Part shown: one piece after another, positions 1 to 64,000 of the stretch
Layout: every line of letters begins with the position of its first letter
Position numbering within the stretch: the first letter of the stretch is position 1
DNA from: Halomicroarcula saliterrae
GTDB taxonomy: Archaea > Halobacteriota > Halobacteria > Halobacteriales > Haloarculaceae
NCBI RefSeq assembly: GCF_031624395.1
Contig: NZ_JAMQON010000001.1
Coordinates: 1,178,001-1,242,000, forward strand
Direction: 5' to 3'
Length of the DNA: 64,000 nt
Made by a program: the position numbers and the translations under genes
Notes under the pieces: model-generated
Database searches by the model: none
What the model saw: the letters and a program-made list of their open reading frames with translations, nothing else
Told to the model about the DNA's origin: nothing

Positions 1-280
1 AGGTGTCGCCCTCGGAGAGCAACAGGCCGTCACCGAGCAGGTCCCCCAGAGCGTCCCCCTGGAAGTCGGGTTTGCGAAAGCGGTCGGCCTCGGAGACCAG
101 CACTCGCTCTATCGCGGCCGGGTCACAGAGCATCACCGTCTCCATCGGCCCCATATCGAAGTAGGCCACGTCGCCGTAGGCGTCTTCGAGCGCCGAGATG
201 AACCGGAACGGGTCCGAGGCGTAGGTTCGACTGCTCCCGAACAGCGGTTCGCCCTTCGGTCCGGGTGGCGTTTCTGCCAT
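1..280 (-). CDS. Cytochrome P450, N-terminal part (runs off the left edge)
   Basis: The first 93 codons of a minus-strand gene are present and the rest lies beyond base 1. The protein opens MAETPPGPKGEPLFGSS and continues with DPFRFISALEDAYGDVAYF, then a segment about the residue that 'VLVSEADRFRKPDFQ'. This is the classic P450 N-terminal pattern: a proline-rich PPGPKG hinge, then helix A and the first beta strands. The heme-binding Cys loop is outside the window, so the family is assigned from the N-terminus only. No membrane anchor precedes the PPGPKG motif, so the enzyme looks soluble, as expected for an archaeal P450. The ATG at 280 is the only good start, because just one base-rich gap separates it from the next gene. 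Substrate unknown. Confidence 0.8.
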   Translation of the reverse strand, partial: MAETPPGPKGEPLFGSSRTYASDPFRFISALEDAYGDVAYFDMGPMETVMLCDPAAIERVLVSEADRFRKPDFQGDALGDLLGDGLLLSEGDT

Positions 281-341
281 TGGCGCGGGTTAGGACCGGA
301 CACGTTTGAATTGCATGCCAACTCCGACCCGCTGGCTCGTC

Positions 342-722
342 TCACAGCCACCGGACGGGGTCCAGATTCCACTCAGTGTGGGTCCGCGCCCACGCTCCGC
401 CCAGCCCGCCGAGCGCGCTCAGACCGACGGTGTAGCCCAGGAAGAACGCGAAGACGAGCGCGAGAAAGAGGCCGTACCCCGGCGAGGACGGCGGGATACC
501 GAAGCCGAGCAGCCCGGCGACGAACAGCGACGGAATAAACAGCGCGAGCAGCGGGACCATCGCGGCGACGCCGGCCAAGGTCCCGAGCCAGAGCCCGCTG
601 GCGTACCCCCCGCCGTGGCGGTTGGCCGCGACCGCGCCGCCCACGACCGACGAGAACGGGAGTATCGACAGCGCGAGCGTCACTAGCGCACCCCATCCAG
701 CGTCGACGAAGGTCTCGCGCAT
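342..722 (-). CDS. DUF5518 family membrane protein
   Basis: 126 aa, of unknown function. About four hydrophobic segments can be seen (roughly residues 8-28, 40-66, 70-92 and 95-112). The ending has a glycine-rich VGLSALGGLGGAWA motif, which is also found in the paralogues at 765-1132 and 41806-42183. The family is restricted to, and abundant in, haloarchaea. The ATG at 722 lies about 31 bases downstream of a TATA-like box (complement 750-757), so the transcript is probably leaderless and made independently of the frameshifted paralogue just upstream. This copy diverges more from the other two than they do from each other. It lacks the YLEGG loop motif, having an NRHGGGY sequence there instead. 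Confidence 0.8.
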   Translation of the reverse strand: MRETFVDAGWGALVTLALSILPFSSVVGGAVAANRHGGGYASGLWLGTLAGVAAMVPLLALFIPSLFVAGLLGFGIPPSSPGYGLFLALVFAFFLGYTVGLSALGGLGGAWARTHTEWNLDPVRWL

Positions 723-749
723 CCTGTCTGTCGGTGTCGGCAGGGGTGG

Positions 750-757
750 ATATATAA
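750..757 (-). promoter_or_regulatory. TATA box of the DUF5518 gene
   Basis: The minus strand reads TTATATAT here, centred about 31 bases upstream of the ATG at 722. This is the usual archaeal TATA-to-start distance for a leaderless mRNA. It lies in the short gap between the two DUF5518 genes. Confidence 0.5.
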
Positions 758-764
758 TGTGGGC

Positions 765-1132
765 TCAGAGGTCGAGTTCGTTCTTCGCGAAGTTGCCGAT
801 CAACCCACCGAGGGCGCTCAGACCCACGGTGTAGAGCGCACTGATGACGCCCAGAACGAGCAAAGCGACGATGCCGAGCCCGCTCACGCTCGGCGGCGCG
901 CCCGCACCGACGGCGAACACGCCCAGGAATACGACGAAGACGAGAAACAGGGCTCCCCCGATGAGCAGGCTGATAACGCCCGAGATGGCGCCGACCTTCA
1001 CGCCGTCGTCGTCCCGCCTTCGAGGTAGCCCGCGACCGCCCCGCCCAGAACTGTCGAGAAGGGGACGAAACCCAGAACCACACTTGCGACGACGCCGATT
1101 ACCGCGTTTAGCAGGGTGTCGTGTTCTCCCAT
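765..1132 (-). pseudogene. DUF5518 membrane protein gene broken by a one-base frameshift
   Basis: From the ATG at 1132 the first frame gives a clear DUF5518 N-terminus (GEHDTLLNAVIGVVASVV, then GGAVAGYLEGG) but stops at a TGA after about 44 codons. The next frame carries on exactly where the family should (DDDGVKVGAISG, then VGLSALGGLIGNFAKNELDL), ending at 765. The paralogue at 41806-42183 reads YLEGGDSSDGLRVGAISG across the same point. A single base restored in the G run (plus-strand CCC at 1013-1015) rejoins the two parts into a normal protein of about 122 aa. It is either a recent inactivation or a sequencing/assembly error in a homopolymer. Confidence 0.8.
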
Positions 1133-1216
1133 CGCCACGGGGTACACGGGGCCAGTATCTATGGTTTGGTTCTGTCGGCACTGGTGACGGCTGTCGAAAG
1201 GCGAAAATCGTCGTCG

Positions 1217-2017
1217 TCAGATTTCGGACTCGAAGTCGTCGAGCCCGTAGGCGGGCTCGGCGCCGCGGCGGTCGAGCGTCTCGTTGGCCAGCAGCCAGTA
1301 GACGACCGACAGCGCCTTTCGCCCCTTGTTGTTGGTCGGGACGACCAGGTCCACGTTGGACGTGGTGTTGTTGGAGTCACACATCGCGATGACCGGGATG
1401 CCGACCGTGATGGCCTCCTTGACGGCCTGGGCGTCACCGATGGGGTCGGTGACGACCACGACGTCGGGCTCGATGTAGCCGTCGTAGTCCGGGTTCGTCA
1501 GCGTCCCGGGGATGAAGCGGCCCGTGCGGGCACGGGCACCGACGGCGTCTGCGAACTTCTCGGCCGGGAACCGGCCGTACTGGCGCGAAGACGCCACGAG
1601 AATCTGCTCGGGCTCGTAGTTGGCCAGGAAGTCCGCGGCGGTGCGGATGCGCGTGTCCGTCATCGAGACGTCCAGCACGTAGAGCCCGTCGGTCCGGACG
1701 CGGTGGATGAACCGCTCCATGTCCTGGGTCTTCTGCTGGGTCCCGATGTGGACACCGGCGCCGAGATAGTCCTCGACTGGGATGAGGAGGTCGGCCTCGC
1801 TCTGCTCGTCGGGCATGACGTCCTCGTCGAGCTGTGGGGCTTCCGCTTCCTCGGCCTCGTCGGCGTCCGCTGGTTCGGCCTCGGCCTCGTCGGCGTCGGC
1901 GGGCTGTTCGGCGTCCGTCTCGGTCTCCGCGTCGGCGTCGTCGAGCTCTTCGTCCGCTTCGGACGGGTCGAACTCGGACTCCTCGGCGTCGAGACCTTCT
2001 TTTTCGTTGCCGCTCAT
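1217..2017 (-). CDS. rps2: 30S ribosomal protein S2 (uS2)
   Basis: 266 aa. The conserved archaeal S2 core starts near residue 72 ([20 protein letters not shown]) and includes [41 protein letters not shown] and [14 protein letters not shown]. Ahead of it is an unusually long, almost entirely acidic N-terminal tail of about 70 residues rich in Asp, Glu and Ala, typical of haloarchaea. The start overlaps the enolase stop by four bases (ATGA), so the two are translationally coupled. Last gene of the ribosomal/RNA polymerase/enolase operon seen here. Confidence 0.97.
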
Positions 2018-3219
2018 ACTGCGTTGTCCTCGATGCGAATCAGTTCGTTCAGCTTGGCTGTGCGCTCGCCGCCGACCGCGCCCGTCTTGATGAACGGTGC
2101 GCCGGTCGCCACGGCGAGGTGTGCGATAGTGGTGTCCTCGGTCTCGCCGCTCCGGTGGGAGACGACGGACTCGTAGCCGTTCTCGGTGGCCAGTTCGATG
2201 GCGTCCACGGCGTCCGTGAGCGTCCCGATCTGGTTTGGCTTGATGAGGATGGAGTTGCCAGCGTCCTGCTGGATACCCGTCTGCAGGCGCTCGACGTTCG
2301 TCACGAAGAGGTCGTCACCGCAGACGAGCGTCTGGTCGCCGACCTGCTCCGTGAGGTCGGCAAAGGCCTCGTAGTCGTTCTCGTCGAGGGGGTCCTCGAC
2401 GTAGACGAGGTCGTACTCCTCTACCTTCTGTGCGATGTACGCTATCTGCTCTTCGGTCGACTTGACGCCGTCGTCGTAGACGTAGCCGTCCTCGTCTTCG
2501 TCGTACAGCTCGGCGCCGGCGACGTCCAGCCCGAACTGGATGGCGAACCCGAAGTCGTCAGCGACGGTCTCGACGGCTTCAGCCATGATCTCGAAGGCCT
2601 CGTCGTCCGAGACCGACGGCGCCCAGGCGCCCTCGTCGCCCTTGCCCGCGGGGATGCCGCGGTCGGCGAGGATGTCGTGGACTTCGCCGTGGACCGCGGC
2701 GTTGGCGAAGACGGCCTCTTCGACGCTCGGCGCGCCGATAGGGGCCGCGAGGAACTCCTGGATGTTGGTGGCGTCCGCGGCGTGTTCGCCGCCGCCGATG
2801 ATGTTACCGAGCGGCGTCGGGTACTCGTTGCCACGGAAGGTGCCACCGAGGTGCTGATAGAGTGGCGCGCCCAGCACGTCGGCGCCGGCCGCTGCGGCCG
2901 CCATCGAGATGGCGACGGCGGAGTTGGCGCCGATACCGGAGAAGTCGTCCGAGCCGTCCGCGGCCCGGAGCGCGTTGTCGACGTCGCGCTGGTTGCCGGC
3001 GTGCACTTCGCCGATGAGGCGTGGGAGCGCGTCTTCGCGAGCGTTCGCGATGGCTTCCTGAGCCGGCAGTTCTATCGCCTCGTATTCGCCGGTGCTTGCG
3101 CCGCTCGGTGCCTTGCCGCGACCGAAGCCCCCACTCTCGGTGAGGACGTCGGCTTCGACAGTTGCGTTGCCACGCGAGTCGAGCACGCGGCGGAGTCGGA
3201 TGTCAGTGATTAGCGTCAT
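2014..3219 (-). CDS. eno: Enolase (phosphopyruvate hydratase)
   Basis: 401 aa; converts 2-phosphoglycerate to phosphoenolpyruvate in the cytoplasm. Visible family motifs are the substrate loop [14 protein letters not shown] near residue 36, VYVEDPLDE (metal-binding Glu/Asp), [13 protein letters not shown] (catalytic Lys) and [12 protein letters not shown] (loop with catalytic His/Ser/Arg), ending in the [21 protein letters not shown] signature. Length is normal. It overlaps rpoK by four bases upstream and rps2 by four bases downstream. Enolase within this ribosomal/polymerase operon is a standard archaeal arrangement. Confidence 0.98.
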
Positions 3220-3395
3220 TTGTGGTCACCTCGCTTGACGGTGAACGGAAGCACCCCGGCGTCGTACTCCTCGGCCGCGATGAGGATGGGCTGGGTGTGT
3301 TCCGTCTCGATGAGCACGGGAGCGCCGTGAGCCAGCTGGAGCGCCCGTGCGCCCAGTTTTCGGGCCTTTTCGTATCGGCTTTCCTGTGCGTTCAT
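3216..3395 (-). CDS. rpoK: DNA-directed RNA polymerase subunit K (Rpo6)
   Basis: 59 aa, read directly from the sequence. It begins [20 protein letters not shown] and ends [14 protein letters not shown]. It matches archaeal RpoK/eukaryotic Rpb6: the [16 protein letters not shown] helix and the PILIAAEEY strand are the conserved assembly surface against the largest subunit. It shares ATGA overlaps with both rpoN and eno, so the four genes are one translationally coupled string. Confidence 0.95.
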
Positions 3396-3592
3396 TGGTA
3401 GGGAGCGACGATGTCGACGAGGTCCTTATGCGAGACGAGCATCCGGCGACAGCAGTGCCGCTCGACGCCGAGCTCGTCGAGAACCTTCTCCGGGTTCTCG
3501 GGCTCCTCGGCTTCGCGGGTGCGGGCCTTGAACTCTTCCCAGTGCTCGCCGACGACGTTACCGCACGTGAAACACCGGACCGGTACCATCAT
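3392..3592 (-). CDS. rpoN: DNA-directed RNA polymerase subunit N (Rpo10)
   Basis: 66 aa, full length for the family. It has the invariant zinc site CFTCG near the N-terminus and HCCRRM at about residue 46. Rpo10/Rpb10 caps the RpoD-RpoL assembly platform of RNA polymerase. The protein opens with two methionines (codons at 3592 and 3589). I keep the first, although the second fits the family equally well. It ends inside rpoK. Confidence 0.95.
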
Positions 3593-3604
3593 ACCTGAAT
3601 CACC

Positions 3605-4003
3605 TTAGCGGTACGATTTCTGGTAGCGGGCCCGAGCGCCTGGGCCGCCCCACTTCTTGGGTTCGGACTGGCGAACGTCGTTGACCAGCAGCGAGCGGTC
3701 GAACTCCATGAACGCGTCGCGGAGTTCGGCGTCGTTGGTGAAGTCGACGAGACCGCGAGCGATGGCGGTTCGGGCGGCGTCAGCCTGCCCCATCACGCCG
3801 CCACCCTCCACGGAGACGTCGACGTCCACGTCGTCGCGGAGCTCGTCCTCCGCGATGCGGAACGGCTCCAGCATCTTCAGCTGGGCCAGCTCCGGGTCGA
3901 CCAGTTCGACCGGCTGGGAATCGATACGAACGCGGCCCTCGCCCTCGCTGATAGTCGCGCGAGCGACGGCGGTCTTCTTTTTGCCAGACGTGTTCGTTAC
4001 CAT
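3605..4003 (-). CDS. rps9: 30S ribosomal protein S9 (uS9)
   Basis: 132 aa. Begins [18 protein letters not shown] and ends with the invariant basic tail [14 protein letters not shown], whose terminal Arg contacts the P-site tRNA in ribosomes. Conserved [19 protein letters not shown] lies in the middle. It overlaps the end of rpl13 by seven bases and is followed by rpoN after a 12-base gap. Confidence 0.97.
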
Positions 4004-4479
4004 GTCTTGTTCGCTCCGAGTTGCTCGCTGACGTCGCCCAGCGAGACGAATTTGATGTTCGACAGTCGGTCGAGCGACGTGCCGTCGAGCACTTCCGCTT
4101 CGACGGCTTCGCTGTCGTCGCTACGCGGGCTGGCGCCCGCGGTCTCCTCGTCAAACGGATTGCCCACGTAGACGCGGACGTTCTCGAACGCTTCGCGGCC
4201 CCGCGTCTTCTTGTGGGGCACCATCCCACGGATGGCGCGTTTGAGGATGCCGTCCGGTCGCTTCGGGTAGAAGTACTTGTTGTCGTCACCGATGTCGACG
4301 CGCTTCTCGTACTTCTCGGTGATCTGGTCTTCGCGGCCGGTGATGACCGCGCGTTCCGCGTTCACGACAGCGACGGTCTGCCCGTCGAGCGCTTTCTCGG
4401 CCACCTGCGAGGCGACCCGGCCCATGATACAGTCACGGGCGTCGACGACCACGTCGGCGTCGAACTCTGCGAGGCTCAT
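3997..4479 (-). CDS. rpl13: 50S ribosomal protein L13 (uL13) with an internal insertion
   Basis: 160 aa. The core is typical: [54 protein letters not shown] and [11 protein letters not shown], then [30 protein letters not shown]. From memory, haloarchaeal L13 proteins are about 145 residues. Here roughly 15 additional acidic residues ([15 protein letters not shown]) sit between VYVGNPFDE and the LDGTSLDRL helix. The extra piece is in a surface loop and does not disturb the frame. It overlaps rpl18e by four bases. Confidence 0.96.
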
Positions 4480-4826
4480 CGGATCACCCGCACGTGTGAG
4501 CCTTCGGGGTTGTTTTCGATTGCCTGTTCGAGTGATACAGCCTCTCCAACCTGGTCGATCTTCGTCTCGGCGGTTCCGGAGAAGTCGACGGCGGCGACGG
4601 TGACGTCCTTCTGCAGGACACCGGAGCCGAGTACTTTGCCGGGCACGACCACGGTCTCGTCTTCCTGTGCGTACCGCTCGATGCGGCCCAGGTTGACTTC
4701 CGCGTGCGTACGCCGTGGCTTCTGCAGCCGGTCGGCGACGTCGCCCCAGACTGCGCCGCCCGAGTTGCGGGCGGCCGACTTCAGGTCGGCGATGAGACTA
4801 CTGAGTCTCGGATTCGTCTTGCTCAT
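4476..4826 (-). CDS. rpl18e: 50S ribosomal protein L18e (eL18)
   Basis: 116 aa from the ATG at 4824-4826 ([16 protein letters not shown]). Frame upstream of this ATG stays open into the tRNA gene, but the family start and a GGAGGAA-like Shine-Dalgarno sequence just upstream (complement about 4831-4838) decide for this one. Conserved [15 protein letters not shown] and [12 protein letters not shown] are visible. It is the first protein gene after tRNA-Leu in this section. Confidence 0.96.
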
Positions 4827-4850
4827 AGGGTTCCTCCTTTGTAGGAAAAG

Positions 4851-4935
4851 TGCAGGGAGCAGGATTTGAACCTGCGGACCCCTACGGGACAGCGCCCTGA
4901 ACGCTGCGCCGTTGGCCAAACTTGGCTATCCCTGC
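4851..4935 (-). tRNA. tRNA-Leu (anticodon CAG)
   Basis: An 85-base type II tRNA. The acceptor GCAGGGA pairs with TCCCTGC, with discriminator A. The D arm is GCC/GGC and the anticodon stem CAGCG/CGCTG has loop TTCAGGG, so the anticodon is CAG. A 14-base variable arm and the T arm GCAGG TTCAAAT CCTGC follow. No intron, and no encoded CCA. It lies inside the ribosomal operon between rpoD and rpl18e, a standard haloarchaeal position. Confidence 0.97.
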
Positions 4936-5037
4936 TCGCATTAGTGGGTTCTTGATGCCCCGTAAAACCCCTTTCGGTCCTCGCGCTCGGGGAGCGGGCG
5001 GTCATCGGTGTCGAATGGGTGGTTCGGGGCATTGGCG

Positions 5038-5820
5038 TTACAGTTGGACTGCGTCTTTCAGCTCCGTCGCACGGTCACGCAGCGTCTCGACCGCGCGCAG
5101 GAACAGTTCGTCGGTGGTGAACGAGCCGTCGGTCTCGACGTGGAACACGAACGCGTTCTCCACGTCGGTGACCTCGACCTCCTTGCCCGGATACCGCTGG
5201 CTGAGGTCGTTGCCGAACGTGTCGGTCGGCACGAGGTCTCCGTCCGCGGCGTCCGGGTCGGCGGCCACGTCGGCCGCGCCCTCCTCGATGACGCCGCGCA
5301 GAATCTGCGGTTCCTCGTTCTCGAACTCGCCCCTGTCGCCGACGACCTCCACGCGCTGGAGGTGTCGGTAGCCGACGGCCACGCCGCCCTGGTGTTTGGC
5401 GTGGGCCTTCCCCGTGTCCAGGACGGCATCGGCCTCGACTTCGAGGCGCTGGCCGTCCTTCAGGTCGATGATGGGGATGTTGTCGTCGGCCGGCTCCACG
5501 AGCGAGTCCGCGGAGACGAGGTCACTGGAGTAGGCCGTGGACGGTCCGTCGACCGACAGCGAGAGCGTCACCTCGTCACCGACCTCGAAGTCGTCGAGGT
5601 CGGTCGAAAGCGGGACCAGTCCCAGTCGGAGACCGATCTGCTCGTTGAACATCACGCTGGTGTTCTCGATGACGCGCACGGTGTCCATGCTGAACGTGGG
5701 CACGTCGGCGACCATCGCCCGGCGGATGCCGTTGGCGAAGGCCGGCGTGATGCCACGAACGAGCACGAGCGACTCCCGCTCGCCGCGTTCGACGAACTCA
5801 ACCTCGTAGTCCTGTGTCAT
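5038..5820 (-). CDS. rpoD: DNA-directed RNA polymerase subunit D (Rpo3)
   Basis: 260 aa. The alpha-like dimerisation domain is recognised from [21 protein letters not shown] and [15 protein letters not shown]. It pairs with RpoL and holds RpoN and RpoP in the polymerase assembly platform. There is no cysteine anywhere in the protein, so this subunit cannot carry the Fe-S cluster found in some archaeal RpoD proteins. It follows rps11 after a three-base gap. Confidence 0.97.
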
Positions 5821-5823
5821 GGA

Positions 5824-6213
5824 TTAGAATCCGGAGTTCTTCGGCGCGCGTGTACCGTCGTGGGGCGTCGGCGTGACGTCCTCGATGCGGCCGATCTCGA
5901 GGCCGGCACGTGCCAGCGCTCGGATGGTGGCCTGTGCGCCCGGCCCGGGGGAGGTCTGCTGGTTCCCACCGGGGCCGCGGACGCGGACGTCCACACCCTC
6001 GACGCCGCGGTCGAGCGCCTTCTCGGCGACGACCTCGGCCATCTGCATCGCAGCGTAGGGCGACGCCTCGTCGCGGTTCTGCTTGACGACCGTCCCGCCG
6101 GAGCTCTTTGCGAGCGTCTCCGCGCCGGTCTGGTCGGTGATGGTGATGATGGTGTTGTTGAACGATGCGTGGACGTGGGCGATGCCCCAGATGTCTTCGG
6201 TTTCCTCGCTCAT
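5824..6213 (-). CDS. rps11: 30S ribosomal protein S11 (uS11)
   Basis: 129 aa. Contains [33 protein letters not shown] and the rRNA-binding [21 protein letters not shown], and ends with [15 protein letters not shown]. Shares a four-base overlap with the end of rps4. Full length and unremarkable. Confidence 0.98.
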
Positions 6214-6725
6214 TCTTGGGCCTCCGCGCGCTCGGGATGCAGTTCGTCCGACAGCGAGCTGTTCTCGTCGAAGCCGACCGAGTCCTCGACGGACACCTCG
6301 ACTTTCATCGACGGGCGCGTGACGCGCGCCTCGTCGAGGTCGATGTGGCCGTGGACGATGAACTGTCGCGCCTGCTCGGGCGTGTTCGCGTAGCCCTTTC
6401 GGTAGACGACCGTCTGGAGTCGGCGCTCCAGCACGTCGGTGACGTCCAGCGACAGGACGTCGTCAAGCGAGTCCTGCTCGTTGAGGATGCCGTAGCGCTT
6501 GAGGCGGGCGAGGAACTCGTCGGCCTCGAACTCGCTCCCGACGGAGCTGCCCAGCAGCTTCCGGGCCTCGCGGCGGTAGCCACGCAGCTCGGACTGTGCG
6601 CGCCAGAGCTCCTCTTTGTTCTTCAGGCCGTAGCGGCCCTTGAGGTTGCTCTCGTCGGCGATTCGCTCGCCCTGGTACGGATGATTCGGCGTCTCGTAGA
6701 ACTTCGTGTTGCTTCCGAGCGCCAT
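6210..6725 (-). CDS. rps4: 30S ribosomal protein S4 (uS4)
   Basis: 171 aa. Archaeal S4: [42 protein letters not shown], and the S4 RNA-binding domain ([13 protein letters not shown], then [14 protein letters not shown]). The tail is acidic ([14 protein letters not shown]). The start codon shares one base with the rps13 stop (TAATG), so translation is coupled. Confidence 0.98.
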
Positions 6726-7252
6726 TATTCGTCATCCTCCGCGGCGGCTTCCTCTGCCTGTTCTTCCTTGATGGCCTCGACGTTGACGCCGATGGTCCCC
6801 TCGGTACGACCGGTGGACTTCGTGCGCTGGCCGCGGACCTTCTGGCCGCGTTTGTGGCGGACACCGCGGTAGGAGTCGATCATCTTCATGCGGTTGATGT
6901 CCTGCCGTCGGGTGAGCTGGAGGTCGTTCCCGGTCTCGTGGGTGGTGTCACCGGTGAAGTAGTCCTTCTGGTGGTTGGTCATCCACTCGGGGACCTCGTC
7001 GGCGAAGCTCTCGACGTGCTCGACGACGTTGTCGATGACGTCGTCGTCGAGCTTGCCAAAGACCGCGCGGCGGTCCACATCTGCCTGCTCGGCGATGATG
7101 CGGGCGGCGCGGTGGCCGATGCCGTTCAGTTCTGTCAGTGCTCGCTCGACGGACTTCGTGCCGTCGAGGTCTGTCTGTCCGATGCGGACGAAGTAGCGGA
7201 TGTCCTCCTCCTCATCCGCGTCTTCGCCAGCGTTGGGGTCTTCTGCACTCAT
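6725..7252 (-). CDS. rps13: 30S ribosomal protein S13 (uS13)
   Basis: 175 aa from the ATG at 7252 ([21 protein letters not shown]). The frame stays open upstream into tRNA-Ser, which cannot be coding. The conserved core includes [36 protein letters not shown] and [23 protein letters not shown]. Acidic extensions at both ends are typical of halophiles. First protein gene of the operon, directly after tRNA-Ser. Confidence 0.97.
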
Positions 7253-7275
7253 ATATGGGTAATCGGTTGGGTGAG

Positions 7276-7360
7276 CGTCGTGGCTGGGATTCGAACCCAG
7301 GAGGCTGTACGCCACAGAGTTAGCAACCCTGCGCCTTGGGCCAGGCTTGGCTACCACGAC
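7276..7360 (-). tRNA. tRNA-Ser (anticodon GCT)
   Basis: An 85-base type II tRNA. The acceptor GTCGTGG pairs with CCACGAC, with discriminator G as expected for archaeal tRNA-Ser. The anticodon stem is CAGGG/CTCTG with loop TTGCTAA, giving anticodon GCT. A long variable arm and the T arm CTGGG TTCGAAT CCCAG follow. No intron. It heads the S13 operon and is probably processed from the same transcript. Confidence 0.97.
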
Positions 7361-7446
7361 ACACGCTGTCTGATACTCGCGCCCGCGGCACGCGGACTCG
7401 GGAGCCGGTCCCCCTACACGAGTCTGTCAGAACGTATTCCGGGGTT

Positions 7447-7455
7447 GTATTTAAA
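7447..7455 (-). promoter_or_regulatory. TATA box, probably for the tRNA-Ser/S13 operon
   Basis: The minus strand reads TTTAAATAC, a close match to the haloarchaeal TATA consensus. It is about 87 bases upstream of the mature tRNA-Ser 5' end, so transcription would begin in a leader of roughly 60 bases that RNase P removes. The box is nearly symmetrical. It could also serve the plus-strand gene at 7542, though that distance is equally long. Confidence 0.45.
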
Positions 7456-7541
7456 CGCAACGAAGGGCCGCGACCGCGTGACTCGTGCCCGTGTCTCGCC
7501 CTGGCACAACGGTGTAGTGGGCGGGGGCCCAACAGCCGGGT

Positions 7542-7853
7542 ATGGTTCCCGGAGGTATCACCGACGGCGGGACGACCGTGGACCCGACCGACCGAGAGGC
7601 GCTGCGGCGCCACCTCGAACAGTTCGCCGGCGAGGACAGGGTAACCGAGTCGCCCGACGGGACACTCGTCACCGAGTTCAGCCAGTCGACCTACGTCTCG
7701 GTCGACCCCGAGGGTCACGTAGAAGGCGGGATGCCGCTACACCTGTTCGAGGGCCCGGCCGAGACGATCGAATTCGACCACGACAGCGGCGAGATATACG
7801 TCTCGACCGACGACGAGGCCGCCTCGTACACCTTCCGCCGGCCGTCCCGGTAG
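7542..7853 (+). CDS. Conserved haloarchaeal hypothetical protein
   Basis: 103 aa, acidic, with no signal peptide, membrane segment or cysteine. Residues 15-60 suggest a small alpha/beta fold (DREALRRHLEQFAGED, then STYVSVDPEGHVEGGMPLHLF), followed by a short strand-rich tail. I do not recognise a functional family. It stands alone between the S13 operon (divergent) and moaA (convergent). The start could also be a few codons later. Confidence 0.7.
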   Translation: MVPGGITDGGTTVDPTDREALRRHLEQFAGEDRVTESPDGTLVTEFSQSTYVSVDPEGHVEGGMPLHLFEGPAETIEFDHDSGEIYVSTDDEAASYTFRRPSR

Positions 7854-7876
7854 TCCGCCGCCGGCCGGTGTCGGGC

Positions 7877-8917
7877 TCAGTCGTCGTCGGCGGCCATCGG
7901 CTCCGCGACCGGGCCGCTATCGATGTACTCCTCGTTGACGACCCACTCGCCGTCGTCGGTCTGGACCATGTACTCGCCGTAGTAGGGGACCCGGTTTTCG
8001 ACCGTCTCGCGGAACGTCTCGCGGATCTCGGCGCGGGTCATCTCGCCCATCGACCGGAGGTCGTCCGTCCGATTCAGGCACCCCTTCAGCTTCCCGTCGT
8101 GGGTCACGCGCACGCGATGGCAGTTGTCACAGAAGTCAGTGTTCTCGACGGGGTCGACGATTTCGACCATCCCCTCGCCGTCGCCCTCGTCGGCGCTCAC
8201 CCAGTAGCGCTTGCGGTCGTGCATCTCGCGGGTCTCGACGCGGTCGGCCTGCTCGGCCAGCCAGTCGTGGACCCGCCCGATGTCGATGGCCCACTCGGGC
8301 CGCCCGACGAGTTCGGGCATGTACTCGATGAGCTGCAGGCGGAGGCCGTCGTTTTCCGCGACGTGGTCGACCATCTCCGGGACGTACCCCGCCGTCGGCT
8401 CGAAGACGACCATGTTCAGTTTGACCGGGTCCAGCCCGGCGTCGAGTGCGGCCTCGACGCCCTCGATGACCTGCTCGTAGGCCCCGCTCTTGGTTATCTC
8501 GGCGAAGGCCTCCTGGTCGATGGCGTCCTGTGAGACGTTCACCCGGTCGAGCCCCGCGTCGACGAGGTCGGGCGCTCGCCCGGGGAGGAACGTACCGTTG
8601 GTCGTCATCGACACCTCCATGGCGTCGGGCGTCCGGCGGATTATCTCCGCCAGGTCGCCCCGGAGCATCGGCTCGCCGCCGGTGAACTTGACGGCCTCGA
8701 CGTCGAACTCCCGGGCGACCTCCAGAAACCGAACCACGTCGTCGGCCTCCATCTCGTGGTCCTGGGCATCCATCGGGCCGCGCGTGTCCCCCAGCCCCTC
8801 GTTGTGACAGTAGACACAGTCGAAGTTACACCGGTCGGTCAGGGAGACGCGCACCTGCGAGACCTCGCGGCCGTGTCCATCCTCTAACACAGCTGAGGGT
8901 TCACGGTGCAGTAACAT
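7877..8917 (-). CDS. moaA: GTP 3',8-cyclase MoaA (radical SAM, molybdenum cofactor step 1)
   Basis: 346 aa from the ATG at 8917. Seven further upstream codons are open but resemble no homologue. The radical SAM cluster motif is CNFDCVYC near residue 35 and the SAM-binding GGEP follows ([13 protein letters not shown]). The second, C-terminal Fe-S site is [19 protein letters not shown] near residue 280. MoaA rearranges GTP to 3',8-cyclo-dihydro-GTP, the first intermediate of molybdopterin. The characterised bacterial enzymes end in Gly-Gly, which enters the active site, whereas this protein ends in an acidic MAADDD tail. It is divergent from the Mrp gene across 146 bases. Confidence 0.92.
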
Positions 8918-9063
8918 AAAACGGTGGTTCCGTCCCAAAATTGTTCCAAATCCACCGCTAACTCGCGGTCCGTCCGACGGTTCGGAACATCTGGCCGGCG
9001 ACGGGCGCGAGGACAGGTAGCCGTGTCACAATCCTTATCGCACCTCCACGGCCTACCCGACGT

Positions 9064-10131
9064 ATGAACGAAGACGACGTTCGCGAACGGCTTCGGGCCG
9101 TCGAGGACCCGGACTTGGGCGACGACATCGTCACGCTCGGACTCGTAAACAGCATCGAGGTGACCGACGACGAGATACGCGTCGACCTCGCGCTCGGCGC
9201 GCCCTACTCGCCGACCGAGACGGGCATGGCAAACGAGGTCCGGGAGGCCCTCTCCGACCTCGACAGGGAGATCGACCTCTCGGCCAGCGTCGACCGCGGC
9301 GTCAGCGAAGCGGAAGACCCACTGCCGAACGTCAAGAACGTCATCGCCGTCGCTTCCGGCAAGGGCGGCGTCGGCAAATCGACCATCGCGGTCAACCTCG
9401 CGGCAGGGCTCTCCCGTCTGGGCGCTCGCGTGGGCCTGTTCGACGCCGACGTGTACGGCCCGAACGTCCCCCGGATGCTCGACGCCGACGAGTCGCCGCA
9501 GGCGACCGAGGACGAGGAGATAATCCCGGTCGAGAAGTACGGGATGAAGCTGATGAGCATGGACTTCCTCGTCGGTAAGGACGACCCCGTCATCTTCCGG
9601 GGCCCGATGGTCGACAACGTCCTCACGCAGCTCTGGAACGACGTGCTCTGGGGCGGACTCGACTACATGATCGTCGACCTGCCGCCGGGCACCGGTGACA
9701 CGCAGCTGACGATGCTCCAGCGCGTGCCCGTCTCCGGGGCCGTCATCGTCACCACGCCACAGGAGGTCGCCCTCGACGACGCCCGGAAGGGGCTGCGGAT
9801 GTTCGGGCGACACGAGACGCCCGTTCTGGGTATCGTCGAGAACATGTCGACGTTCGCCTGCCCGGACTGTGGCGGCAGTCACGATATCTTCGGCAGCGGC
9901 GGCGGCCGCGAGTTCGCCGAGGAGACGGACATGCCGTTCCTCGGCGAAGTGCCACTGGACCCCGGTGTCCGCGAGGGCGGCGACAGCGGCGAGCCGCTCG
10001 TCCTCGACGAGGACAACGAGACCGGCGAGGCGTTCCGCGAAATCGCCGCTCAGGTCGCCAACATGCAGGGTATCATCCACCGCAAGCGCCAGTCCGACAG
10101 CACGACGGCACAGGCCCAGCCCGACCAGTAG
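9064..10131 (+). CDS. Mrp/NBP35-type Fe-S carrier P-loop ATPase
   Basis: 355 aa. Residues 1-85 form a MIP18/DUF59-like domain (VEDPDLGDDIVTLGLV), and residues 92-330 are the ParA-like ATPase. The deviant Walker A is GKGGVGKST, the Walker B region is YMIVDLPPGTGDTQLT, and a carrier CxxC motif (CPDCGG) sits near residue 266. Proteins of this class bind and hand over Fe-S clusters to apo-proteins in the cytoplasm. A TATA-like CCTTATCG about 30 bases upstream of the ATG suggests a leaderless transcript. The tail after residue 330 is Gln/Ser-rich and not conserved. Confidence 0.93.
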   Translation: MNEDDVRERLRAVEDPDLGDDIVTLGLVNSIEVTDDEIRVDLALGAPYSPTETGMANEVREALSDLDREIDLSASVDRGVSEAEDPLPNVKNVIAVASGKGGVGKSTIAVNLAAGLSRLGARVGLFDADVYGPNVPRMLDADESPQATEDEEIIPVEKYGMKLMSMDFLVGKDDPVIFRGPMVDNVLTQLWNDVLWGGLDYMIVDLPPGTGDTQLTMLQRVPVSGAVIVTTPQEVALDDARKGLRMFGRHETPVLGIVENMSTFACPDCGGSHDIFGSGGGREFAEETDMPFLGEVPLDPGVREGGDSGEPLVLDEDNETGEAFREIAAQVANMQGIIHRKRQSDSTTAQAQPDQ

Positions 10132-10173
10132 CGCGGCCGCTACGCGACGACGTGAGACAGAGAGAAGACGGGA

Positions 10174-10365
10174 TTACGCTTCGACCGGGCGGTTGTACTT
10201 GCGCGTGACGTATCCGGCGATGCGGTTGCGCACGCCCTTGGACTCGATGTTCGTGACCTCGGTGACGACCTCCTTGTTGTGCTCGAAGTCGGCGCCGAAG
10301 GCGTCGGGGTATTTCTCCATGATGAGTCTCCCTGTCTTCTTGACGTAGGCGGGCTTGATTGCCAT
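10174..10365 (-). CDS. rps17e: 30S ribosomal protein S17e (eS17)
   Basis: 63 aa, the normal archaeal length. MAIKPAYVKKTGRLIMEKYP and NKEVVTEVTNIESKGVRNRIAGYVTR are diagnostic. It is downstream of, and in line with, the DUF447 operon, but 169 bases and a hairpin separate them, so it probably has its own promoter. Confidence 0.97.
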   Translation of the reverse strand: MAIKPAYVKKTGRLIMEKYPDAFGADFEHNKEVVTEVTNIESKGVRNRIAGYVTRKYNRPVEA

Positions 10366-10513
10366 GCGCCAATGTTGCTAGCTGGTGTTCAAAAAGGGTT
10401 CGACTTCCGGACCGGACGCGAACGTTTATCACCCGGAAGGGGACCAGAGTGCTCGTGACCTGACGCCACGGGTGGCGTGTCAAGCGGTTGTGCGACACAG
10501 CACGTCACCGCCC

Positions 10514-10530
10514 GCCGGCCTCGGGCCGGC
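10514..10530 (-). terminator. GC-rich hairpin after the DUF447 operon
   Basis: GCCGGCC-TCG-GGCCGGC is a perfect seven-base-pair stem with a three-base loop. It starts four bases after the DUF447 stop. No T-run follows, so termination is suggested by position only. It may instead act as an mRNA 3'-end stabiliser. Confidence 0.4.
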
Positions 10531-10534
10531 TCAG

Positions 10535-11143
10535 TCATCGGTGTCGCCTGCTCTCCCACTCCGCGTCGACGAGTTCCCTGACCCGCTCGAAGGCGGCCCG
10601 TTCCCGTTTGCTACCGGCCGTCTCGACGACCGACTCGAAGTACGCGAGCCGCTCCAGCAACGCTTCGCGGTCGTAGGCCGACACGTCGAGCCGTGAGGCC
10701 GCGACGGTCGCCTCGACGACGGCGGCGTGGCCGCGGTTCGTCGTCGGGACCACGCGACGCTCGACAGTGGCTTCCTCGGGGACGAGCGCCCACTCGACCC
10801 ACTGGGTGTCACCCTCCTCGCCGTCGGCCAGTCGCTCCACACTGACCCGGACCCACGCATCGGCGCTCGGCAGGACCGGCTCGGTCTCCTCACGCACCGA
10901 CAGCGCCGCCTCGGCGAAGTCCACGGGGTCACGCGTGAACTGCACGTACGCTTCGCCGCGCTCGCGGAAGTTCCGCCACGTCCGCGTCCGACCCCACGTC
11001 GTCGCCGTCACCGGCCCGTCAGCTTCGGGCCCGTGCAGTCCCAGCGCAGCCACGTTCCACAGCTCGTTCGGGCCGAGCGTCGTGACGACGGACTCGGTGA
11101 CACCGGTCAGGTCGGCCGGCCACTCCGGTTTCTCGTCGCCCAT
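10535..11143 (-). CDS. DUF447 family protein (predicted flavin-binding split barrel)
   Basis: 202 aa. The N-terminal half (NELWNVAALGLHG, TWGRTRTWRNFRERGEAYVQFTRDPVDFAEAAL) resembles the FMN-binding split-barrel fold. The C-terminal half is helical (YDREALLERLAYFESVVETAGSK). DUF447 proteins are found across methanogens, haloarchaea and methylotrophic bacteria, where they cluster with tetrahydromethanopterin or methanofuran genes (from memory). Function unknown. It is the last gene of the operon cofD > TIM barrel > CitG-like > DUF447, and its first base is the last base of the CitG-like gene, so coupling is tight. Confidence 0.85.
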   Translation of the reverse strand: MGDEKPEWPADLTGVTESVVTTLGPNELWNVAALGLHGPEADGPVTATTWGRTRTWRNFRERGEAYVQFTRDPVDFAEAALSVREETEPVLPSADAWVRVSVERLADGEEGDTQWVEWALVPEEATVERRVVPTTNRGHAAVVEATVAASRLDVSAYDREALLERLAYFESVVETAGSKRERAAFERVRELVDAEWESRRHR

Positions 11144-11982
11144 CAGACGACCAGCCCCCGTTCGAGGGCGACGAACAGCGCGCCGGCCACGAGGTCGGCC
11201 GTCGTCCCGGGGTTGATATCCCGTTCGACCAGGTCATCAGCCAACTCCGCCGCGTCTTCGTCGCCGTCGAGGACTGCCTTGGCCCGTCGCTGTACCTCTT
11301 CGGCGGCCTCGGGACCGTTGCGCGTGACGACGAAGGTGTCCCGTTCCTCGGCCAGCAGTTCGACGAACGCCCGTGAAGCGCGCTCGGAGACCGGCCCGTC
11401 GTCGGCCAGTATCCGCTCGGCGGCCGCGAAGACGCGCTCGAACTGCCCGGCCCACTCGGCCGCGACCCCGTCCACGTCGGCGCTCTGTTCCATGACGTCG
11501 AACAGCGTCAGCCCGCGCGCTTCCAGAACCGGAACCGCGTCGCTCCCGCGGCGAACGTCCAGAGGCTCCAGCCCGTCGGGCGGGTCGTCGACGGCCACGT
11601 CGACGTGCTCGAAGGCCCGATAGAAATCGGCCGCATCGTCGACAGTGGTCCCACGCACCACGCTATCGACGAAATCGGGGGTCAGCTCCCCGTCGCTCGC
11701 GGCGGCGACCAGCGGCGCGAGCACCAGCAGCGCGCCGAACTGCGTGTTCCCGGCCGACTGGTCGGCCATCCCGGCGACCGCCCGCTCGAACGCGCGGCCC
11801 AGGCGGTCACCGGCGCCAGCGCGTTCCAGTCCGGGCCGTGCGCCCACCGCGCCGGCCATGAAATGCTCGAACCGCAGGTCCGAGAACTCCCGGTCCCGGT
11901 CGACGTTGCCGGGTTTTGGCGTGCCGGTGACCTCCAGCAACAGCGCCAGTTCGGCGTTCTGAACGGGCGTCCGGTCGCTCAT
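11143..11982 (-). CDS. CitG/MdcB-like protein (triphosphoribosyl-dephospho-CoA synthase family)
   Basis: 279 aa from the ATG at 11982, which overlaps the upstream stop by four bases. Eight upstream codons are open but are inside the neighbour. The family motif TGTPKPGNVDRDREFSDLRFEHF (seen in two parts near residues 18-40) is the nucleotide-binding start of CitG, and AGNTQFGALLVLAPL follows. Classical CitG makes the prosthetic group of citrate lyase, but no citrate lyase or malonate decarboxylase genes are near. The archaeal members usually sit beside cofactor genes, so a kinase- or transferase-like step in another cofactor pathway is more likely. Confidence 0.85.
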   Translation of the reverse strand: MSDRTPVQNAELALLLEVTGTPKPGNVDRDREFSDLRFEHFMAGAVGARPGLERAGAGDRLGRAFERAVAGMADQSAGNTQFGALLVLAPLVAAASDGELTPDFVDSVVRGTTVDDAADFYRAFEHVDVAVDDPPDGLEPLDVRRGSDAVPVLEARGLTLFDVMEQSADVDGVAAEWAGQFERVFAAAERILADDGPVSERASRAFVELLAEERDTFVVTRNGPEAAEEVQRRAKAVLDGDEDAAELADDLVERDINPGTTADLVAGALFVALERGLVV

Positions 11983-12725
11983 CTGCCGGCCCCCCGGGCG
12001 ACCCACTCGTTGGCCGTCTCCCGGACCGCTCTCAGTATCTCCGGGTCGTCGCTCGCGCGGCCGACGCTGACAGCGTCGGCGCCGTACTCGAAGTACTCTC
12101 GTGCCGTTGCCGGCCCGCGGACACCGTTGTTCGCGATGACGAACAGGTCAGTCGCGTCAGCGAGTGCGGCGACCACCGACTCCGAGTCCATCGCGTCGAC
12201 GTGGACCGCGTCCGCGCCGGCGGCTTCGAGGCGACGAGCCAGTTCGAGGAGGGCGACGCCGTCGACTTCCGCCCTGACCTTCACCGAGACGGCAGCGTCC
12301 GTCTCGGCTGCCGTCCGGACCTGCCGGGCGAGTCGGTCGGGCTCACGGAGCAGGCTCTCACCGGCGCCGGCGGCACACATCTCGTCCTGTCGGCAGTGAG
12401 CGTTGAGTTCGAGGATGGCGTCGTGAGCCCGACAGACCTCGGCCGCGTCGCGGAGCGGGCCGAGCGTGGCGCTGCGGACGTTGTACCCCGGCCTGAGCGG
12501 CGCGTCGGCCAACGCCCCGAGCTGGGCGTCGACGAACCCGACCGGGTCCGCGGGCAGGAACTCCGAGCGGTCGCGGTCGGTCATCGCTTGGGCGGCGTCC
12601 CGTGTCGAGCCATCGAGCGCGATACCGCCCAGAAAGGCACAGCCGACGTGGGACGCCATCGCCTCGGCCCACGCGGCGTCGGCCTCGCCGCTGAGACTCG
12701 CCAGCGCCACCCGCGGCCGGAACAT
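11979..12725 (-). CDS. TIM-barrel flavoprotein of the dihydrouridine-synthase-like MJ0144 type
   Basis: 248 aa. The barrel shows FRPRVALASLSGEADAAW at the start, NAHCRQDEMCAAGAGESLL (DUS-like active-site loop with Cys), VSVKVRAEVDGVALLELAR, AVHVDAMDSESVV, FVIANNGVRGPATAREYFEYGADAVSVGRA (phosphate-binding end of the barrel). It is shorter than true tRNA-dihydrouridine synthases and lacks their C-terminal tRNA-binding helical domain. A metabolic flavoenzyme role is therefore as plausible as tRNA modification. It starts at the base where cofD ends. Confidence 0.78.
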   Translation of the reverse strand: MFRPRVALASLSGEADAAWAEAMASHVGCAFLGGIALDGSTRDAAQAMTDRDRSEFLPADPVGFVDAQLGALADAPLRPGYNVRSATLGPLRDAAEVCRAHDAILELNAHCRQDEMCAAGAGESLLREPDRLARQVRTAAETDAAVSVKVRAEVDGVALLELARRLEAAGADAVHVDAMDSESVVAALADATDLFVIANNGVRGPATAREYFEYGADAVSVGRASDDPEILRAVRETANEWVARGAGR

Positions 12726-13717
12726 CAGGCCACCTCCGCGAGCGCGTCGGCCACGGCGCGAGCCACGCGCTCGGAGTCCGATTCGTCGTCGAGCGACGTG
12801 TCCGTCCGGACGACGGGCCGTTCCAGCGCGGTTCCGTCCGCGCTATCGAGGACGAACGCGTCGGCGAACGGATACGCGGCCGCGACGCCGGCCGTGCTCG
12901 GCTCGCGGCCGACGCCGTCCATGAGGTCGGCGGCCGGACCGGAGAACACCTCGTCTTCGACGAACGGTGAGACGGCGACGACGGGAGTCTCGCTCAGCGC
13001 CTCGCGGATGCCGTCGACGGCCAGCATGGGGCCCAGCGACGTGACGGGGTTCGAGGGGCCCACGACGACGGGGTCGTCGAGGGCGTTCAGGACAGCGTCC
13101 GTCGCCTTTGCTCGGTCGCCGCCCCGGAACTGGACGTCATCGACGGCCAGCTCACCGTCCCGGCCGACCCACCACTCCTGAAAGTGCATCGGTCCCTGTG
13201 GCGTGTGTATCATCGTCGCCACGGGGTCGTCGCTCATCGGCAGCAGTTCTCGGTCGAGGCCGAAGGCGTCGGCCAGCCGCCGGGTCACCTCGGTCAGCGA
13301 GTGGCCCGCGTCAAGCAACGAGGTCCGCGTGACGTGGACCCCGCGGTCCCGGTCCCCGATGTGCATGAACTCGGCGACGCCGGAGAAGCGGCGATGGCGG
13401 GCGATATCGCGCCCGGCAGTCTGGGCGTCGGCCGGGAGATACTGCGGCCCGGTCGGCAGGTCGGCCGCGTCCGCCAGCCGGTGGAGCTCGTCGTGAGTCG
13501 CCGCGGTGTCGTCGGCGATACCCCACCACGTCTCTCGGTCGAGCACTCCGCCGTCCAGAAACAGGACGGTGTCGAGGTCGGGACAGACGAGGTGGCCGCC
13601 GAGCTCCACGTCGTCGCCGGTGTTCGCGATAACCGTCGTTCGCTCCGGCGCGAACACGTCGTCCGCGCCGGCCAGCAGCTTCGGCGTGCCGGTCCCGCCG
13701 GCGAGGAAAGTCACCAT
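12725..13717 (-). CDS. cofD: 2-phospho-L-lactate transferase CofD (coenzyme F420 biosynthesis)
   Basis: 330 aa from the ATG at 13717 ([20 protein letters not shown]). The upstream 49 open codons are non-conserved. The [11 protein letters not shown] phosphate loop, [21 protein letters not shown], and [23 protein letters not shown] are CofD signatures. The enzyme joins a phosphoenolpyruvate- or lactate-derived guanylate to the deazaflavin Fo, giving the F420 core. It heads the operon with the TIM-barrel, CitG-like and DUF447 genes. Confidence 0.95.
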
Positions 13718-13919
13718 ACGCCGACGTAGGGGAGACGGCCGGTATAAACGTGGCCCTGTGACCCCAGTCGTGCTCAGGTCGGCAGAAAAGCCCGTAGAGA
13801 GTCGGAAAGGCGCCCGAGCAGTGGGCACCGAGTATGGCAAGCGGATTTTCTGGCCGACGCTCACTCAGATACGCCGTCCGATCACATCCGGGAATCGAAC
13901 GTTGGCCGTTGTACGGCCC

Positions 13920-15422
13920 CTACCCGGTGAGCGTCGAGGTATCGACCTCCGAGCCGTCGACGTAGACGGTCAACTCGCCGTCGCCGCTGGTCGTCCAGCC
14001 GCTTACCTCTCCGGTGTATCGATAGCTGTCGTGGTAGCCATCGGCCGCGCCTGAGACGGTGGTCCCGTCGACGGAGTCGGAGAACCCGCCGGCGTAGGCG
14101 CCCAACTCGGCGTTCCCGCCGACCTCGAACTCGTAACTCGCCTTCTTCTCCGCCGTCTCGTCGATGATGATGGTGTGTTTCTCTGCGACCGTCCCGGGGT
14201 CGACTTCCTCCCCGTCGATGAAGAGGGTCGCTCCTTTGCTGCCGAAGTACGCCAGGTTACCAGTGTAGACGTACTCGTCGGTGTTTCCGTTGACCGTGCC
14301 GGTGGCGCTGGTCCCATCGACGGAATCGCCGTCGTTGACGCTGTCGGTCTGTTCGAGGCTCCCGGTGACGCCGAACTCGTAGTCCCGGTCGATGCCGTCG
14401 TTCCCGCCGTCGGGGTCCTCGATACGGAGCGTCGACTGGTCTCCGATTTCGATATCCGCGGTAGCCGAGTCCGAGCCGAACGTGGCCTCCACCGGAACAG
14501 TACCGATGTGGTCACCGCCCAGCTCCCAGGTGACTGTCCGGGTCACCGTTTCACCCATGCCCAACTCGATATCTTCCGAGAGGAGCGACTGCCCGTCGCC
14601 CTCGATGACCAGTTCGGCCCCGTTGCTCTCGTCGTCCAAGTTCTGGACCGTCACCTCGATCGTCGCGGTGCCGTCCGAGGTGACCTGTTCAGGGGCATCG
14701 AGCGCGGCAATCTCCAGTACGGTTTCCGGGTCCGACTCCCAGCTGTCCTCGTGGACGAGTACGGCGTTGTCGAAGTTCCCCTGAACGTCGGACTCCCAGC
14801 CCTCCTGATGGATCAACTCGTACTTCTGATTCTCTCCGATGTCTTTCGTCCAGTATTCCTCTGTGACGAGTGTCCCACCCGGGAACGAGTCCATGATATC
14901 GGGCGCCCAGTTGTCACCGTGTACGCGCTCCATGTCCGAAAAGGAGTTCATGATGTCGGGCGTCCACAGCTCGGTGAAAACCAGATTCCCCCTTCGAACG
15001 ACATCGAAGGAATCCGTCGCCTCGGTCCGTGAGCCATCGGCTTCCTCGGCGACGACACGGATGATGTACTCGGACGCGGCGTTGTAAACGTGGGAGAGCG
15101 TGACCGTCGTCGTTCCGGGGACGCCGTCTTCGCTGCTCGTTCCGAGCCGCTCCAGCGTCTCGCTTTGCTCGGCCTCGCCATCGCCGAAGACTATCGACCA
15201 CGTCTCGACCGCCTCGGTGTATTCGTCCGCCGCCGAGACATCTATCTGCACGACTGTTCCGACCGAGGGCTCGTCCGTGCGAATCGAGACGCTCAGCTGG
15301 TTTTGCCCACTCTGTGATCCGTCACTCTGGGATACCCCTCGTGCAGCTGCTCCACCGCCCAGACCGACGCCGACTGCACTGGCCAGGACTTCCCGGCGCC
15401 GGAGCAACGGACCGATCGTCAT
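13920..15422 (-). CDS. Tat-exported multi-repeat surface protein
   Basis: 500 aa. A twin-arginine signal (LLRRREVLASAVGVGLGGGAA) covers residues 5-27. Residues 42-143 look like a PKD-type beta domain (VSIRTDEPSVGTVVQIDVSA, ending SEYIIRVVAEEADG). Residues 147-237 hold five repeats of about 19 residues with Trp at 153, 172, 191, 209 and 228, each following [DE]-x-W-x-x-D-[IVP]. Residues 238-330 resemble a CARDB-like adhesion domain. Residues 348-410 and 429-495 are a duplicated module (YEFxVxG, then VDGTxxxG, DxYxYTG, DGxEVD). No membrane anchor or PGF tail is present. It is cotranscribed with the lectin-like gene (ATGA overlap) and divergent from the giant toxin-like gene. Function not known; cell-surface or secreted binding is inferred. 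Confidence 0.8.
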   Translation of the reverse strand: MTIGPLLRRREVLASAVGVGLGGGAAARGVSQSDGSQSGQNQLSVSIRTDEPSVGTVVQIDVSAADEYTEAVETWSIVFGDGEAEQSETLERLGTSSEDGVPGTTTVTLSHVYNAASEYIIRVVAEEADGSRTEATDSFDVVRRGNLVFTELWTPDIMNSFSDMERVHGDNWAPDIMDSFPGGTLVTEEYWTKDIGENQKYELIHQEGWESDVQGNFDNAVLVHEDSWESDPETVLEIAALDAPEQVTSDGTATIEVTVQNLDDESNGAELVIEGDGQSLLSEDIELGMGETVTRTVTWELGGDHIGTVPVEATFGSDSATADIEIGDQSTLRIEDPDGGNDGIDRDYEFGVTGSLEQTDSVNDGDSVDGTSATGTVNGNTDEYVYTGNLAYFGSKGATLFIDGEEVDPGTVAEKHTIIIDETAEKKASYEFEVGGNAELGAYAGGFSDSVDGTTVSGAADGYHDSYRYTGEVSGWTTSGDGELTVYVDGSEVDTSTLTG

Positions 15423-16036
15423 TGATCGTAGTAGATGCGGGTCTGATCGAGATAGAAACTGTCTGTCCCCCTAGCAGCGCTTGAGGGGTTGTAGAATACC
15501 ATCCCCACACCACCGCCGTCCTCCAGTTCTGGGTCGGGGTCTATCAGATCTTTGTCGTCGTTGTACCGTGCCCATTCACCTGACGGGCTACGGAACTCCG
15601 GTCGCACGTGGAGGTCACCCTCTGTGATGAACGCCGTGCAGCGGAACTGTGTCCACGTATCGTCGTCCGGGTGGGTGTTCTGGCCACCAATCCGGGTTAT
15701 ATTGTTGTCCTGCCCGTTGATCTTTTTATATAATCCGATGTTCTGGGTTCGTCCACCGGATGTTAATGTACGACCGTCAACCGCGTAGAAATTATCCTCA
15801 TTTTGCCACCTGAAAACCATCCCAAACGAGTTGACTCCTCCGTCCGAATAGAAATGTGTTTCCAGCCGCGCTTCGCTCGGTTCGTCGTCTATCGACTGTT
15901 TGAGAACAGCCATGTTTTCGGTACGGTAATCTCGTTGCCGATCGATACGTAGCGACAGATCGCCCTGATAGGCCTTCTCTTCGCTCTGCTGAAAGTACTC
16001 CGTCTCGCCGATCCATTTCCAGTCCTGGAAACCCAT
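15419..16036 (-). CDS. LamG/concanavalin-like lectin-fold protein
   Basis: 205 aa from the ATG at 16036. An in-frame TTG at 16048 exists, but a TATA box sits 28 bases upstream of the ATG, fitting a leaderless start there. The sequence is a single beta jelly-roll: AYQGDLSLRIDRQRDYRTENM, SFGMVFRWQNEDNFYAVDG, WTQFRCTAF and GVGMVFYNPSSAARGTDSFYLDQTRI are alternating strands as in LamG or 3-keto-disaccharide-hydrolase-like domains. There is no signal peptide, although the neighbour in the same operon is exported. Carbohydrate binding is inferred from the fold only. Confidence 0.7.
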   Translation of the reverse strand: MGFQDWKWIGETEYFQQSEEKAYQGDLSLRIDRQRDYRTENMAVLKQSIDDEPSEARLETHFYSDGGVNSFGMVFRWQNEDNFYAVDGRTLTSGGRTQNIGLYKKINGQDNNITRIGGQNTHPDDDTWTQFRCTAFITEGDLHVRPEFRSPSGEWARYNDDKDLIDPDPELEDGGGVGMVFYNPSSAARGTDSFYLDQTRIYYDQ

Positions 16037-16058
16037 AGTACCAGTCAAATTGCATCTA

Positions 16059-16068
16059 ATTTATATTT
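16059..16068 (-). promoter_or_regulatory. TATA box of the lectin/Tat-protein operon
   Basis: An AT-only stretch, AAATATAAAT on the minus strand, is centred about 28 bases before the ATG at 16036. It lies in the 93-base AT-rich gap shared with the divergent giant gene. Confidence 0.6.
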
Positions 16069-16098
16069 TTCTAGATTTAATTTTACTCAATCGGAACT

Positions 16099-16107
16099 GA
16101 TTAATAC
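16099..16107 (+). promoter_or_regulatory. TATA-like element of the giant toxin-like gene
   Basis: GATTAATAC is centred 27 bases before the ATG at 16130, so a leaderless transcript is likely. It faces the opposite-strand TATA at 16059-16068, and the two promoters could be co-regulated. Confidence 0.45.
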
Positions 16108-16129
16108 CCTACCGTAGCAGTTAGCTGTC

Positions 16130-19100
16130 ATGAATGGTTCCCGCTATCGCCTGTCTGCGGTCTGTCTCGCTCTTCTGCTGGTGACATCGTTCGTCGCCCA
16201 CCCTGTGTCCGCAGGCGGCTTCGGCGAACAGACGCCGGTCCGGAGTCCGTCGCTGGAGGCTGACAGCCTGACAGACACGGAAACGGACGCACTGAACGCC
16301 GCCATAACCCAGCGGCTGCCGGGACAGACCAAGCAGACGCCCGTCGACCCGGCCAACGATTCGACGCTCGATTGGCGCTTCGACGAGTCGCGCGGTCCGA
16401 TCGAATCCTCTCCCACCGTCATCGACGGCACCGCATACGTGGGCACGAACAGCGGCACGGTCTATGCCGTCGACGCCGACACCGGTGAGCGGGAGTGGGC
16501 CTTCGACGCATCCGCTGGCGCTGTCACCGGGTCGCCCGCCGTCGACAACGGCGTCGTCTACGCCGGGTCCCACGATGGGACGCTCTACGCAATCGACGCC
16601 GACACCGGCGAGGAGAAGTGGCGGTTCGAGCAGCCGTCGAGCTGGATATACGGCTCGCCGACGGTCAAGGGCGGGAGCGTCTACGTCGCCGGACTTGACG
16701 CGACCGTCTACTCGGTCGACACCGGGAGCGGGGCGCTCGAATGGCGCTTCGACGGCGTCGACGACTCCGTCGGACAGCCACTGGGTGACTCTGTGAGCGG
16801 CCCCTCTGTCGCTTCAGATGGGTCGTTTGGGCCTGTCGCCTCGTCGGTCACTGTCGTCGACAACACGGTGTACGTCGGAACGACCGAGGGCACGCTCCAC
16901 GCCCTCGACGCTTGGACCGGCCGACAGCGCTGGCAGTTCGACGACCCCGAGGGCCCGCTGTTTTCCTCGCCGACGGTGCACGAAGACACGGTCTACGTGG
17001 GAAGCGACGACGAGACGCTCTACGCCGTCGACGCGACCACGGGCGAGCGCGACTGGTCGTTCAACGAGCCCGACGGTCCCGTCGCTTCCTCGCCGACGGT
17101 CCACGACGACACCGTCTACGTCGGTAGCGAGGACGAGACGCTCTACGCCGTCGGGGCAGCCAACGGAACGTTCGAGTGGGCCTTCAGCGAGCTCCCGTCC
17201 GAAGGGCCGGAGGACGTCTTCTCCTCGCCCACAGTCGCTGGCGGGACTGTCTACGTAGGCAGCGAGGACTCCGCCGTCTACGGAATCGATGCGGAGACTG
17301 GCAGAGAGACAGCGACGTTCGACACGCCGACCGGTTCGGTTCGGTCCTCCCCTGTCGTTGTCGACGGGACGCTGTACGTCGGTGCGAACGACGGCGCGCT
17401 GTACGCGTTCGACACGGCGGGGTCGGCGACCAGCGAGGGCTCGCGCGTCCAGCAGGGGACACTCGGCCACACCCACCCGTGTCCGGAGCTCCGACTCGAG
17501 GACAGCGACGACGACTGCATCCCTGACGCCGTGGCCGAAGCCGACCTCCAGATGCCCGATGACGGCTCGGACGCGGCGGGGGACCCGATAAACCTCGACC
17601 CCACCGAGCGTGACACGAGCGGGAACGGCATCCACGACCACCGGCTCATCGACGTGGAGTGGGAGGTAGTCGACGGCGGTGCGGACCCGGTCGTCGAGGC
17701 CGAGGTGACCGATGCAATCGCGAACCCGAGCCGCGTCGACTCCACCGGTGACGGGCTGACCGACCGCGAACAGCTCCGCGGCTGGGAGATTGCCTATACG
17801 GAGTCTGAAGAGGCATCCAGACGGTTGTTCAAAGCCATCGGGAAGGCTGACGACGGCGAGGACTCCGCCCTCGGAGCGATCGTCAGGGCACGGGAGACCT
17901 ACATGACCACCGAGTGGGTCACGACGGACCCGCTCCGCAACGACACCGACGGCGACCTCGCTGACATCGAAGAACGAAAACTCGGCACCCACCCGCGAAA
18001 GGTGGATACGACCGGTGATGAGGCGAAAGATGTCGACGCCGGTCTGGCCGGGTACGACCCGACGATATTCGAGAAAAGCCCGCCCAAAATCGACATTTAC
18101 GGTACGGATTTCAACAAGCCGTCCGGTAGCTGGGACGGCAACTACACGGTAACCCTCGACGTCCAGGATCCGCGGGGACTCCGCGAAGTGCGATTGGTGA
18201 AAGACGGGAACGTCGAAAAACGGGTCGACGTCTCGGGGGAACACTTCTCCGGCGAGATGTACATCGATACCGGGGAGGTCGAAACGATACTCGACCTGTT
18301 CACCGGGGCGACGCTACTCGTCGAAGCCGAGAACGAGAACGGCGCCAATTCGACGAAGTTCGCCCGACAGCAGAAAGACATCTTCGGTATTCTCACGGAG
18401 CGCCTCAGCGAGAAGAATCTGACCACCGCGGAAGTCGAGTTCCGCCTCGCGGTCATGTCGGGGATGACGACGGGCGCCGGCGAGTCGCTCGAAGCGATTC
18501 GGTACATGATAACTGACCCCGAGGCGTATATCGAGGATACGCTCGCGGTCGTCAACCAGATCGAGAACCTCCCGGAGCTTATCGCGGCGTATCCCGGAAC
18601 GATTCAGACGAAACAGAAGCAGAACAACATACACGACCCCGGAGACGAAGGCTACGAGAACTATCGAGACGGCTGGTACGCCGGCTACACGTTCTGGTTC
18701 GTCGTCGAGATGATACAGCCGGGCGGCCAGATCAGCCGCGCTATCAAGAGCACGGACAAGTTCCAGGACCTGGCCAGCAGTCTCAGCAAGACCCGTATCG
18801 GCCAAGCGGCTCGGTTCGCCCAGCGAGCGGCGGACAAAGGGAAAGCCCCCGTCCGAATCTCGCGGTATCACCTCTCACGCGGAATCAAAGCCGGGCTGGG
18901 GTTCAGCGGCGACGGGGGCCGGCGCATCGTCGGAGGTGTCGACTCCGTCGGCCAGCAGATTCGCGTCGCCAAGCGCCTCCACCGCAGCGACGTCGACCGT
19001 GACGCCATCGAAGGGCTCTCAGATGGCGAAAAGCGCGAACTGGGCGAATCGCTGGCCCGTCACCGGGACGGCAACTCAAACTTCGTCATCAAGGGCAACG

Positions 19101-20140
19101 ACGGCACGAGCCGGGTAGTCGTCCCCGAGGAAATCGGCACGACCCAGTGGCGCTTCCAGAGAGCGTACGAGGAGGGCGATATCGACAGTAGCGAACTCGA
19201 GACGGTTCAGCACCGGTACGACGAGCTGGATGCAGACGGCAAGCATGAGTTCGACGACCTGCTGGAACGCAACGGTGACGACACGGTCGAATTCGCCGCT
19301 CGGTCGGACTCGGACACGTTCGATGCCGTTGTCTCGCCCTGTGGGACTCGTGGTGCGCCATCGCTCAACGGTGCAGTTGCGCTCGGGACCGACCGGTACT
19401 ACTCGGTTGAAGCGCAGCCGTCAAGTCTTGCCCAGAGCGGTGGGAGCTGTCCCGACCTTCCTGACGATCTCGAAGATGATCTAAGAGAATCCTTGATCGA
19501 TCTCGACTGGAGCAAACTTGACGACGGTGATCTTGAAACAGCTGATGTCCGGCGGATGCGCGAACTCCTCGAGAGTGGTGAGATGGACCAAGCCGACGTC
19601 AGGCGTCTCACGGAGATTATCGAATCCAGAGACAGGAGTGAACTCTTCGATGACAATATCGTTGCAGCAGATCTCACCGGGATTGGTGACCGAGGCGACC
19701 TGAGCTCGACCCAGTTAGTCGCTAAAGATGGTAATGGTAATACTCGATGGCTCGAACAGGGGAGATACGACCCCGACGGGGCCCAGAAAGATACTGGTTG
19801 GTCCTATCTCGAGGGGCGGCATATCGAGGGACGGCAGCTAAACGATAAAGAGGCGACTGATTTTTGGCCAGTCGGCCAATCAGTCGGAGATGAAACTCTG
19901 CCAAACACAATGTCACGCCGTGATATCCGAGAGAGTGTTTATCAAGCTGTTAAGGATACAAAGACTACTGAGCAAGACGCGTTCAATTACGATGGGTTTA
20001 GTTCTGAGTTTGTCGAACAGACTGGTGTGGAATCAATCCGAGTCGTTATTCGTAACGGGCGAGTTCGAACAGCGTACCCGAAACGAGGGCCATCCGTCTG
20101 GAAATACGTCTCCGAAAACGACGTTGGCTGGATAAAATAG
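16130..20140 (+). CDS. Giant secreted beta-propeller protein, candidate polymorphic toxin with C-terminal BECR-type RNase domain
   Basis: 1336 aa. A Sec signal peptide covers residues 1-29 (cleavage near PVSA/GG). Residues 80-430 hold about eight PQQ-like propeller blades (repeating SSPTVxDxTVYVGSxDxTLYAVDAxTG). Residues 455-640 carry Asp-rich calcium-binding thrombospondin-3-like repeats (DSDDDCIPD, DTSGNGIHD, DSTGDGLTD, DTDGDLAD). Residues 650-745 form an Ig-like domain, and 785-960 a helical region with a hydrophobic stretch (WYAGYTFWFVVEMIQPGGQIS). The last ~140 residues show a Gly-Arg-His-Ile motif (His1231) and a terminal IRVVIRNGRVRTAYPK (residues 1303-1318), the pattern I associate with Barnase/EndoU/ColicinE5/RelE nucleases. 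G+C drops towards the 3' end. A small acidic gene follows after six bases. The toxin reading rests on architecture and context; no biochemical family match was run. Confidence 0.75.
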   Translation: MNGSRYRLSAVCLALLLVTSFVAHPVSAGGFGEQTPVRSPSLEADSLTDTETDALNAAITQRLPGQTKQTPVDPANDSTLDWRFDESRGPIESSPTVIDGTAYVGTNSGTVYAVDADTGEREWAFDASAGAVTGSPAVDNGVVYAGSHDGTLYAIDADTGEEKWRFEQPSSWIYGSPTVKGGSVYVAGLDATVYSVDTGSGALEWRFDGVDDSVGQPLGDSVSGPSVASDGSFGPVASSVTVVDNTVYVGTTEGTLHALDAWTGRQRWQFDDPEGPLFSSPTVHEDTVYVGSDDETLYAVDATTGERDWSFNEPDGPVASSPTVHDDTVYVGSEDETLYAVGAANGTFEWAFSELPSEGPEDVFSSPTVAGGTVYVGSEDSAVYGIDAETGRETATFDTPTGSVRSSPVVVDGTLYVGANDGALYAFDTAGSATSEGSRVQQGTLGHTHPCPELRLEDSDDDCIPDAVAEADLQMPDDGSDAAGDPINLDPTERDTSGNGIHDHRLIDVEWEVVDGGADPVVEAEVTDAIANPSRVDSTGDGLTDREQLRGWEIAYTESEEASRRLFKAIGKADDGEDSALGAIVRARETYMTTEWVTTDPLRNDTDGDLADIEERKLGTHPRKVDTTGDEAKDVDAGLAGYDPTIFEKSPPKIDIYGTDFNKPSGSWDGNYTVTLDVQDPRGLREVRLVKDGNVEKRVDVSGEHFSGEMYIDTGEVETILDLFTGATLLVEAENENGANSTKFARQQKDIFGILTERLSEKNLTTAEVEFRLAVMSGMTTGAGESLEAIRYMITDPEAYIEDTLAVVNQIENLPELIAAYPGTIQTKQKQNNIHDPGDEGYENYRDGWYAGYTFWFVVEMIQPGGQISRAIKSTDKFQDLASSLSKTRIGQAARFAQRAADKGKAPVRISRYHLSRGIKAGLGFSGDGGRRIVGGVDSVGQQIRVAKRLHRSDVDRDAIEGLSDGEKRELGESLARHRDGNSNFVIKGNDGTSRVVVPEEIGTTQWRFQRAYEEGDIDSSELETVQHRYDELDADGKHEFDDLLERNGDDTVEFAARSDSDTFDAVVSPCGTRGAPSLNGAVALGTDRYYSVEAQPSSLAQSGGSCPDLPDDLEDDLRESLIDLDWSKLDDGDLETADVRRMRELLESGEMDQADVRRLTEIIESRDRSELFDDNIVAADLTGIGDRGDLSSTQLVAKDGNGNTRWLEQGRYDPDGAQKDTGWSYLEGRHIEGRQLNDKEATDFWPVGQSVGDETLPNTMSRRDIRESVYQAVKDTKTTEQDAFNYDGFSSEFVEQTGVESIRVVIRNGRVRTAYPKRGPSVWKYVSENDVGWIK

Positions 20141-20146
20141 TCACCT

Positions 20147-20662
20147 ATGGGAACGGAAAATGCAAACGAGTGGACGCTAGATGTCACTAGTCCAGCGGAT
20201 GCTGCGGGCTGGCTCGAAGATGGAACTCCGCCTGCAGGCGATATCCGAATTCTGGTCGGCGATGAAGACGACTACTCGGAGCAACCGTACCGAGAAGTCA
20301 GTTTGCTTGATGAGATGATGGTAGACCTTCTCATAGGGATTCCGGCGTTATTAGATGGTGAGAGTGTACACACCGAACTCGATACTGGAGATATCACATT
20401 GACACCTATGGACTCCGGAACCACTGTTGAGGTGGCCGAAACAATTGATGGTGTCCCAGATGACATACGAGACTATGAACCAGATCGGATTGAGATGACT
20501 GCTTTCGTGCAAGAAATATATCAGACGATTCGTGGTTGGCACGAAACCGCTATAGAGTCCTATCCAGATTTGAAGCGAGCGGATTGGTTCCAGAACATAA
20601 CACGAGGACTCACCGATGCGCGAGCAGCAATGGAAGCAAAAAATATTGATCTGCCCGACTAA
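20147..20662 (+). CDS. Candidate immunity protein for the upstream toxin
   Basis: 171 aa, strongly acidic, cytoplasmic (no signal peptide or membrane segment). It starts six bases after the toxin stop, so the two are surely cotranscribed. The middle is beta-rich (GDIRILVGDEDD, HTELDTGDITLTPMDSGTTVEVAETIDG) and the end is helical (EMTAFVQEIYQTIRGWHETAI, then LTDARAAMEAKN). I do not recognise a named immunity family. Position, acidity (opposite to a basic nuclease domain) and AT-rich composition are all those of an immunity gene. It could instead be an unrelated hypothetical. Confidence 0.65.
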   Translation: MGTENANEWTLDVTSPADAAGWLEDGTPPAGDIRILVGDEDDYSEQPYREVSLLDEMMVDLLIGIPALLDGESVHTELDTGDITLTPMDSGTTVEVAETIDGVPDDIRDYEPDRIEMTAFVQEIYQTIRGWHETAIESYPDLKRADWFQNITRGLTDARAAMEAKNIDLPD

Positions 20663-20787
20663 CAGTCGGATTCTACGAGAGCATAGCTCTCGTTTCCGCC
20701 GCTGAAATTATACAGACTATTTTCAAAGGGCTCAATAACTATGAAACTGAGATAATCGACCAGTACATCCAGGCGAAGCTCCTGTGA
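20650..20787 (+). other. Start-less open frame, possible gene remnant
   Basis: An open frame with no good start overlaps the end of the immunity gene and ends with TGA at 20785-20787. It would encode a helical tail containing ESIALVSAAEIIQTIFKGL and NYETEIIDQYIQAKLL. The amphipathic, protein-like composition suggests the 3' end of a displaced toxin or immunity gene, or a frameshifted extension of the gene before it. Confidence 0.3.
20675..20693 (+). terminator. Hairpin after the immunity gene
   Basis: ACGAGAGC-ATA-GCTCTCGT is a perfect eight-base-pair stem with a three-base loop, 12 bases after the immunity stop. Only a short TT follows, so termination is inferred from position. Confidence 0.4.
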
Positions 20788-21022
20788 TGCACGGGTAGGT
20801 CACACGAAGTTCCGATTGACGAAACCGACACGAACGGTATCGGGCTGATAGGCGCCCTGTCGACGTAATTACCGAGTAACAAACGGGGTCGGCGACTGAC
20901 TCACGTGACGACCCCCGCTGCCTACCCGCTTCGTATCAGTCGTCTGAGAATCACTGCTGAGAACTGCGCGGATAGACTCAATAGTGTCGCCTAACTGGGT
21001 ACATGTGAAGGGGTCTCTCACC
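20788..21022. other. Non-coding stretch between the toxin island and the phosphatase gene
   Basis: Together with 20663-20787 this is about 360 bases without a convincing gene. It holds an eight-base inverted repeat, CGGGTAGG at 20792-20799 and its complement at 20921-20928, that could mark an old insertion boundary, but no transposase or target duplication is visible. G+C returns to the chromosomal level here. Confidence 0.35.
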
Positions 21023-21553
21023 GTGAACGCACACCGATTCGCGCCCGCCGCCCCGGACGAGGCGTTCGTCTACGGAGCCTGCACGCCGGGGTGGCATTCA
21101 GCCGCCGACCGCGACGCCGCTATCGACGACTGGGTCCGGTTCATGCGAACCGAAGGTATCGAAGGGGTCTGCTGTCTGCTCTCGGGCTGTCAACTCGACG
21201 AGTGCGGGGGCGTGCTCGACCGCTACACCGACGCCTTCGGCGAGTCGAGCGTCCGCCACGCGCCGGTACCCGACCATCGGCTGGTGCCCGAACCGCTGTT
21301 GACAGAGGAAATACTCCCGTTTCTGGCCGAGAGCCGAGCCGCGGAAGAGCCCGTCGTCGTCCACTGTCTGGCCGGTATCGGCCGCACCGGGCAGGTGCTT
21401 GCGGCGTGGCTCGTCTACAACCGCGACTACGGGCCGGAGCGCGCCGTCCAGACGGTACAGGGCTACGGGCGGGACCCGATGGATGCCGTCAGCGCAGGCA
21501 ACGCGACGGAAGACGAACTGCTGGCCCTGTTGGGGGCCGTCGCGCGGCTGTAA
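21023..21553 (+). CDS. Dual-specificity/tyrosine protein phosphatase
   Basis: 176 aa from the GTG at 21023 (NAHRFAPAAPDEAFVYGACTPGW). An upstream in-frame GTG at 20984 would add 13 unlikely residues. The active-site P-loop HCLAGIGRTG (HCxxGxxR) lies near residue 122, and a candidate general-acid Asp is in the loop before it (PVPDHRLVPEP). The fold matches cysteine-dependent DSP-like phosphatases. The substrate may be a phosphoprotein or another phospho-compound. It is followed 50 bases later by the HD-domain gene on the same strand. Confidence 0.85.
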   Translation: MNAHRFAPAAPDEAFVYGACTPGWHSAADRDAAIDDWVRFMRTEGIEGVCCLLSGCQLDECGGVLDRYTDAFGESSVRHAPVPDHRLVPEPLLTEEILPFLAESRAAEEPVVVHCLAGIGRTGQVLAAWLVYNRDYGPERAVQTVQGYGRDPMDAVSAGNATEDELLALLGAVARL

Positions 21554-21603
21554 CGGTCGGGCCGACAGTACTGTTTTGGCCGATGGCGGCGAACGACTGG
21601 GTA

Positions 21604-22827
21604 ATGACGACTATCAAGGACAGCGTCCACGACCACATCGCGGTCGAGGGCGTCGCCGCCGACCTGCTGGAGACGCCACCAGTCCAGCGGCTGCGTCGGG
21701 TCAAGCAGCTCGGGACGGTGACGATGGTCTACCCGTCGGCCAACCACACCCGCTTCGAGCACTCGCTTGGGGTCTACTATCTGGCCGACCGGGCGCTCGG
21801 CCATCTCGGTATCGAGGGCCAGCAGGCCGAGCGGGTGCGGGCCGCCGCCCTGCTACACGACGTGGGCCACTCGCCGTACAGCCACAACGTCGAGGAGATA
21901 ATCCACCGCAAGACCGGGAAGTACCACGACGACGTGGCCGAGCTGTTGGACCGCGGCGAGGTGGCGCAGGTCCTCGCGGCCCACGACCTCGACCCGGGGA
22001 ACGTCGCCGGCCTGGTGGGCGGAGACGGAGAGCTCGGGCAGCTCGTCTCCGGTGAACTCGACGTGGACCGGATGGACTACCTCGTCCGGGACGCCCACCA
22101 CACCGGCGTCCCCTACGGGACCATCGACCACGAGCGCCTCGTCCGCGAGCTGCGGTTTGTCGACGGCGAACTCGTCCTCGACGAGGGGAACGTCCAGACG
22201 GCCGAATCGCTCCTGCTCGCCCGGGCGCTGATGAACCCAACTGTCTACGCCCACCACGTCGCCCGCATCGCCAAGTCGATGCTTCGCCGCGGGACCGAGA
22301 CGCTGCTCCGCGAGACCGACGTGACAGCCGAGGAACTGCGCCGGTGGGACGACTGCGACCTGCTGGTCGGCCTGCGCACGAGCGAGGCCACCAGCGAGTA
22401 CGCCCGTCGGCTGAGCGAGCGCGACCTGTTCAAGCGGGCGGTGTGGGCCGAGCGGACGGCCGTGCCCGACGAGCTGCTCGACGCCGACCACGACGGTATC
22501 CGCGAGATGGAAGGGGAGATAGCCGCCGCCGCCAACGTGGTCCCCGAGGCGGTCGTCCTCGATGTCCCCGCGGCCCCGTCGATGACCGAGTCCAGTAGTC
22601 GCGTCCTCGTCAACGGCGAGGTGCGACGACTGGGCGAGCAGTCGACGCTGGTAAACGCCATCCGGGCCGCCCAGCGGGATCAGTGGCGCCTCGGGGTGTA
22701 CGCGCCGGCGGCCGACAGCGAGCGCGTCGGCGAAGCGGCCATCCGCGAGCTCGGACTGGACCTCGACGGCACCCGCGTCCGGGACGTGCGACGCGGTATC
22801 CACGCGACCCTCGATGAGTTTAATTGA
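21604..22827 (+). CDS. HD-domain phosphohydrolase (dGTPase/SAMHD1-like)
   Basis: 407 aa from the ATG at 21604 (TTIKDSVHDHIAVEG); an ATG seven codons earlier is possible. Metal ligands expected for the HD superfamily are visible: HTRFEHSLGVYYLADRAL, ALLHDVGHSPYSHNVE and ELDVDRMDYLVRDAHHTG. The order and spacing match dNTP triphosphohydrolase-like HD proteins of archaea and bacteria. The C-terminal 150 residues form a separate alpha/beta region. It could control dNTP pools, but the substrate is inferred from fold only. Confidence 0.88.
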   Translation: MTTIKDSVHDHIAVEGVAADLLETPPVQRLRRVKQLGTVTMVYPSANHTRFEHSLGVYYLADRALGHLGIEGQQAERVRAAALLHDVGHSPYSHNVEEIIHRKTGKYHDDVAELLDRGEVAQVLAAHDLDPGNVAGLVGGDGELGQLVSGELDVDRMDYLVRDAHHTGVPYGTIDHERLVRELRFVDGELVLDEGNVQTAESLLLARALMNPTVYAHHVARIAKSMLRRGTETLLRETDVTAEELRRWDDCDLLVGLRTSEATSEYARRLSERDLFKRAVWAERTAVPDELLDADHDGIREMEGEIAAAANVVPEAVVLDVPAAPSMTESSSRVLVNGEVRRLGEQSTLVNAIRAAQRDQWRLGVYAPAADSERVGEAAIRELGLDLDGTRVRDVRRGIHATLDEFN

Positions 22828-22848
22828 GCCACGTGCCGACGTTCGCGT

Positions 22849-23868
22849 ATGATCGTCGAGGGAACCGTCCTCCGCGGCCGGGAGTTCGAGCCGGTCGAAG
22901 GCCGCGTCGTCGTCGAGGACGGCGAAATCACCGCCGTCGAGGAAGCGAGCGTCGACAGCGACGCCATCGTCTGTCCGGCGTTCGTCAACGCCCACACGCA
23001 CCTCGGCGACTCCATCGCCAAGGAGGCCGGTGAGGGGCTCTCGCTCGAAGCGCTGGTCGCGCCGCCGGACGGGCTGAAACACCGGCTGCTTCGGGAGGCC
23101 GACCGGGACGAGTTGGTCGCGGCGATGGCCCGGTCGCTGTCGTACATGGAACAGTCCGGCACGGGGGCGTTCGTCGAGTTCCGCGAGGGCGGCGTCGAGG
23201 GCGTCCACGCTATCAGCGCGGCCCTTTCGGGGGCGGACCTAGAGAGTGTCGTCCTCGGCCGGGGGACCGTCGAGGCGATGGAAGTCGCGGACGGGTTCGG
23301 GGCCAGCGGGGCCAACGACGCCGAGTTCGGCGCCGTGCGGCGGGCGACCCGACAGGCCGGCAAGCTCTTTGGCATCCACGCCGGCGAGGTCGACAGCTCC
23401 GACATCAATCCGGCGCTGGACCTCGACCCGGACTTTCTGGTCCACATGGTCCACGCCGAGGCCTTACATCTCGAACGGGTCGCCGACAGCCGGATGCCCG
23501 TGGTCGTCTGCCCGCGGTCGAACCTCGTGACCGGCGTCGGCCGGCCGCCGGTCGACGCGCTCTACGAGCGGACCACGGTCGCACTCGGAACGGACAACGT
23601 CTTTCTCAACAGCCCGTCGATGTTCCGCGAGATGGAGTTCACGTCGAAGCTCTACGACCGGTCCGCTACCGAGGTGTTGCGGATGGCGACCGTCAACGGG
23701 GCCGAAATCGCCGGGCTCGACTGCGGGCTCATCGAGCCCGGGCGCCCCGCAAAGCTGGTCGTCCTCGACGGGGACTCCGACAACCTCAGTGGCGTCCACG
23801 ACCCCGTCCGCGCCGTCGTTCGCCGGGCCGAAACCGCCGACGTCGAGCGGGTCGTGCTGCCCGGATAG
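22849..23868 (+). CDS. Amidohydrolase-family metal-dependent hydrolase
   Basis: 339 aa. The N-terminal beta-sandwich (VEGTVLRGREFEPVEGRVVVEDGEI) leads into the HxH metal motif NAHTHLGDS near residue 50. Further metal or catalytic residues are HAGE near residue 180, HMVHAEAL, and GTDNVFLNSPSMFREMEF with the Asp of the barrel end. The composite sandwich closes again at LIEPGRPAKLVVLDGDS. Related to cytosine/guanine deaminase and chlorohydrolase enzymes, with unknown substrate. It starts 21 bases after the HD gene, so the two may share a transcript and a nucleobase/nucleotide theme. Confidence 0.85.
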   Translation: MIVEGTVLRGREFEPVEGRVVVEDGEITAVEEASVDSDAIVCPAFVNAHTHLGDSIAKEAGEGLSLEALVAPPDGLKHRLLREADRDELVAAMARSLSYMEQSGTGAFVEFREGGVEGVHAISAALSGADLESVVLGRGTVEAMEVADGFGASGANDAEFGAVRRATRQAGKLFGIHAGEVDSSDINPALDLDPDFLVHMVHAEALHLERVADSRMPVVVCPRSNLVTGVGRPPVDALYERTTVALGTDNVFLNSPSMFREMEFTSKLYDRSATEVLRMATVNGAEIAGLDCGLIEPGRPAKLVVLDGDSDNLSGVHDPVRAVVRRAETADVERVVLPG

Positions 23869-23931
23869 GCGCGCGGGGTGGCGTGGTACCGCATACCAAA
23901 AACTAAGCTGTCGGCACACCAACAGTACGGC

Positions 23932-24390
23932 ATGTACGACCGGATACTGGTGCCGACAGACGGTTCGCCCAGCATGCAGTCAGTCGTCGACCACGCGCTG
24001 GACCTCGCAAGCGTCCACGACGCGGAGCTCCACGGGCTCTACGTCATCGACACGGGCAGTTTCGCGACGCTTCCGGTCGAGACGACGTGGGAGGGTGTCA
24101 CCGAACTGCTCGAAGAGGAGGGGGAGGCGGCGGTGGCGGAGTTCGAGGAAATGGTCGGCGACAGGTCCGTCGAGACCGCCGTCAGGGACGGCAACCCCAG
24201 CAGGGAGATCGTCGCGTACACCGAAGAGCGGGGCTGTGATAGCATCGTCATGGGAACCCACGGTCGCGGCGGTATCGACAGGCTGTTGCTCGGGAGCGTC
24301 GCCGAACGCGTCGTCCGCGCCTCACCGGTACCGGTGGTGACCGTCCCGGTCAGCGAGCCGGACCGGCAGGTCGAACCGGTCGAGTCATAG
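23932..24390 (+). CDS. Universal stress protein UspA family
   Basis: 152 aa from the ATG at 23932 (MYDRILVPTDGSPSM). The C-terminal ATP-binding pattern G-x2-G-x9-G-S is present (GTHGRGGIDRLLLGSVAERV), so this is a nucleotide-binding Usp. It ends head-on with birA, the two stop codons lying back to back (TCA-TAG at 24385-24390). Confidence 0.93.
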   Translation: MYDRILVPTDGSPSMQSVVDHALDLASVHDAELHGLYVIDTGSFATLPVETTWEGVTELLEEEGEAAVAEFEEMVGDRSVETAVRDGNPSREIVAYTEERGCDSIVMGTHGRGGIDRLLLGSVAERVVRASPVPVVTVPVSEPDRQVEPVES

Positions 24391-25326
24391 CGGCCGGAGG
24401 TGGTCGCAGTCGCCGGCCGCGACGGTGACGCGCTCCTCGCCGGTGTCGACCACGAGCGACCCCGGATACTCGATGTCGACGGCCTCACCGGTGACCGTCC
24501 CCTGGGACGTGTCGATACGGACCGCCCGACCGAGCGTCGTCGAGTAGTCGCGCCACGAGTCGAGAACGGCGTCGGGGTCGCTCCCGACGGTGTCGAACGC
24601 CTCCAGGAGCCGCTGGGTGAACCGCCGACGGTCCACCGGTTCGCCGCGGACCGCCGACAGGCTGGTCGGGGCCGTTTCGGCCGGGATGTCGTCGGGGTCG
24701 ACGTTCGCGTTGACGCCGATACCGACGACGACCCAGGACACCCGGTCGGCCTCGCCCTCCATCTCGGTGAGGATGCCGACGAGCTTTCGCTCCTCGCCGT
24801 CGACCTCGACGAGCACGTCGTTTGGCCACTTGATGACCGCCTCGACGCCCGCCTCGCGGGCGGCCCGCGTCGCAGCGACGGCGGCCGCGAGCGTGAACAC
24901 CGGCGTCCCAGCCATCGGCACGTCGGGCCGGAACAGGACCGAGAGCCAGATACCGCCACTGGGGGAGTGCCACTCGCGGTCCAGCCGTCCGCGCCCGCCC
25001 GTCTGCTCGTCGGCGAGGACGACCACGTCCGTCGTCCCCTCGCCCGCGAGGTCACGGGCCCGCGCGTTGGTGCTCGGAATCGCGTCGTGGTACTCGACGT
25101 CGAAGGGCGCGTCGAGGCCGTACTCTACCGCCGGGCCGCCGAAGTCGGGAACGCCGGAGAGCGTGTACCCGTCGTCGTCGCTCGCGATGGTGAACCCGGC
25201 CTCACGGAGGGCTTCGACGTGTTTCCAGACGGCGGCCCGGGAGACGTCGAGAGCCGAGGCGAGGTCGGGCCCGGAGACAGGCCCGTCGGCGATCGCAGCC
25301 AGCACCCGCTCGCGTGTCTCGTGCAT
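24385..25326 (-). CDS. birA: Biotin-[acyl-CoA carboxylase] ligase BirA with HTH domain
   Basis: 313 aa. Residues 1-60 form a winged-helix domain (LASALDVSRAAVWKHVEALREAG), so the protein can also repress transcription. Residues 80-255 are the biotin protein ligase core, with ADEQTGGRGRLDREWHSP, IWLSVLFRP and KWPNDVLVE. A C-terminal SH3-like domain follows (AVDIEYPGSLVVDTGEERVTV). Its likely substrate is the biotin domain of PccA, encoded 1.5 kb away on the same strand. Confidence 0.95.
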   Translation of the reverse strand: MHETRERVLAAIADGPVSGPDLASALDVSRAAVWKHVEALREAGFTIASDDDGYTLSGVPDFGGPAVEYGLDAPFDVEYHDAIPSTNARARDLAGEGTTDVVVLADEQTGGRGRLDREWHSPSGGIWLSVLFRPDVPMAGTPVFTLAAAVAATRAAREAGVEAVIKWPNDVLVEVDGEERKLVGILTEMEGEADRVSWVVVGIGVNANVDPDDIPAETAPTSLSAVRGEPVDRRRFTQRLLEAFDTVGSDPDAVLDSWRDYSTTLGRAVRIDTSQGTVTGEAVDIEYPGSLVVDTGEERVTVAAGDCDHLRPL

Positions 25327-25363
25327 AGGACCCGGTTCGCCCGGGAACGTAAAAAAGCGCCCG

Positions 25364-25999
25364 TCAGTGTTCGACCCGTCGGACGAGCGACTCGGTGGTG
25401 CCGTCGGTCGTCCCCAGTTCGGCGCCGTTCAGCCCCCGGACGCCGATTGCGACGACGTAGTCGCCCTCGTGTTCGACTTTCGCGACGCTGACCACCACGT
25501 CGTCGGTCTCGCCATCGTCTCGGACGGTCGCGTTGAAGACCCGTACGTCGGCCTCTTTCCCGACCATCGTCATCTGCCGGGTCTCCCGTTCCTCGACGTT
25601 ACTCAGATTACCGAACTGGTCGAACTGGTCCGAGAACTCCGTCAAGAGGTCCCGCTGTGACCAGTCGGCGACCGGGTTCAGCTCCTGACCGGCCAGCCGG
25701 ACCTGCGGCGAACTGACGACGACGAACGCCGCCCCGGGCGTGCCGTCGGCGCTCCGGTTGAGGTAGGCCGTCTCCCAGTTCGAGACGGTCACCTCCCGCT
25801 CTTGCTCGGCGGCCTCGGCGGACCGAGAGACGTTCTGCCACTCGCTGGTGTTGTGCGTGAATCCGACCTCCGCTGCGTCCGTGACGTTCGCTTCCGCCGC
25901 GACGAAAGCGGTCTCCTCTTCCAACAGCAGTTGCGTACAGCCGGCCACCGTCAACAGCACCCCGACCGCGACGACGGCACCGACCCGTCTGAGTCTCAT
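25364..25999 (-). CDS. DUF6517 lipoprotein, copy 1
   Basis: 211 aa. A lipoprotein signal with lipobox VAGC at residues 18-21 shows it is exported and lipid-anchored. The mature part follows the same layout as the next gene: TAFVAAEANV, ASRSAEAAEQEREVTVSNW-like and KVEHEGDYVVAIGV near the end. Function unknown. About 140 bases separate it from the paralogue, so the tandem pair may have separate promoters. Confidence 0.8.
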   Translation of the reverse strand: MRLRRVGAVVAVGVLLTVAGCTQLLLEEETAFVAAEANVTDAAEVGFTHNTSEWQNVSRSAEAAEQEREVTVSNWETAYLNRSADGTPGAAFVVVSSPQVRLAGQELNPVADWSQRDLLTEFSDQFDQFGNLSNVEERETRQMTMVGKEADVRVFNATVRDDGETDDVVVSVAKVEHEGDYVVAIGVRGLNGAELGTTDGTTESLVRRVEH

Positions 26000-26137
26000 T
26001 GCGGGGAGTAGGAGAGACGTTTATTATAGGGTTTGTGACCTGTTACGTACCATATCTAACCCGGATTCCAACGGGCGTGATGGCCGCGAAAATACCGAAA
26101 AACGCGTGTGTCGGTCGAGCCGCGTGGTTCGCTGCGG

Positions 26138-26770
26138 TCAGTGTTCCACGCGAGTGAACAGGTCGCCGACGGCCGCGGCGCTGGCCGCGTCCTCACTGTC
26201 GTAGACACCGAACGCGAGCACGTAGTCGCCCTCGTGTTCGACCGTCGTGACGCGGATGGCGACCTGGCGCGTCTCGTTGTCGCCCTCGTCGACAGTGGCG
26301 TTGAACCGGGTCACCGGCGTGTCGGTACCGAGCATCGTCTCGTTCTCGCTGCCCGCCTCCGTGAGGTTCTCGATTTCACCGTACTCGTTCAGTTCGCCGC
26401 TGAACTGCCGGATTATCTTCTCGTCGCTCCACTCACCGACCGGGTTCCGGGGCTCCCCCGCGACGGTGACCGTCGGGGTGCTGACGACGGCGAAGGCGGC
26501 ACGGGGCGTGCCGTCGGACACGCTCTCGTTGAAGTAGACGTTGGCGATGCTCGACACCGTCACTTCTCGTTCCTGTCCGGCTGCTTCGTAGGTCCGCGTC
26601 TCGTTTATCCACGTGGTCTTGTTCTGCTCGAAGCCCGCCGACTCGTGGTCGGCGACCGTGGCCTCACTCGCCACGAAGGTCGCTCCAGTACCGAACAAGG
26701 CGCCCAGACAACCGGACAGCAAAACCACGAGCCCGACCGCCAGAACGGCGCTAACACGGTTTTTACGCAT
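26138..26770 (-). CDS. DUF6517 lipoprotein, copy 2
   Basis: 210 aa from the ATG at 26770; the upstream open codons overlap pccA control sequence. Lipobox LSGC at residues 18-21. It aligns along its length with the preceding paralogue: ATFVASEATVAD, YEAAGQEREVTVSSIANVYFN, DGTPRAAFAVVSTP and TTVEHEGDYVLAFGVYDSED. The pair is an obvious tandem duplication that has diverged considerably. No enzymatic motif is seen. Confidence 0.8.
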   Translation of the reverse strand: MRKNRVSAVLAVGLVVLLSGCLGALFGTGATFVASEATVADHESAGFEQNKTTWINETRTYEAAGQEREVTVSSIANVYFNESVSDGTPRAAFAVVSTPTVTVAGEPRNPVGEWSDEKIIRQFSGELNEYGEIENLTEAGSENETMLGTDTPVTRFNATVDEGDNETRQVAIRVTTVEHEGDYVLAFGVYDSEDAASAAAVGDLFTRVEH

Positions 26771-26825
26771 GATATTACATGAATATACCGAGGTATAGTG
26801 TTTCCGGCCGAAACTGGAAATAACC

Positions 26826-28679
26826 TCAGTCGGACCCGATAACAAAGAGCAGATCGCCCATGTCGACCGAGTCGCCCTCACCGATAGCGACGTCGTTGAC
26901 CACGCCGCCCCGCTCGGCGACGATGTCGTTTTCCATCTTCATCGCCTCCAGCACGCACAGCACGTCGCCGGCCTCGATCTCGTCGCCCTCGTCGACGGTC
27001 ACCTCCAGGATAGTGCCCTGCATCTCCGCGGTGACCTCCTGCCCCTCGGCGCTGGAACCCCCGCCGCTGCCGCCGCCGGACCCGCCACCACCGGCCTGGG
27101 GTCGCTGCGGACCGGTCCCGCCGCTGGTGTCTACGTCACCGACATCGATGGGCGGGGCACCGTGCTCTTCGAGGTCGACGTCGAAGCGCTTCCCGTTTAC
27201 CTCGACTGTGAACTCCCGCTCGACGACCTCAGCTTCGCCCTCCTCGCTGGGTTCGGTCTCCGTGCCCCACTTCTCCTGTGCGGCCTCGATGCGCTCCTGT
27301 TCCAGCGTCTCGTCCAGATATTTCGTCGTATGCGTGGAGTTGACGAACTGCTCGTCGGTGAGCATCAGCCGGTGGAACGGGATGACCGTCGGGAACCCCT
27401 CGACCTCGAACTCGGCCAGCGCGCGCTTCCCGCGGGCGATGACCTCGTCCCGGTCGTTGCCGGAGACGATGAGCTTCGCGATCATCGAGTCGTAGTCGGT
27501 GACGAGCTCGTCGCCCTGTCGGAGCGCGTCGTCCATCCGGACACCGGGACCGCCCGGCGGGTCGTACACGTCCAGTTCGCCACTCTGTGCCGGCGCGAAG
27601 TCCTTCGCGGCGTTCTCGGCGTTGATACGGAACTCCATCGCGTGGCCTTCGATTTCGACGTCGTCTTGCTCGAACGAGAGGTTCTCGTCCTGTGCGACCC
27701 GAATCTGCCACTTGACGATGTCGATACCCGTGATCTGCTCGGTGACGCAGTGCTCGACCTGGATGCGTGTGTTCACTTCGAGGAAGTAGAAGTTCGCGTC
27801 GGGCCCGAGCACCTCGTCGGGCCCGCGCTCGGGGTCCTCCTCGACGAGGAACTCGACGGTGCCGGCGTTGTAGTAGTCGGCCGCTCGCACCCCGCGACGG
27901 GCGGCCTCGCCGATTTTCTCGCGGAGTTCGTCCGACAGCGCCGCCGACGGCCCCTCTTCGATGACCTTCTGGTGGCGTCGTTGCAGCGAGCAGTCACGCT
28001 CGCCCAGATGACGGACGTTGCCGTCGTGGTCCGCGATAATCTGGACCTCGATGTGGCGCGGGTTCTCCAGATAGCGTTCGAGATAGACGGAGTCGTTCGA
28101 GAAGTATGCCTCGCCCTCTCGTTTGGCCGATTCCAGCTGTTCCTCGGCCTCCTCCGGGCTGTGGACGATTTTCATCCCGCGGCCGCCGCCGCCGCCCTCG
28201 GCTTTGATGGCGACGGGGAACCCGTTCGACTCCCCGAACTCGACGACGGCCTCGGCTTCCTCGACCGGGTCGGTGGTCCCGGGGACGATGGGCACGTTGG
28301 CGTCCTGCATGATGTTGCGGGCTTTCGTCTTCTCGCCCAGCTTCTCCATGGCGTCGCCGGCGGGGCCGATCCAGGTGAGTCCGTCGGCGTCCTCGACCTT
28401 GCGGGCGAAGTCGGCGTTCTCGGCGAGGAAGCCGTAGCCGGGGTGGATAGCGTCGGCGTCGGCCTGCTGGGCAGTCGCGATTATCCCGTCCTGGTCGAGA
28501 TACGAGTCGGCCGCTCGGGCCGGCCCGACGTTGTACGCCTCGTCCGCGTACCGCACGTGACCGGAGTGTTTGTCCGCCTCAGAGTAGACCGCGACTGTCC
28601 CGATGCCCAACTCGTCGCACGCGCGCATGACGCGAACCGCGATCTCACCGCGGTTGGCAACGAGCACCTTATCAAACAT
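26826..28679 (-). CDS. pccA: Acetyl/propionyl-CoA carboxylase alpha subunit (biotin carboxylase plus biotin carrier)
   Basis: 617 aa. Biotin carboxylase residues 1-450 ([38 protein letters not shown] loop, [43 protein letters not shown]). A Gly/Ser linker ([14 protein letters not shown] near residue 530) leads to the biotinyl domain, with the carrier Lys in EAMKM at about residue 581. It makes carboxybiotin for PccB. In haloarchaea this enzyme works on propionyl-CoA and acetyl-CoA. The separately encoded small subunit PccX reported in Haloferax is not found between pccA and pccB here. Confidence 0.95.
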
Positions 28680-28762
28680 ACTCGGTCATACCGAGACTCA
28701 CCTCATAAAACTAGGCGGAACCACGCCCCTCGAAGGCAGTTCTCGGCGGGAACGAGCCGCCG

Positions 28763-30313
28763 CTACAGCGGGATGTTGCCGTGTTTCCGGTCGGGCTGGT
28801 CTTTCCGTTTACCCCGCAGCAACTCGAGGTCCGAGATGAGCCGCGGACGGGTGTCCTGTGGCTCCAGCACGTCGTCGACGAACCCGCGCTCGGCGGCGGT
28901 GTAGGGGTTGGCGAAGGCGTCGCGGTACTCGTCGATGAGCTGCTGGCGACGCTGTTCGACGTCCTCGGCCTCGACCAGTTCGTCGCTGTAGAGGACGTTC
29001 ACCGCGCCCTGGGGCCCCATCACCGCTATCTCGGCCATCGGCCAGGCGTAGTTGACGTCCGCGCCGATATGTTTCGAGGCCATCACGTCGTAGGCGCCGC
29101 CGTAGGCCTTGCGCGTGATGACCGTCAGCAGCGGCACCGTCGCCTCGCTGTAGGCGTACAGCAGCTTCGCGCCGTGCGTGATGATGCCGTTGCGTTCCTG
29201 GTCCTTGCCGGGCATGAACCCGGGCACGTCGACGAAGGTGACGATGGGGATGTTGAACGCGTCACAGAAGCGGACGAAGCGTGCGCCCTTGCGGGAGGCG
29301 TCGATGTCCAGCGTGCCGGCGTTGACTCTGGGTTGGTTGCCGACGACGCCGACCGAGTGACCGTCCAGCCGCGCGAAGCCGGTAACGATGTTGCGGGCGA
29401 ACCCTTCGGCCACCTCGAAAAACGAGTCCTCGTCGAGGACGCTGCCGATAACCTCGGTCATGTCGTACGGCTTCTGCGGGGCGTCGGGCACCGTGTCGAC
29501 GAGCCCCTCGTCGCGGCGCTCGGGGTCGTCCCAGGGCTCCACCCGGGGCGGGTCGGCGACGTTGTTCGGCGGGAGGTACGAGAGCAGGTAGCGGATGTCG
29601 TCCAGCGCGTCTTTCTCGTCTGCGGTGGTGAAGTGAGCGACGCCGGATTCTGTGGCGTGGGTGTTCGCCCCGCCCAGTTCGTCGAAGCCGACCTCCTCGC
29701 CGGTGACCGTCTCGATGACGTCCGGCCCGGTGATGAACATGTGGCTGGTCTCCTCAACCATGTAGACGAAGTCCGTGATAGCCGGCGAGTACACCGCGCC
29801 GCCGGCACACGGTCCCATGATGGCCGATATCTGCGGGACGACGCCGCTGGCCTGTTGGTTCCGGTGGAAGATGTCGGCGTAGCCCGCCAGCGAGTCGATA
29901 CCCTCTTGGATGCGCGCGCCGGCCGAGTCGTTGAGGCCGATGATGGGCGACCCGTTCTCGATGGCCTTGTCCATCACCTTGCAGACTTTCTCGGCGAACG
30001 CCTCCCCGAGAGACCCGCCGAAGACGGTGAAATCGTGGGCGAAGACGTAGACCCGCTCGCCGTTGACTTTGCCGTAGCCGACGACGACGCCGTCGCCGGG
30101 GACGTGTTTCTCCTCCATGTCGAAGTTGGTCGAGCGGTGCTCTCGCAGCGCGTCGATTTCCACGAAACTGCCGTCGTCGAGGAAGTAGTCGATGCGCTCA
30201 CGGGCGGTGAGTTTCCCCTTCTCGTGTTGGGCCTCGACGCGCTCCTCGCCGCCGCCGCGCTCTGCGGCCGCCTTGCGCTCGCGGAGGTCCTCGACGCGGT
30301 CCTCGTGGCTCAT
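28763..30313 (-). CDS. pccB: Acyl-CoA carboxylase carboxyltransferase (beta) subunit
   Basis: 516 aa. Carboxyltransferase motifs are [96 protein letters not shown] and [20 protein letters not shown]. It transfers CO2 from the biotin of PccA to propionyl-CoA or acetyl-CoA. It lies upstream of pccA with an 83-base gap, and they are probably one operon. Confidence 0.95.
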
Positions 30314-30419
30314 CTGGTGTCACCGGTCCGGGACCAGAACATACCGGTGCGTGGGGGCCGGGTGAGAAAAGCGTTGCCCGGAGAGGGGGTCGCCGTGCAG
30401 GCCACGCTGGCGGCTCGAA

Positions 30420-30428
30420 CTTTTATAT
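30420..30428 (+). promoter_or_regulatory. TATA box of the lipoprotein gene at 30455
   Basis: CTTTTATAT is centred about 31 bases before the GTG start at 30455. It indicates a leaderless transcript beginning with or near a GTG codon, and it decides that start. Confidence 0.6.
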
Positions 30429-30454
30429 CCCAGTAGATAGAGAGTGAACCAATC

Positions 30455-31228
30455 GTGCAACCGCCGTTCACTCACCGTTCACTCGTCGTCCTGCTCGCGC
30501 TGCTCGCCCTCGGCGCCGGCTGTCAGGCCCCGCCGTCCGGTCCGACGACCGAGACCGAGCCGGGCACGCCCGCGAACGGGGCGTCAGTACCCCAGTCGTT
30601 CCTCGACAGCCACGAACCGACGGTTCGGGTTGCGGGCAGCGCGACCGTCAATCGCACCACCCTCATCACACGGCCCGTTGCGAACGGAACCGAGTCGGAA
30701 ACGCTGACCCAGACCACGCTGCTGCGGGTAGCGTTCGAGCGCGGGCGGGCCTTCGAGCGCCTCGACCCCCTGGGCGGTGACGGCATCGTCCGCTACCGAA
30801 CCGAGAACGGAACGACGTACGAGCGGTACGCTGGCGGCGAGCTGTACTACGGCCCGCAGCGAAGTCAGCCGATAAACGAGAGCGAGGCGCTCACCCCGAT
30901 GCTGGTGGCCGACTCGGCGCTCGAACGGCGCGGACCCGGAACGGTCGACGGTGTCAGCGGAACGGTGTACGTCGTCACGTCCTTTTCGGCCCTCGGCGAA
31001 GGCGTCTACGACAGCGTCGACCCGGAAACGGTGACCGCGTTCAACGCGACCTACGTCGTCGACGAGCGCGGCTACGTGGCCTACCAGCGGCTGCGCTTCA
31101 CCGTCGAGCGCGAGAGCGGGACCCTGACGGTCACCGAGTCGGTCCGGACGAGCGAGGTCGGGTCCACGTCGGTCGAGCCGCCGGCGTGGCTCGACGAGGC
31201 GAGAGCCCAGGCGGCGGCACGCGAGTAG
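30455..31228 (+). CDS. Haloarchaeal lipoprotein of unknown function
   Basis: 257 aa, starting at a GTG. A signal peptide is followed by lipobox GAGC (residues 20-23), then a Thr/Pro-rich linker (PSGPTTETEPGTPANG). The mature part is beta-rich with repeated ENGTTYERYAGGELYYG- and VTAFNATYVVDERGYVAYQRL-like strands, resembling LolA/outer-layer lipoprotein carriers of the haloarchaeal DUF7537 kind. Not assigned beyond that. Confidence 0.75.
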   Translation: MQPPFTHRSLVVLLALLALGAGCQAPPSGPTTETEPGTPANGASVPQSFLDSHEPTVRVAGSATVNRTTLITRPVANGTESETLTQTTLLRVAFERGRAFERLDPLGGDGIVRYRTENGTTYERYAGGELYYGPQRSQPINESEALTPMLVADSALERRGPGTVDGVSGTVYVVTSFSALGEGVYDSVDPETVTAFNATYVVDERGYVAYQRLRFTVERESGTLTVTESVRTSEVGSTSVEPPAWLDEARAQAAARE

Positions 31229-31316
31229 GCTGCCCCATCGTCCCCACCCCCGGTCTTACCGACGAGTCGTTGCACAAACCGTCGAAGTTTTGAGCGCCTC
31301 GCTCCTCACACCGTCC

Positions 31317-31940
31317 GTGAAGAACATCACGGCAACGCTGCACAACCCGTTTGGCTTCGAGCCGCCGTGTGAGCCGTTCGTTCCGGGGTACGGCGACGCG
31401 AACGCGGACTTCCACGTCATCGGCGACAACCCACGGGTCCACGGCGGCAGCGAGTCGGGCATCCCGTTTACCGGGACCCCGGCCGCCGAGCGACTCCAGC
31501 GAGCGCTCGTGGCGGGCGGCCTCCTCTCCGAGTCCGGCACGCCGCCGACTGTCGAGAAGACGTACCTCTCGTATCTGTTCCTCTGTGGGGACCGCGACCC
31601 GACCGAGGACGACTACGCCGACCACGAGCCCCTCTTCGATACGGAGGTACGGGCGATCACCTCCCACGTCCTCCTTCCGGTCGGCGAACGGGCGACCAGA
31701 CACGTCTTCGCGAACATGACCGCCGAGCGCGCCGACGACGTGGAGATGGAGACGCTCCACGCGACGGAGGTCCGTGGCAGCGGCTGGCTCGTCTACCCCA
31801 TCAAGGAACCCGCCGAGTGGACCGACGACGACGAGGAGGCGCTGGTGGCCGCCCTGACGGCGTTACTGGCGACGGACTACCGCCAGGAGGCGGAGCTCGG
31901 TCGGTTCCTCCCCGGCGACGACGTCTGGCGGGTTCGGTGA
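31317..31940 (+). CDS. Uracil-DNA glycosylase superfamily protein
   Basis: 207 aa from the GTG at 31317 (KNITATLHNPFGFEPP). The core motif FHVIGDNPRVHGGSESGIPFTG near residue 35-55 is the haloarchaeal variant of the UDG motif 1 (GxNPG...SG.PF), and VLLPVGERATRHVF near residue 120 corresponds to the later Leu/Gly loop. It lacks the four cysteines of the Fe-S family 4 enzymes, having only scattered Cys (PPCEPF, FLCGD). A DNA repair role is inferred from the fold. Confidence 0.8.
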   Translation: MKNITATLHNPFGFEPPCEPFVPGYGDANADFHVIGDNPRVHGGSESGIPFTGTPAAERLQRALVAGGLLSESGTPPTVEKTYLSYLFLCGDRDPTEDDYADHEPLFDTEVRAITSHVLLPVGERATRHVFANMTAERADDVEMETLHATEVRGSGWLVYPIKEPAEWTDDDEEALVAALTALLATDYRQEAELGRFLPGDDVWRVR

Positions 31941-32729
31941 CTACTCGCCGAGCGAGTCGAGCGTCAGCGGCTCGGACCGCCCGCGGTAGTGTTCGTACCG
32001 CCGTTCGGCCCACTCCATGACCGCGGGGTTCGCGGTGTCGACCGAGGCCTGTACCACCCCGCGGTCGTCCCGCACCAGGAGGTTCACGACGTCGTCGGCG
32101 ATAGTGACGGCCAGCGGTATCTCGCCGTCGTACACCCTGATACCCGCCGATTCGGCGGCGACGACGGTCCGGAGCCGCTCCCTGAGCCCGTCGTCCGCGG
32201 TCAGCGAGTCGACCGCCCCGCGCGTGAGCACCGCCTCGAACGCCTGCTCGCCGAGTCGGTCCGCGACGACGGAGAGACTCTGGTCGTTGAGCGCGTGGGA
32301 GAACGCCGTCACGGAGTCGGCTTCCCGCAGGAGCGCCAGCAGCCGCTGGAGCGGCGCGTTGGGTCGTGTCTCCGTCGGCGTGACGATGTTCGCGTCGGCG
32401 AGCGAGCGGAAGTCGAACTCCATCGCCTCTGTCGGGAGGTAGGTGACGACGCTGCGAAGCTCGCGTTCTGCGGCCATCACGTCGAGCAGGTCCCGGAACC
32501 CCTCGGCGACCAGCCGGCCCGTCGCCGTCGCGGCGTAGCCGCCCGCGGTTCGGGTCACCCAGTCGCGCTCCTCGAAGTCACCGAGTATCCGGCCGAGCGT
32601 GGCCTGAGAGGCGCCGGTCGCTTCGGCCAGTTCGGACCGACTGTGGCCCCCTTCGGCGAGGCGTTCCAGAACCGTGACCCGGTTCGGCGAGAGCGCGAGG
32701 AACTCGATTTCCGCCAGCGTCTCCTCCAT
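31941..32729 (-). CDS. FilR1-type winged-helix transcriptional regulator (DUF1724)
   Basis: 262 aa from the ATG at 32729. Residues 1-75 form a winged-helix domain (EIEFLALSPNRVTVLERLAEGGHSR, then ELAEATGASQATLGRILGDF). Residues 90-250 match the FilR1 middle-domain type (RSVVTYLPTEAMEFDF, VVQASVDTANPAVMEWAERRYEHYRG). The domain is thought to bind a ligand. The first stop base abuts the UDG stop (convergent). It is divergent from the DMT transporter gene, which it might control. Confidence 0.82.
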   Translation of the reverse strand: MEETLAEIEFLALSPNRVTVLERLAEGGHSRSELAEATGASQATLGRILGDFEERDWVTRTAGGYAATATGRLVAEGFRDLLDVMAAERELRSVVTYLPTEAMEFDFRSLADANIVTPTETRPNAPLQRLLALLREADSVTAFSHALNDQSLSVVADRLGEQAFEAVLTRGAVDSLTADDGLRERLRTVVAAESAGIRVYDGEIPLAVTIADDVVNLLVRDDRGVVQASVDTANPAVMEWAERRYEHYRGRSEPLTLDSLGE

Positions 32730-32878
32730 ACCGGCCGCTGGCCCGCCGAACACAAACAGCTTTCGTGTCGTGAAAGGTTTGCACACCGTGAAATCCAGCG
32801 GTAGCCAGTGAGTTCTCGGCCGACGTGTAAGAATTTCTGAACGGGTCTATAGGTATCCGCCTACTACCCGAGTGTACG

Positions 32879-32953
32879 ATGGAACAGTCGCCCACTTCCG
32901 GTTTCCTCCACTTCTGTCGCGGCCTCGCGGCGCTGCCCGGGGAGGTAGTATAG
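32879..32953 (+). other. Possible 24-codon leader ORF upstream of the DMT transporter
   Basis: An ATG at 32879, about 31 bases after a TATA-like TCTATAGG (about 32845-32852), opens a 24-codon frame ending TAG at 32951-32953. Inside its last codons is a strong Shine-Dalgarno sequence, GGAGGT (32941-32946), nine bases before the TTG start of the transporter. Alternatively an in-frame GTG at 32872 would simply lengthen the transporter by 28 residues. Confidence 0.35.
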
Positions 32954-32955
32954 TA

Positions 32956-33897
32956 TTGGTATCACGTAAGCCCCTCCTGCTCGGTCTGGTCGTGAGTGTC
33001 CTCTTTGGCGGGACCTTCGTGGCGACGAAGGCCGGCCTGGCCCACTTCCCGCCGTTGCTGTTCGTTGCGCTGCGGTACGACGTCGCAGCGGTGGTGCTGG
33101 GGGCCTACGTACTGGTGACGCGCAGCGGGTCGGAACTCGTCCCGCGGACCCGCGGCGACGTGGCCGGCATCCTCGCGACCGGGCTCGTCGCGCTCGGCCT
33201 GACCAACGCCCTGCTGTTCGTCGGCCAGGCCGACGCCACCAGCGCCGTCGGTGCTATCCTCTTCAGCCTCAACCCCATCTTGACGCCGGTCTTCGCGGCC
33301 CTCCTGCTCGCCGACGAACGGCTGTCCACCCGGGGGGCGGTCGGTCTGGCCGTCGGACTCGTCGGCGTCGCGCTGGTCGTCGACCCCGACCCGGCGATGT
33401 TCGCGAGCGGCGGCCTCGGCAAGCTGCTCCTCTTTGGCGGCGCAGTCACCGGTGCGCTGGGGAGCGTCCTCGTGCGCCGGAGCGACGGGACGCTCGACAG
33501 CACCGTCCGCACCGCCTGGGGGCTGCCGGTCGGCGCGGCGCTCTCTCACGCCCTCAGCCTGGGCGCGGGCGAGTCAGTCGCGACGGTGCAGTGGGGTCTC
33601 CCGGCGTTGCTCGCGCTCGGCTACGTCGGTGTCTTCGCCGGGGCCATCGCCTACGTGGCCTACTTCGGCCTGCTCGACGCCGCCGGGGCGACGCAGGCGA
33701 ACTTGGTCTTCTACGTCGTCCCGGTAGTCTCGACGCTCGGTGGCTGGGCGCTGCTCGGCGAGACCGTCTCACCGCTCGCCGGCGTCGGCTTCCTCGTCGT
33801 GTTCGCCGGCTTCGCGATACTCGGGAGCGAGTCGTTCTCCAACCCGTTTTCGGGCGGTCCGGGCCGGAGACAGACGGGCCACGTCGACGCCGATTAG
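32956..33897 (+). CDS. EamA/DMT-family transporter
   Basis: 313 aa from the TTG at 32956, which is preceded by GGAGGT at ideal spacing. About ten transmembrane helices make up the two EamA repeats (LLLGLVVSVLFGGTFVATKAG in part, FVALRYDVAAVVLGAYVL, ILFSLNPILTPVFAALLLADE, then ANLVFYVVPVVSTLGGWALLGE). The second repeat ends with SPLAGVGFLVVFAGFAILGSE. It exports or imports small metabolites; the substrate is not predictable. Divergent from the FilR1-type regulator. Confidence 0.88.
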   Translation: MVSRKPLLLGLVVSVLFGGTFVATKAGLAHFPPLLFVALRYDVAAVVLGAYVLVTRSGSELVPRTRGDVAGILATGLVALGLTNALLFVGQADATSAVGAILFSLNPILTPVFAALLLADERLSTRGAVGLAVGLVGVALVVDPDPAMFASGGLGKLLLFGGAVTGALGSVLVRRSDGTLDSTVRTAWGLPVGAALSHALSLGAGESVATVQWGLPALLALGYVGVFAGAIAYVAYFGLLDAAGATQANLVFYVVPVVSTLGGWALLGETVSPLAGVGFLVVFAGFAILGSESFSNPFSGGPGRRQTGHVDAD

Positions 33898-33942
33898 TCA
33901 GCCGGGCGAACCTTCTTAGTATTGGCCAGTGAACATACTGCC

Positions 33943-34362
33943 ATGGACTGCAGAGTTGTCGTCGAGGCCGCTGTCCCGGTCTACGACGTGGGGACGGCCG
34001 ACGAGGCCGTCCGAATCGCCATCTCGAAGACTGGCGAGATGCTCAATCCGGACCTGAACTACGTCGAGATAAACATGGGCGAACGCCACTGCCCGCACTG
34101 CGACGAGACGCTCGAACCGGCCTTCATCGCGGCCGACGAGAGCCTCGTGGCGCTCGAACTGGAGATGACGGTGTTCAACGTCGAACGCGACGAACACGCC
34201 TCCCGTATCGCCCGCAAGGAGATCGGTCAGCGCCTCACTAACATCCCGCTCGACATCGTGGAGATAGAGCAACTCCCCGAAGAGGACGAGGAGACGACGG
34301 AGGACGAGGAGGCGGAGGAAGACGAAATCCTCCCGGAGTTCGAGGACCTCATCGACGAGTGA
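33943..34362 (+). CDS. UPF0212 (DUF555) family protein
   Basis: 139 aa. Starts MDCRVVVEAAVPVYDVGTAD. A CPHC knuckle near residue 53 (MGERHCPHCDETLEP) may bind metal. The end is a low-complexity acidic tail (EEDEETTEDEEAEEDE). Conserved in archaea with no known function. The TTCTTAGTA element about 31 bases upstream fits a leaderless promoter. Confidence 0.88.
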   Translation: MDCRVVVEAAVPVYDVGTADEAVRIAISKTGEMLNPDLNYVEINMGERHCPHCDETLEPAFIAADESLVALELEMTVFNVERDEHASRIARKEIGQRLTNIPLDIVEIEQLPEEDEETTEDEEAEEDEILPEFEDLIDE

Positions 34363-34410
34363 GAACGCTATCGCTACGGGGGTCGCTAGTGGAGTAGGAG
34401 AAATCGAGTG

Positions 34411-34647
34411 TCAGTCCGCGGCGGCAGAAACCGGCTCTTTCTCGTCGGCGGTCATCTCAGAGGTGATGCCCTTCGCGATAGCGAAGACGGCGGCCTTGTG
34501 GTCCGTCTTCGACTTGTGAATCGATGTCGGTTTGACACCGAGTTCCGCGTATTCGTCGTGTTCCACTTCGGAACCCGACTCCGCTTCGTAGTGGTTCTGT
34601 ACTTGTGCAAGCAGGCCGTGAAGGTGAATAAGCTCCTGCTTCTTCAT
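34411..34647 (-). CDS. UPF0058 family protein
   Basis: 78 aa from the ATG at 34647 (MKKQELIHLHGLLAQVQNHY); a GTG two codons earlier is possible. The helical MKKQELIHLHGLL start and YAELGVKPTSIHKSKTDHKAAVFALA-like core are the family pattern. Small and conserved in haloarchaea, with no known function. TATA box and palindrome lie just upstream. Confidence 0.88.
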   Translation of the reverse strand: MKKQELIHLHGLLAQVQNHYEAESGSEVEHDEYAELGVKPTSIHKSKTDHKAAVFAIAKGITSEMTADEKEPVSAAAD

Positions 34648-34673
34648 GGTCACCCCAAGCTAGAAACCGAGGG

Positions 34674-34698
34674 GTTATAGTACTACCCTGATGGTAGT
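34674..34698 (-). promoter_or_regulatory. TATA box with adjoining palindrome, UPF0058 promoter
   Basis: On the minus strand CTATAACC (34673-34680) lies about 30 bases before the ATG at 34647. Directly next to it ACTACC-CTGAT-GGTAGT (34682-34698) is a six-base inverted repeat overlapping the BRE position, where a bound regulator would block TFB. Confidence 0.4.
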
Positions 34699-34822
34699 TA
34701 ACACACATCCCCAACATGATAGAACGTGAGGAACAGCGCCGGTATCCACCGAAATCGATACCCGACAGGGAAACCCCTCTGTCGTTGAAAGGTTTTTCGT
34801 GGCTGGCCGACGACGGTCCGAT

Positions 34823-35233
34823 ATGGACTACGACGACATGCTCGACAGAGCAGCGAGTGAAACGTCCGACGTGACCGGCACGGACGAACGGCTCACTGTT
34901 CCCGACCCCGACGTGCGACAGGAGGGGAACGTCACCGTCGTCGAGAACTTCCAGACGCTGTGTAACCGCCTCGACCGCACGCCGGACCACCTCCTGCAGT
35001 TCCTCCAGCGGGAGGTCGGCACCAGCGGACACATCGACGAGAGCGGCCGAGCCCGGATAACCGGTTCCTTCGACGCGGCCCGCATCGGCGACGCCATCGA
35101 GAGTTACATCGAGGGGTTCGTGCGCTGCCCTGAATGCGGGCTGCCCGATACGCGACTGGAGACGGAGGGCGACGTGACGCTGTTGCGCTGTGAGGCCTGT
35201 GGGGCGCGGTCCGGCACCGGTGGCGACCGCTAG
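34823..35233 (+). CDS. eif2b: Translation initiation factor aIF2, beta subunit
   Basis: 136 aa from the ATG at 34823 (MDYDDMLDRAASETSDV). The core NVTVVENFQTLCNRLDRTPDHLLQFLQREVGTSG (in two pieces) and the C-terminal zinc ribbon CPECG...CEACG (near residues 106-128) define the family. It binds the gamma subunit and helps deliver initiator tRNA. Length and layout are normal. Confidence 0.95.
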   Translation: MDYDDMLDRAASETSDVTGTDERLTVPDPDVRQEGNVTVVENFQTLCNRLDRTPDHLLQFLQREVGTSGHIDESGRARITGSFDAARIGDAIESYIEGFVRCPECGLPDTRLETEGDVTLLRCEACGARSGTGGDR

Positions 35234-35237
35234 GCGG

Positions 35238-35417
35238 TTACTGGAGCCCTTTCAGCGTCCGCAGGTCGTGGTCCGTGCGCGTGAACTCGGCGAGCCGTCG
35301 GCTCGCGTGGCAGTTCGGACAGTCATAAACGGTTTCGTGGCCGGGGAGGTCGCTAGGTGTCGATTCCCAGTCTTTCGAGCAGTCGGGGCAGAGCAGTCGC
35401 ACATACGCTTCTTCCAT
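35238..35417 (-). CDS. Small CPxC zinc-finger protein
   Basis: 59 aa from the ATG at 35417 (MEEAYVRLLCPDCSKDWES). Two knuckles, CPDC near residue 10 and CPNC near residue 34, form a one-zinc ribbon. The rest is SRRLAEFTRTDHDLRTLKGLQ. Small CPxCG-type proteins are numerous in haloarchaea and mostly uncharacterised. Its stop faces the aIF2-beta stop across four bases. Confidence 0.82.
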   Translation of the reverse strand: MEEAYVRLLCPDCSKDWESTPSDLPGHETVYDCPNCHASRRLAEFTRTDHDLRTLKGLQ

Positions 35418-35465
35418 GTGTGACGTTAACACGCACCGGCAGTGTCAAAAAGTTTCCGTCGCCGC

Positions 35466-36440
35466 TCAGGCCGGAACGTCCTCGGCTTCGAGGAGTTCCT
35501 TGTAGCGGTTGCGGATGGTGACCTCGGAGATGCTGGCCACGTCGCTGACCTCGCTCTGGGTCACCTTGTCGTTGGTGAGGAGGGCGGCCGCGTACACCGC
35601 GGCGGCGGCGAGCCCGACGGGCGATTTGCCCGAGAGCAGTCCGCCCTTGCGGGCGCGCTCGATGAGTTCGCGGGCCCGGCGTTCGGTCTCGTCGGTCAGC
35701 TCCAGGTCCGAGACGAACCGGGGCAGATACTGCTCGGGGTCGGCGGGCTGGACTTCGAGGTTGAGCTCGCGGACGATGTAGCGGTACGTCCGAGTAAGCT
35801 CCATCTTATCGACCCGGGAGACCACGGCCATCTCGTCGAGGCTCCGGGGACTGCCGGCCATCCGGGCGGATGCGTACAGCGCCGACGTCGCCACGCCCTC
35901 GATGGAGCGGCCCGGGAGCAGGTCGTCGCCCAGCGCCCGTCGGTAGATGACGCTGGCCGTCTCGCGGACGTTCTGGGGCAGGCCCAGCGCGGAGGCCATG
36001 CGGTCTATCTCGCCCAGGGCCTGCTTGAGGTTGCGCTCCTTGGAGTCCCGCGTCCGGAACCGCTCGTTCCACGTGCGCAGGCGCTGTATCTTCTGGCGCT
36101 GCTCGCTGGACAGGGAGCGCCCGTAGGCGTCCTTGTTCTGCCAGCCGATGTTGGTCGAGAGGCCCTTGTCGTGCATCATGTTCGTCGTCGGAGCGCCTAC
36201 CCGCGATTTGCGGTCGCGCTCCGCCGAGTCGAACGCGCGCCACTCGGGGCCGCGGTCGATGCTGTCCTCCTCGATGACGAGTCCGCAGTCCTTACAGACC
36301 GTCTCGCCGTGTTCCGTGTCCGTCGCGACGTTGCCGCCACACTCCGGACACACGTCCTGCTTTTCGGTCGTCTCCTCGGTGACTTCCTCCTCGTTCTGTG
36401 TTCGTTCCCTCGTGTTGCTGCGTACTGGTGATTCACTCAT
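35466..36440 (-). CDS. tfb: Transcription initiation factor IIB (TFB)
   Basis: 324 aa. The N-terminal zinc ribbon is CPECG...CKDCG (about residues 31-53), followed by the B-finger region RGPEWRAFDSAERDRKSRVG. Two cyclin-like repeats of about 90 residues follow (EIDRMASALGLPQNVRETASVIYRRAL, then YLPRFVSDLELTDETERRARELI), with the helix-turn-helix YAAALLTNDKVTQSEVSDVASISEVTIRNRYKEL at the end. It recruits RNA polymerase to TBP-TATA complexes. Haloarchaea carry several TFB paralogues, and which one this is cannot be told here. Confidence 0.97.
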   Translation of the reverse strand: MSESPVRSNTRERTQNEEEVTEETTEKQDVCPECGGNVATDTEHGETVCKDCGLVIEEDSIDRGPEWRAFDSAERDRKSRVGAPTTNMMHDKGLSTNIGWQNKDAYGRSLSSEQRQKIQRLRTWNERFRTRDSKERNLKQALGEIDRMASALGLPQNVRETASVIYRRALGDDLLPGRSIEGVATSALYASARMAGSPRSLDEMAVVSRVDKMELTRTYRYIVRELNLEVQPADPEQYLPRFVSDLELTDETERRARELIERARKGGLLSGKSPVGLAAAAVYAAALLTNDKVTQSEVSDVASISEVTIRNRYKELLEAEDVPA

Positions 36441-36520
36441 GATGGTGGGGACCGTCTTGCCTTATCCGTAATGTTCAAACCGCACTTACCGCCTTGCTCT
36501 TACGTTTAGTTAGTCCGAAA

Positions 36521-36530
36521 AACATATAAA
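36521..36530 (-). promoter_or_regulatory. TATA box upstream of tfb
   Basis: TTTATATGTT on the minus strand is a very good haloarchaeal TATA box. It is about 85 bases upstream of the tfb ATG, implying a 5' leader of roughly 55-60 bases, unlike the leaderless neighbours. Confidence 0.55.
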
Positions 36531-36584
36531 GGTTCCGGTGGTCGTGGTACCGAATCGCACTGCGGGCGACCGGTCGGTCTCGGG

Positions 36585-38642
36585 CTACTGCTGGCTGCGA
36601 GCGGCCAGCAGTGCCGCGGCGACGACAGCCAGTAGCGCGACTATAACGGTGAAGCCGGGACCGGAGCCGCCGGTCGTGTTCACGTCGGTGCCCTCGGTCA
36701 TCGATTCGGCGGTCATCTGTTCGCCGGTCATCTGCTCGCCGGTCATCTGTTCCTCACCCATGTCCTGGTCCATGTCGCCGTCGTCCATCGTCTGGACGGT
36801 CACGGACGCGGAGGCCACGACGGGCGCCCCGCCAGCGACGTAGGGGCCGTCTGCGCTCCCCTCGCTCTCGGGGAAGCTGTAGCTCTCGTCACCGTCGGTG
36901 TCGCGGTGGGCCATCGGGACGAGGGTCGTCTCCTCGCTGATGGGCTGGTCGAGCGTGACAGTGACGTTCTCGTGGGTGCCCGGGCCGAGGTACATCGACG
37001 TGCCCCGGATGCTCTCGAAGACCGCGCCCTCGGTGACGGAGGCGTCGTGCACCGTCACGAAGCCGCCGTCCTGAAGCGTGACCGAATCGACGGTCACCGA
37101 CTCGCCGTCGGTGGTCTGGGACTCGAAGCCGAGGCTCGCGGGGATGGTGACGCTAGCTGCGTCGACGACGGGATCACCGGTGGCCGTGTACGGGCCGTCG
37201 GCGCCGCCCTCGCTCTCGACGAAGGTGTAGCTCTCGTCGCCGTCACTGTCCACGTGCGGCATCGCGATGAGCGTCTGCCCGCTGGTGAGTCGCTCGTCGA
37301 GCGTCACGCTGACGTTCTCGTGGACGCCCGCGTCGAGGTAGTCGGAGTGGCCGACGACGCTGTCGAAGACGGCGCCGTCGTTCAGCGTCGCGTCGTGGAC
37401 GGCCACGAAGCCGCCCTCGCTCACGTCGACCCGGTCGATGACGACGGTCGTGCCGTCGCTGGACTGGTCGGCGATGCTGACCGACGCCGACACCGTCACG
37501 TTCGCCGCGTCGGTGACGATACCGGCGCTGTTCGTGTAGGGACCGTCGGCGCCCCCGCTGCTCTCGACGAAGGTGTAGCTCTCGTCCCCGTCGGTGTCCA
37601 TGTGCGGCATCGCGATGAGCGACGTGTCGTTCGTCACAGCGCTGTCGAGCGTGACCCGCACGTCAGTGTGGTAGCCGGGTTCGAGGTACATCGAGGTGCC
37701 CCGAACGCTGTCGAAGGTGTCGCCGTCGTCGAGCGAACTGTCGTGAATCGTGACGAAGCCGCCCTCGGGGACGAACACCGAGTCGACCGTCACCGCGTTG
37801 CCGCCGGTGACCTGGTCGGACATGGTCGCCGTCGCGGTGTCGGTGACCGTCACCGCGGCCGTGTCGACGACGGGATCCTCACCAGCGGTGTAGGGACCGT
37901 CGGCGCCGCCTTCGCTCGTATCGAAGGTGTAGGTCTCGTCGCCGTCGGTGTCGCGGTGGGCCATCGGGACCAGCGTGGTGTTCTCGGTCACGGAGTCGTC
38001 GAGTTCGACGCGCACGTCCTCGTGGACGCCGGCTTCGAGGTACGTCGAGGTGCCGCGGATGCTCTCGAAGACGGCCCCTTCGGTGACGGAGGCGTCGTGC
38101 ACCGTCACGAAGCCGCCCTCGCTCAGGACGACGCGGTCGACGACGACGCTGTCGCCGGTGGTCGGCTGGTCGGCCATCGAGACGGAGGCCGACACCGACA
38201 CCGCGGCGCTGTCGACGACGGCGCCGCCGTCAGCGGTGTAGGGGCCGTCGGTCTGACCGTTCGAGGCGACGAACTCGTAGGTTCGGTCGCCGTCGGTCTC
38301 CTGGTGGGCCATCGCGGTGTAGGTGCCCGCGCTCGCCTCGTCGGTGAGCGTCACGGTGACGTTCTCGTACGTGCCCGGTTCGAGGTACTGCGAGGTGCCC
38401 GCGACGCTACCGAGGGCGTCGTCGCCGAGCGTCGCGTCGTGGACGGTGACGTAGCCGCCCTGGGGGAGCGTCACCGAGTCGACGGTGACGGTGTCGCCGC
38501 CGGTGGTCTGGTTCGCGAACGTGACACTGGCAGCGTCCCCCTGCTGTGCCCGTTCGGTACCGGTCTCGGCCGCGGTCACGCCGGCGAGGCCGGAGGTGAC
38601 GACGGTGAGTGCGATCAGTGCTGTCAGGATTCGTTGTCCCAT
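36585..38642 (-). CDS. Surface protein with five DUF7282 repeats and PGF-CTERM anchor
   Basis: 685 aa. Signal peptide residues 1-25. Five tandem repeats of about 115 residues follow, each with a sandwich-like pattern: VDSVTLPQGGYVTVHDATL, then SxYLxxGxHENVxVxLD, AMPHxDTDGDESYTF and GGADGPYT. The tail has a Met/Thr-rich triple repeat (MTGEQMTGEQMT) and SGPGF followed by a hydrophobic helix and RSQQ. This is a PGF-CTERM signal for archaeosortase A, so the protein is lipid-anchored on the outer face. All five repeats keep the DxDGD calcium-like loop. Function unknown, possibly S-layer-associated. Confidence 0.9.
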   Translation of the reverse strand: MGQRILTALIALTVVTSGLAGVTAAETGTERAQQGDAASVTFANQTTGGDTVTVDSVTLPQGGYVTVHDATLGDDALGSVAGTSQYLEPGTYENVTVTLTDEASAGTYTAMAHQETDGDRTYEFVASNGQTDGPYTADGGAVVDSAAVSVSASVSMADQPTTGDSVVVDRVVLSEGGFVTVHDASVTEGAVFESIRGTSTYLEAGVHEDVRVELDDSVTENTTLVPMAHRDTDGDETYTFDTSEGGADGPYTAGEDPVVDTAAVTVTDTATATMSDQVTGGNAVTVDSVFVPEGGFVTIHDSSLDDGDTFDSVRGTSMYLEPGYHTDVRVTLDSAVTNDTSLIAMPHMDTDGDESYTFVESSGGADGPYTNSAGIVTDAANVTVSASVSIADQSSDGTTVVIDRVDVSEGGFVAVHDATLNDGAVFDSVVGHSDYLDAGVHENVSVTLDERLTSGQTLIAMPHVDSDGDESYTFVESEGGADGPYTATGDPVVDAASVTIPASLGFESQTTDGESVTVDSVTLQDGGFVTVHDASVTEGAVFESIRGTSMYLGPGTHENVTVTLDQPISEETTLVPMAHRDTDGDESYSFPESEGSADGPYVAGGAPVVASASVTVQTMDDGDMDQDMGEEQMTGEQMTGEQMTAESMTEGTDVNTTGGSGPGFTVIVALLAVVAAALLAARSQQ

Positions 38643-38660
38643 ACATCCTCATGCTAACCA

Positions 38661-38670
38661 CTATTTAAAG
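38661..38670 (-). promoter_or_regulatory. TATA box of the DUF7282 surface-protein gene
   Basis: CTTTAAATAG on the minus strand is centred about 24 bases before the ATG at 38642, so the mRNA is leaderless or nearly so. Confidence 0.55.
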
Positions 38671-38807
38671 TGCATTTACCGAACTGAGGCCGGACTGTCA
38701 CCCAATTTGCTCCCGATTTGCCAGCCAGTGCTCAGTTCGGGCCGACTGAACGGGTCGTCGAGTGGCGCCGCTGTGTGCGGCGGTCGGTACGGAATCCGTG
38801 TCGACAC

Positions 38808-39113
38808 TCAGTCCCAGGTAATCCACGCCAGCACGACGAGCGCGACGGTCTCGAACCCGTGCAAGACGATCATCGCCTGCCACGCGGGGTCCGGCACGGA
38901 GGAGCTGAACCACGCGGTCAGCAGCGGATCGAGCGAGTAGAAGTACAGGGCGAAGGCGTTCTCGCCGAGCAACAGCCCGGCAAACAGGAGGAGTCCGAGC
39001 GTGTGTTTCGAGCGGAGGGTGTAGTAGTTCCGACCCCACACGTAGATGAGCACCCCTAACAGGAGGATGTTGAGGGTGACCGCCCCGCGTGCGAGGTCAA
39101 TCCAGCCGACCAT
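38808..39113 (-). CDS. Small haloarchaeal membrane protein paired with a winged-helix regulator
   Basis: 101 aa with about three transmembrane helices (residues 8-26, 38-58 and 78-98) joined by a short RNYYTLRSKHTLG loop. No catalytic motif. It begins 54 bases after the regulator at 39168-39479 on the same strand. The pairing of a small three-helix protein (DUF7521-like) with a winged-helix protein recurs in haloarchaea and suggests that the membrane protein senses a signal for the regulator; this is inference. Confidence 0.75.
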   Translation of the reverse strand: MVGWIDLARGAVTLNILLLGVLIYVWGRNYYTLRSKHTLGLLLFAGLLLGENAFALYFYSLDPLLTAWFSSSVPDPAWQAMIVLHGFETVALVVLAWITWD

Positions 39114-39167
39114 TGTGTCTCCGTTTCCCGCTTTCGCTCATATACTCTTTCCCAAATTCGACCATAC

Positions 39168-39479
39168 TCACTCTGCTGCCTCCATAATCTGCTCGACCGT
39201 GTCCCAGTAGTTGCGCACGCGGTCCGTCGGCAGGTACACCGCGCCGTAGTCGTCGCCGCTGTCGGTGAGGATGTCGTTGTCCTCGAGCACTTCGAGGTGG
39301 TGCCGGACCGTCTTGTAGTCCAGTTCCAGCTCCTCGGCCAGTTTGTTGGCGTTCCGAGGCCTGTTGTCGAGCGCCCGCAGAATCCGGATACGGTTGGCTC
39401 CGCCCCGCGTACTCGTCAGGACGTACCACAACACGGCCTCCATCGTCGGTGGCAACTCGGGGTGGCTACGTAAGCCCAC
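39168..39479 (-). CDS. ArsR/MarR-like winged-helix regulator
   Basis: 103 aa from the GTG at 39479; an ATG at 39443 (MEAVLWYVLTSTRGGAN) is an alternative that loses 12 residues. The DNA-binding core is RIRILRALDNRPRNANKLAEELELDYKTVRHHLEVLEDNDIL (helix-turn-helix plus wing), ending in NYWDTVEQIMEAAE. It is followed by the small membrane-protein gene. No metal-binding cysteines. Confidence 0.82.
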   Translation of the reverse strand: MGLRSHPELPPTMEAVLWYVLTSTRGGANRIRILRALDNRPRNANKLAEELELDYKTVRHHLEVLEDNDILTDSGDDYGAVYLPTDRVRNYWDTVEQIMEAAE

Positions 39480-39515
39480 CGCCTTGGCCTGTGGAAATCG
39501 CGTGTTCCGGACCCG

Positions 39516-39800
39516 TTACTGCGTGAACAGGTGGCCCTCGGTCGGCACGTCGAACAGTCCGATACGTGCGCCCGCGTCCAGCCACGCGTGCCCGTAGGAG
39601 AACGACGCGAGCGCGTTGACGAGGTCGTCCTCGTCCCGGAAGTGGCGGCCGTCCTCCAGATACGCCGCGGCCATCTCCGCACAGTCTCCGGCGGCGTCGT
39701 GCATCGGCGTTCCCTCCGGCGGCGCGATGTCGGCGGCGTCGAGCGCTTCGGCGAGCAGTCCCTCGTAGCGGTCGGTCTTCTCGGTGATGTCGGCGGGCAT
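39516..39800 (-). CDS. DUF357 family protein
   Basis: 94 aa from the ATG at 39800 (MPADITEKTDRYEGLLAEAL). Two helices dominate (AEMAAAYLEDGRHFRDEDDLVNALASFSYGHAWLDAG in parts). The HAWLDAG segment is the most conserved part of the family. Archaeal, often next to RNA-processing genes elsewhere; no such neighbour here. Function unknown. Confidence 0.85.
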   Translation of the reverse strand: MPADITEKTDRYEGLLAEALDAADIAPPEGTPMHDAAGDCAEMAAAYLEDGRHFRDEDDLVNALASFSYGHAWLDAGARIGLFDVPTEGHLFTQ

Positions 39801-40007
39801 ACAGTGTGGCAACGAGGGACGCCGCCTAATACTGTCGGCTGTAATCACGTGGAAGATATCGCCACCCCGGGGTGACGGATATTTCCACGAAGTTACAGCC
39901 ACCAGTATAAGCCTGTCGCCCCGCGGCGGTCGACGCCGTCAGCCGGAGTGACCGGCTTGGAGCACGACAGCGCAACCTACAAACCGTATCCTACCCAACC
40001 CGGACCC

Positions 40008-41054
40008 ATGACAGACGACGTTATCGACCACCGACGACTCATCGTCGCGGGAACCGGTATCGCCGGACTCACAGCGGCCATCTACGCGGCACGGAGCAAC
40101 AACGACCCCCTCGTGCTGGAGGGGGACGAACCGGGCGGCCAGCTCACGCTGACGAGCGAGGTCGAGAACTACCCCGGGTTCCCCGAGGGGCTGTCGGGAC
40201 CGGACCTCATAAACAAGATGAAAGAGCAGGCCGCGCAGTTCGGCTCCGAACTCGAACACGGCGTCGTCGAGTCCGTCACGGGCGAGGAGCGCCCGTTCCG
40301 CGTCGAGCTCTCGAACGGCGACGTCTACACCTGTGACGCGTTCATCGCCGCCTCGGGCGCCAGCGCCCGCACGCTGGGCGTGCCCGGCGAGGACGAGCTG
40401 ATGGGCTACGGCGTCTCGACGTGTGCGACCTGTGACGGCGCGTTCTTCCGCGGCGAGGACATGCTCGTCGTCGGCGGCGGTGACGCGGCCATGGAGGAGG
40501 CCCACTTCCTCACGAAGTTCGCCGACACCGTCTACATCGCCCACCGCCGCGAGGAGTTCCGCGCCGAGGACTACTGGATAGACAAAGTCCAGAAGAAAGT
40601 CGAGTCGGGCGAGATAGAGATCATGCGCAACACCGAGCTGCTGGAGATGCACGGCTCCCCCGAGGACGGCGTCGACCACGTCACGCTCGCGCGCAACGAG
40701 TCGGGCCACCCCAGCGAGAAGCTGGACGAGGACGAGACAGAGCAGTTCGACTTCGACGTGGGCGCGGTCTTTATCGCCATCGGCCACACGCCAAACACCG
40801 ACTACCTCGAAGACACGGACGTGGAACTGGACGAGACCGGCTACATCGTCGCGAAGGGCGGCAAGGGCGGCGGCCAGACCGCGACGGACGTCGAGGGTAT
40901 CTTCGGCGCCGGCGACGTGGTCGACTACCACTACCAGCAGGCCGTGACGGCGGCGGGGATGGGCTGCAAGGCCGCCATCGACGCCGACGAGTACCTCGAA
41001 GACCTGCCCGAAACCGAGGCGGAGTCGGAAGCCGCCGCCGAAGCCGACGACTGA
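40008..41054 (+). CDS. Thioredoxin-reductase-like FAD/NAD(P)-dependent oxidoreductase
   Basis: 348 aa from the ATG at 40008 (MTDDVIDHRRLIVAGTG); 20 upstream codons are open but not conserved. FAD motif AGTGIAGLTAAIYAARS, redox-active CATCDGAFF near residue 146, second dinucleotide motif VVGGGDAAMEEA, and FAD-binding GIFGAGDVVDYHYQQAVTAAGMG near the end. The thioredoxin-reductase layout is complete. The tail is acidic (EAESEAAAEADD). Haloarchaea have several such proteins; the true partner (thioredoxin or other) is open. Confidence 0.9.
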   Translation: MTDDVIDHRRLIVAGTGIAGLTAAIYAARSNNDPLVLEGDEPGGQLTLTSEVENYPGFPEGLSGPDLINKMKEQAAQFGSELEHGVVESVTGEERPFRVELSNGDVYTCDAFIAASGASARTLGVPGEDELMGYGVSTCATCDGAFFRGEDMLVVGGGDAAMEEAHFLTKFADTVYIAHRREEFRAEDYWIDKVQKKVESGEIEIMRNTELLEMHGSPEDGVDHVTLARNESGHPSEKLDEDETEQFDFDVGAVFIAIGHTPNTDYLEDTDVELDETGYIVAKGGKGGGQTATDVEGIFGAGDVVDYHYQQAVTAAGMGCKAAIDADEYLEDLPETEAESEAAAEADD

Positions 41055-41057
41055 TAC

Positions 41058-41072
41058 TGGGGTGGTATTTAG
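41058..41072 (+). repeat. Left terminal inverted repeat of the IS6 element
   Basis: GGGTGGTATTTAGTT, matching the inverted right end at 13 of 15 bases. Confidence 0.7.
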
Positions 41073-41112
41073 TTAAGCGTGAAAGGTGAGGCGGACGGAT
41101 TTCGTGGTGTCC

Positions 41113-41748
41113 ATGCCAGAAATCAGCCACCTCAGCGTTAGTAGCGGATTGATTGATTTGGATTTTGTGGAGCGCGAGCGGACACCCGAGCCTGCGATGG
41201 CGCTTGGTATTCAATCGCATGTTGCGGGGCTTTCGCTGTCGAATACCGTCGAATTACTCGATTCACTGGATGTCCAGCGCAGTCGGAAAGCAATCCCTGA
41301 TTGGGTGCAGAAAGCCGATTTACGGCCCGAATCAGGAAAATCACCGAATCAGATCGCGCTCGACGAAACGGTGATTCGAATCAACAACGAATAATTCCGG
41401 CTGTACGCTGCTGCCGACACAGCGACGAACGAACTGCTTCACGTCCGGTTGTTTGCGACAACCACGACCGCTCCCACAGAAATGTTCCTCCGCGAACTTC
41501 GGCAAAAGCACGATGTCGAAACCGCCGTGTTTCTGGTTGATGGCTCTAAACACCCCCAAACTGCACTGCAACGAGCGGGGCTCTGATTTCAGACAGAACG
41601 CCACGGAAATCGAAACGTTGTCGAGCGAATTTCTCGAGAACTAAAACGACGAACTCCATCGTTTTCGAACTGCTTCAGCCATGTCGAACCGAAAACAGGC
41701 GGAAATTGGCTCCAGAGTTTCGCTCGCTGGCACAATGCTCCAAACTAA
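41113..41748 (+). pseudogene. IS6-family transposase, broken by two in-frame stops
   Basis: One reading frame (211 codons from the ATG at 41113) covers the whole transposase. The N-terminal SVSSGLIDLDFVERERTPE and FxxHVAGLSLSNTVELLDSLDVQRSRKAI-like helix-turn-helix precede the DDE core: ALDETVIRI (first D), VFLVDGSKHPQTAL (second D), and ELKRRTPSFSNCF with the final E. Stops interrupt at TAA 41392-41394 and TGA 41584-41586. Both fit single C-to-T changes (Gln and Arg codons). No frameshift is needed, so inactivation is recent by mutation count. Confidence 0.88.
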
Positions 41749-41757
41749 ACACTACCC
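41743..41757 (-). repeat. Right terminal inverted repeat of the IS6 element
   Basis: On the minus strand GGGTAGTGTTTAGTT. It overlaps the last bases of the transposase frame, as in short IS6 elements. Confidence 0.7.
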
Positions 41758-41805
41758 GCGATAGAGTCCCGAAATATATCATTATCGCCACTGTACGAGT
41801 CAGGG

Positions 41806-42183
41806 ATGGCAGAAGGTAATACCCTCATCAACGCGGTCATCGGCCTCGTCGCGAGCATCGTCCTGAGTTTCCTCCCCTTCTCGCCCCTCTTCGGTGGGGC
41901 AGTCGCCGGCTACTTGGAGGGCGGGGACAGTTCCGACGGACTACGAGTCGGTGCTATCTCGGGGGTCCTTGGTGTGGTCGTCGGTGCGGTCGTTCTCGTC
42001 CTGTTCGTGGTCGTCTTCGGCGTGTTTGTCTCGGGGACGGCCGGTGCACAAGCTGGGGTACTCGGCGGGCTCGGCCTCGTGTTCTTGCTCGGCGGGTCCG
42101 TCGTCGGCGTGGTGTACTTCGTCGGGCTGAGCGCCATCGGCGGCTCGCTCGGCAACTACGTGAAGCGCAATGGGCTCATCTGA
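41806..42183 (+). CDS. DUF5518 family membrane protein, third copy
   Basis: 125 aa with about four transmembrane segments. GNTLINAVIGLVASIVLSFLP and GGAVAGYLEGGDSSDGLRVG match the broken copy at 765-1132 closely. A TATA box (AAATATAT, 41772-41779) lies 30 bases before the ATG, so it is leaderless. This intact copy defines what the frameshifted copy should look like. Confidence 0.85.
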   Translation: MAEGNTLINAVIGLVASIVLSFLPFSPLFGGAVAGYLEGGDSSDGLRVGAISGVLGVVVGAVVLVLFVVVFGVFVSGTAGAQAGVLGGLGLVFLLGGSVVGVVYFVGLSAIGGSLGNYVKRNGLI

Positions 42184-42310
42184 CGCTGCCGGCGGTGACA
42201 CAATCGGACACTCTGCAGCCCATAATGGCACTGTTTGACCGAACGGACAGCCGGCAGTACGGGCAACCACCACGAAAAATAAATGTATACCTGAACTGAT
42301 TACCACCTGT

Positions 42311-42496
42311 ATGGCACATTGTCCCGGCTGTGGGAACACAGTCTCGACCGCCGGAGACGTTACGTTCACCGAGATAGGTGCAGAGGAAGGGTTTCTTTCC
42401 AAGAACTTTGCAATGTCAGACAGCTACTTCATCATGAGTTGCGGACAGTGTAACCGAATGTTGGGTGGCGGCGTCGGAGCCTGGGGGGCGGGGTAA
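42311..42496 (+). CDS. Small CPGC zinc-finger protein, tandem copy 1
   Basis: 61 aa. CPGCGNTVSTAGDVTF at the start and MSCGQCNRMLGGGVGAWGAG at the end form one two-knuckle zinc site. It ends two bases before its paralogue. Leaderless or short-leader transcript from a TATA-like AAAATAAAT at about 42276. Function unknown. Confidence 0.78.
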   Translation: MAHCPGCGNTVSTAGDVTFTEIGAEEGFLSKNFAMSDSYFIMSCGQCNRMLGGGVGAWGAG

Positions 42497-42498
42497 TA

Positions 42499-42687
42499 AT
42501 GAATAGTAACCATGCTACGTGTCCCGGTTGTGAGGCGACAATCACGGCCGAGAAAGATGTCGAGTTTATCCAAATAGAGAAAGAAGAGCCGCCACTGCTC
42601 TCGGCTAGCGGTATCAAGAAGATGTACGTGATTGCCTGTGGGAGCTGCGAGGCTATCCTCGGCGGCGGCGTCGGTATGCCGAGCTAA
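42499..42687 (+). CDS. Small CPGC zinc-finger protein, tandem copy 2
   Basis: 62 aa. CPGCEATITAEKDVEF and IACGSCEAILGGGVGMPS align with copy 1 knuckle by knuckle, including the odd (L)GGGVG ending. The pair is a tandem duplication in one operon, two bases apart. A dimeric or heteromeric zinc protein is possible. Function unknown. Confidence 0.78.
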   Translation: MNSNHATCPGCEATITAEKDVEFIQIEKEEPPLLSASGIKKMYVIACGSCEAILGGGVGMPS

Positions 42688-42733
42688 CCGGCGCAATCGT
42701 CTCCTTGGCTGGGACGGACCGCACGAGCGCGGG

Positions 42734-42844
42734 TCAGTCCGCGCCGCGACAGTCCACCCACCCACAGGCCTCACAGACCGGGGCGCCGGTCCGGGATTGG
42801 AGACGCTCCTCACAGCGAGGACAGACGGTGATGGTCTCAGTCAT
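42734..42844 (-). CDS. 36-residue zinc-finger microprotein overlapping the ALDH stop
   Basis: ATG at 42842-42844 lies inside the last codons of the aldehyde dehydrogenase gene (eight-base overlap). The frame reads TETITVCPRCEERLQSRTGA, then VCEACGWVDC, with knuckles CPRC and CEAC 16 residues apart, then a stop. The four-cysteine spacing is what one expects of a real zinc ribbon, not of a random frame. Translation would be coupled to the dehydrogenase. Confidence 0.7.
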   Translation of the reverse strand: MTETITVCPRCEERLQSRTGAPVCEACGWVDCRGAD

Positions 42845-44360
42845 CGTCCTCGGTGACGATGTCCGCCGACAGCCCCTGTGCCATCTCTATCTCCTTGGAG
42901 TTGTTCAGCGTCCAGGCGGTCCGGTCGGTGACGGCCTCGATTATCTCGCGGGCCGAGGGGTAGCCGTTGCCGGACTTCTTCACGCCGCCGAACGGGAGCT
43001 GGACCTCCGCCCCGATACACGGGAGGTTGCCGTAGGCAAGCCCGAGTTCGGCGTGGTCGCGGTAGTAGTTTATCTGGCGGTAGTCTTCCGAGACGATGGC
43101 GCCGGCCAGCCCGTAGTCCGTGTCGTTCTGAATCTCGACGGCGCGCTCGATGTCGCCGTCGTACGGGAGCAGTGCGACGTGGGGGCCGAACACTTCCTCC
43201 TGCGTACATCGCAGGTCGGCGTCGGGGTCGGCCTCGTAGACGAACGGGCCGACCCAGTGGCCGTCGGCGTGGCCGTCCGGAATCTCGTCGGCGTCCAGTT
43301 CCGTTCGGTCGACGAAGACGTTCACGCCTTCGTCGCGGGCGAGGTCGCGGTACTCGGTCACTTTCTCCTTGTGCTCGCCTTCGATGAGCGGCCCCATGAA
43401 CGTGTCCTCCTGCAGGGGGTCACCGACGGCGACTTTGCTTGCCGCGTCGACGAACCGCTCCTTGAACTCGTCGTAGACGTCCCTGTGGACGATGATGCGC
43501 TCCGAAGAGACACAGCGCTGGCCGGTGGTCTTGAACGAGGACATCACGGCCGAGTGGACGGCGATGTCCAGGTCGGCTTCCTCGGTGATGACGACGGCGT
43601 TCTTGCCGCCCATCTCGCAAGCCGCTCGCTTCCCGGACTCGCCACCGACCGAGTTGGCTATCTGGTGGCCGACTTCGGCCGAGCCGGTAAAGAGAACCGT
43701 CGGCACGCGGTCGTCGTCGACGATGGCGGCACCCGCGTCGCCGAAGCCCTGTACCATGTTGAACACGCCGTCGGGGATGCCCGCGTCGGCGAACATCTCC
43801 GCCACGATTTGCGCACACCACGGGGTCTGCTCGGCGGGCTTCCAGACGACGGTGTTGCCCTCGACCAGGGCGACCGCCATGTGCCAGTAGGGGATGGCGA
43901 TGGGGAAGTTCCACGGCGTGATACAGCCGGTGACACCCCGGGGCTTGCGGCGCATGTACGCGTCTTTGGCGGCGATCTCCGACGGGATGATGTCGCCGCT
44001 GGGATGGCGGGCGTCGCCTGCGGCCCACTCGACCATGTGTGCGGCCTCGACCACGTCGGCCCGCCCCTCGCTTATCTCCTTGCCACACTCCCTGGTCACG
44101 ATCTCCCCCAGCTCGTCGGTCCGCTCGCGCAGCTCGTGGTAGACGTCCCAGAGGTATTCCGCGCGGTCGATTCGAGAGAGTTCACGCCACTCCTCGTAGG
44201 CCTCGTCGGCCGCTCCGACGGCCTCGTCTACGTCCGCTGGCGTGCCCCGCTGGAACTCGCCAAGGGAGTCGCCGGTCGCGGGGTTCTCGCTCTCGAACGT
44301 CTCGGTGCCGTGGCCTGTGACCCACTCGCCGTCGATGTAGTGCTGGTACGTCTCTGCCAT
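42837..44360 (-). CDS. Aldehyde dehydrogenase, probable 1-pyrroline-5-carboxylate dehydrogenase
   Basis: 507 aa. ALDH family throughout: GCITPWNFPIAIPYWHMA (cofactor-binding start), VVWKPAEQTPW, VLFTGSAEVGHQIA, CEMGGKNAVVI with the general-base Glu in the preceding loop, catalytic Cys in SSFKTTGQRCVSSERI, EEVFGPHVALLPY and NNSKEIEM. Next to proline dehydrogenase and an HTH-10 regulator, it most likely oxidises glutamate semialdehyde to glutamate, the second step of proline catabolism. Sequence alone cannot exclude another aldehyde. A TATA-like GATTTTGG and an operator palindrome lie upstream. Confidence 0.9.
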   Translation of the reverse strand: MAETYQHYIDGEWVTGHGTETFESENPATGDSLGEFQRGTPADVDEAVGAADEAYEEWRELSRIDRAEYLWDVYHELRERTDELGEIVTRECGKEISEGRADVVEAAHMVEWAAGDARHPSGDIIPSEIAAKDAYMRRKPRGVTGCITPWNFPIAIPYWHMAVALVEGNTVVWKPAEQTPWCAQIVAEMFADAGIPDGVFNMVQGFGDAGAAIVDDDRVPTVLFTGSAEVGHQIANSVGGESGKRAACEMGGKNAVVITEEADLDIAVHSAVMSSFKTTGQRCVSSERIIVHRDVYDEFKERFVDAASKVAVGDPLQEDTFMGPLIEGEHKEKVTEYRDLARDEGVNVFVDRTELDADEIPDGHADGHWVGPFVYEADPDADLRCTQEEVFGPHVALLPYDGDIERAVEIQNDTDYGLAGAIVSEDYRQINYYRDHAELGLAYGNLPCIGAEVQLPFGGVKKSGNGYPSAREIIEAVTDRTAWTLNNSKEIEMAQGLSADIVTEDDD

Positions 44361-44392
44361 TGGTCATCGTACGCAAGTAGCAGTCCAAAATC

Positions 44393-44413
44393 CCCGTCCG
44401 ACCATGGACGGGC
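44393..44413. promoter_or_regulatory. Operator-like palindrome upstream of the P5C dehydrogenase gene
   Basis: CCGTCCGACCATGGACGGGC, centred at 44404/44405, is an imperfect palindrome with the core CGACCATGG. It sits just upstream of the TATA-like element of the dehydrogenase, about 44 bases before the likely transcription start. That is where an activator binds in haloarchaea. Confidence 0.5.
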
Positions 44414-44463
44414 ACCGGGCGAGCGGGCATTTGATGGGACGAGAGATGGGTTTTCGGCGGCCA

Positions 44464-44479
44464 CCCGACCATGGTCGGG
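44464..44479. promoter_or_regulatory. Perfect 16-base palindrome upstream of the HTH-10 regulator gene
   Basis: CCCGACCATGGTCGGG is identical on both strands. It precedes the regulator ATG (44531) by about 52 bases and a TATA-like TAAACC by about 15, suggesting autoregulation. Confidence 0.55.
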
Positions 44480-44530
44480 CGAGGGTTGGTAAACCACCAC
44501 ATGGATATGTGTACAACGTGTATTGTACCT

Positions 44531-45253
44531 ATGGCGGCCATTGACCAGACCACGACCACGTGGCTCACTCTCGACCTCTGGCATCCGAACTGCTGGGCGA
44601 TAAAGTCGACAGGCGAGACTACAGGTGGCGTCTTGGCCCACTCCATCTACACCTCCCCGAAGACAGACGGGAACCACAGCGGGAAGGTCAAGGGGCTGTT
44701 CACCGCGTTCGCCGAGGACGAACCGGCGGTAAACGACCTGCTGGACGCGATTCGGGACTCCGAACACTCCGGGGAGCTCTCCGAACTCCAGGAGCGGTTC
44801 GGTCGCGAGCGCAACGCCCCCGGGAACGTGGTCCGGGAGTTCTTCCTCGAGTACGACCCCGACGACATGGTGTGTCCGACGCTGCTGGAACACGGCTTCG
44901 TCCACAACGCGCCCGTCCGCATCGAGAACGGACGCGAGGAGTGGCAGGTCTGTTTCGTGAACGAGCGGTCCCAGATAGACGACGCGCTGGACCGGGTTCG
45001 CGACCAGGCCGGCGCGGAGGTCAGCGTCGACTCCATCACCACGAGCGAGGCCGCCGCCACGACCGCGCGCGACCAGCGACTGGATACGCTCACCGCCAAA
45101 CAGCGGGACGTGTTCGAGCACGCACGCGAAGCGGGCTACTACGAGTGGCCCCGGATGTGTGACACACGCGAACTGGCCGCCGACCTAGACGTCTCGAAGA
45201 CCACACTGCTAGAGCATCTCAGAAAAGCCGAAGCGAAACTGCTGGACCCGTAG
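44531..45253 (+). CDS. Bat-like HTH-10 regulator, probable proline-catabolism activator
   Basis: 240 aa from the ATG at 44531; an earlier in-frame ATG lies inside the palindrome. The C-terminal HTH-10 domain is LDTLTAKQRDVFEHAREAGYYEWP...TRELAADLDVSKTTLLEHLRKAEAKLL (residues about 185-238). The N-terminal 160 residues are the Bat-associated type, without a PAS or GAF signature. It lies between the two proline-catabolism genes, each transcribed away from or towards it, and shares the CGACCATGG palindrome with them. Its stop abuts the proline dehydrogenase stop. Confidence 0.85.
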   Translation: MAAIDQTTTTWLTLDLWHPNCWAIKSTGETTGGVLAHSIYTSPKTDGNHSGKVKGLFTAFAEDEPAVNDLLDAIRDSEHSGELSELQERFGRERNAPGNVVREFFLEYDPDDMVCPTLLEHGFVHNAPVRIENGREEWQVCFVNERSQIDDALDRVRDQAGAEVSVDSITTSEAAATTARDQRLDTLTAKQRDVFEHAREAGYYEWPRMCDTRELAADLDVSKTTLLEHLRKAEAKLLDP

Positions 45254-46081
45254 TTACGACCCGACGACGGCCCGGAGCGCGAACAGGGCGTTGGCCTTGC
45301 GCTCGCGGATACGTCGGTAGAAGTAGGAGAACCACTTGCTCCCGTAGGGGATGTACTGGTACACCTCGTATTCGTCGGCCAACTCGAACTGGGCACTCTC
45401 GCGGACGCCCGTGAGCATCTGAATCTCGAAGGGAGTCCCGTGTTCGTCGTGGAGCTCCTGTGCGAGTTCGATCATCGCCGGGTCGTGACTCCCGACGGCG
45501 ATACCGTCGTCGAACTTTTCGAACATGTCGGTCAGATACTCCCGATACATCTCGTCGACTTTGGACTTCTCCTTGTAGGCAATCTCGGCCGGCGGGTCGT
45601 AGGCGCCCTTCACGAGTCTGACCTTCCCCGGACAGTCGGCCAGCCGTTCGAGTGTCTCGCCGGTCCGCTTGAGGTTGGCCTGGACACAGACCCCGACTTC
45701 ACCGTCAGTCTCCCGGGCGTGGCGCTCGAAGGCGTCGAGAGTCACGTCGACCGTGTCGTGGTCTTCCATATCGACCCAGACGAAGCAGTCGGCGGCGTCG
45801 ACGATGCGTGCGAGGTTCTCCTCGAAGGCCCGGTCGCTCACTTCCAGACCGATCTGACTCGGTTTGACCGAGAGACAGCCGTCGAGGTCACGACGGGCCA
45901 GCCCCGCGGCGAGGTCGACGTACGCGTCCGCGTCCGCGTCGGCGTCCGCGCGGTCTTCGTAGTGTTCGCCCAGCAGATTCAGGATGCCCTTTACGCCCCG
46001 CGCGTTCAGTTCCTCGACGTGGTCCAGCGCCTCCGAGGCGGTTTCGCCGGCCACGAAGTTGCTCGCGATTGGGGGTATCAT
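45254..46081 (-). CDS. Proline dehydrogenase
   Basis: 275 aa from the ATG at 46081 (MIPPIASNFVAGETASEAL); 48 upstream open codons contain cysteine-rich, non-conserved sequence. FAD barrel motifs are LSVKPSQIGLEVSD, FVWVDMEDHDTVDVTL, VRLVKGAYDPPAEIAYKEK and the signature YQYIPYGSKWFSYFYRRIRERKAN. It oxidises proline to P5C. A TATA box (GGTTATAGG, complement 46106-46114) lies about 28 bases upstream. Confidence 0.93.
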   Translation of the reverse strand: MIPPIASNFVAGETASEALDHVEELNARGVKGILNLLGEHYEDRADADADADAYVDLAAGLARRDLDGCLSVKPSQIGLEVSDRAFEENLARIVDAADCFVWVDMEDHDTVDVTLDAFERHARETDGEVGVCVQANLKRTGETLERLADCPGKVRLVKGAYDPPAEIAYKEKSKVDEMYREYLTDMFEKFDDGIAVGSHDPAMIELAQELHDEHGTPFEIQMLTGVRESAQFELADEYEVYQYIPYGSKWFSYFYRRIRERKANALFALRAVVGS

Positions 46082-46194
46082 ACACCTGCACAGGCGACAG
46101 CCCACCCTATAACCGGACCCTACCAAACAATTCTGACAGTTGGACAGCGGAATTAACCCTCGTAACCCGGAACTACCGCTGGAATCGACCGTCG

Positions 46195-46210
46195 CCCGAC
46201 CATGGTAGGG
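46195..46210. promoter_or_regulatory. Third copy of the CGACCATGG palindrome, upstream of the ABC transporter
   Basis: CCCGACCATGGTAGGG differs by one base from the perfect palindrome at 44464. It is 45 bases before the transporter ATG (46255) and about 25 before a TATA-like CTATGAAAA. It may also act on the divergent proline dehydrogenase promoter 85 bases away. Confidence 0.55.
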
Positions 46211-46254
46211 GCACCATTGAGGCACATCTATGAAAAAAGACCGTTGAAGAACCC

Positions 46255-47481
46255 ATGCGAGAATTTACCACGACGTCGGTCGACCGACGAACGATGCTGA
46301 AACTAACCGGCGGTGTCGGTATCGCCGGCCTGGCTGGCTGTAGCTCGCCCGGGGGCTCGTCCGGTAGCGAGGCGTACAACATCGGGATGGTCGACGCCCA
46401 GACGGGGTCGCTGTCGGCCTTCGGCGAGCGGAACCAGCGCGGGAAGGACCTGGCCCTGTCGGCCGTCAACGAGGTCGGTATCGGCGGGAGCGACTTGGAG
46501 ATAACCGTCGAGGACTCCGGGAGCGAGAACCAGGGCGGGATTTCGGCCGCGCAGAAGCTCGTCAACCAGGACGGCGTCCCGTTCCTCATCGGCGCCGTCG
46601 GCTCCGGCGTCTCGCTCGCCATCTACGAGAGCGTCGTCCAGGGGACGGACGTCGTCCAACTGAGCCAGAACTCGACCGGGCTCGGACTGACCGACTTTCC
46701 CGAACTCCTCCGGATGTCACCGCCGGGCAGCACGCAGGCGACCGCGCTGGCGGACATCATCGCCGAGGACGGCTACGACGACGTGGCGCTCACGTACGTG
46801 AACAACGACTACGGGCAGAGCCTGGCCGAGGCCTTCACGAACGCGTGGGACGGCTCGGTCGCCTACAACAACTCCCACGACCAGGAACAGCAGTCCTACT
46901 CCAGTGTCATCTCGGAGATGAACAGTTCCGGGGCCGACGCCTGGCTCTTCATCACCTATCAGGCGGAGTTCTCGTCGATGGTCAACGAGATTTTCTCCAG
47001 CGGCTACGAGGCGATGCTGTACGGCGCGGACTCTGTCTCGGGCCAGAACGTCATCGAGAACACCCCCGAGGGAAGCATGGAGGGCATGAAGATCGTCGTC
47101 CCCTCGGCGCCGGTAGAGGAGCAGAACTACCAGGACTTCGCCTCGACCTTCGAGAGCGAGTACGGGCAGGCACCGACCTCGTGGGCGGCCTACGCCTACG
47201 ACTGCGTCATCAACGCGGCGCTGGCAATCCAGGCCGCGGACTCCTTTACCGGGGCCGCCCTCGGCGATGTCGTCCGCGACGTCAGCCGGCCCGAAGGCGA
47301 GCAGGTCACCTCGTTCGAGGCGGCGAGCGATATCCTCTCGGACGGCAGTCCGAGCGACGTGGACTACCAGGGCGTCAGCGGCCCCATCGACTTCGACGAG
47401 AACGGTGACCCAGTCGGGTTCCTGCAGGTGCTGGAGGTACAGGACCACAGCTACGAGGGTATCGACTTCATCAGTTCCTAA
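46255..47481 (+). CDS. Branched-chain-amino-acid-type ABC transporter, substrate-binding lipoprotein
   Basis: 408 aa. Tat lipoprotein signal: VDRRTMLKLTGGVGIAGLAGC (twin arginine and lipobox). The Periplasmic_Binding_6 fold begins at YNIGMVDAQTGSLSAFGERNQRG, with QLSQNSTGLGLTDFPELLRMSPP and ALTYVNNDYGQSLAEAF in the hinge regions. The gene leads the operon of two permeases and two ATPases. The adjacent proline genes and shared operator suggest proline or a related amino acid as the cargo; the family also includes leucine and urea transporters. Confidence 0.93.
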   Translation: MREFTTTSVDRRTMLKLTGGVGIAGLAGCSSPGGSSGSEAYNIGMVDAQTGSLSAFGERNQRGKDLALSAVNEVGIGGSDLEITVEDSGSENQGGISAAQKLVNQDGVPFLIGAVGSGVSLAIYESVVQGTDVVQLSQNSTGLGLTDFPELLRMSPPGSTQATALADIIAEDGYDDVALTYVNNDYGQSLAEAFTNAWDGSVAYNNSHDQEQQSYSSVISEMNSSGADAWLFITYQAEFSSMVNEIFSSGYEAMLYGADSVSGQNVIENTPEGSMEGMKIVVPSAPVEEQNYQDFASTFESEYGQAPTSWAAYAYDCVINAALAIQAADSFTGAALGDVVRDVSRPEGEQVTSFEAASDILSDGSPSDVDYQGVSGPIDFDENGDPVGFLQVLEVQDHSYEGIDFISS

Positions 47482-47489
47482 CCCGAGCG

Positions 47490-48398
47490 ATGGTACTCGA
47501 CCTACTCGCCAGCGGGCTGGTGTTTAGTAGCATCATCGTGCTGGGTAGCATCGGTCTGTCGCTAGTGTACAGCATCGCGAACTTCGCGAACTTCGCCCAC
47601 GGCGATACGATGACCATCGGTGCCTACACGTCGCTGGTCACGTTCGGTGCGGTCGGTGGCCTCGGCGGGACGGTCCTCGGAATTCCCTTCGGGTTTTTCG
47701 TCGCACTGCTGGTCGGGATAGCCGTGGCCGCACTCGTCGCGGTCGTCACCGAGAAACTCGTCTACGACGGGATGGAGTTAGACTCCATCGGGCTGCTCAT
47801 CGCCTCCATCGGACTGGCCTTTATCTACCGTGCAGTCGTCCAGCTGGGCTTTGGGGCCCAGTCGACGCGGTACGGGATTCAGGCGCTGCGACCGATCGAG
47901 GCCCTGCTGCCCTACGGGGTGCGGGTCACCCAGCACGACGTGGCCATCGTCCTCTCGGCCGCCGTGCTTGTCACGGGCCTGCACGTCCTCCTGCAGTACA
48001 GCGACCTCGGCCGGAAGATGCGCGCGATGGCCGACAACCCGGACCTGGCCCGCGTCAGCGGCATCCGGACCGACCGGGTCAAGCTGTGGACCTGGATAAT
48101 CGGCGCCGGACTCGCCGGCGCCGGCGGCGCGTTCCTCGGACTGTACAGCCAGCTCACGCCGCGGATGGGGTTCAATCTCCTCTTGCTCATCTTCGCCGCC
48201 GTCATCCTCGGCGGCATCGGGTCGGTGTACGGCGCGATGCTGGGCGGGTTCCTCATCGGGATGATAAACCAGCTGACGCCGCTGTTGTCGGACGTGGGCA
48301 TCCCTATCGGCATCGAGTACGCCGACGCGATCGCGTTTGTCATCATGGTGGTCGTGTTGCTGTTCCGACCGAACGGTATCGCCGGGGAGGCCAGCTGA
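47490..48398 (+). CDS. livH: LivH-type ABC permease
   Basis: 302 aa, about eight membrane helices. SLVYSIANFANFAHGDTMTIGAYTS, SRYGIQALRPIEALL-like and VSGIRTDRVKLWTWIIGAGLAGAGGAFLG are the conserved LivH segments including the EAA-like loop. Eight bases after the binding protein gene and one base before livM. Confidence 0.92.
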   Translation: MVLDLLASGLVFSSIIVLGSIGLSLVYSIANFANFAHGDTMTIGAYTSLVTFGAVGGLGGTVLGIPFGFFVALLVGIAVAALVAVVTEKLVYDGMELDSIGLLIASIGLAFIYRAVVQLGFGAQSTRYGIQALRPIEALLPYGVRVTQHDVAIVLSAAVLVTGLHVLLQYSDLGRKMRAMADNPDLARVSGIRTDRVKLWTWIIGAGLAGAGGAFLGLYSQLTPRMGFNLLLLIFAAVILGGIGSVYGAMLGGFLIGMINQLTPLLSDVGIPIGIEYADAIAFVIMVVVLLFRPNGIAGEAS

Positions 48399-48399
48399 G

Positions 48400-49551
48400 A
48401 TGTCACGCGAGGAGGAGTCGAACGGGTATCTGGACGGTCTCACCACCACCGAAATCGTAGTGAGCGCCGTCGTTGTCCTGTTCGCACTCGTGCTGTTCGG
48501 GAGCCTGCTCACCGGCGGGCTCGCACCGACGTACTTCCTCTATCTCGTCGGCCTCGCGGGGATGTACGCGCTGCTCTCGCTCGGCCTGAACTCCCAGTGG
48601 GGCTTTTCGGGTCTCATCAACTTCAGCGTCGCCGCCTTCTTCGGCATCGGCGCCTACGGCACCGCACTCGCCAGTGCGAGTACCTCGCCGATAGCGGGGG
48701 GACTCCCCCCGGTCGCGGGGCTGTTCGCCGCGCTGGCGCTCGCAACGGTGCTGGCGCTGTTTATCGGCATCCCGACGCTCCGGCTCCGGGCCGACTACCT
48801 CGCCATCGCCTCTATCGGCCTGGCCGAAGTCGTCCGTATCATCGTCCGCAACCAGGACGACTGGACGAACGGCAGCGCCGGCGTCCGCGGTATCCCGAGC
48901 TTCTTCGAGGGGTGGCCGGTCCTCGCGACCCTGCCCGAGACGATGCCGACGCTCGTCTTCGGCTCCGGCCCAGGCGCCACGGTGCTCAACACGCCGTTCT
49001 GGCAGGCGCTGCTGAACGTCGGGCTGGTGCTCGCGTTCGTCGGCGCCAGCTATCTGGTCCTGCGGCGGGCCCACCGCTCGCCGTGGGGCCGCGTGCTGCG
49101 GACGATTCGCTCCGACGAGGACCTGGCCCGGGCGCTCGGCAAGAACACGTACGCCTTCAAGATGCAGTCGTTCGTGCTCGGCAGCCTCATCATGGCGCTC
49201 GCGGGCGTCTTCTACGCCCACCTGAACCTCTACGTCGGCCCGGGCGACCTCGACCCCATCACGACGTTCTACGTCTGGGTCGCCGTCATCCTGGGCGGCA
49301 GCGGCTCCAACCGCGGCGCGCTCTTTGGCGGCGTCGTCATCGTCGCGATCAGGGAGGGGACGCGAGGGCTGCCGCTGGACGCCGCTCCGGCTCGGCTGCT
49401 GTTTATCGGGCTCATCATCGTCCTGCTGATGCGATTCCGCCCACAGGGTGTGTTGCCCCCACAGCGGGAGCTCATCTGGCCCGGGACCGTCGACGAAACG
49501 CCCCAGCAACCGGACACAGGCGTGCGAGAGACGAAAGCAGGTGAAAAATGA
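48400..49551 (+). CDS. livM: LivM-type ABC permease
   Basis: 383 aa from the ATG at 48400. LGLNSQWGFSGLINFSVAAFFGIGAYGTAL, RADYLAIASIGLAEVVRIIVRN and GRVLRTIRSDEDLARALGKNTYAFK are LivM signatures. About nine membrane helices. Its last four bases overlap livG (ATGA). Confidence 0.92.
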   Translation: MSREEESNGYLDGLTTTEIVVSAVVVLFALVLFGSLLTGGLAPTYFLYLVGLAGMYALLSLGLNSQWGFSGLINFSVAAFFGIGAYGTALASASTSPIAGGLPPVAGLFAALALATVLALFIGIPTLRLRADYLAIASIGLAEVVRIIVRNQDDWTNGSAGVRGIPSFFEGWPVLATLPETMPTLVFGSGPGATVLNTPFWQALLNVGLVLAFVGASYLVLRRAHRSPWGRVLRTIRSDEDLARALGKNTYAFKMQSFVLGSLIMALAGVFYAHLNLYVGPGDLDPITTFYVWVAVILGGSGSNRGALFGGVVIVAIREGTRGLPLDAAPARLLFIGLIIVLLMRFRPQGVLPPQRELIWPGTVDETPQQPDTGVRETKAGEK

Positions 49552-50354
49552 GCGAGCAAACCACCGACACGCAGACGGCGGCGACGATGTCCAAGGACGA
49601 CGTGGTGTTACGCGTCGACAATCTGGTGAAGGCCTTCGGTGCTCTCGTGGCCACCGACCACGCGACCTTCGAGGTAGAGCGGGGCACCATCACCGGACTC
49701 ATCGGCCCGAACGGGGCCGGCAAGTCCACGCTGTTCAACCTCATCTCGGGGTTCTACGAGCCCGACGACGGCCGCGTCGAGGTCAACGGCGCCGACGTGA
49801 CCGGGCTCGAACCGTACGAAATCGCCGACCACGGGCTGATTCGGACCTTCCAGACGCCGCGCAAGCTGGAAGGGATGACCGTCCGCGAGGCGATGCTCGT
49901 GGGACCGCGCGACCAGCCCGGCGAGTCGTTCCTGAAGCTGTTCACCTCGCCGGGGGCGGTCGGCGAGACCGAATCGAAGAACATGGCGGACGTCAACCGC
50001 ATCCTCGAAGAGTTCGAGATAGACCACCTCGCCACCCAGCCCGCGACCAAGATATCCGGCGGGCAGATGAAACTGGTCGAACTGGCCAGAGCGATGCTCT
50101 CGGAGCCGGATATCCTGCTGCTCGACGAGCCGGCCGCCGGGGTGAATCCGACGCTCCGGAAGAAGCTCGCGGAACAGATCCGACGGCTCAACGAACAGGG
50201 AACGACCTTCCTGCTCATCGAACACGACATGGAGTTCGTGATGAGCCTCGCCGACCCGGTCATCGTCCTCGACCAAGGGAGCGTCCTCATGGAGGGCCGG
50301 CCCGACCAGGTCCAGAGCGACACCCGTGTCATCGACGCGTACCTCGGAGGGTAA
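49548..50354 (+). CDS. livG: LivG-type ABC ATPase
   Basis: 268 aa. Walker A GPNGAGKST, the LivG-specific GLIRTFQTPRKLEGMTV, signature motif KISGGQMKLVELARAM, Walker B ILLLDEPAAGVNP. Energises the transporter together with LivF. Overlaps livM by four bases. Confidence 0.94.
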   Translation: MSEQTTDTQTAATMSKDDVVLRVDNLVKAFGALVATDHATFEVERGTITGLIGPNGAGKSTLFNLISGFYEPDDGRVEVNGADVTGLEPYEIADHGLIRTFQTPRKLEGMTVREAMLVGPRDQPGESFLKLFTSPGAVGETESKNMADVNRILEEFEIDHLATQPATKISGGQMKLVELARAMLSEPDILLLDEPAAGVNPTLRKKLAEQIRRLNEQGTTFLLIEHDMEFVMSLADPVIVLDQGSVLMEGRPDQVQSDTRVIDAYLGG

Positions 50355-50356
50355 CT

Positions 50357-51112
50357 GTGACGACTAACAACACCACTACACAGACAGACCCGACGCCAGC
50401 GGAGACCGACCACATCGTCGAACTGAGCGGCGTCGACAGCGGCTACGGCGACGTACAGGTCCTCGACGACTGCACGCTCCACCTCGATGCGGGCGAAATC
50501 GTCTGTCTCATCGGGCCCAACGGCGCGGGGAAGTCGACCGTCCTGAAGACGGTGTTCGGCATGCTGACGCCGTGGGACGGGACAGTCAGCTACCACGGGA
50601 GGGACATCGGCGGGATGGCGCCCGAGAACATCGTCCGTGAGGGAATCGGCTTCGTCCCACAGACCGACAACGTGTTCGGCTCGCTCACCATCGACGAGAA
50701 CCTCCGCATGGGCGGCGTCGCCCGCGACGGCGGCCTCGAACCGGTCATGGACGACCTCTACGACCGGTTCCCGCTGCTCGACGAGAAGCGAGGCGCGAAG
50801 GCGCGGACGCTCTCGGGCGGCCAGCGGCAGGTGCTCGCCTTCGCTCGCGCGCTCGTGATGGAGCCCGACGTGTTGCTCATCGACGAGCCGTCGGCGGGGC
50901 TGGCACCGAACACCGCACAGGACGTGTTCGGCCACGTCGAGGCGGTCAACGAGCTCGACACGGCCATCCTGATGGTCGAACAGAACGCGGTCGAGGGGCT
51001 CGGCATCGCCGACCGCGGCTACGTCCTCGACCAGGGGACCGTCCGGTTCGACGGCGAGGCGGACACCCTGCTCGACAGCGACGAGGTGTCGAAGCTCTAC
51101 CTCGGCGGATGA
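50357..51112 (+). CDS. livF: LivF-type ABC ATPase
   Basis: 251 aa from a GTG at 50357, two bases after livG. Walker A GPNGAGKST, GIGFVPQTDNVFGSLTI, signature TLSGGQRQVLAFARALVMEP, Walker B VLLIDEPSAGLAP. A Thr-rich N-terminal tail (about 20 residues) precedes the domain. Last gene of the transporter operon. Confidence 0.94.
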   Translation: MTTNNTTTQTDPTPAETDHIVELSGVDSGYGDVQVLDDCTLHLDAGEIVCLIGPNGAGKSTVLKTVFGMLTPWDGTVSYHGRDIGGMAPENIVREGIGFVPQTDNVFGSLTIDENLRMGGVARDGGLEPVMDDLYDRFPLLDEKRGAKARTLSGGQRQVLAFARALVMEPDVLLIDEPSAGLAPNTAQDVFGHVEAVNELDTAILMVEQNAVEGLGIADRGYVLDQGTVRFDGEADTLLDSDEVSKLYLGG

Positions 51113-51134
51113 ACGGGCTCGTGTACTGCCAGCC

Positions 51135-52079
51135 GTGAGCCGGTTCCGGCACTACGTTTTCGCGCTCGGCCCGCTCGCGGCCGCCGCGCTGTGGGGCGGG
51201 ATGTACGTCGTCAGCAAGTGGAGCTTCTCGCTCGTCCCGCCTGTCACGCTCGGGTTCTTCCGGGTGGCGCTCGGCGCGGCGGCCCTGTGGCTCTGGCTGG
51301 GCCTCACTGGCAGTCGGTCACGGCCGAGTCGCGAGGACTGGCCGGCGCTCGTCGGCCTCGGCGGCTGGGTGACGGTCACCATCGTCGCGCAGTTCCTCGG
51401 CACCGAGCTGACGAACGCGAGTCAGGGGTCGCTGCTGACGGTCCTGACGCCGGTTTTCGTCGTCGTCCTCGGGGCTGCCGTGCGCGGCGAACGCGTGACG
51501 CGGACGAAGACGGCCGGCATCGCGCTCGCCGCTGTCGGGACCGCGGTCGTCGTCGCCGGCCAGTACGACCCGGGGACCGTCGCGGTCGGGAACGCCGCCG
51601 GCGTGGGCCTGTTGGTCGTCGCCAGTCTCGCGTGGGCCGGCTACACCGTCTGGGGCGTTCGGGTCGTCCGGCGGTACTCGGCGCTGACCGCGGCCACCTA
51701 CTCGACGGTCGCCGCGACCCCCATGCTCGGGCTCCTGTCGCTCGGGGAGCTCTGGTATCTGGGTCGCGGTCTCGCGACTATCCCGCTCGGAGCGTCGTCG
51801 CTGTTCGCCATCGCCTACCTCGGCCTCGCGTCGACCGCCGCGGCGTGGTATCTCTGGTACAAGGGCCTCGAGTACGTCCCGGCAGGGACCGTCGCCGTCT
51901 TCTACTTCCTCCAGCCCGTCGTCGGGACCGCGCTCGCGGCGGCGCTGCTGGGCGAACAGGTCGGCGCGTGGTTCGTCGCGGGGAGCCTCACTATCGGCGT
52001 CGGCGTCTGGGTCGTCAGTCGCGGGCGTGCCGACCAGAACGGACGCCAGCCCCGCGACAGGAGTGGATTACGGGAATGA
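51135..52079 (+). CDS. EamA/DMT-family transporter
   Basis: 314 aa from a GTG at 51135. Ten membrane helices in two EamA repeats (AALWGGMYVVSKWSFSLVPPVTLGFFRVALG; VVIVAQFLGTELTNASQGSLLTVLTPVFVVVLGA-like; then STAAAWYLWYKGLEYVPAGTVAVFYFLQPVVGT). A short basic tail ends it. Only 22 bases follow livF, so it might be cotranscribed with the transporter operon. Substrate unknown. Confidence 0.9.
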   Translation: MSRFRHYVFALGPLAAAALWGGMYVVSKWSFSLVPPVTLGFFRVALGAAALWLWLGLTGSRSRPSREDWPALVGLGGWVTVTIVAQFLGTELTNASQGSLLTVLTPVFVVVLGAAVRGERVTRTKTAGIALAAVGTAVVVAGQYDPGTVAVGNAAGVGLLVVASLAWAGYTVWGVRVVRRYSALTAATYSTVAATPMLGLLSLGELWYLGRGLATIPLGASSLFAIAYLGLASTAAAWYLWYKGLEYVPAGTVAVFYFLQPVVGTALAAALLGEQVGAWFVAGSLTIGVGVWVVSRGRADQNGRQPRDRSGLRE

Positions 52080-52101
52080 CACGGGAAAGAGGGGTGACCG
52101 G

Positions 52102-52989
52102 ATGAACGGGGTGCTCGACGACGACGTCCCACCCGGCGTCGGACTCGCCGTCGCCGTCGCCGCCGTCAGCACCGGGGCCGTCCTCGTCCGGTTGAGCGAC
52201 GCTCCATCGACCGTCGCCGCCTTCTACCGCGTCCTCTTTACCACGCTCCCTATCGTGCCGCTCGCGGTCTGGCGCTACCGGGGGGAGTTCGCCCGCATCG
52301 GTCGCCGCGACCTGCTCTTTGCGACGCTCGCGGGCATCGCGCTCGCGGTGCATTTCGCCGCGTGGTTCGAGAGTCTCGCGTGGACCAGCGTCGCAGCGAG
52401 CGTCACCCTCGTCCAGTCACAGCCGCTGTTCGTCGCCCTGGGCGCGTGGCTCCTGCTCGACGAGCGACCGAGCGTCCGCATCGCCGGCGGCATCCTCGTG
52501 GCCGTCGCCGGGATGGTGACGATGGCGCTTGGGGACCTGCTCACCGGGGTCCTCGTCGGCCGGGACCCCCTCCTGGGCAACGCCCTCGCCCTGCTCGGCG
52601 CGGTGATGGCCGCCGGCTACGTGCTCGCGGGCCGGTCCCTCCGCCAGCGCGTCTCGGTGGTCCCCTACGTCGTCATCGTCTACGGCGTCTGTGCGGTCGT
52701 GTTACTCGTCATCGTGCTCGTTCAGGGCGCGCCCCTCGTCGGCTATCCACCTCGCGAGTGGCTCCTCTTTGCCGGGCTCGCAGTCGGCCCCGGCCTGCTC
52801 GGTCACACGCTCATCAACTGGGCGCTCGCGCATCTGCGGTCCAGCGTTGTCTCCGTCTCGCTACTGGGCGAACCCGTCGGTGCTTCCCTGCTCGCGCTGC
52901 TCGTGCTCTCCGAAGCGCCGACGGCGTTCACCGTCGTCGGCGGGGCCGTCGTGCTCGTCGGCATCGCCGTGACGGCGACCGACCGGTGA
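52102..52989 (+). CDS. EamA/DMT-family transporter
   Basis: 295 aa from the ATG at 52102, preceded by GGGGTGA. Ten membrane helices; LVRLSDAPSTVAAFYRVLFTT, SLAWTSVAASVTLVQSQPLFVALGAWLLLDERPS and LAHLRSSVVSVSLLGEPVGASLLALL mark both repeats. 22 bases from the previous transporter. The two are distinct subfamilies, so this is not a recent duplication. Confidence 0.9.
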   Translation: MNGVLDDDVPPGVGLAVAVAAVSTGAVLVRLSDAPSTVAAFYRVLFTTLPIVPLAVWRYRGEFARIGRRDLLFATLAGIALAVHFAAWFESLAWTSVAASVTLVQSQPLFVALGAWLLLDERPSVRIAGGILVAVAGMVTMALGDLLTGVLVGRDPLLGNALALLGAVMAAGYVLAGRSLRQRVSVVPYVVIVYGVCAVVLLVIVLVQGAPLVGYPPREWLLFAGLAVGPGLLGHTLINWALAHLRSSVVSVSLLGEPVGASLLALLVLSEAPTAFTVVGGAVVLVGIAVTATDR

Positions 52990-53063
52990 CGCCCCCGTGA
53001 GACTGGGCAGCGGTGGAACACGAACCCGACAGACCCTTGAGTCCGGTGGGAGAACGAGGGAGT

Positions 53064-53348
53064 ATGGCAAACGAGACTGTCACACTCACCATCGAAGGCG
53101 AAGACGACGCCGACGAACTGACCGTCCCGAGCGAACTGCTGGACCTGCTGCGCGAGAACGACGAGACGGACCCGGCCGTCGTCGGCGACATCGCGATGTT
53201 CGGGCTGGCCCAGCGCATCCACGGCGCCGTCCACCACGGGCAGGGCGAGGCCGACCAGGGGATTCAGGATCTCGAAGCGCTTACCCTCGACCTCTTCGAG
53301 GAGCGCTTCGGTGCCTCGTTCGCCGAACTGACCGGCCACGACCACTAG
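53064..53348 (+). CDS. Small conserved haloarchaeal protein (DUF7545-like)
   Basis: 94 aa, acidic. ETVTLTIEGEDDADELTVPSELLDLL and GLAQRIHGAVHHGQGEADQGIQDLE. A beta start then helices; no cysteine or membrane segment. Its TAG stop interlocks with that of the opposite-strand arfC gene (CTAG at 53345-53348). Function unknown. Confidence 0.72.
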   Translation: MANETVTLTIEGEDDADELTVPSELLDLLRENDETDPAVVGDIAMFGLAQRIHGAVHHGQGEADQGIQDLEALTLDLFEERFGASFAELTGHDH

Positions 53349-54013
53349 CTGTTCTGTACGGTCCAGGTCAACAGGACGCCGTCGTCGACCTGCTCGACCG
53401 ACTCCAGCGTGAGCTCGGGGAACGACTCGACGAAGCCGTCGCCGTCGGCGAGCGTCGGCGCGTCCCGACCACCGAGCACCTTCGCACCGACGTAGACGCG
53501 GAGCTCGTCGACCAGCCCCGCCTCGAAGAGGCCGAAGATGAGCTCCCCGCCGCCCTCGACCATCAGCCGGTCGACGCCCTCGCCCTCCAGTTTCGCCAGC
53601 GCCGTCTTCAGGTCGACGCGGTCCTCGCCGGCCGCGAGGACGTACGCGCCGGCCTCTTCCATCTGCTCGATGAAGTCCGTGGGCGCGGCCTCGCTGGTGA
53701 GCAGATACGTCTCGGCGGCGTCGTCCAGGACCGCGGCGTCCGGCGGCGTCCGAATCCGAGAATCGGCGACGACTCGGGCGGGGTTCTCCGCGAGCCCGCG
53801 GTCCCGTCGCTCGGCGTTTCGGGCCTCGTCTTTGACCGTCAGCGAGGGGTCGTCGGCCAGCACCGTCCCGACCCCGACCATGACGGCGTCGCTGTCGGCC
53901 CGGAGCTGGTCGACGCGGTCGAAATCGTCCGGCCCGGAGATAGCCAGTTGCTTGCGCCGGCGCGAAGCCAGCTTCCCGTCGGCGCTCATCGCGGCGTTGA
54001 CGACGACGTACAT
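53345..54013 (-). CDS. arfC: 2,5-diamino-6-ribosylamino-pyrimidinone phosphate reductase (riboflavin/F420 pathway)
   Basis: 222 aa. Dihydrofolate-reductase-like fold of RibD/Rib7: MYVVVNAAMSADGKLASRRRKQ, VMVGVGTVLADDPSLTVK, RVVADSRIRTP, and LMVEGGGELIFGLFEAGLVDELRVYVGAKVLGG. It reduces the ribosyl group of the early pyrimidine intermediate. The product leads to riboflavin and, in archaea, to the Fo part of F420, linking it to cofD in this window. The ATG at 54013 matches the family. Confidence 0.9.
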   Translation of the reverse strand: MYVVVNAAMSADGKLASRRRKQLAISGPDDFDRVDQLRADSDAVMVGVGTVLADDPSLTVKDEARNAERRDRGLAENPARVVADSRIRTPPDAAVLDDAAETYLLTSEAAPTDFIEQMEEAGAYVLAAGEDRVDLKTALAKLEGEGVDRLMVEGGGELIFGLFEAGLVDELRVYVGAKVLGGRDAPTLADGDGFVESFPELTLESVEQVDDGVLLTWTVQNS

Positions 54014-54287
54014 ACTAAGCCCGCAAGCGGGTGAGCGGAAAACGGGTTTCGGTTCCGACAGGCGACGCGCTCGTCGGAGTGTCCCGGACGCCGGATTCGC
54101 GACCGCCGTAGCCGGCTCCAGCGGCGGGTAGCTCGTACGGATACATCCCCAGAGCCACAGATTATGGGCTCGTCTGCGCCGAGTGACAGCTGGCGGTCTC
54201 AGGGGCGTCACAGTCCGCACACAGATGCCCGGTTTCTCCGGCCGGAAAATAATGTCTACTAGGAATTTTGGGGCATATACACACAAT

Positions 54288-54296
54288 AGTTTAAAA
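54288..54296 (+). promoter_or_regulatory. TATA box in the glutamate-cysteine ligase leader
   Basis: AGTTTAAAA is a good TATA box centred 27 bases before the ATG of the leader frame at 54319. It implies a 5' leader of about 130 bases for the ligase gene. Confidence 0.55.
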
Positions 54297-54318
54297 TGAC
54301 CCCGGCATCGGATGCGAT

Positions 54319-54387
54319 ATGAACACGTGTCACACAGGCCGACGGGACCACAGTCGACCGGTTCTACCGCCACAGAACAGACGCTAG
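54319..54387 (+). other. 22-codon leader ORF with a Cys codon, upstream of glutamate-cysteine ligase
   Basis: ATG at 54319 begins a short frame (NTCHTGRRDHSRP at the start) ending TAG at 54385-54387. The stop lies inside the hairpin at 54383-54403. It is positioned like a leaderless peptide gene, and residue 4 is cysteine, the substrate of the ligase. Speculative. Confidence 0.35.
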
Positions 54388-54403
54388 CGAAAACACCGCT
54401 AGC
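54383..54403 (+). promoter_or_regulatory. Hairpin in the glutamate-cysteine ligase leader
   Basis: GCTAGCG-AAAACAC-CGCTAGC is a perfect seven-base-pair stem with a seven-base loop. It overlaps the leader ORF stop codon and ends 44 bases before the ligase start, where it could control readthrough or ribosome access. Confidence 0.4.
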
Positions 54404-54447
54404 CGGAGACAGTGATGCTGACGCCGCCGATATCGCACTGATTGACC

Positions 54448-55551
54448 GTGCCCGAACCCGAACCGATACGACGGAGCATAGAGGTCGAGTACTGGGTGAT
54501 CGACAGCGACGGACGGCTCGTCGAACCGGGGCCGCTCACGGCGGCCTCCGCGGGCGTCGAGCGGGAGTTCGTCGAGCCGCTGCTCGAAATCAAGACCACA
54601 CCGTGTGAGCGGACAGCGGAGCTGCGGGCGGAACTGCTCGCGCGCATCAGGAAGGTGCTCGACGTCGCGGCCGAGCACGACATGGGACTGGTACCGCTTG
54701 CGACACCACTGAACCACGGCGAGATCGCCGACCGGCCCAGCGAGCGGACGCGCATACAGCGGGAGGTCATCGGGGCGGAGTTCGAGTACGTGCGCCACTG
54801 TGCCGGAACTCACATCCACGTCGAGCAGATTCCGGGTCGTGCGGTCGACCAGCTGAACACGCTCGTCGCGCTCGACCCGGCTCTCGCGCTCGTCAACTCC
54901 GCGAGTCGGTTCCGGGGGCGGCCGCTGGCCGCCGGGGCCCGCTCGAAACTGTACCGATGGATGGCCTACGACGGGCTCCCCCATCAGGGGCGGCTCTGGC
55001 GGTATCTCGACTCCAGAGACGAGTGGGACCGCCGTCTGGAGCGGCGCTACGAGGCGTTCGAGCGTCGGGCGATGGCGGCCGGCGTCGACCGGCAGTCGGT
55101 CGCCTCGTGTTTCGACCCCGAGAGCGCCGTGTGGACGCCGGTCCAGCTCCGGGCGGCGTTCGAGACCGTCGAGTGGCGCTCGCCGGACACCGCCCTCCCG
55201 AGTGTCGTGCTCGACCTCGCCGACGACATCGCCGAGACGATAGCACAGCTCCGGAGGAAAGAGGTCCTGATAGAGGGCGAGACCGGCCGTATCACCGAGA
55301 ACGCCATCGTGCTCCCCGAGTTCGGGACCGTGCTCGACCACGTCAACGCCGCCATACGGGACGGACTGGCCTCGGACTCCCTGAAGGCGTATCTCGACCG
55401 GATGGGATTCGACGTCACGGCCTACGACCCGGTGTCAGCCCGGCAGCCACGGGGGACGATACCGGTCGAGGAGGCTCGGCGACGCCGCCTCGAACACGCC
55501 GCCGCGCTCGAACAAGACGTGAGGACGGCCCGCCGGGCCAGCACTGACTGA
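54448..55551 (+). CDS. gshA: Glutamate-cysteine ligase family 2 (GCS2)
   Basis: 367 aa from a GTG at 54448; a TTG two codons earlier is possible. SIEVEYWVIDSDGRLVEPG, FVEPLLEIKTTPCE, TRIQREVIGAEFEYVRHCAGTHIHVEQIPGRAVDQLN and NSASRFRGRPLAAGARSKLYRWMAYDGLPHQG show the ATP-Grasp-like GCS2 core. It makes gamma-glutamylcysteine, which haloarchaea are known to use as their main thiol in place of glutathione. A long Arg-rich tail follows. Confidence 0.88.
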   Translation: MPEPEPIRRSIEVEYWVIDSDGRLVEPGPLTAASAGVEREFVEPLLEIKTTPCERTAELRAELLARIRKVLDVAAEHDMGLVPLATPLNHGEIADRPSERTRIQREVIGAEFEYVRHCAGTHIHVEQIPGRAVDQLNTLVALDPALALVNSASRFRGRPLAAGARSKLYRWMAYDGLPHQGRLWRYLDSRDEWDRRLERRYEAFERRAMAAGVDRQSVASCFDPESAVWTPVQLRAAFETVEWRSPDTALPSVVLDLADDIAETIAQLRRKEVLIEGETGRITENAIVLPEFGTVLDHVNAAIRDGLASDSLKAYLDRMGFDVTAYDPVSARQPRGTIPVEEARRRRLEHAAALEQDVRTARRASTD

Positions 55552-55552
55552 G

Positions 55553-55795
55553 CTACGAGCGCGTAATCCGGATGAGTCCGCGCTGCAGCGCCGTTTTGAA
55601 CCGCTCGTCCAGCGGCATCGCCTCCCACTCGTCGGGCAGCTCCTCGTCCGGTAACGCGGACAGGGACTCGACCAGCGACTCGTGGAGGAAGCGGCCGTTC
55701 TCCTCGCATTCCCCGCAGGTTCGGATAATCGACCGGATCTCGAAGGGCCGGGTCACGGTCGACTCGCAGTGCGCACAGACGTACGTCTCGGTCAC
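55553..55795 (-). CDS. Small zinc-finger protein
   Basis: 80 aa. CAHCESTVTRPFEI near the start and CGECEENGRFLHESLVESLSALP later form a CxxC...CxxC site, followed by a helical tail (LDERFKTALQRGLIRITRS). Convergent with gshA, stops two bases apart. Another member of the small CPxCG class. Confidence 0.78.
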   Translation of the reverse strand: MTETYVCAHCESTVTRPFEIRSIIRTCGECEENGRFLHESLVESLSALPDEELPDEWEAMPLDERFKTALQRGLIRITRS

Positions 55796-55883
55796 GGTAG
55801 CCCCTCTAATGGCGCTGGCTACTCCTATCTTGCCATCCCACAGCGACAGCGAAAACGGTCCCGAGAGGAACGTCCGACCCGGC

Positions 55884-57611
55884 TCAGTCCCACTTCGCGC
55901 CGGGGTTCGTCACCGCGCCGTTGGCGGCCGAGCCGAAGTCGCGGTGGTACTTCGCGAGGACGCCGCTATCGTACTGCGGTTCGGGGTCGTAGTCCGCCAG
56001 ACGCTCCTCGATCTCCTCGTCGGTGAGGTCGACGGAGAGCTCCAGTGCGTCGATGTCGATAGTGATGGTGTCGCCGTCCTCCAGCGCGGCGATGGGGCCG
56101 CCGGCGAAGGCCTCGGGCGCGACGTGGCCGATAGAGAAGCCGCGCGTGGCCCCGGAGAACCGGCCGTCGGTAAAGAGCGCGACGTCCTCGGCGTGGCCCT
56201 GGCCGGCGACCGCCGACGTGACGCCGAGCATCTCCCGCATCCCGGGGCCGCCGCGTGGCCCTTCGTTGCGGATGCCGATGACGTCGCCGGCGTCGACCTT
56301 CCCTTCCTGGACGTAGCGCATGGCGCCCTCCTCGTCGTCGAAGATTCGGACGGGACCTTCGTGGCGGAGGTGGTCCTCGCCGGTGATCTTGATGACCGCG
56401 CCGTCCGGGGCGAGGTTCCCGGTGAGGATGCGGATGGCGCCCTGTTCGTTCTTCGGTTCCTCGACGGTGTAGAGGAAGTCGACGTCGAGGGCTTCGATGG
56501 CCGGCGGGTCGATGCGGTCGAGCCCCTCGGCCAGCGTCTCACCGGTGACGGTCATCGCGTCGCCGTGGAGCAGGTCGGCGTCGAGCAGGGCCTTGAGGAC
56601 GACCGGGATACCGCCGACCTCGAAGAGGTCGTTCATCACGCGCTCCCCGCCGGGCTGGAGGTTCGCGATTTTTGGCGTCCGCTTGCTTATCTCGTTGAAC
56701 GCCTCGATGTCGAGGTCGATATCGGCCTCGGCGGCCATCGCCAGCAGGTGCAGGACGGCGTTGGTCGAGCCGCCCGTGGCGACCTGGAGCGCGATAGCGT
56801 TCTCGAAGGACTCCCGCGTGAGAATGTCGGAGGGCTTCCGGTCGTTCTCGATGGCGTCGATGGCGACCTCGCCGGCCTCCTCGGCGATCTCGTAGCGGGC
56901 CTCGTGTTCGGCGGGCGCGCCAGAGGAACCGAGCGGTGCCAGCCCGATGGTCTCGGAGATGGAGGCCATCGTGTTCGCCGTGAACATCCCGCCACAGGAA
57001 CCGGCGCCGGGACAGGCGTGGCGTTCCATCTCGTCGAGTTCGTCCTCGCTCATATCGCCGTCGGCGACGGCGCCGACGCCCTCGAACACGTTCTGGATAG
57101 TGACTTCCCGTCCGTCGTGCTCGCCGGGCATGATAGAGCCGCCATAGAGGAAGACGCTCGGGAGGTCAGTCCGGATGGAGGCCATCATCATCCCGGGCAT
57201 GTTCTTGTCGCAGCCGCCGATGGTGACGAGGCCGTCCATGCGCTCGCCGAAGGAGACGAGTTCGACGGAGTCGGCGATGATTTCCCGGGAGATGAGCGAG
57301 GCCTTCATCCCCTCGGTCCCCATCGAGACGGCGTCGGAGATGGTGATCGTGCCGAACTCGATGGGCATCCCGCCCGAGTCGTCGATGCCGTCGTAGGCCG
57401 CTTCGGCCACGTCGTCGAGGTGAACGTTACACGGCGTGATGTCGGCCGCGGGGTTGGCGACGCCGACCATCGGGCTCCGGAGGTCCTCGTCGTCGTATCC
57501 CATCGCTCGGAACATCGCCCGGGAGGGGGCCTGGTCCGTCCCTTCGGTGACTTCGCTGCTCCGCAGGTTCGGGTCCTTGCCCGACGCCTCGCGCTCGTCC
57601 TGCTTGCTCAT
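55884..57611 (-). CDS. ilvD: Dihydroxy-acid dehydratase IlvD
   Basis: 575 aa. Fe-S and active-site motifs are [49 protein letters not shown] and [17 protein letters not shown], ending in [24 protein letters not shown]. It makes 2-oxo acids for valine, isoleucine and leucine (and pantothenate). Length is normal. Single gene, no other ilv genes nearby. Confidence 0.97.
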
Positions 57612-57730
57612 ACACCGTCGAAGGCCGCGGGGCGTCTTAAACTACTTGTACTCGTGGTATCGTGTACCGGGACTGGCGAATCCATCCGGTGACAGCAGGT
57701 TCTTTCCCACCCCCCGCCAATGGCGTCGTA

Positions 57731-58702
57731 ATGGCGACGGTCACGACCGCGGCACGGCTTCACTTTGGCTTCCAGAACCTCTCGCTGGCCCACGAGCGGC
57801 TGTACGGTGGCGTCGGGCTCGCGCTCGCCGAGCCACGGCTCGTCGTCGAGGCCGAGCCGGCCGACTCGCTCGTCTGTGACGACGCGGCGGCCGAACCCTA
57901 CGCCCGTCGCGTGCTGGACGTGCTGGACGTGTCGGGTGCCGAAGTGAGCGTCCGCGACCGGTTCCCGCGCCACGTCGGCCTGGGCAGTGGTACACAGCTC
58001 GCACTGGCGACGCTCATCGCCGTCGCGCGGGCCCACGACCTGACGGCGGACGCGCGGACGGTCGCCCCGCGGCTCGGTCGGGGCGGGCGAAGCGGCGTCG
58101 GCGTCGCGACCTTCGAGCAGGGCGGGTTCGTCGTCGACGGCGGCCACCCCACCGAGCGGTTCACCGCGACGCCGCCCGCGGAGGGCGACTGGGACGTGCC
58201 GCCCGTGGTGGCCAGCCACCACGTCCCCGCCGACTGGCGGTTCGTCCTCGTCGTGCCCGACACCGACCCGGGCCAGAGCGGGAGTGACGAGGACCGGAGC
58301 ATGCGGACGGCTATCGAGCGGGCCGACCCCGGCATCGCCGACCAGATATCGGCGCTGCTGACTCGGCGGCTGCTGCCGGCCATCGCGACGCGGAACCGCC
58401 GGGACTTCGGCGGCGCCGCGGCCCGGCTCGGACGACTGAACGGCGCGTGGTACGCCGACGAGCAGGGCGGTGTCTACAGACCGCCGGCGGGTACCATCGT
58501 GGAGTCACTCGCGGACGCCCCGACTATCACCGGCGCGGGGCAGTCTTCGTGGGGCCCGACGGTGTGGGGACTTACCGACACGGAGGGGATGGACGAGGCG
58601 AAGGACGCCGGCTATCGGGCGCTGGAGGCGGCCGGTGTCGGCGGCGAGGTCCACGTGGCCGCCCCGCGCAACACCGGGGCGTCGCTGGTCGATGACGGGT
58701 GA
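57731..58702 (+). CDS. Beta-RFAP synthase homologue (GHMP family)
   Basis: 323 aa from the ATG at 57731 (MATVTTAARLHFGFQNLSL). RLHFGFQNLS near the N-terminus and the glycine-rich PRHVGLGSGTQLALATLIAVA loop are the signatures of beta-ribofuranosylaminobenzene 5'-phosphate synthase (MptG), the first committed step of methanopterin synthesis. PRLGRGGRSGVGVATFEQGGFVVDGGH and GAGQSSWGPTVWGL are also present. Haloarchaea are generally thought to use folate-type C1 carriers, so the actual product is uncertain. Confidence 0.88.
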   Translation: MATVTTAARLHFGFQNLSLAHERLYGGVGLALAEPRLVVEAEPADSLVCDDAAAEPYARRVLDVLDVSGAEVSVRDRFPRHVGLGSGTQLALATLIAVARAHDLTADARTVAPRLGRGGRSGVGVATFEQGGFVVDGGHPTERFTATPPAEGDWDVPPVVASHHVPADWRFVLVVPDTDPGQSGSDEDRSMRTAIERADPGIADQISALLTRRLLPAIATRNRRDFGGAAARLGRLNGAWYADEQGGVYRPPAGTIVESLADAPTITGAGQSSWGPTVWGLTDTEGMDEAKDAGYRALEAAGVGGEVHVAAPRNTGASLVDDG

Positions 58703-58772
58703 CGGCGACGCCGATTATCGACAGCCGGAATCCGGGCCAAGCGTTTAAGCGGCCACAGTAGCGAAGGCGTGT

Positions 58773-59609
58773 ATGGATCGCATCCCCTTCGGTGTCAAGC
58801 AGCTCGACTCCATCATCAACGGGGGAGCGCCGACCGGGAGCGTCGTCCTCCTCTCCGGGCAGGCCGGGGCGGGCTCGCGGGAGTTCATGCACACCAGCGC
58901 GGTCATCAACGGGATGGCCGAGGAAGACCCGGAGCTGTTCGACCTCTACTACGGGGAGCCCTCGGACCGGACCACCCTCCCGGAAGAAGTCCACTATCTC
59001 TCCTTTACCGCCAGCGAGGGACAGCTGGCCGACGAGATGCGGCTGGCGATGGACGACGAGGTGCTGGACGCCGGGCTGACCGGCATCGAGTTCCACGACA
59101 TGTCCGAGCGGTACTTCCACATGAGCCCGGTGCCCCGGGAGTGGTACGCCGACCAGACGCCGACGATCAAGGACCTGCGCGCGCGCCACGAGCGGGACGA
59201 CCTGCTGAGTGCCCTGGGCACGAAACTCAGCAACATCTCGGCGAACAACCTCGTCGTCATCGACTCGCTGTCCGACCTCGTGGCCGCGATGGGCGAGGAC
59301 ATCGACTGGGCCGACATCACCTTCCTGGTCTCGGGCATCCAGAAGGCGGCCCACCAGTGGGGCGGGCTCATCCTCCTGCATCTCAACCACGAGACGCTCT
59401 CTCCCACCCGGGCCGGACAGCTCAGCGAAGCAGCCCACGGTACCATGGAGTTCTCCTGGGAATCGGGCGGGTCGACGCGGGCCCGGACGCTCGTCGTCAA
59501 GCAGTTCCGCGGCGTCCTCTCCCAGATCGAAGACGAGAACATCGTCCAGTTCGAGACCGAACTCGGCGACGCCGGCTTCGATATCAGCGACGTCCGAAAG
59601 ATACGCTGA
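58773..59609 (+). CDS. RecA/KaiC-superfamily protein (HTR-like) with a degenerate P-loop
   Basis: 278 aa, leaderless by TATA position (CGTTTAAG near 58741). FGVKQLDSIINGGAPTGSVVLLSGQAGAGSREFMHTSAVI shows the KaiC/RAD55 start, but the Walker A Lys-Ser/Thr is replaced: GQAGAGSRE instead of GxxGxGKS/T. Walker B-like NLVVIDSLSDLVAAM is preserved, followed by HLNHETLSPTRAGQLSEAAHG and ARTLVVKQFRGVLS. It may not hydrolyse ATP. These HTR-like proteins are widespread in haloarchaea. Confidence 0.87.
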   Translation: MDRIPFGVKQLDSIINGGAPTGSVVLLSGQAGAGSREFMHTSAVINGMAEEDPELFDLYYGEPSDRTTLPEEVHYLSFTASEGQLADEMRLAMDDEVLDAGLTGIEFHDMSERYFHMSPVPREWYADQTPTIKDLRARHERDDLLSALGTKLSNISANNLVVIDSLSDLVAAMGEDIDWADITFLVSGIQKAAHQWGGLILLHLNHETLSPTRAGQLSEAAHGTMEFSWESGGSTRARTLVVKQFRGVLSQIEDENIVQFETELGDAGFDISDVRKIR

Positions 59610-59678
59610 CAGGTCCCAGTCTCGGCTGCTGAAATTGGCGGCAAACCCTTAACTATCTGGTTACACGAGGGAGACGTA

Positions 59679-60578
59679 ATGGCCAGTGAGTCGACCGACG
59701 AGGGGGTGGTCTCGGTCGAGCTCCCGCCGGGGCTCGACGAGTGGCTGGACGACCGCGCCGGGGAGCTCGACGAACCCCGCGAGGAGATCGTCCGACAGCT
59801 GCTGGCGTCGTACCGGTCGACCACTGACGGGACCGAAAACGACCTGGCGACGGCGCTGGATATCGAGAGCCGCGTCGAAGACGCGATGCGGGACGAACTC
59901 GACGCCGCCGTCGCCAGCGCCGTCGAAAAGGAGGTCACGGAACGCCTCGACTCGACTGTCAGGGACCGGTTGCCCGACATCACGGACGCCGTCGAATCGC
60001 GCGTCGACGGGCGGCTAAACGGCGTCGAGGACGAGTTTCAGGGGAAGTTGACCGACGTTCGCGAGCGCGTCGTCCAGCTAAAGCGGGAGCTGGACGCCAA
60101 AGCGCCCGCCGACCACGAGGCCTTCGAGACCGTCGCCGAACTGGACGACAGCGTCGCCGAGCTGAACCGCGAACTGGTCGAGGTCCGCGACGAGTTCGAG
60201 GGCGATATCGCCGACCAGTCTGGCCGAATCGACGCGCTCGAAGCGCGGGCCGACGAGTTCGAGGACCGCCTCGCCGACACCGAGGAGAAGCTCAAACGGG
60301 TCGCCTGGGTCGTCAGCGACCTGCGGGACAGTCAGGGCGGGCGCGACGCCCACCAGAAGGCCGTCGACCGCATCAAGCGCGCCGCCGCACAGGAGGGCAT
60401 CTCCTCGGCGTCGTGCCAGAGCTGCGGCGAGAAGGTCGAAATAGCCCTGCTGACGGACCCCCAGTGTCCCCACTGCAACTCGACGGTCTCGGACGTACAG
60501 CCCGAGGGCGGTATCATCCGCAAGAAGGCGTCGCTCGTCACCGCCGCCCAGCTGGAGGCGGGCCCGACCGATGAGTGA
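59679..60578 (+). CDS. RHH-like, coiled-coil protein with a C-terminal zinc ribbon
   Basis: 299 aa. Residues 8-45 look like a ribbon-helix-helix (VVSVELPPGLDEWLDDRAGEL). Residues 55-240 are a long acidic coiled coil (heptads of Asp/Glu/Leu/Val). A CQSCG...CPHC zinc ribbon follows at about residues 253-275 and GGIIRKKASLVTAAQLE closes the protein. The layout suggests a dimeric scaffold or DNA-binding factor. It overlaps the next gene by eight bases. Confidence 0.75.
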   Translation: MASESTDEGVVSVELPPGLDEWLDDRAGELDEPREEIVRQLLASYRSTTDGTENDLATALDIESRVEDAMRDELDAAVASAVEKEVTERLDSTVRDRLPDITDAVESRVDGRLNGVEDEFQGKLTDVRERVVQLKRELDAKAPADHEAFETVAELDDSVAELNRELVEVRDEFEGDIADQSGRIDALEARADEFEDRLADTEEKLKRVAWVVSDLRDSQGGRDAHQKAVDRIKRAAAQEGISSASCQSCGEKVEIALLTDPQCPHCNSTVSDVQPEGGIIRKKASLVTAAQLEAGPTDE

Positions 60579-61170
60579 GGACGAGGCGGACCCCTTCGAG
60601 GCGTTCGACGACGAAGACCGCGAGGGCGACCCCTTCGAGCGACTCGACGACGCGGGCCCCGAGGACGTGGCCGACGATGCGCCGGCGGCGCGTGACGATG
60701 GGCCTAGCACGCCCGACGGCGCGGAACCGGCTACGAGCGACAACGAACCGGAGTTCGAGGAGGCGTTCATCGACGAGGACGACCCCTTCGCGACGGACGA
60801 GGGCCCGGCGACCGAGGGTGCGAGCACCGCCGGCGACGACGACCCCTTCGCCGGGATGGACGCCCGAGAGGGGGACCCGTTCGCGACGGACGAGAGCGTC
60901 TTCGAGGCGGTCGACATCGACAGGGTGGACCCCGACGAGGTGTGGGCATCGCTCGACAGCGACGAGGACGGCGGGACGTTCGAGGGCAGTCGCTACGTCG
61001 AGGTGTCGAAACACCGCTTTTGCGAGCAGTGCGAGCACTTCTCCAGCCCACCGGCGGCCCGCTGTACCAACGAGGACGCCGAGATAATCGAGTTCCTCGA
61101 TATGGAGACGGTGCGGCTGCTGAACTGTCCCGTCGTCGCCGAGCAGCGCGAACTGGAGAGCGAGGGGTAA
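60571..61170 (+). CDS. Acidic DPF-repeat protein with a C-terminal zinc motif
   Basis: 199 aa. Five DPF motifs occur in a low-complexity acidic N-terminal 110 residues (DPFEAFDDED, DPFERLDDAG, DPFATDEGPA, DPFAGMDARE and DPFATDESVF). The C-terminal 70 residues carry four cysteines (FCEQCEHFSSPPAARC, then LLNCPVVAEQ) in a fold with a hydrophobic core (EDAEIIEFLDMETVRLL). Coupled to the coiled-coil protein by an overlap of start and stop. Function unknown. Confidence 0.75.
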   Translation: MSEDEADPFEAFDDEDREGDPFERLDDAGPEDVADDAPAARDDGPSTPDGAEPATSDNEPEFEEAFIDEDDPFATDEGPATEGASTAGDDDPFAGMDAREGDPFATDESVFEAVDIDRVDPDEVWASLDSDEDGGTFEGSRYVEVSKHRFCEQCEHFSSPPAARCTNEDAEIIEFLDMETVRLLNCPVVAEQRELESEG

Positions 61171-61202
61171 GGCACTTTTGCCGGGCCCGCCGTCTATCGG
61201 GC

Positions 61203-61526
61203 ATGCAGTTCTGTGACGCCTGTGGCTCCATGATGCACGCCGACGGCGACGAGATGGTCTGTCAGTCCTGTGGCGAGAGCGTCGAGAAGGACACCGACCG
61301 CGCCGCCGAGTTCGTCAGCACCGCCGAACAGACCGACGACGACGTCATCGAGACCGAAGAGGGGGCCGATTTCGAGGGCAAGCCCACCGCGAACGACGTC
61401 CGTTGTGACGACTGTGGCCACACCAAAGCGTGGTACACCATCAAACAGACCGGCTCGGCCGACGAGCCGCCGACGCGCTTTTTCAAGTGCCAGGAGTGTG
61501 GCCACCGCTGGCGCGAGTACAACTGA
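61203..61526 (+). CDS. tfs: Transcription factor S (TFS, TFIIS-like)
   Basis: 107 aa from the ATG at 61203. Two zinc ribbons: CDACG...CQSCG near the N-terminus, and CDDCG...CQECG at the end. The catalytic acidic pair is in QTGSADEPPTRFFKC (the family's RSADEPMTxF position). It triggers RNA cleavage in paused RNA polymerase. TATA-like CACTTTTG about 27 bases upstream. Confidence 0.95.
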   Translation: MQFCDACGSMMHADGDEMVCQSCGESVEKDTDRAAEFVSTAEQTDDDVIETEEGADFEGKPTANDVRCDDCGHTKAWYTIKQTGSADEPPTRFFKCQECGHRWREYN

Positions 61527-61585
61527 CAGACGCGGCCCTCGGAGTCACCTGAAAACATTTACGCGGACCGACAGTACCGCCGGCC

Positions 61586-62413
61586 ATGCACCGCCGTCGT
61601 CTACTCGCGCTCGTGGGCTCGGTAGCCGTCGGGAGCGGCTGTACCGGGACGGAGACGGACAGCCCGTCCGGCGAGACGGTGACACCCATGCCGGTGCCCG
61701 ACCCCACGGACGGGCCGCCCGACCGTGAGGGGCCCGACCAGCCTGACCAGTCGGTGTCGATCACCGTCCGTTCGGCCGCCGTCCAGCCCGGCGTCGTCAC
61801 GGCGAACACGCCGGATTCCATCAGTGTGGTCGACGACGCCGGCCAGTATCTCGTGCTGTCCGTCGCGGGTGACGCCCTCGACCGGTCGGCCGTCGAGTTC
61901 CGGTTCAGCGGGGCCAGCTACCCGCCAGAGGTGTTCGGCGGCCGGGGGCTCTACCGCGAGTCGGGAGCGGACGACGACGACGCCGGCCTGCTCGTGTTCG
62001 GGCTGCCCGAGACCGGGGACGCGACCGACGCCGAGCTGGCCTGGGCCGACGGGTCGTGGTCGCCGCCGGAACGGGTCGTCGACCGTCTGGGAGCGCCTTC
62101 GCCGCCGATGCGGGTGTCGTTCGACGGCCCAGAGACGGCGGGCGAGGACGACCCACGGCTCACCGTCGCGGTCACCAACGAGGGAAACGCGCCCGGTTGG
62201 TTCGTCCTCGCCCTCAATCGTCAGGGCCCGCTGTCTGCCTCAGCCCCGGTAGCGCGCATCGCCGGCGAGCTGACCGCGGGGGCGACGACGACGCGGACGC
62301 TCGACGCCGTACCGCCCGAAGACGGCCGCGCCACGCGGTATCGACTCGACGGCCCCGGGCAGGAGAACGACCTGACCCACGAGATAGCGCCGGCCGAATC
62401 GGACGAGGGCTGA
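61586..62413 (+). CDS. Tat-type lipoprotein of unknown function
   Basis: 275 aa. HRRRLLALVGSVAVGSGC combines a twin-arginine motif and a lipobox. A Pro/Asp-rich linker leads to a beta-rich domain (SVSITVRSAAVQPGVVTANTPDSISVVDD...). The second half has a CARDB-like part (VSFDGPETAGEDDPRLTVAVTNEGNAPGWFVLALN). Probably exposed on the cell surface. Confidence 0.78.
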   Translation: MHRRRLLALVGSVAVGSGCTGTETDSPSGETVTPMPVPDPTDGPPDREGPDQPDQSVSITVRSAAVQPGVVTANTPDSISVVDDAGQYLVLSVAGDALDRSAVEFRFSGASYPPEVFGGRGLYRESGADDDDAGLLVFGLPETGDATDAELAWADGSWSPPERVVDRLGAPSPPMRVSFDGPETAGEDDPRLTVAVTNEGNAPGWFVLALNRQGPLSASAPVARIAGELTAGATTTRTLDAVPPEDGRATRYRLDGPGQENDLTHEIAPAESDEG

Positions 62414-62499
62414 TACGGAGTGTCGTAGCCCCTTCCCGGTCTCGCCAGTGCCGGCACGGCGGGCACTGGGACACAGTACGACGCCCCGTATGACTCCCG

Positions 62500-63042
62500 C
62501 TACGTCGAGACGGCCTCGTCGTCTTTCTCGACCACCTCGTCGCGCTTGCGGTCGACCCACAGCGCGACGGGCCAGTCCTCCATCCGGTATGGCGAGGCGC
62601 CCTCCAGCATCTCGACCCGGGCGACGGGGTCCGAGGGCATCGCGACGAGCCCCTCGTGGCGCTCGTCGCCGACGGACTCGATCGTGTGACGCGCGCCGCC
62701 GGGGACGTAGACTGACTGCCGTGGTTCGATGTCGAGCACCTGGTGGCTCCCGTCCTCGCGTTCGAGCGTGTACCGGGCCGTACCGCCCAGCGAGAGCGCC
62801 ACCTCGTCGAAGGCGGGCGTGTGGGTGTGCCAATCGATGGTCGCGCCGGGCGCCATCTCGAAGTAGAGCAGCTTGAACTCGTTCGTGATGACCAGCGGGT
62901 AGGTCAGCACGTCGTCGCCGCCCTGCTCGAAGTGGGTCACCGCGTCCCAGGCGACCTTGTACATGGTCTGGTCGGGCAGGTGAGTGTGGTCGATGGACTG
63001 CGGTGTCAGCTCCGGTCGGTCGTCGTCTGGCGTGTCAGTCAT
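62500..63042 (-). CDS. Cupin-domain protein
   Basis: 180 aa. The cupin beta barrel spans residues 45-130: FEMAPGATIDWHTHTPAFDEVALSLGGTARYTLE contains the metal ligands (two His, one Glu), and VPGGARHTIESVGDERHEGL the last His. A single conserved cupin, so a small binding protein or enzyme. Starts at 63042 (MTDTPDDDRPELTPQSID). Confidence 0.85.
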   Translation of the reverse strand: MTDTPDDDRPELTPQSIDHTHLPDQTMYKVAWDAVTHFEQGGDDVLTYPLVITNEFKLLYFEMAPGATIDWHTHTPAFDEVALSLGGTARYTLEREDGSHQVLDIEPRQSVYVPGGARHTIESVGDERHEGLVAMPSDPVARVEMLEGASPYRMEDWPVALWVDRKRDEVVEKDDEAVST

Positions 63043-63143
63043 GGACCGGGAGGGGGTACTCGCAACCGATTGAAAGGTGTTCGGCCCAGCGGGGCCCAGG
63101 ACCGGCGAAAGTAATATTCGTCCGATGTCCGATGGAAGAAACG

Positions 63144-63362
63144 ATGGCGACCATCGAGTTGACGACCGGCGACATCAGGAGTCACGAGCGCATCGAACTC
63201 AGGAGCGGCTACGTCTTCGCCTACAGTGGCGGCGAGGGCAGGCAGTGGGGGGAAATAGAACGCGTCTATCCGGTGAGCAGCGTCGTCGAGATAGACCCCG
63301 GCGAGAGCAAGATACAGGGGGCGCCCCCGGCGGGCGACGGTATGTCGTTCGTGCCCGAGTAG
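63144..63362 (+). CDS. Small conserved hypothetical protein
   Basis: 72 aa from the ATG at 63144; an ATG four codons earlier also fits. IELTTGDIRSHERIELRSGYVFAYSGGEGRQWGEIERVYPV is a compact beta-barrel-like sequence, with no cysteine. TATA-like AGTAATATT lies about 30 bases upstream. Function unknown. Its stop is two bases from the ZIP transporter stop. Confidence 0.68.
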   Translation: MATIELTTGDIRSHERIELRSGYVFAYSGGEGRQWGEIERVYPVSSVVEIDPGESKIQGAPPAGDGMSFVPE

Positions 63363-63364
63363 CC

Positions 63365-64000
63365 TCAGGCAGCGACGGCGAAGTACGCCACCACGACGGC
63401 CGCCGCGCCGACGATGGTCGAACCGACGGCGTGGGTCCGCAGTTCGTCGAGCAGGTCGTGGGAGTGCTCGTGGAGCGAGCAGACCTCGTCGATCTCGCTG
63501 CCGGCCTCGCAGTTCGGGAGGAAGTCCATCGCCACGTGGAGGAAGATACCGGCGGCGAAGCCGAAGACGACGGCGTTGACCGCGGGCGTCGCGGGGACCG
63601 GGAGCAGCGCCGACGGGATGGCGGTCAGACCGACGCCGGCGGCCGGGAGCAAGAGCGCGGTCGCGGCGCGGTCGTTCCTGACCAGACGGCGCGCGGCCGC
63701 ATAGCCCGCGGGCCCCTTGTGCGAGACGATAGCCAGACCCAGCAGAAGGCCGAGTTCCGGCATCGAGGCGTAGACGAGGCCGATAATGAGCCCCGCCGAC
63801 AGCGCGTGGGCGGTGATAGCCGCCGTCGTCGTGTCGAGGCCGGTGTCGATGTGGGTCAGCCGATGGCCGACGGTGTGGGTGCCGTAGCCGGCGACGATGC
63901 CGGCGGCGATACCGATACCGCCCAGTCGGGGCGTCCCGGCGGCGGTGCCAAGTCCCATCGCCTGCGGGACGAGGAACATCGCCGCCGAGGTGACCATCGC
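63365..64000 (-). CDS. ZIP-family metal transporter, C-terminal part
   Basis: At least 211 residues are visible, and the frame continues past the right edge, so the start lies outside. The membrane helices include HALSAGLIIGLVYASMPELGLLLGLAIVSHKGPAGYAA and VFGFAAGIFLHVAMDFLPNC. The two are the ZIP transport helices IV and V in the order HxxxD/ExxxGH-like. It moves zinc, iron or manganese into the cytoplasm. The Cys/His tail (PNCEAGSEIDEVCSLHEHSHD) may bind metal. Confidence 0.88.
   Translation of the reverse strand, partial: AMVTSAAMFLVPQAMGLGTAAGTPRLGGIGIAAGIVAGYGTHTVGHRLTHIDTGLDTTTAAITAHALSAGLIIGLVYASMPELGLLLGLAIVSHKGPAGYAAARRLVRNDRAATALLLPAAGVGLTAIPSALLPVPATPAVNAVVFGFAAGIFLHVAMDFLPNCEAGSEIDEVCSLHEHSHDLLDELRTHAVGSTIVGAAAVVVAYFAVAA

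Follow-up and report, generated by a model that had tools for sequence, protein, structure and literature searches.

CitG-like and DUF447 proteins belong to the methanopterin/methylofuran clusters of Burkholderiaceae (PMC9088363), and the bacterial loci analysed here bear out an earlier note on this DNA, which had named both families as members of such clusters. In Azospirillum (L137) and Phyllobacterium (L139), one cluster holds CitG, beta-RFAP synthase (RFAPS), Mch, MtdB, a RimK-type ligase and fhc genes. The gene beside DUF447 in Phyllobacterium and in Thiodictyon (L140) encodes DUF6513. The hosts of these tetrahydromethanopterin/methylofuran clusters are not known to require CofD.

In methanogens, CitG-DUF447 is an old pair followed by a dihydromethanopterin reductase. 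Genomes were scanned with a CitG alignment, the DUF447 alignment being too diverged to serve as a query, and 80 loci were kept, from methanogen-like archaea only. CitG is followed by DUF447 in 28 of 30 loci of other Halobacteriota and in 55 of 74 named archaeal loci, and the pair is near-universal in Methanocellales/Methanosarcina-type clusters (L206, L146, L149, L219), which run CofD, marker 9, CitG, DUF447, DmrX, TIGR00284. The reductase (TIGR02700, 294-406 bits, cut-off 251) lies directly downstream of the pair in Methanosarcina and in L206, a locus of a methanogen-related archaeon with the order CofD-TIM-CitG-DUF447-DmrX-TIGR00284. Sulfolobus, used as a control, shares RFAPS, CitG and DUF447 with haloarchaea and is without CofD; unlike haloarchaea, Sulfolobus acidocaldarius matches TIGR00284, whereas neither Mer nor Mch gave a match above cut-off there. 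For the Sulfolobales, a folate analogue that combines traits of folate with traits of methanopterin has been reported (PMC3261824). The pterin reported from haloarchaea is folate, methanopterin being described as absent, and in the view of the curators HVO_2628 is no RFAPS (PMC8305020, PMC4500146).

Architecture of the haloarchaeal locus

The window, a 64,000-nucleotide stretch of Halomicroarcula saliterrae DNA, contains a run of four genes on the minus strand, whose neighbours overlap by 1, 4 and 1 bases in the order CofD, TIM barrel, CitG-like, DUF447, confirming the contiguity (overlaps of at most four bases) described earlier. The first gene (12725-13717, 330 aa) is, as the earlier note had it, an F420 enzyme: an ordinary CofD, the 2-phospho-L-lactate transferase of F420 synthesis, which scored 376 bits in a profile search against the TIGR01819 equivalog (cut-off 257). 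The second (11979-12725, 248 aa) encodes a Dus-like TIM barrel of the MJ0144 family, with 43 bits against PF01207 (Dus, cut-off 20.4) and 103 bits against TIGR00736, under the cut-off of 218.7; what its sequence shows of a tRNA dihydrouridine synthase is the fold family and Cys and Lys at Dus-type positions. Its counterpart in methanogens is the N-terminal portion of methanogenesis marker 9, and it is 39-43% identical to methanogen marker-9 proteins. Methanogen homologues match the C-terminal marker domain, TIGR03277, at 153-181 bits, whereas the haloarchaeal protein stops before this domain, which was not found in it.

The CitG-like protein (11143-11982, 279 aa) matches PF01874 at 234 bits (cut-off 27), and the DUF447 protein (10535-11143, 202 aa) matches PF04289 at 83 bits (cut-off 24) and PF20766 at 63 bits (cut-off 24.8) and is homologous to the solved structures 2iml, 2ptf, 2nr4 and 3b5m. 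A literature search on DUF447, MJ0144 and the locus tags found no functional study. The gene following DUF447 is a 63-aa ORF whose place and length fit ribosomal protein S17e, as which it is annotated in Natrinema. An RFAPS homologue, already pointed out in the window, is confirmed on the plus strand at 57731-58702, unlinked to the run in the H. saliterrae genome. It scored 165 bits against TIGR00144 (cut-off 113.5) and 174 bits against NF040726, under the cut-off of 328; an RFAPS within a bacterial methanopterin cluster scored 177.

Could the CitG-like protein be an ordinary triphosphoribosyl-dephospho-CoA synthase, making prosthetic groups for citrate or malonate (de)carboxylases? It is a PF01874 member with a weak likeness to TIGR03125 and TIGR03132, but these matches reach only 39-44 bits against cut-offs of 272-282. 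In the alignment, bacterial, methanogen and haloarchaeal proteins have KPGNV in common, and the haloarchaeal protein has KPGNV/NPGT in place of the KPGLV/SPGG of E. coli CitG and departs from the KPGLVD signature of CitG/MdcB. Its neighbours are methanopterin genes, and it is of the cluster type and adjoins DUF447, as expected of a methanopterin-pathway protein. A citrate-lyase-type CitG was rejected on signature and scores, and we give this explanation next to no weight.

DUF447 lies directly downstream of CitG in all 30 haloarchaeal CitG loci and the complete order CofD-TIM-CitG-DUF447 is visible in 19 of them, with flanks of only 1.5 kb, so the arrangement is not due to chance. In order and orientation it matches L206. 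The haloarchaeal CitG proteins form a monophyletic clade and are 38-42% identical to a methanogen protein (L018). In contrast to the Methanocellales/Methanosarcina-type cluster, however, haloarchaea are without the TIGR00284 protein, and no dihydromethanopterin reductase (DmrX/AfpA) was found at the locus downstream of DUF447. In one genome (G017), RFAPS adjoins CofE and Mer.

Two modules with separate distributions

Profiles were computed over 116 Halobacteria genomes, with DUF447 sampled in 27. CofD is present in all 116 and the TIM barrel in 114. CitG-like and RFAPS are each present in 113 and DUF447 in 24 of 27, all three being absent from the same genomes, G008, G049 and G104, which represent two lineages; the two genomes without the TIM barrel are others. 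The co-occurrence predicted for the five families was thus strict for CitG, DUF447 and RFAPS, whereas CofD and the TIM barrel are distributed independently of them. That CitG, DUF447 and the RFAPS homologue share a pathway is well supported. The proposal that the four genes form a single pathway does not survive this result.

The three exceptional genomes retain CofD, TIM barrel and Mch (G049 also CofE), the TIM barrel thus staying with CofD where CitG and DUF447 were lost. These genomes keep CofD and TIM barrel without the module and Sulfolobus has the module without CofD, and therefore F420 is not the link. One could still suppose that CitG and DUF447 are F420 genes, in an operon that as a whole serves to modify or finish F420, perhaps by reducing dehydro-F420-0 or by altering the tail, given that they form a single run with CofD and that CofD is also found upstream of CitG-DUF447 in Methanocellales-type loci. 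The distribution just described largely refutes such a role, CitG-DUF447 occurs without CofD nearby (1.5 kb flanks) in 8 of 30 haloarchaeal loci, and methylotroph-type bacterial clusters place both genes among methanopterin genes; we consider an F420 operon highly improbable. The earlier note suggested two products; the distribution makes an F420-linked cofactor unlikely, and a methanopterin-type C1 carrier is the better proposal.

We favour, at a probability of roughly one half (about 0.52) for this reading together with the pathway set out below, a run of two modules with only transcription in common, the haloarchaeal remnant of the methanogen CofD-TIM-CitG-DUF447 cofactor cluster. CofD, probably together with the TIM barrel, makes up module 1 and would serve F420; module 2, CitG-like and DUF447 with the unlinked RFAPS homologue, would serve a methanopterin-type pathway.

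Co-loss with Mer and part of methionine synthase

These three genomes are also the ones without a Mer orthologue, with no match in G008 and G049 and only a distant paralogue in G104, while all remaining Halobacteria genomes have Mer at 266 bits or more. The split methionine synthase is partly lost in all three: G104 is without MetE2, and G008 and G049 are without MetE1. Two MetF-type matches of such extent were seen only in G008 and G049. As clean co-lost genes we rejected MetE1, of which a diverged copy (49%) persists in G104, where MetE2 was lost instead, and Mch, which is kept in all 116.

The co-loss comes from two lineages, both with small genomes. These genes might have gone by coincidence, as anaerobes and amino-acid auxotrophs reduced their genomes, with no common pathway in haloarchaea: all three genomes measure 2.1-2.4 Mb, and many genes are missing from G049, where about one-third of arbitrary genes were absent (2.0 of 2.09 Mb read). 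Other small genomes nevertheless retain all of these genes (G116, 1.9 Mb; G220, 2.2 Mb; G064 and G193, both 2.5 Mb), and synteny and the bacterial clusters independently tie the same genes together, leaving coincidence improbable.

A candidate second one-carbon carrier

The profile shared by the three families, their conserved synteny, their cluster membership in methanogens and bacteria and their co-loss with Mer were computed directly; every chemical step and the carrier product are what we infer. The co-loss of linked methanopterin-type genes with Mer suggests a second, overlooked one-carbon carrier. In the best reading, Mer and methionine synthesis use, beside folate, a C1 carrier of the methanopterin kind whose ribosyl-aryl tail is made by CitG, DUF447 and the RFAPS homologue. 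The RFAPS homologue would couple phosphoribosyl pyrophosphate and an aryl acid to a C-riboside, which dihydropteroate synthase, also used for folate, would attach to the pterin. DUF447, presumed to be an FMN protein and to perform a flavin-dependent step, would open the ribose reductively to ribitol. CitG acts on dephospho-CoA; by analogy the CitG-like protein, a predicted (phospho)ribosyl transferase, would attach a second, alpha-linked ribose (phosphate). Dihydrofolate reductase may substitute for the lost dihydromethanopterin reductase. The product would carry the C1 unit, and its reduction by F420-dependent Mer would give the methyl group that the split methionine synthase uses, folate meanwhile supplying purines and thymidylate. 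The bacterial clusters, which share CitG-like, DUF447, RFAPS and KPGNV, additionally hold fhc, MtdB, MfnB/MfnE and a RimK-type ligase; in haloarchaea the partners of the module are instead Mer, Mch and folate.

Several observations speak against the carrier: the published statements on haloarchaeal folate and HVO_2628 cited above, the missing TIGR00284 protein, the substitution of Asp19 in RFAPS by Asn or Ser, co-loss in just two lineages, both with small genomes, and the retention of Mch. Mer could also work on folate and have been lost merely alongside methionine synthesis. The TIGR00284 DHPS-like protein, present in methanogen, Sulfolobus and bacterial clusters, was not found in the 116 Halobacteria, where the best match reached 26 bits and the weak matches, in frames of 800-980 aa, are probably folate DHPS. 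Absent from all haloarchaea, it says nothing about co-loss and was rejected as a further co-lost gene; its absence also counts against a complete pathway. Among 27 clear haloarchaeal RFAPS sequences, Arg26 (M. thermautotrophicus numbering) is kept in all, whereas at the Asp19 position 25 have Asn and 2 have Ser.

These features would also fit a module that makes a C-ribosylated aromatic rather than a pterin C1 carrier, three old methanopterin genes having been kept for a new product while Mer works on folate. ForT, an RFAPS homologue that makes a C-nucleoside, likewise is without the Asp19 equivalent, and neither a TIGR00284 protein nor a dihydromethanopterin reductase adjoining CitG-DUF447 is present. 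Folate, moreover, is the reported carrier (PMC8305020). However, a new product leaves the exact co-loss with Mer and the partial loss of methionine synthase unexplained; in the M. thermautotrophicus enzyme D19A is inactive but D19N partly active (PMC6787355); and Methanosarcina barkeri, a methanopterin organism, also contains folate, so two carriers can coexist (PMC3261824). We regard the C-ribosylated aromatic as unlikely, though it deserves to be taken seriously.

Implications for haloarchaeal metabolism

At somewhat less than even odds, we propose that F420-dependent Mer and the split methionine synthase of most haloarchaea use a tetrahydropterin C1 carrier that is made in addition to folate and has a methanopterin-like ribosyl-aryl tail. 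The assignment of haloarchaea to the folate organisms may be why it was overlooked, and its loss may be confined to lineages in which methionine synthesis disappeared or moved to a MetF-type enzyme. The carrier runs counter to current annotation, which dropped methanopterin from haloarchaea and moved Mer and Mch to folate; yet almost every haloarchaeon retains three genes of methanopterin type, and where these are lost Mer is lost too. Should the carrier exist, the schemes of haloarchaeal methionine synthesis and C1 metabolism would have to be revised, and Haloferax volcanii, an aerobe with convenient genetics, could take the place of strict anaerobes for testing the steps of methanopterin synthesis that are still unassigned (CitG-like, DUF447).

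Four-gene operon and RFAPS homologue

The four-gene run lies on the minus strand and encodes the F420-synthesis enzyme CofD (12725-13717), a Dus-like TIM barrel of the MJ0144 family (11979-12725), a CitG-like protein (11143-11982) and DUF447 (10535-11143), with successive overlaps of 1, 4 and 1 bases. A beta-RFAP synthase family member (RFAPS homologue; TIGR00144) is found on the plus strand at 57731-58702. Coordinates and Pfam and NCBIfam family matches confirm this arrangement, as described in the earlier note. The RFAPS homologue is followed directly, on its own strand, by a KaiC-like ATPase ORF (58773-59609); elsewhere in the window, a 1336-aa ORF with PQQ-type beta-propeller repeats (16130-20140) has no homologue in the Halobacteria genome G049.

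Distribution across Halobacteria

Profiles were built on the same 116 Halobacteria genomes, each at least 95% complete, except for DUF447, which was profiled in a separate phylum sample including 27 Halobacteria. CofD and Mch occur in all 116 genomes, and the TIM barrel in 114. The CitG-like protein, the RFAPS homologue and the orthologue of Mer, an F420-dependent, methyl-forming enzyme, each occur in 113, and DUF447 in 24 of 27. The absence set of these last four is identical: G008 and G049, of one genus, and G104, which stands apart. A Mer-family match in G104 (E 9.7e-39 only) is read as a paralogue because every other genome scores at least 266 bits. The predicted co-occurrence of CitG-like protein, DUF447 and RFAPS homologue thus holds, with the same three absences, whereas CofD and the TIM barrel do not share that profile. 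The run accordingly divides into two modules, CofD-TIM barrel and CitG-DUF447. CofD and the adjoining TIM barrel are kept in all three genomes, and CofE is also present in G049; conversely, in G017 and G196 alone the TIM barrel has disappeared from its place between CofD and CitG, and all else is kept. The gap is clean at both loci (L099 and L106, respectively). In G017, Mer lies 2.2 kb from the RFAPS homologue, with CofE in between. The RFAPS homologue at G224:C12:147960-149032 is split over two frames, by pseudogenization or sequencing error.

Among 14 control genomes, Methanocaldococcus, Haloferax, Sulfolobus and Methanosarcina carry DUF447, CitG and RFAPS together, and E. coli has CitG for citrate lyase; profile search found no CofD match in Sulfolobus. 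Since CofD is kept without the module, and Sulfolobus has the module without CofD, CitG and DUF447 do not serve F420. The single C1-carrier or F420-linked pathway proposed earlier is thus supported in part: the F420 link of CitG and DUF447 is unlikely, and the C1-carrier half is the better one.

The co-loss comprises two lineages, both with small genomes. Good matches in G049 are lacking for 23 of the 56 window ORFs called and for 11 of 35 ORFs from the compact genome G220; a gene missing from G049 is therefore weak evidence by itself. More telling are the exactly matching absence sets, retention in all 113 other genomes, small ones included, and independent synteny.

Synteny and sequence relationships

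A co-directional DUF447 gene follows CitG in 30/30 haloarchaeal loci, 28/30 loci of other Halobacteriota and 55/74 named archaeal loci having room for it. In G032, G153 and Natrinema, the operon is split exactly at the module border, with CofD-TIM barrel and CitG-DUF447 apart; G032 and G153 presumably belong to a Natrialbaceae-type family (f3; name guessed). Methanosarcina has marker 9 protein-CitG-DUF447-dihydromethanopterin reductase, and Euryarchaeota bog_38 (L206) has CofD-marker 9 protein-CitG-DUF447-dihydromethanopterin reductase-TIGR00284 (a DHPS-like protein); the haloarchaeal operon represents the left-hand portion of the latter type of cluster. The TIM barrel shares 39-43% identity with methanogenesis marker 9 proteins over their N-terminal part and has lost their C-terminal marker 9 domain; its Cys and Lys residues are placed as in Dus enzymes. 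Part of a methanogen marker thus survives in non-methanogens beside CofD. The marker 9 proteins compared include L206:8878-9984 and L219:8803-9942. Haloarchaeal CitG forms one clade (99/93), with methanogen family f16 sequences (98/94) adjacent, the placement that vertical descent predicts.

In bacteria, the Azospirillum (L137) and Phyllobacterium (L139) clusters place CitG-like genes among those for RFAPS, methylene-H4MPT dehydrogenase, Mch, a RimK-type ligase, Fae and formyltransferase/hydrolase. In Phyllobacterium and Thiodictyon, DUF447 comes immediately after DUF6513, which is related to TIGR00284, and a DmrX/AfpA-type flavoprotein (a dihydromethanopterin reductase type); it is also reported from the corresponding Burkholderiaceae region (PMC9088363). 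The earlier note was right to place both families in methanopterin/methanofuran clusters.

KPGNV and NPG[ST] are common to haloarchaeal, methanogen and bacterial-cluster CitG; E. coli CitG has KPGLV and SPGG. Haloarchaeal RFAPS scores 174 bits against NF040726 (cluster-encoded bacterial RFAPS, 177 bits) and keeps the RLH, HxGxGxGT and GQSSWGP motifs. Across haloarchaeal loci L063-L092 and window 57731-58702, Asp19 (M. thermautotrophicus numbering) is Asn in 25/27 and Ser in 2/27, with Arg26 kept. In the M. thermautotrophicus enzyme, D19A is inactive and D19N partly active (PMC6787355). The replacement may mark a different aryl acceptor. Overall, we judge that the CitG-like protein, DUF447 and the RFAPS homologue share one pathway, with a probability of about 0.9.

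Proposed chemistry

RFAPS converts PRPP and an aryl acid to a C-riboside; in the methanopterin tail, the ribose becomes ribitol and a further ribose is added through an alpha linkage. CitG forms an alpha-ribosyl bond from ATP, and solved DUF447 relatives are FMN-bound split barrels, which makes both proteins step candidates. The CitG-like protein would carry out the second ribosylation, an assignment we put slightly below even odds; DUF447 as the enzyme of reductive ribose opening is a doubtful candidate. With TIGR00284 absent from haloarchaea by profile search, the folate DHPS would have to perform the pterin coupling.

Relation to folate, Mer and methionine

Curators hold that haloarchaea use folate and lack methanopterin-specific enzymes, that HVO_2628, the Haloferax volcanii RFAPS homologue, is probably not an RFAPS, and that Mer should be named a folate enzyme (PMC8305020, PMC4500146); the literature found does not treat CitG-like or DUF447 proteins. 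There is precedent for folate in archaea that use methanopterin: Methanosarcina barkeri has folates, and a mixed analogue occurs in Sulfolobales (PMC3261824).

The split methionine synthase of haloarchaea consists of two proteins, MetE1 and MetE2. Of these, G104 retains only a diverged MetE1, its MetE2 being lost; G008 and G049 retain only MetE2 (46-48% identical), with MetE1 lost. Only G008 and G049, both without Mer, have two MTHFR-family matches covering most of the profile (8-211, 45-274), from MetF-type genes (L132, L133); 24 other genomes have a single shorter match, mostly ~67-225. This pair suggests replacement of Mer, in agreement with the folate-plus-MetF scheme published for Halodesulfurarchaeum, a related anaerobe (PMC5437934). 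From the MetE and MTHFR patterns, both losses would therefore represent loss or replacement of the Mer branch, by different routes. In our estimate, the odds are about even that the module makes a C1 carrier of methanopterin type serving Mer and methionine in haloarchaea.

Follow-up and report, generated by a model that had tools for sequence, protein, structure and literature searches.

A KaiC-fold protein without a Walker A lysine and its link to the PilB3/PilC3 adhesion pilus in haloarchaea

The genome of Halomicroarcula saliterrae carries three adjacent, uncharacterized genes, here termed P0001, P0002 and P0003, the first of which encodes a RecA-like protein with a degenerate P-loop. What does such a protein do beside its two companions? 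A first-pass annotation had offered a signalling or chromosome-linked complex as one reading. Our comparative analysis of the window, by which we mean the whole 64,000 nt stretch examined (contig NZ_JAMQON010000001.1, positions 1,178,001 to 1,242,000; Table 1), suggests that the three proteins help to build or control the PilB3 pilus. The link between P0001 and the PilB3/PilC3 type IV (adhesion) pilus is well supported, because two independent lines of evidence lead to it: gene neighbourhood outside Halobacteria and joint loss within the class. This provides a concrete functional hypothesis for three gene families that are present in most of the haloarchaea sampled.

Table 1. Features of the window and related genes in other loci and genomes
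Feature	Location	Strand	Remarks
GHMP-fold gene, beta-RFAP synthase family	57731..58702	+	TIGR00144 164.6 bits, cut-off 113.5
P0001, KaiC/ArlH-fold protein, 278 aa	58773..59609	+	ATG start, intact ORF
Degenerate P-loop GQAGAGSREF of P0001, residues 29-38	58857..58886	+	
P0002, 299 aa: probable RHH N-terminus, coiled-coil hairpin, zinc-ribbon-like CxxC..CxxC C-terminus	59679..60578	+	
P0003, 199 aa, acidic, five DPF motifs and four-Cys C-terminal domain	60571..61170	+	
Transcription factor S (TFS)	61203..61526	+	TIGR01384 73.4 bits, cut-off 64.75
Divergent P0001-like gene	L246 7945-8886	-	
Divergent P0001-like gene	L247 7830-8864	+	
Divergent P0001-like gene	L248 7720-8622	+	
P0001 and P0002 of L113 (G093)	1318-2151, 7302-8543		
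Degenerate KaiC-like gene (cluster 12)	L173 7050-7634		
PilB-like fragments	G216:C5:351155-351792		
TIGR03880 gene of the window genome	G000:C2:371731-372402		
TIGR03880 gene with long acidic extension	L249 8232-9377	-	

The three proteins of the locus

All three ORFs are intact and start with ATG, and P0001 shares 93% identity with its counterpart in Haloarcula rara. The reading frames of P0002 and P0003 overlap, as had been noted at the outset, and the overlap is 8 nt long. The strong acidity remarked on in the first-pass annotation is real (pI 4.5, 4.3 and 4.05 for P0001, P0002 and P0003), but is ordinary for this neighbourhood, where the flanking proteins have pI values of 4.2-5.0; among the six proteins, P0003 has the lowest value.

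P0001 was recognized by the Pfam KaiC profile (PF06745) at 30.9 bits, above the cut-off of 26.6. Its AF2 model (pLDDT 85, with a single low-confidence loop at residues 120-139) matched KaiC (8dba, Z 22.6) and ArlH (4wia and 4yds, Z 21.4 and 21.2) in a comparison with structures (VIA). The RecA-like fold is therefore kept, and the P-loop reads GQAGAGSREF in place of GxxGxGK[ST], both as first described; residues 160-169 form a Walker-B-like LVVIDSLSDL. Lysine was missing from all 84 haloarchaeal orthologues, which have alanine (62), serine (19) or glycine (3) at this position, followed by arginine in 83 and glutamine in one. Absence across 84 of 84 orthologues marks a family trait and not a chance loss. 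The KaiC-type glutamate pair after strand 2 was likewise not found, none of the 84 sequences having EE (residues 79-80 are TA, TD, TS and the like). By its fold, P0001 is a degenerate member of the KaiC superfamily and not an ordinary KaiC-like ATPase. The first-pass annotation had suggested that P0001 may bind nucleotides without hydrolysing them; with both the lysine and the glutamate pair absent, even ordinary Mg-ATP binding is doubtful. At its C-terminal end the protein has a conserved FRGVL/VRKIR surface.

Two variations on the family were observed. Three genomes (G016, G041 and G156) encode a further P0001-like family that is more divergent and whose P-loop is degenerate in another way (GA-DAG); the last of the three has neither P0001 nor PilB3. 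In the P0001 orthologues of G066 and G232 (L194, L195 and L198), an insert splits the profile match and the ORF is ~360 aa long.

The predicted structure of P0002 comprises RHH-like helices, a coiled-coil hairpin and a C-terminal zinc-ribbon-like segment, at a pTM of only 0.36, as is seen for long coils. The hairpin bears an invariant D-R-R motif region (DVRERVVQLKRELDAKAPADH), and four cysteines are invariant. The coiled coil and the zinc-ribbon-like end of the original description thus stand, on the model and the invariant cysteines, whereas the RHH N-terminus is only probable. RHH_1 (PF01402) scored the window protein at E 0.021 (15.2 bits, under the cut-off of 20.5) and reached E 0.01 or better in 6 of 53 family members (lowest value 3e-5). 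A PDB profile search gave the antitoxin EndoAI at E 0.026, and Foldseek with the P0002 model had no match at or below E 0.001, with CopG, Arc and CdbA all at E above 1. The zinc ribbon resembles RNA polymerase subunit P below threshold (E 0.017; E 0.51 in a second search). When P0002 and P0003 were compared with PDB profiles, the matches were only of coiled-coil type or below threshold.

The DPF motifs of P0003 lie at residues 7, 20, 71, 91 and 102, and five were reached in none of 20,000 shuffles of the N-terminal part. The 'DPF protein' of the first-pass annotation is named after a lineage-specific feature: we rejected the repeat as a family signature, as 43 of 83 orthologues have none. Conserved among the orthologues are the C-terminal domain with its four cysteines (C151, C154, C165 and C186) and an F..vD.d.vW segment.

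Gene neighbourhood inside and outside Halobacteria

Gene order was compared in 93 haloarchaeal loci, namely 12 from a first search, 80 further loci and the window. This is not a random set, as 20 loci were picked through P0002 matches, some were chosen for an unlinked P0001 and six genomes appear twice; the all-against-all ORF comparison used a length and charge filter. Within this set P0001 was found in 84 loci, P0002 in 82 and P0003 in 83. P0001 and P0002 lie within 300 nt of each other in 71 of the 73 loci that have both, and in 59 of 82 the frames of P0002 and P0003 share 4 or 8 nt. The linkage, whose lack the first-pass annotation had named as a refutation, is thus conserved across haloarchaeal loci. 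A complex of P0001, P0002 and P0003 is plausible. In one locus (L113) P0001 and P0002 are ~5 kb apart, an arrangement intermediate between linked and split.

In 69 of 83 loci TFS lies no more than 800 nt downstream of P0003, and in 59 of 84 the GHMP gene is found at most 800 nt upstream of P0001. The window copy of the latter scored 174 bits against the beta-RFAP synthase family BetaRFA-P_synth, below the cut-off of 328; it is the usual upstream neighbour of P0001 and probably lies outside the pilus module. The haloarchaeal operon has the GHMP gene and TFS as neighbours and contains no pilus gene, which speaks against a role in the pilus. Linkage to pilB or pilC was not seen in the haloarchaeal loci whose ORFs were compared all against all.

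The picture outside the class is different. When 246 genomes from the phylum were searched with a P0001 profile, 73 of the 203 that lie outside Halobacteria gave matches at E < 1e-20. We inspected 37 non-halobacterial loci, having left out L178, L179 and L188 (Halobacteria, or ArlH). The lysine position could be aligned in 36 of these and held lysine in none; four proteins (L165, L169, L172 and L175) have a lysine one residue later. In 36 of the 37 loci the gene directly downstream of P0001 is also KaiC-like, L173 being scored as lacking this partner on account of an ORF overlap beyond the limit set. Genes for a T2SSE ATPase and for a platform protein of the T2SSF type, the PilB/PilC pair, lie nearby in 22 of 37 loci; the remaining 15 have no PilB/PilC within the stretch examined, which counts against the pilus. 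Examples typed with Pfam were one ATPase (PF00437, with weak similarity to PilB3), one platform protein (PF00482) and one neighbouring archaeal pilin. In seven loci, including L173, a degenerate KaiC-like gene (cluster 12, with DUF7504/DUF835 similarity) lies just 5' of P0001 and perhaps encodes a third subunit.

No relatives of P0002 or P0003 were found in the non-halobacterial loci. Two genomes (G021 and G218) have P0001 adjacent to its TIGR03880 partner, with no P0002 or P0003 detected, and therefore P0002 and P0003 were perhaps added to the pair later; these data suggest a gain within Halobacteria. P0002 was not found in G021, G218, G222 and G237, a point against the pilus explanation.

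Co-occurrence with PilB3 and the KaiC-like partner

We searched 242 Halobacteria genomes for P0001, ArlH, P0002, P0003, PilB3_N and TIGR03880. Genomes with a P0001 match at E < 1e-50, together with G066 and G232, whose orthologues are divergent, were scored as positive (198, leaving 44 negative). In raw genome counts, which ignore kinship and treat a genome without a listed match as negative, strong PilB3_N matches were present in 197 of 198 P0001-positive and 4 of 44 P0001-negative genomes, and TIGR03880 in 195 of 198 and 1 of 44. A full-length PilB3 search of 58 genomes found true PilB3 (584-893 bits, 62-74% identity) in 13 of the 14 P0001-positive genomes included and in one of the 44 P0001-negative ones. 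PilB3_N matches at 2e-6 to 1e-5, in 11 genomes, were treated as paralogues, and the full-length search found true PilB3 in none of these. P0002 was detected at E up to 0.001 in 199 genomes, some of them through weak coiled-coil matches, and P0003 at the same limit in 184 of 242. ArlH tracked P0001 far less closely: it was present in 170 of 196 P0001-positive genomes and in 21 of the 46 scored as lacking P0001, where the corresponding numbers for PilB3_N were 195 and 6; membership of P0001 in the archaellum was rejected on these grounds.

Both P0001 states occur within each of five genera (g16, g19, g37, g52 and g53), in which P0001, TIGR03880 and PilB3 change jointly. The exceptions, all in g16, are G144, where P0001 is present without PilB3 and without TIGR03880, and G004, G034 and G092, which lack P0001 yet have a PilB homologue of 48-49% identity (~510 bits). 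These four genomes speak against the pilus link, as do G066 and G232, which have P0001 and PilB3 and no TIGR03880. The sole P0001-negative genome with true PilB3, G121, has TIGR03880, and its P0003 runs into a contig end; the GHMP gene is missing there too, and an assembly gap at the P0001 module is the probable cause of all this. The other 43 of the 44 negative genomes retain the GHMP gene, and therefore the region itself has not been lost. P0001-negative G216 contains PilB-like fragments of 56-57% identity, one of them interrupted by two stop codons, which may be remnants of a pilus ATPase gene in decay.

The second KaiC-like protein was assigned to TIGR03880 (KaiC_arch_3) through the partner at L150, the one tested against NCBIfam (335 bits, cut-off 249). 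Its P-loop (GxxxxGK[ST]) is intact in 32 of 36 non-halobacterial partner genes; in the other four (L167, L168, L182 and L183) arginine replaces the Walker lysine (GTGRT for GTGKT), so the pair is not always dead-plus-live. In a phylogenetic tree, P0001 (32 rows, 99/99), the partner family (19, 100/96) and ArlH (5, 100/99) each formed one group. A sister relationship of P0001 and ArlH in that tree was set aside, because long branches meet there and the deeper order is not trusted.

In most Halobacteria TIGR03880 is unlinked from P0001, and in the window genome it lies on another contig, where it adjoins a NAD kinase gene. The published flanks of Haloferax cirB are ATP-NAD kinase and NADH oxidase (PMC3941300). 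Both cirB primers fell inside TIGR03880 in three of eight loci tested (G113, G142 and G030), spaced 483 nt apart with 2-4 mismatches each; the pair was not found in the remaining five. CirB of Haloferax is thus probably TIGR03880, to judge from primer placement and flanks.

The TIGR03880 protein of the window genome has an acidic N-terminal extension with DPF, NPF and SPF repeats resembling those of P0003. The TIGR03880 proteins sampled from haloarchaea have a D-WFE motif at their start and carry long acidic repeat-rich extensions that vary by lineage (for example in L249). Counts of xPF motifs in P0003 and in the TIGR03880 N-terminus were correlated across 25 genomes (Spearman 0.62, p 9e-4), a comparison that dropped 6 of 31 genomes whose KaiC gene was missed by the motif filter (G199, G178, G161, G182, G009 and G003). 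Strict DPF counts showed no correlation (0.16), and both features are concentrated in one family; the shared xPF motifs are therefore suggestive only.

Function of the module and comparison with known systems

We consider it reasonably probable that P0001 is the dead half of a KaiC-like pair serving the PilB3/PilC3 pilus, with TIGR03880 as the live half and P0002 and P0003 as adaptors. P0001 would be a putative non-hydrolysing scaffold, and dead P0001 and live TIGR03880 subunits may form a mixed ring or stack. By analogy with ArlH on ArlI, such a ring could dock on the PilB3 hexamer at its cytoplasmic face, where the KaiC assembly might gate the assembly of the pilus. P0002 and P0003 would be halophile-specific adaptors that connect the KaiC unit with PilB3 or with a signalling input.

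The main rival is that the module is regulatory and not structural, which we hold to be unlikely. P0001 and TIGR03880 would then sense the state of the cell, P0002 (through its RHH) and P0003 would form a DNA- or RNA-polymerase-facing output on pilus genes, and co-occurrence with PilB3 would mark a dedicated regulator. The probable RHH end of P0002, the sub-threshold resemblance of its zinc ribbon to RNA polymerase subunit P and the linkage to TFS are consistent with such an output, as are the published proposal that KaiC-like ATPases regulate archaeal type IV pili (PMC4858521) and the effect of CirA on archaellum gene expression (PMC12240190, PMC13286277). However, the RHH matches are weak, the TFS linkage may be chance operon history, and outside Halobacteria the KaiC pair has PilB/PilC as neighbours but neither P0002 nor P0003, so that such outputs were not needed for the ancestral role.

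A quite improbable alternative is that the module has another function, for instance in GHMP-related metabolism or in transcription with TFS, and co-occurs with PilB3 through common ancestry or life style. The operon neighbours that are not pilus genes fit this idea, as does the concentration of 27 of the 44 P0001-negative genomes in one family (f3); the retention of the GHMP gene in 43 genomes without the module, the five genera that contain both states, and the agreement of the outside neighbourhood and the inside co-loss on the same partner all argue against it. The chromosome-associated complex of the first-pass annotation gained no support and is very improbable: P0002 has a coiled coil, a probable RHH and, in profile comparison, weak similarity to coiled coils related to SMC (best E 6.5e-6, at 25 bits with a cut-off of 300), but we rejected this reading because that resemblance is of a type common to coiled coils and lies far under cut-offs, complete genomes without PilB3 also lack the module, and co-loss and ancestral neighbourhood point to the PilB3/PilC3 pilus.

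The reading of P0001 and TIGR03880 as a KaiC pair on the pilus can be extended, to a combined form that we regard as rather doubtful when taken whole: an ArlH-like stage on PilB3, CirB as pilus machinery, a unit rebuilt with P0002 and P0003, and docking through xPF motifs. A mixed dead and live KaiC assembly would sit on PilB3 in archaeal adhesion pili, with ArlH as its archaellum counterpart, and CirB, one member of the 'circadian' Cir set of Haloferax, would be pilus machinery. P0003 and CirB could dock on a common partner by way of their shared xPF linear motifs. The main reading already makes CirB a candidate for a non-clock role, and Haloferax volcanii delta-pilB3 and delta-cirB strains have already been published.

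The association of KaiC with pili in Methanomicrobia is already published: Makarova 2016 described KaiC-like genes (arCOG01172 and arCOG01173) beside VirB11/TadC operons (PMC4858521), probably the same genes as the non-halobacterial P0001-partner pair. That paper, which also proposes a MinD-type ATPase as a FlaH-like partner and states that PilA pili require the PilB3 locus, makes no mention in its accessible portion of the loss of the lysine, the P0002/P0003 operon or the co-loss with PilB3. We found no description of the haloarchaeal P0001-P0003 module or of its tie to PilB3 in a literature search that left subscription papers mostly outside. The accessible part of a Haloferax adhesion transposon screen (PMC5198076), matched without H. 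volcanii locus tags, held no gene recognizable as P0001, P0002 or P0003.

Among known systems, inactivated KaiC domains (iKaiC) are a described class (PMC5847659) and resemble P0001 as KaiC-superfamily domains judged inactivated; those treated in the accessible portion of that study are fused to REC or HalOD1. TIGR03880 belongs to the KaiC family like P0001, is its neighbour outside Halobacteria and co-occurs with it inside the class, but usually has an intact P-loop and forms a separate clade. ArlH/FlaH of the archaellum (NF052589; 4wia and 4yds, Z 21.4 and 21.2) shares the KaiC-like fold and is the best NCBIfam match of P0001, at 45.7 bits and far under the cut-off of 215. KaiC-like ArlH binds the motor ATPase ArlI, and its oligomeric state and phosphorylation have been proposed as a motor switch (PMC8978795). 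It is listed among the gains that separate archaella from pili, recruited 'from an unknown source' (PMC9087265). With a KaiC-like pair linked to an adhesion pilus that is non-rotary, the question of its origin becomes testable in a tractable organism. Both proteins are associated with a filament motor ATPase, ArlH by experiment and P0001 by genomic evidence. ArlH keeps the Walker lysine that P0001 lacks; the two form separate clades, and P0001 is tied to PilB3 and not to the archaellum.
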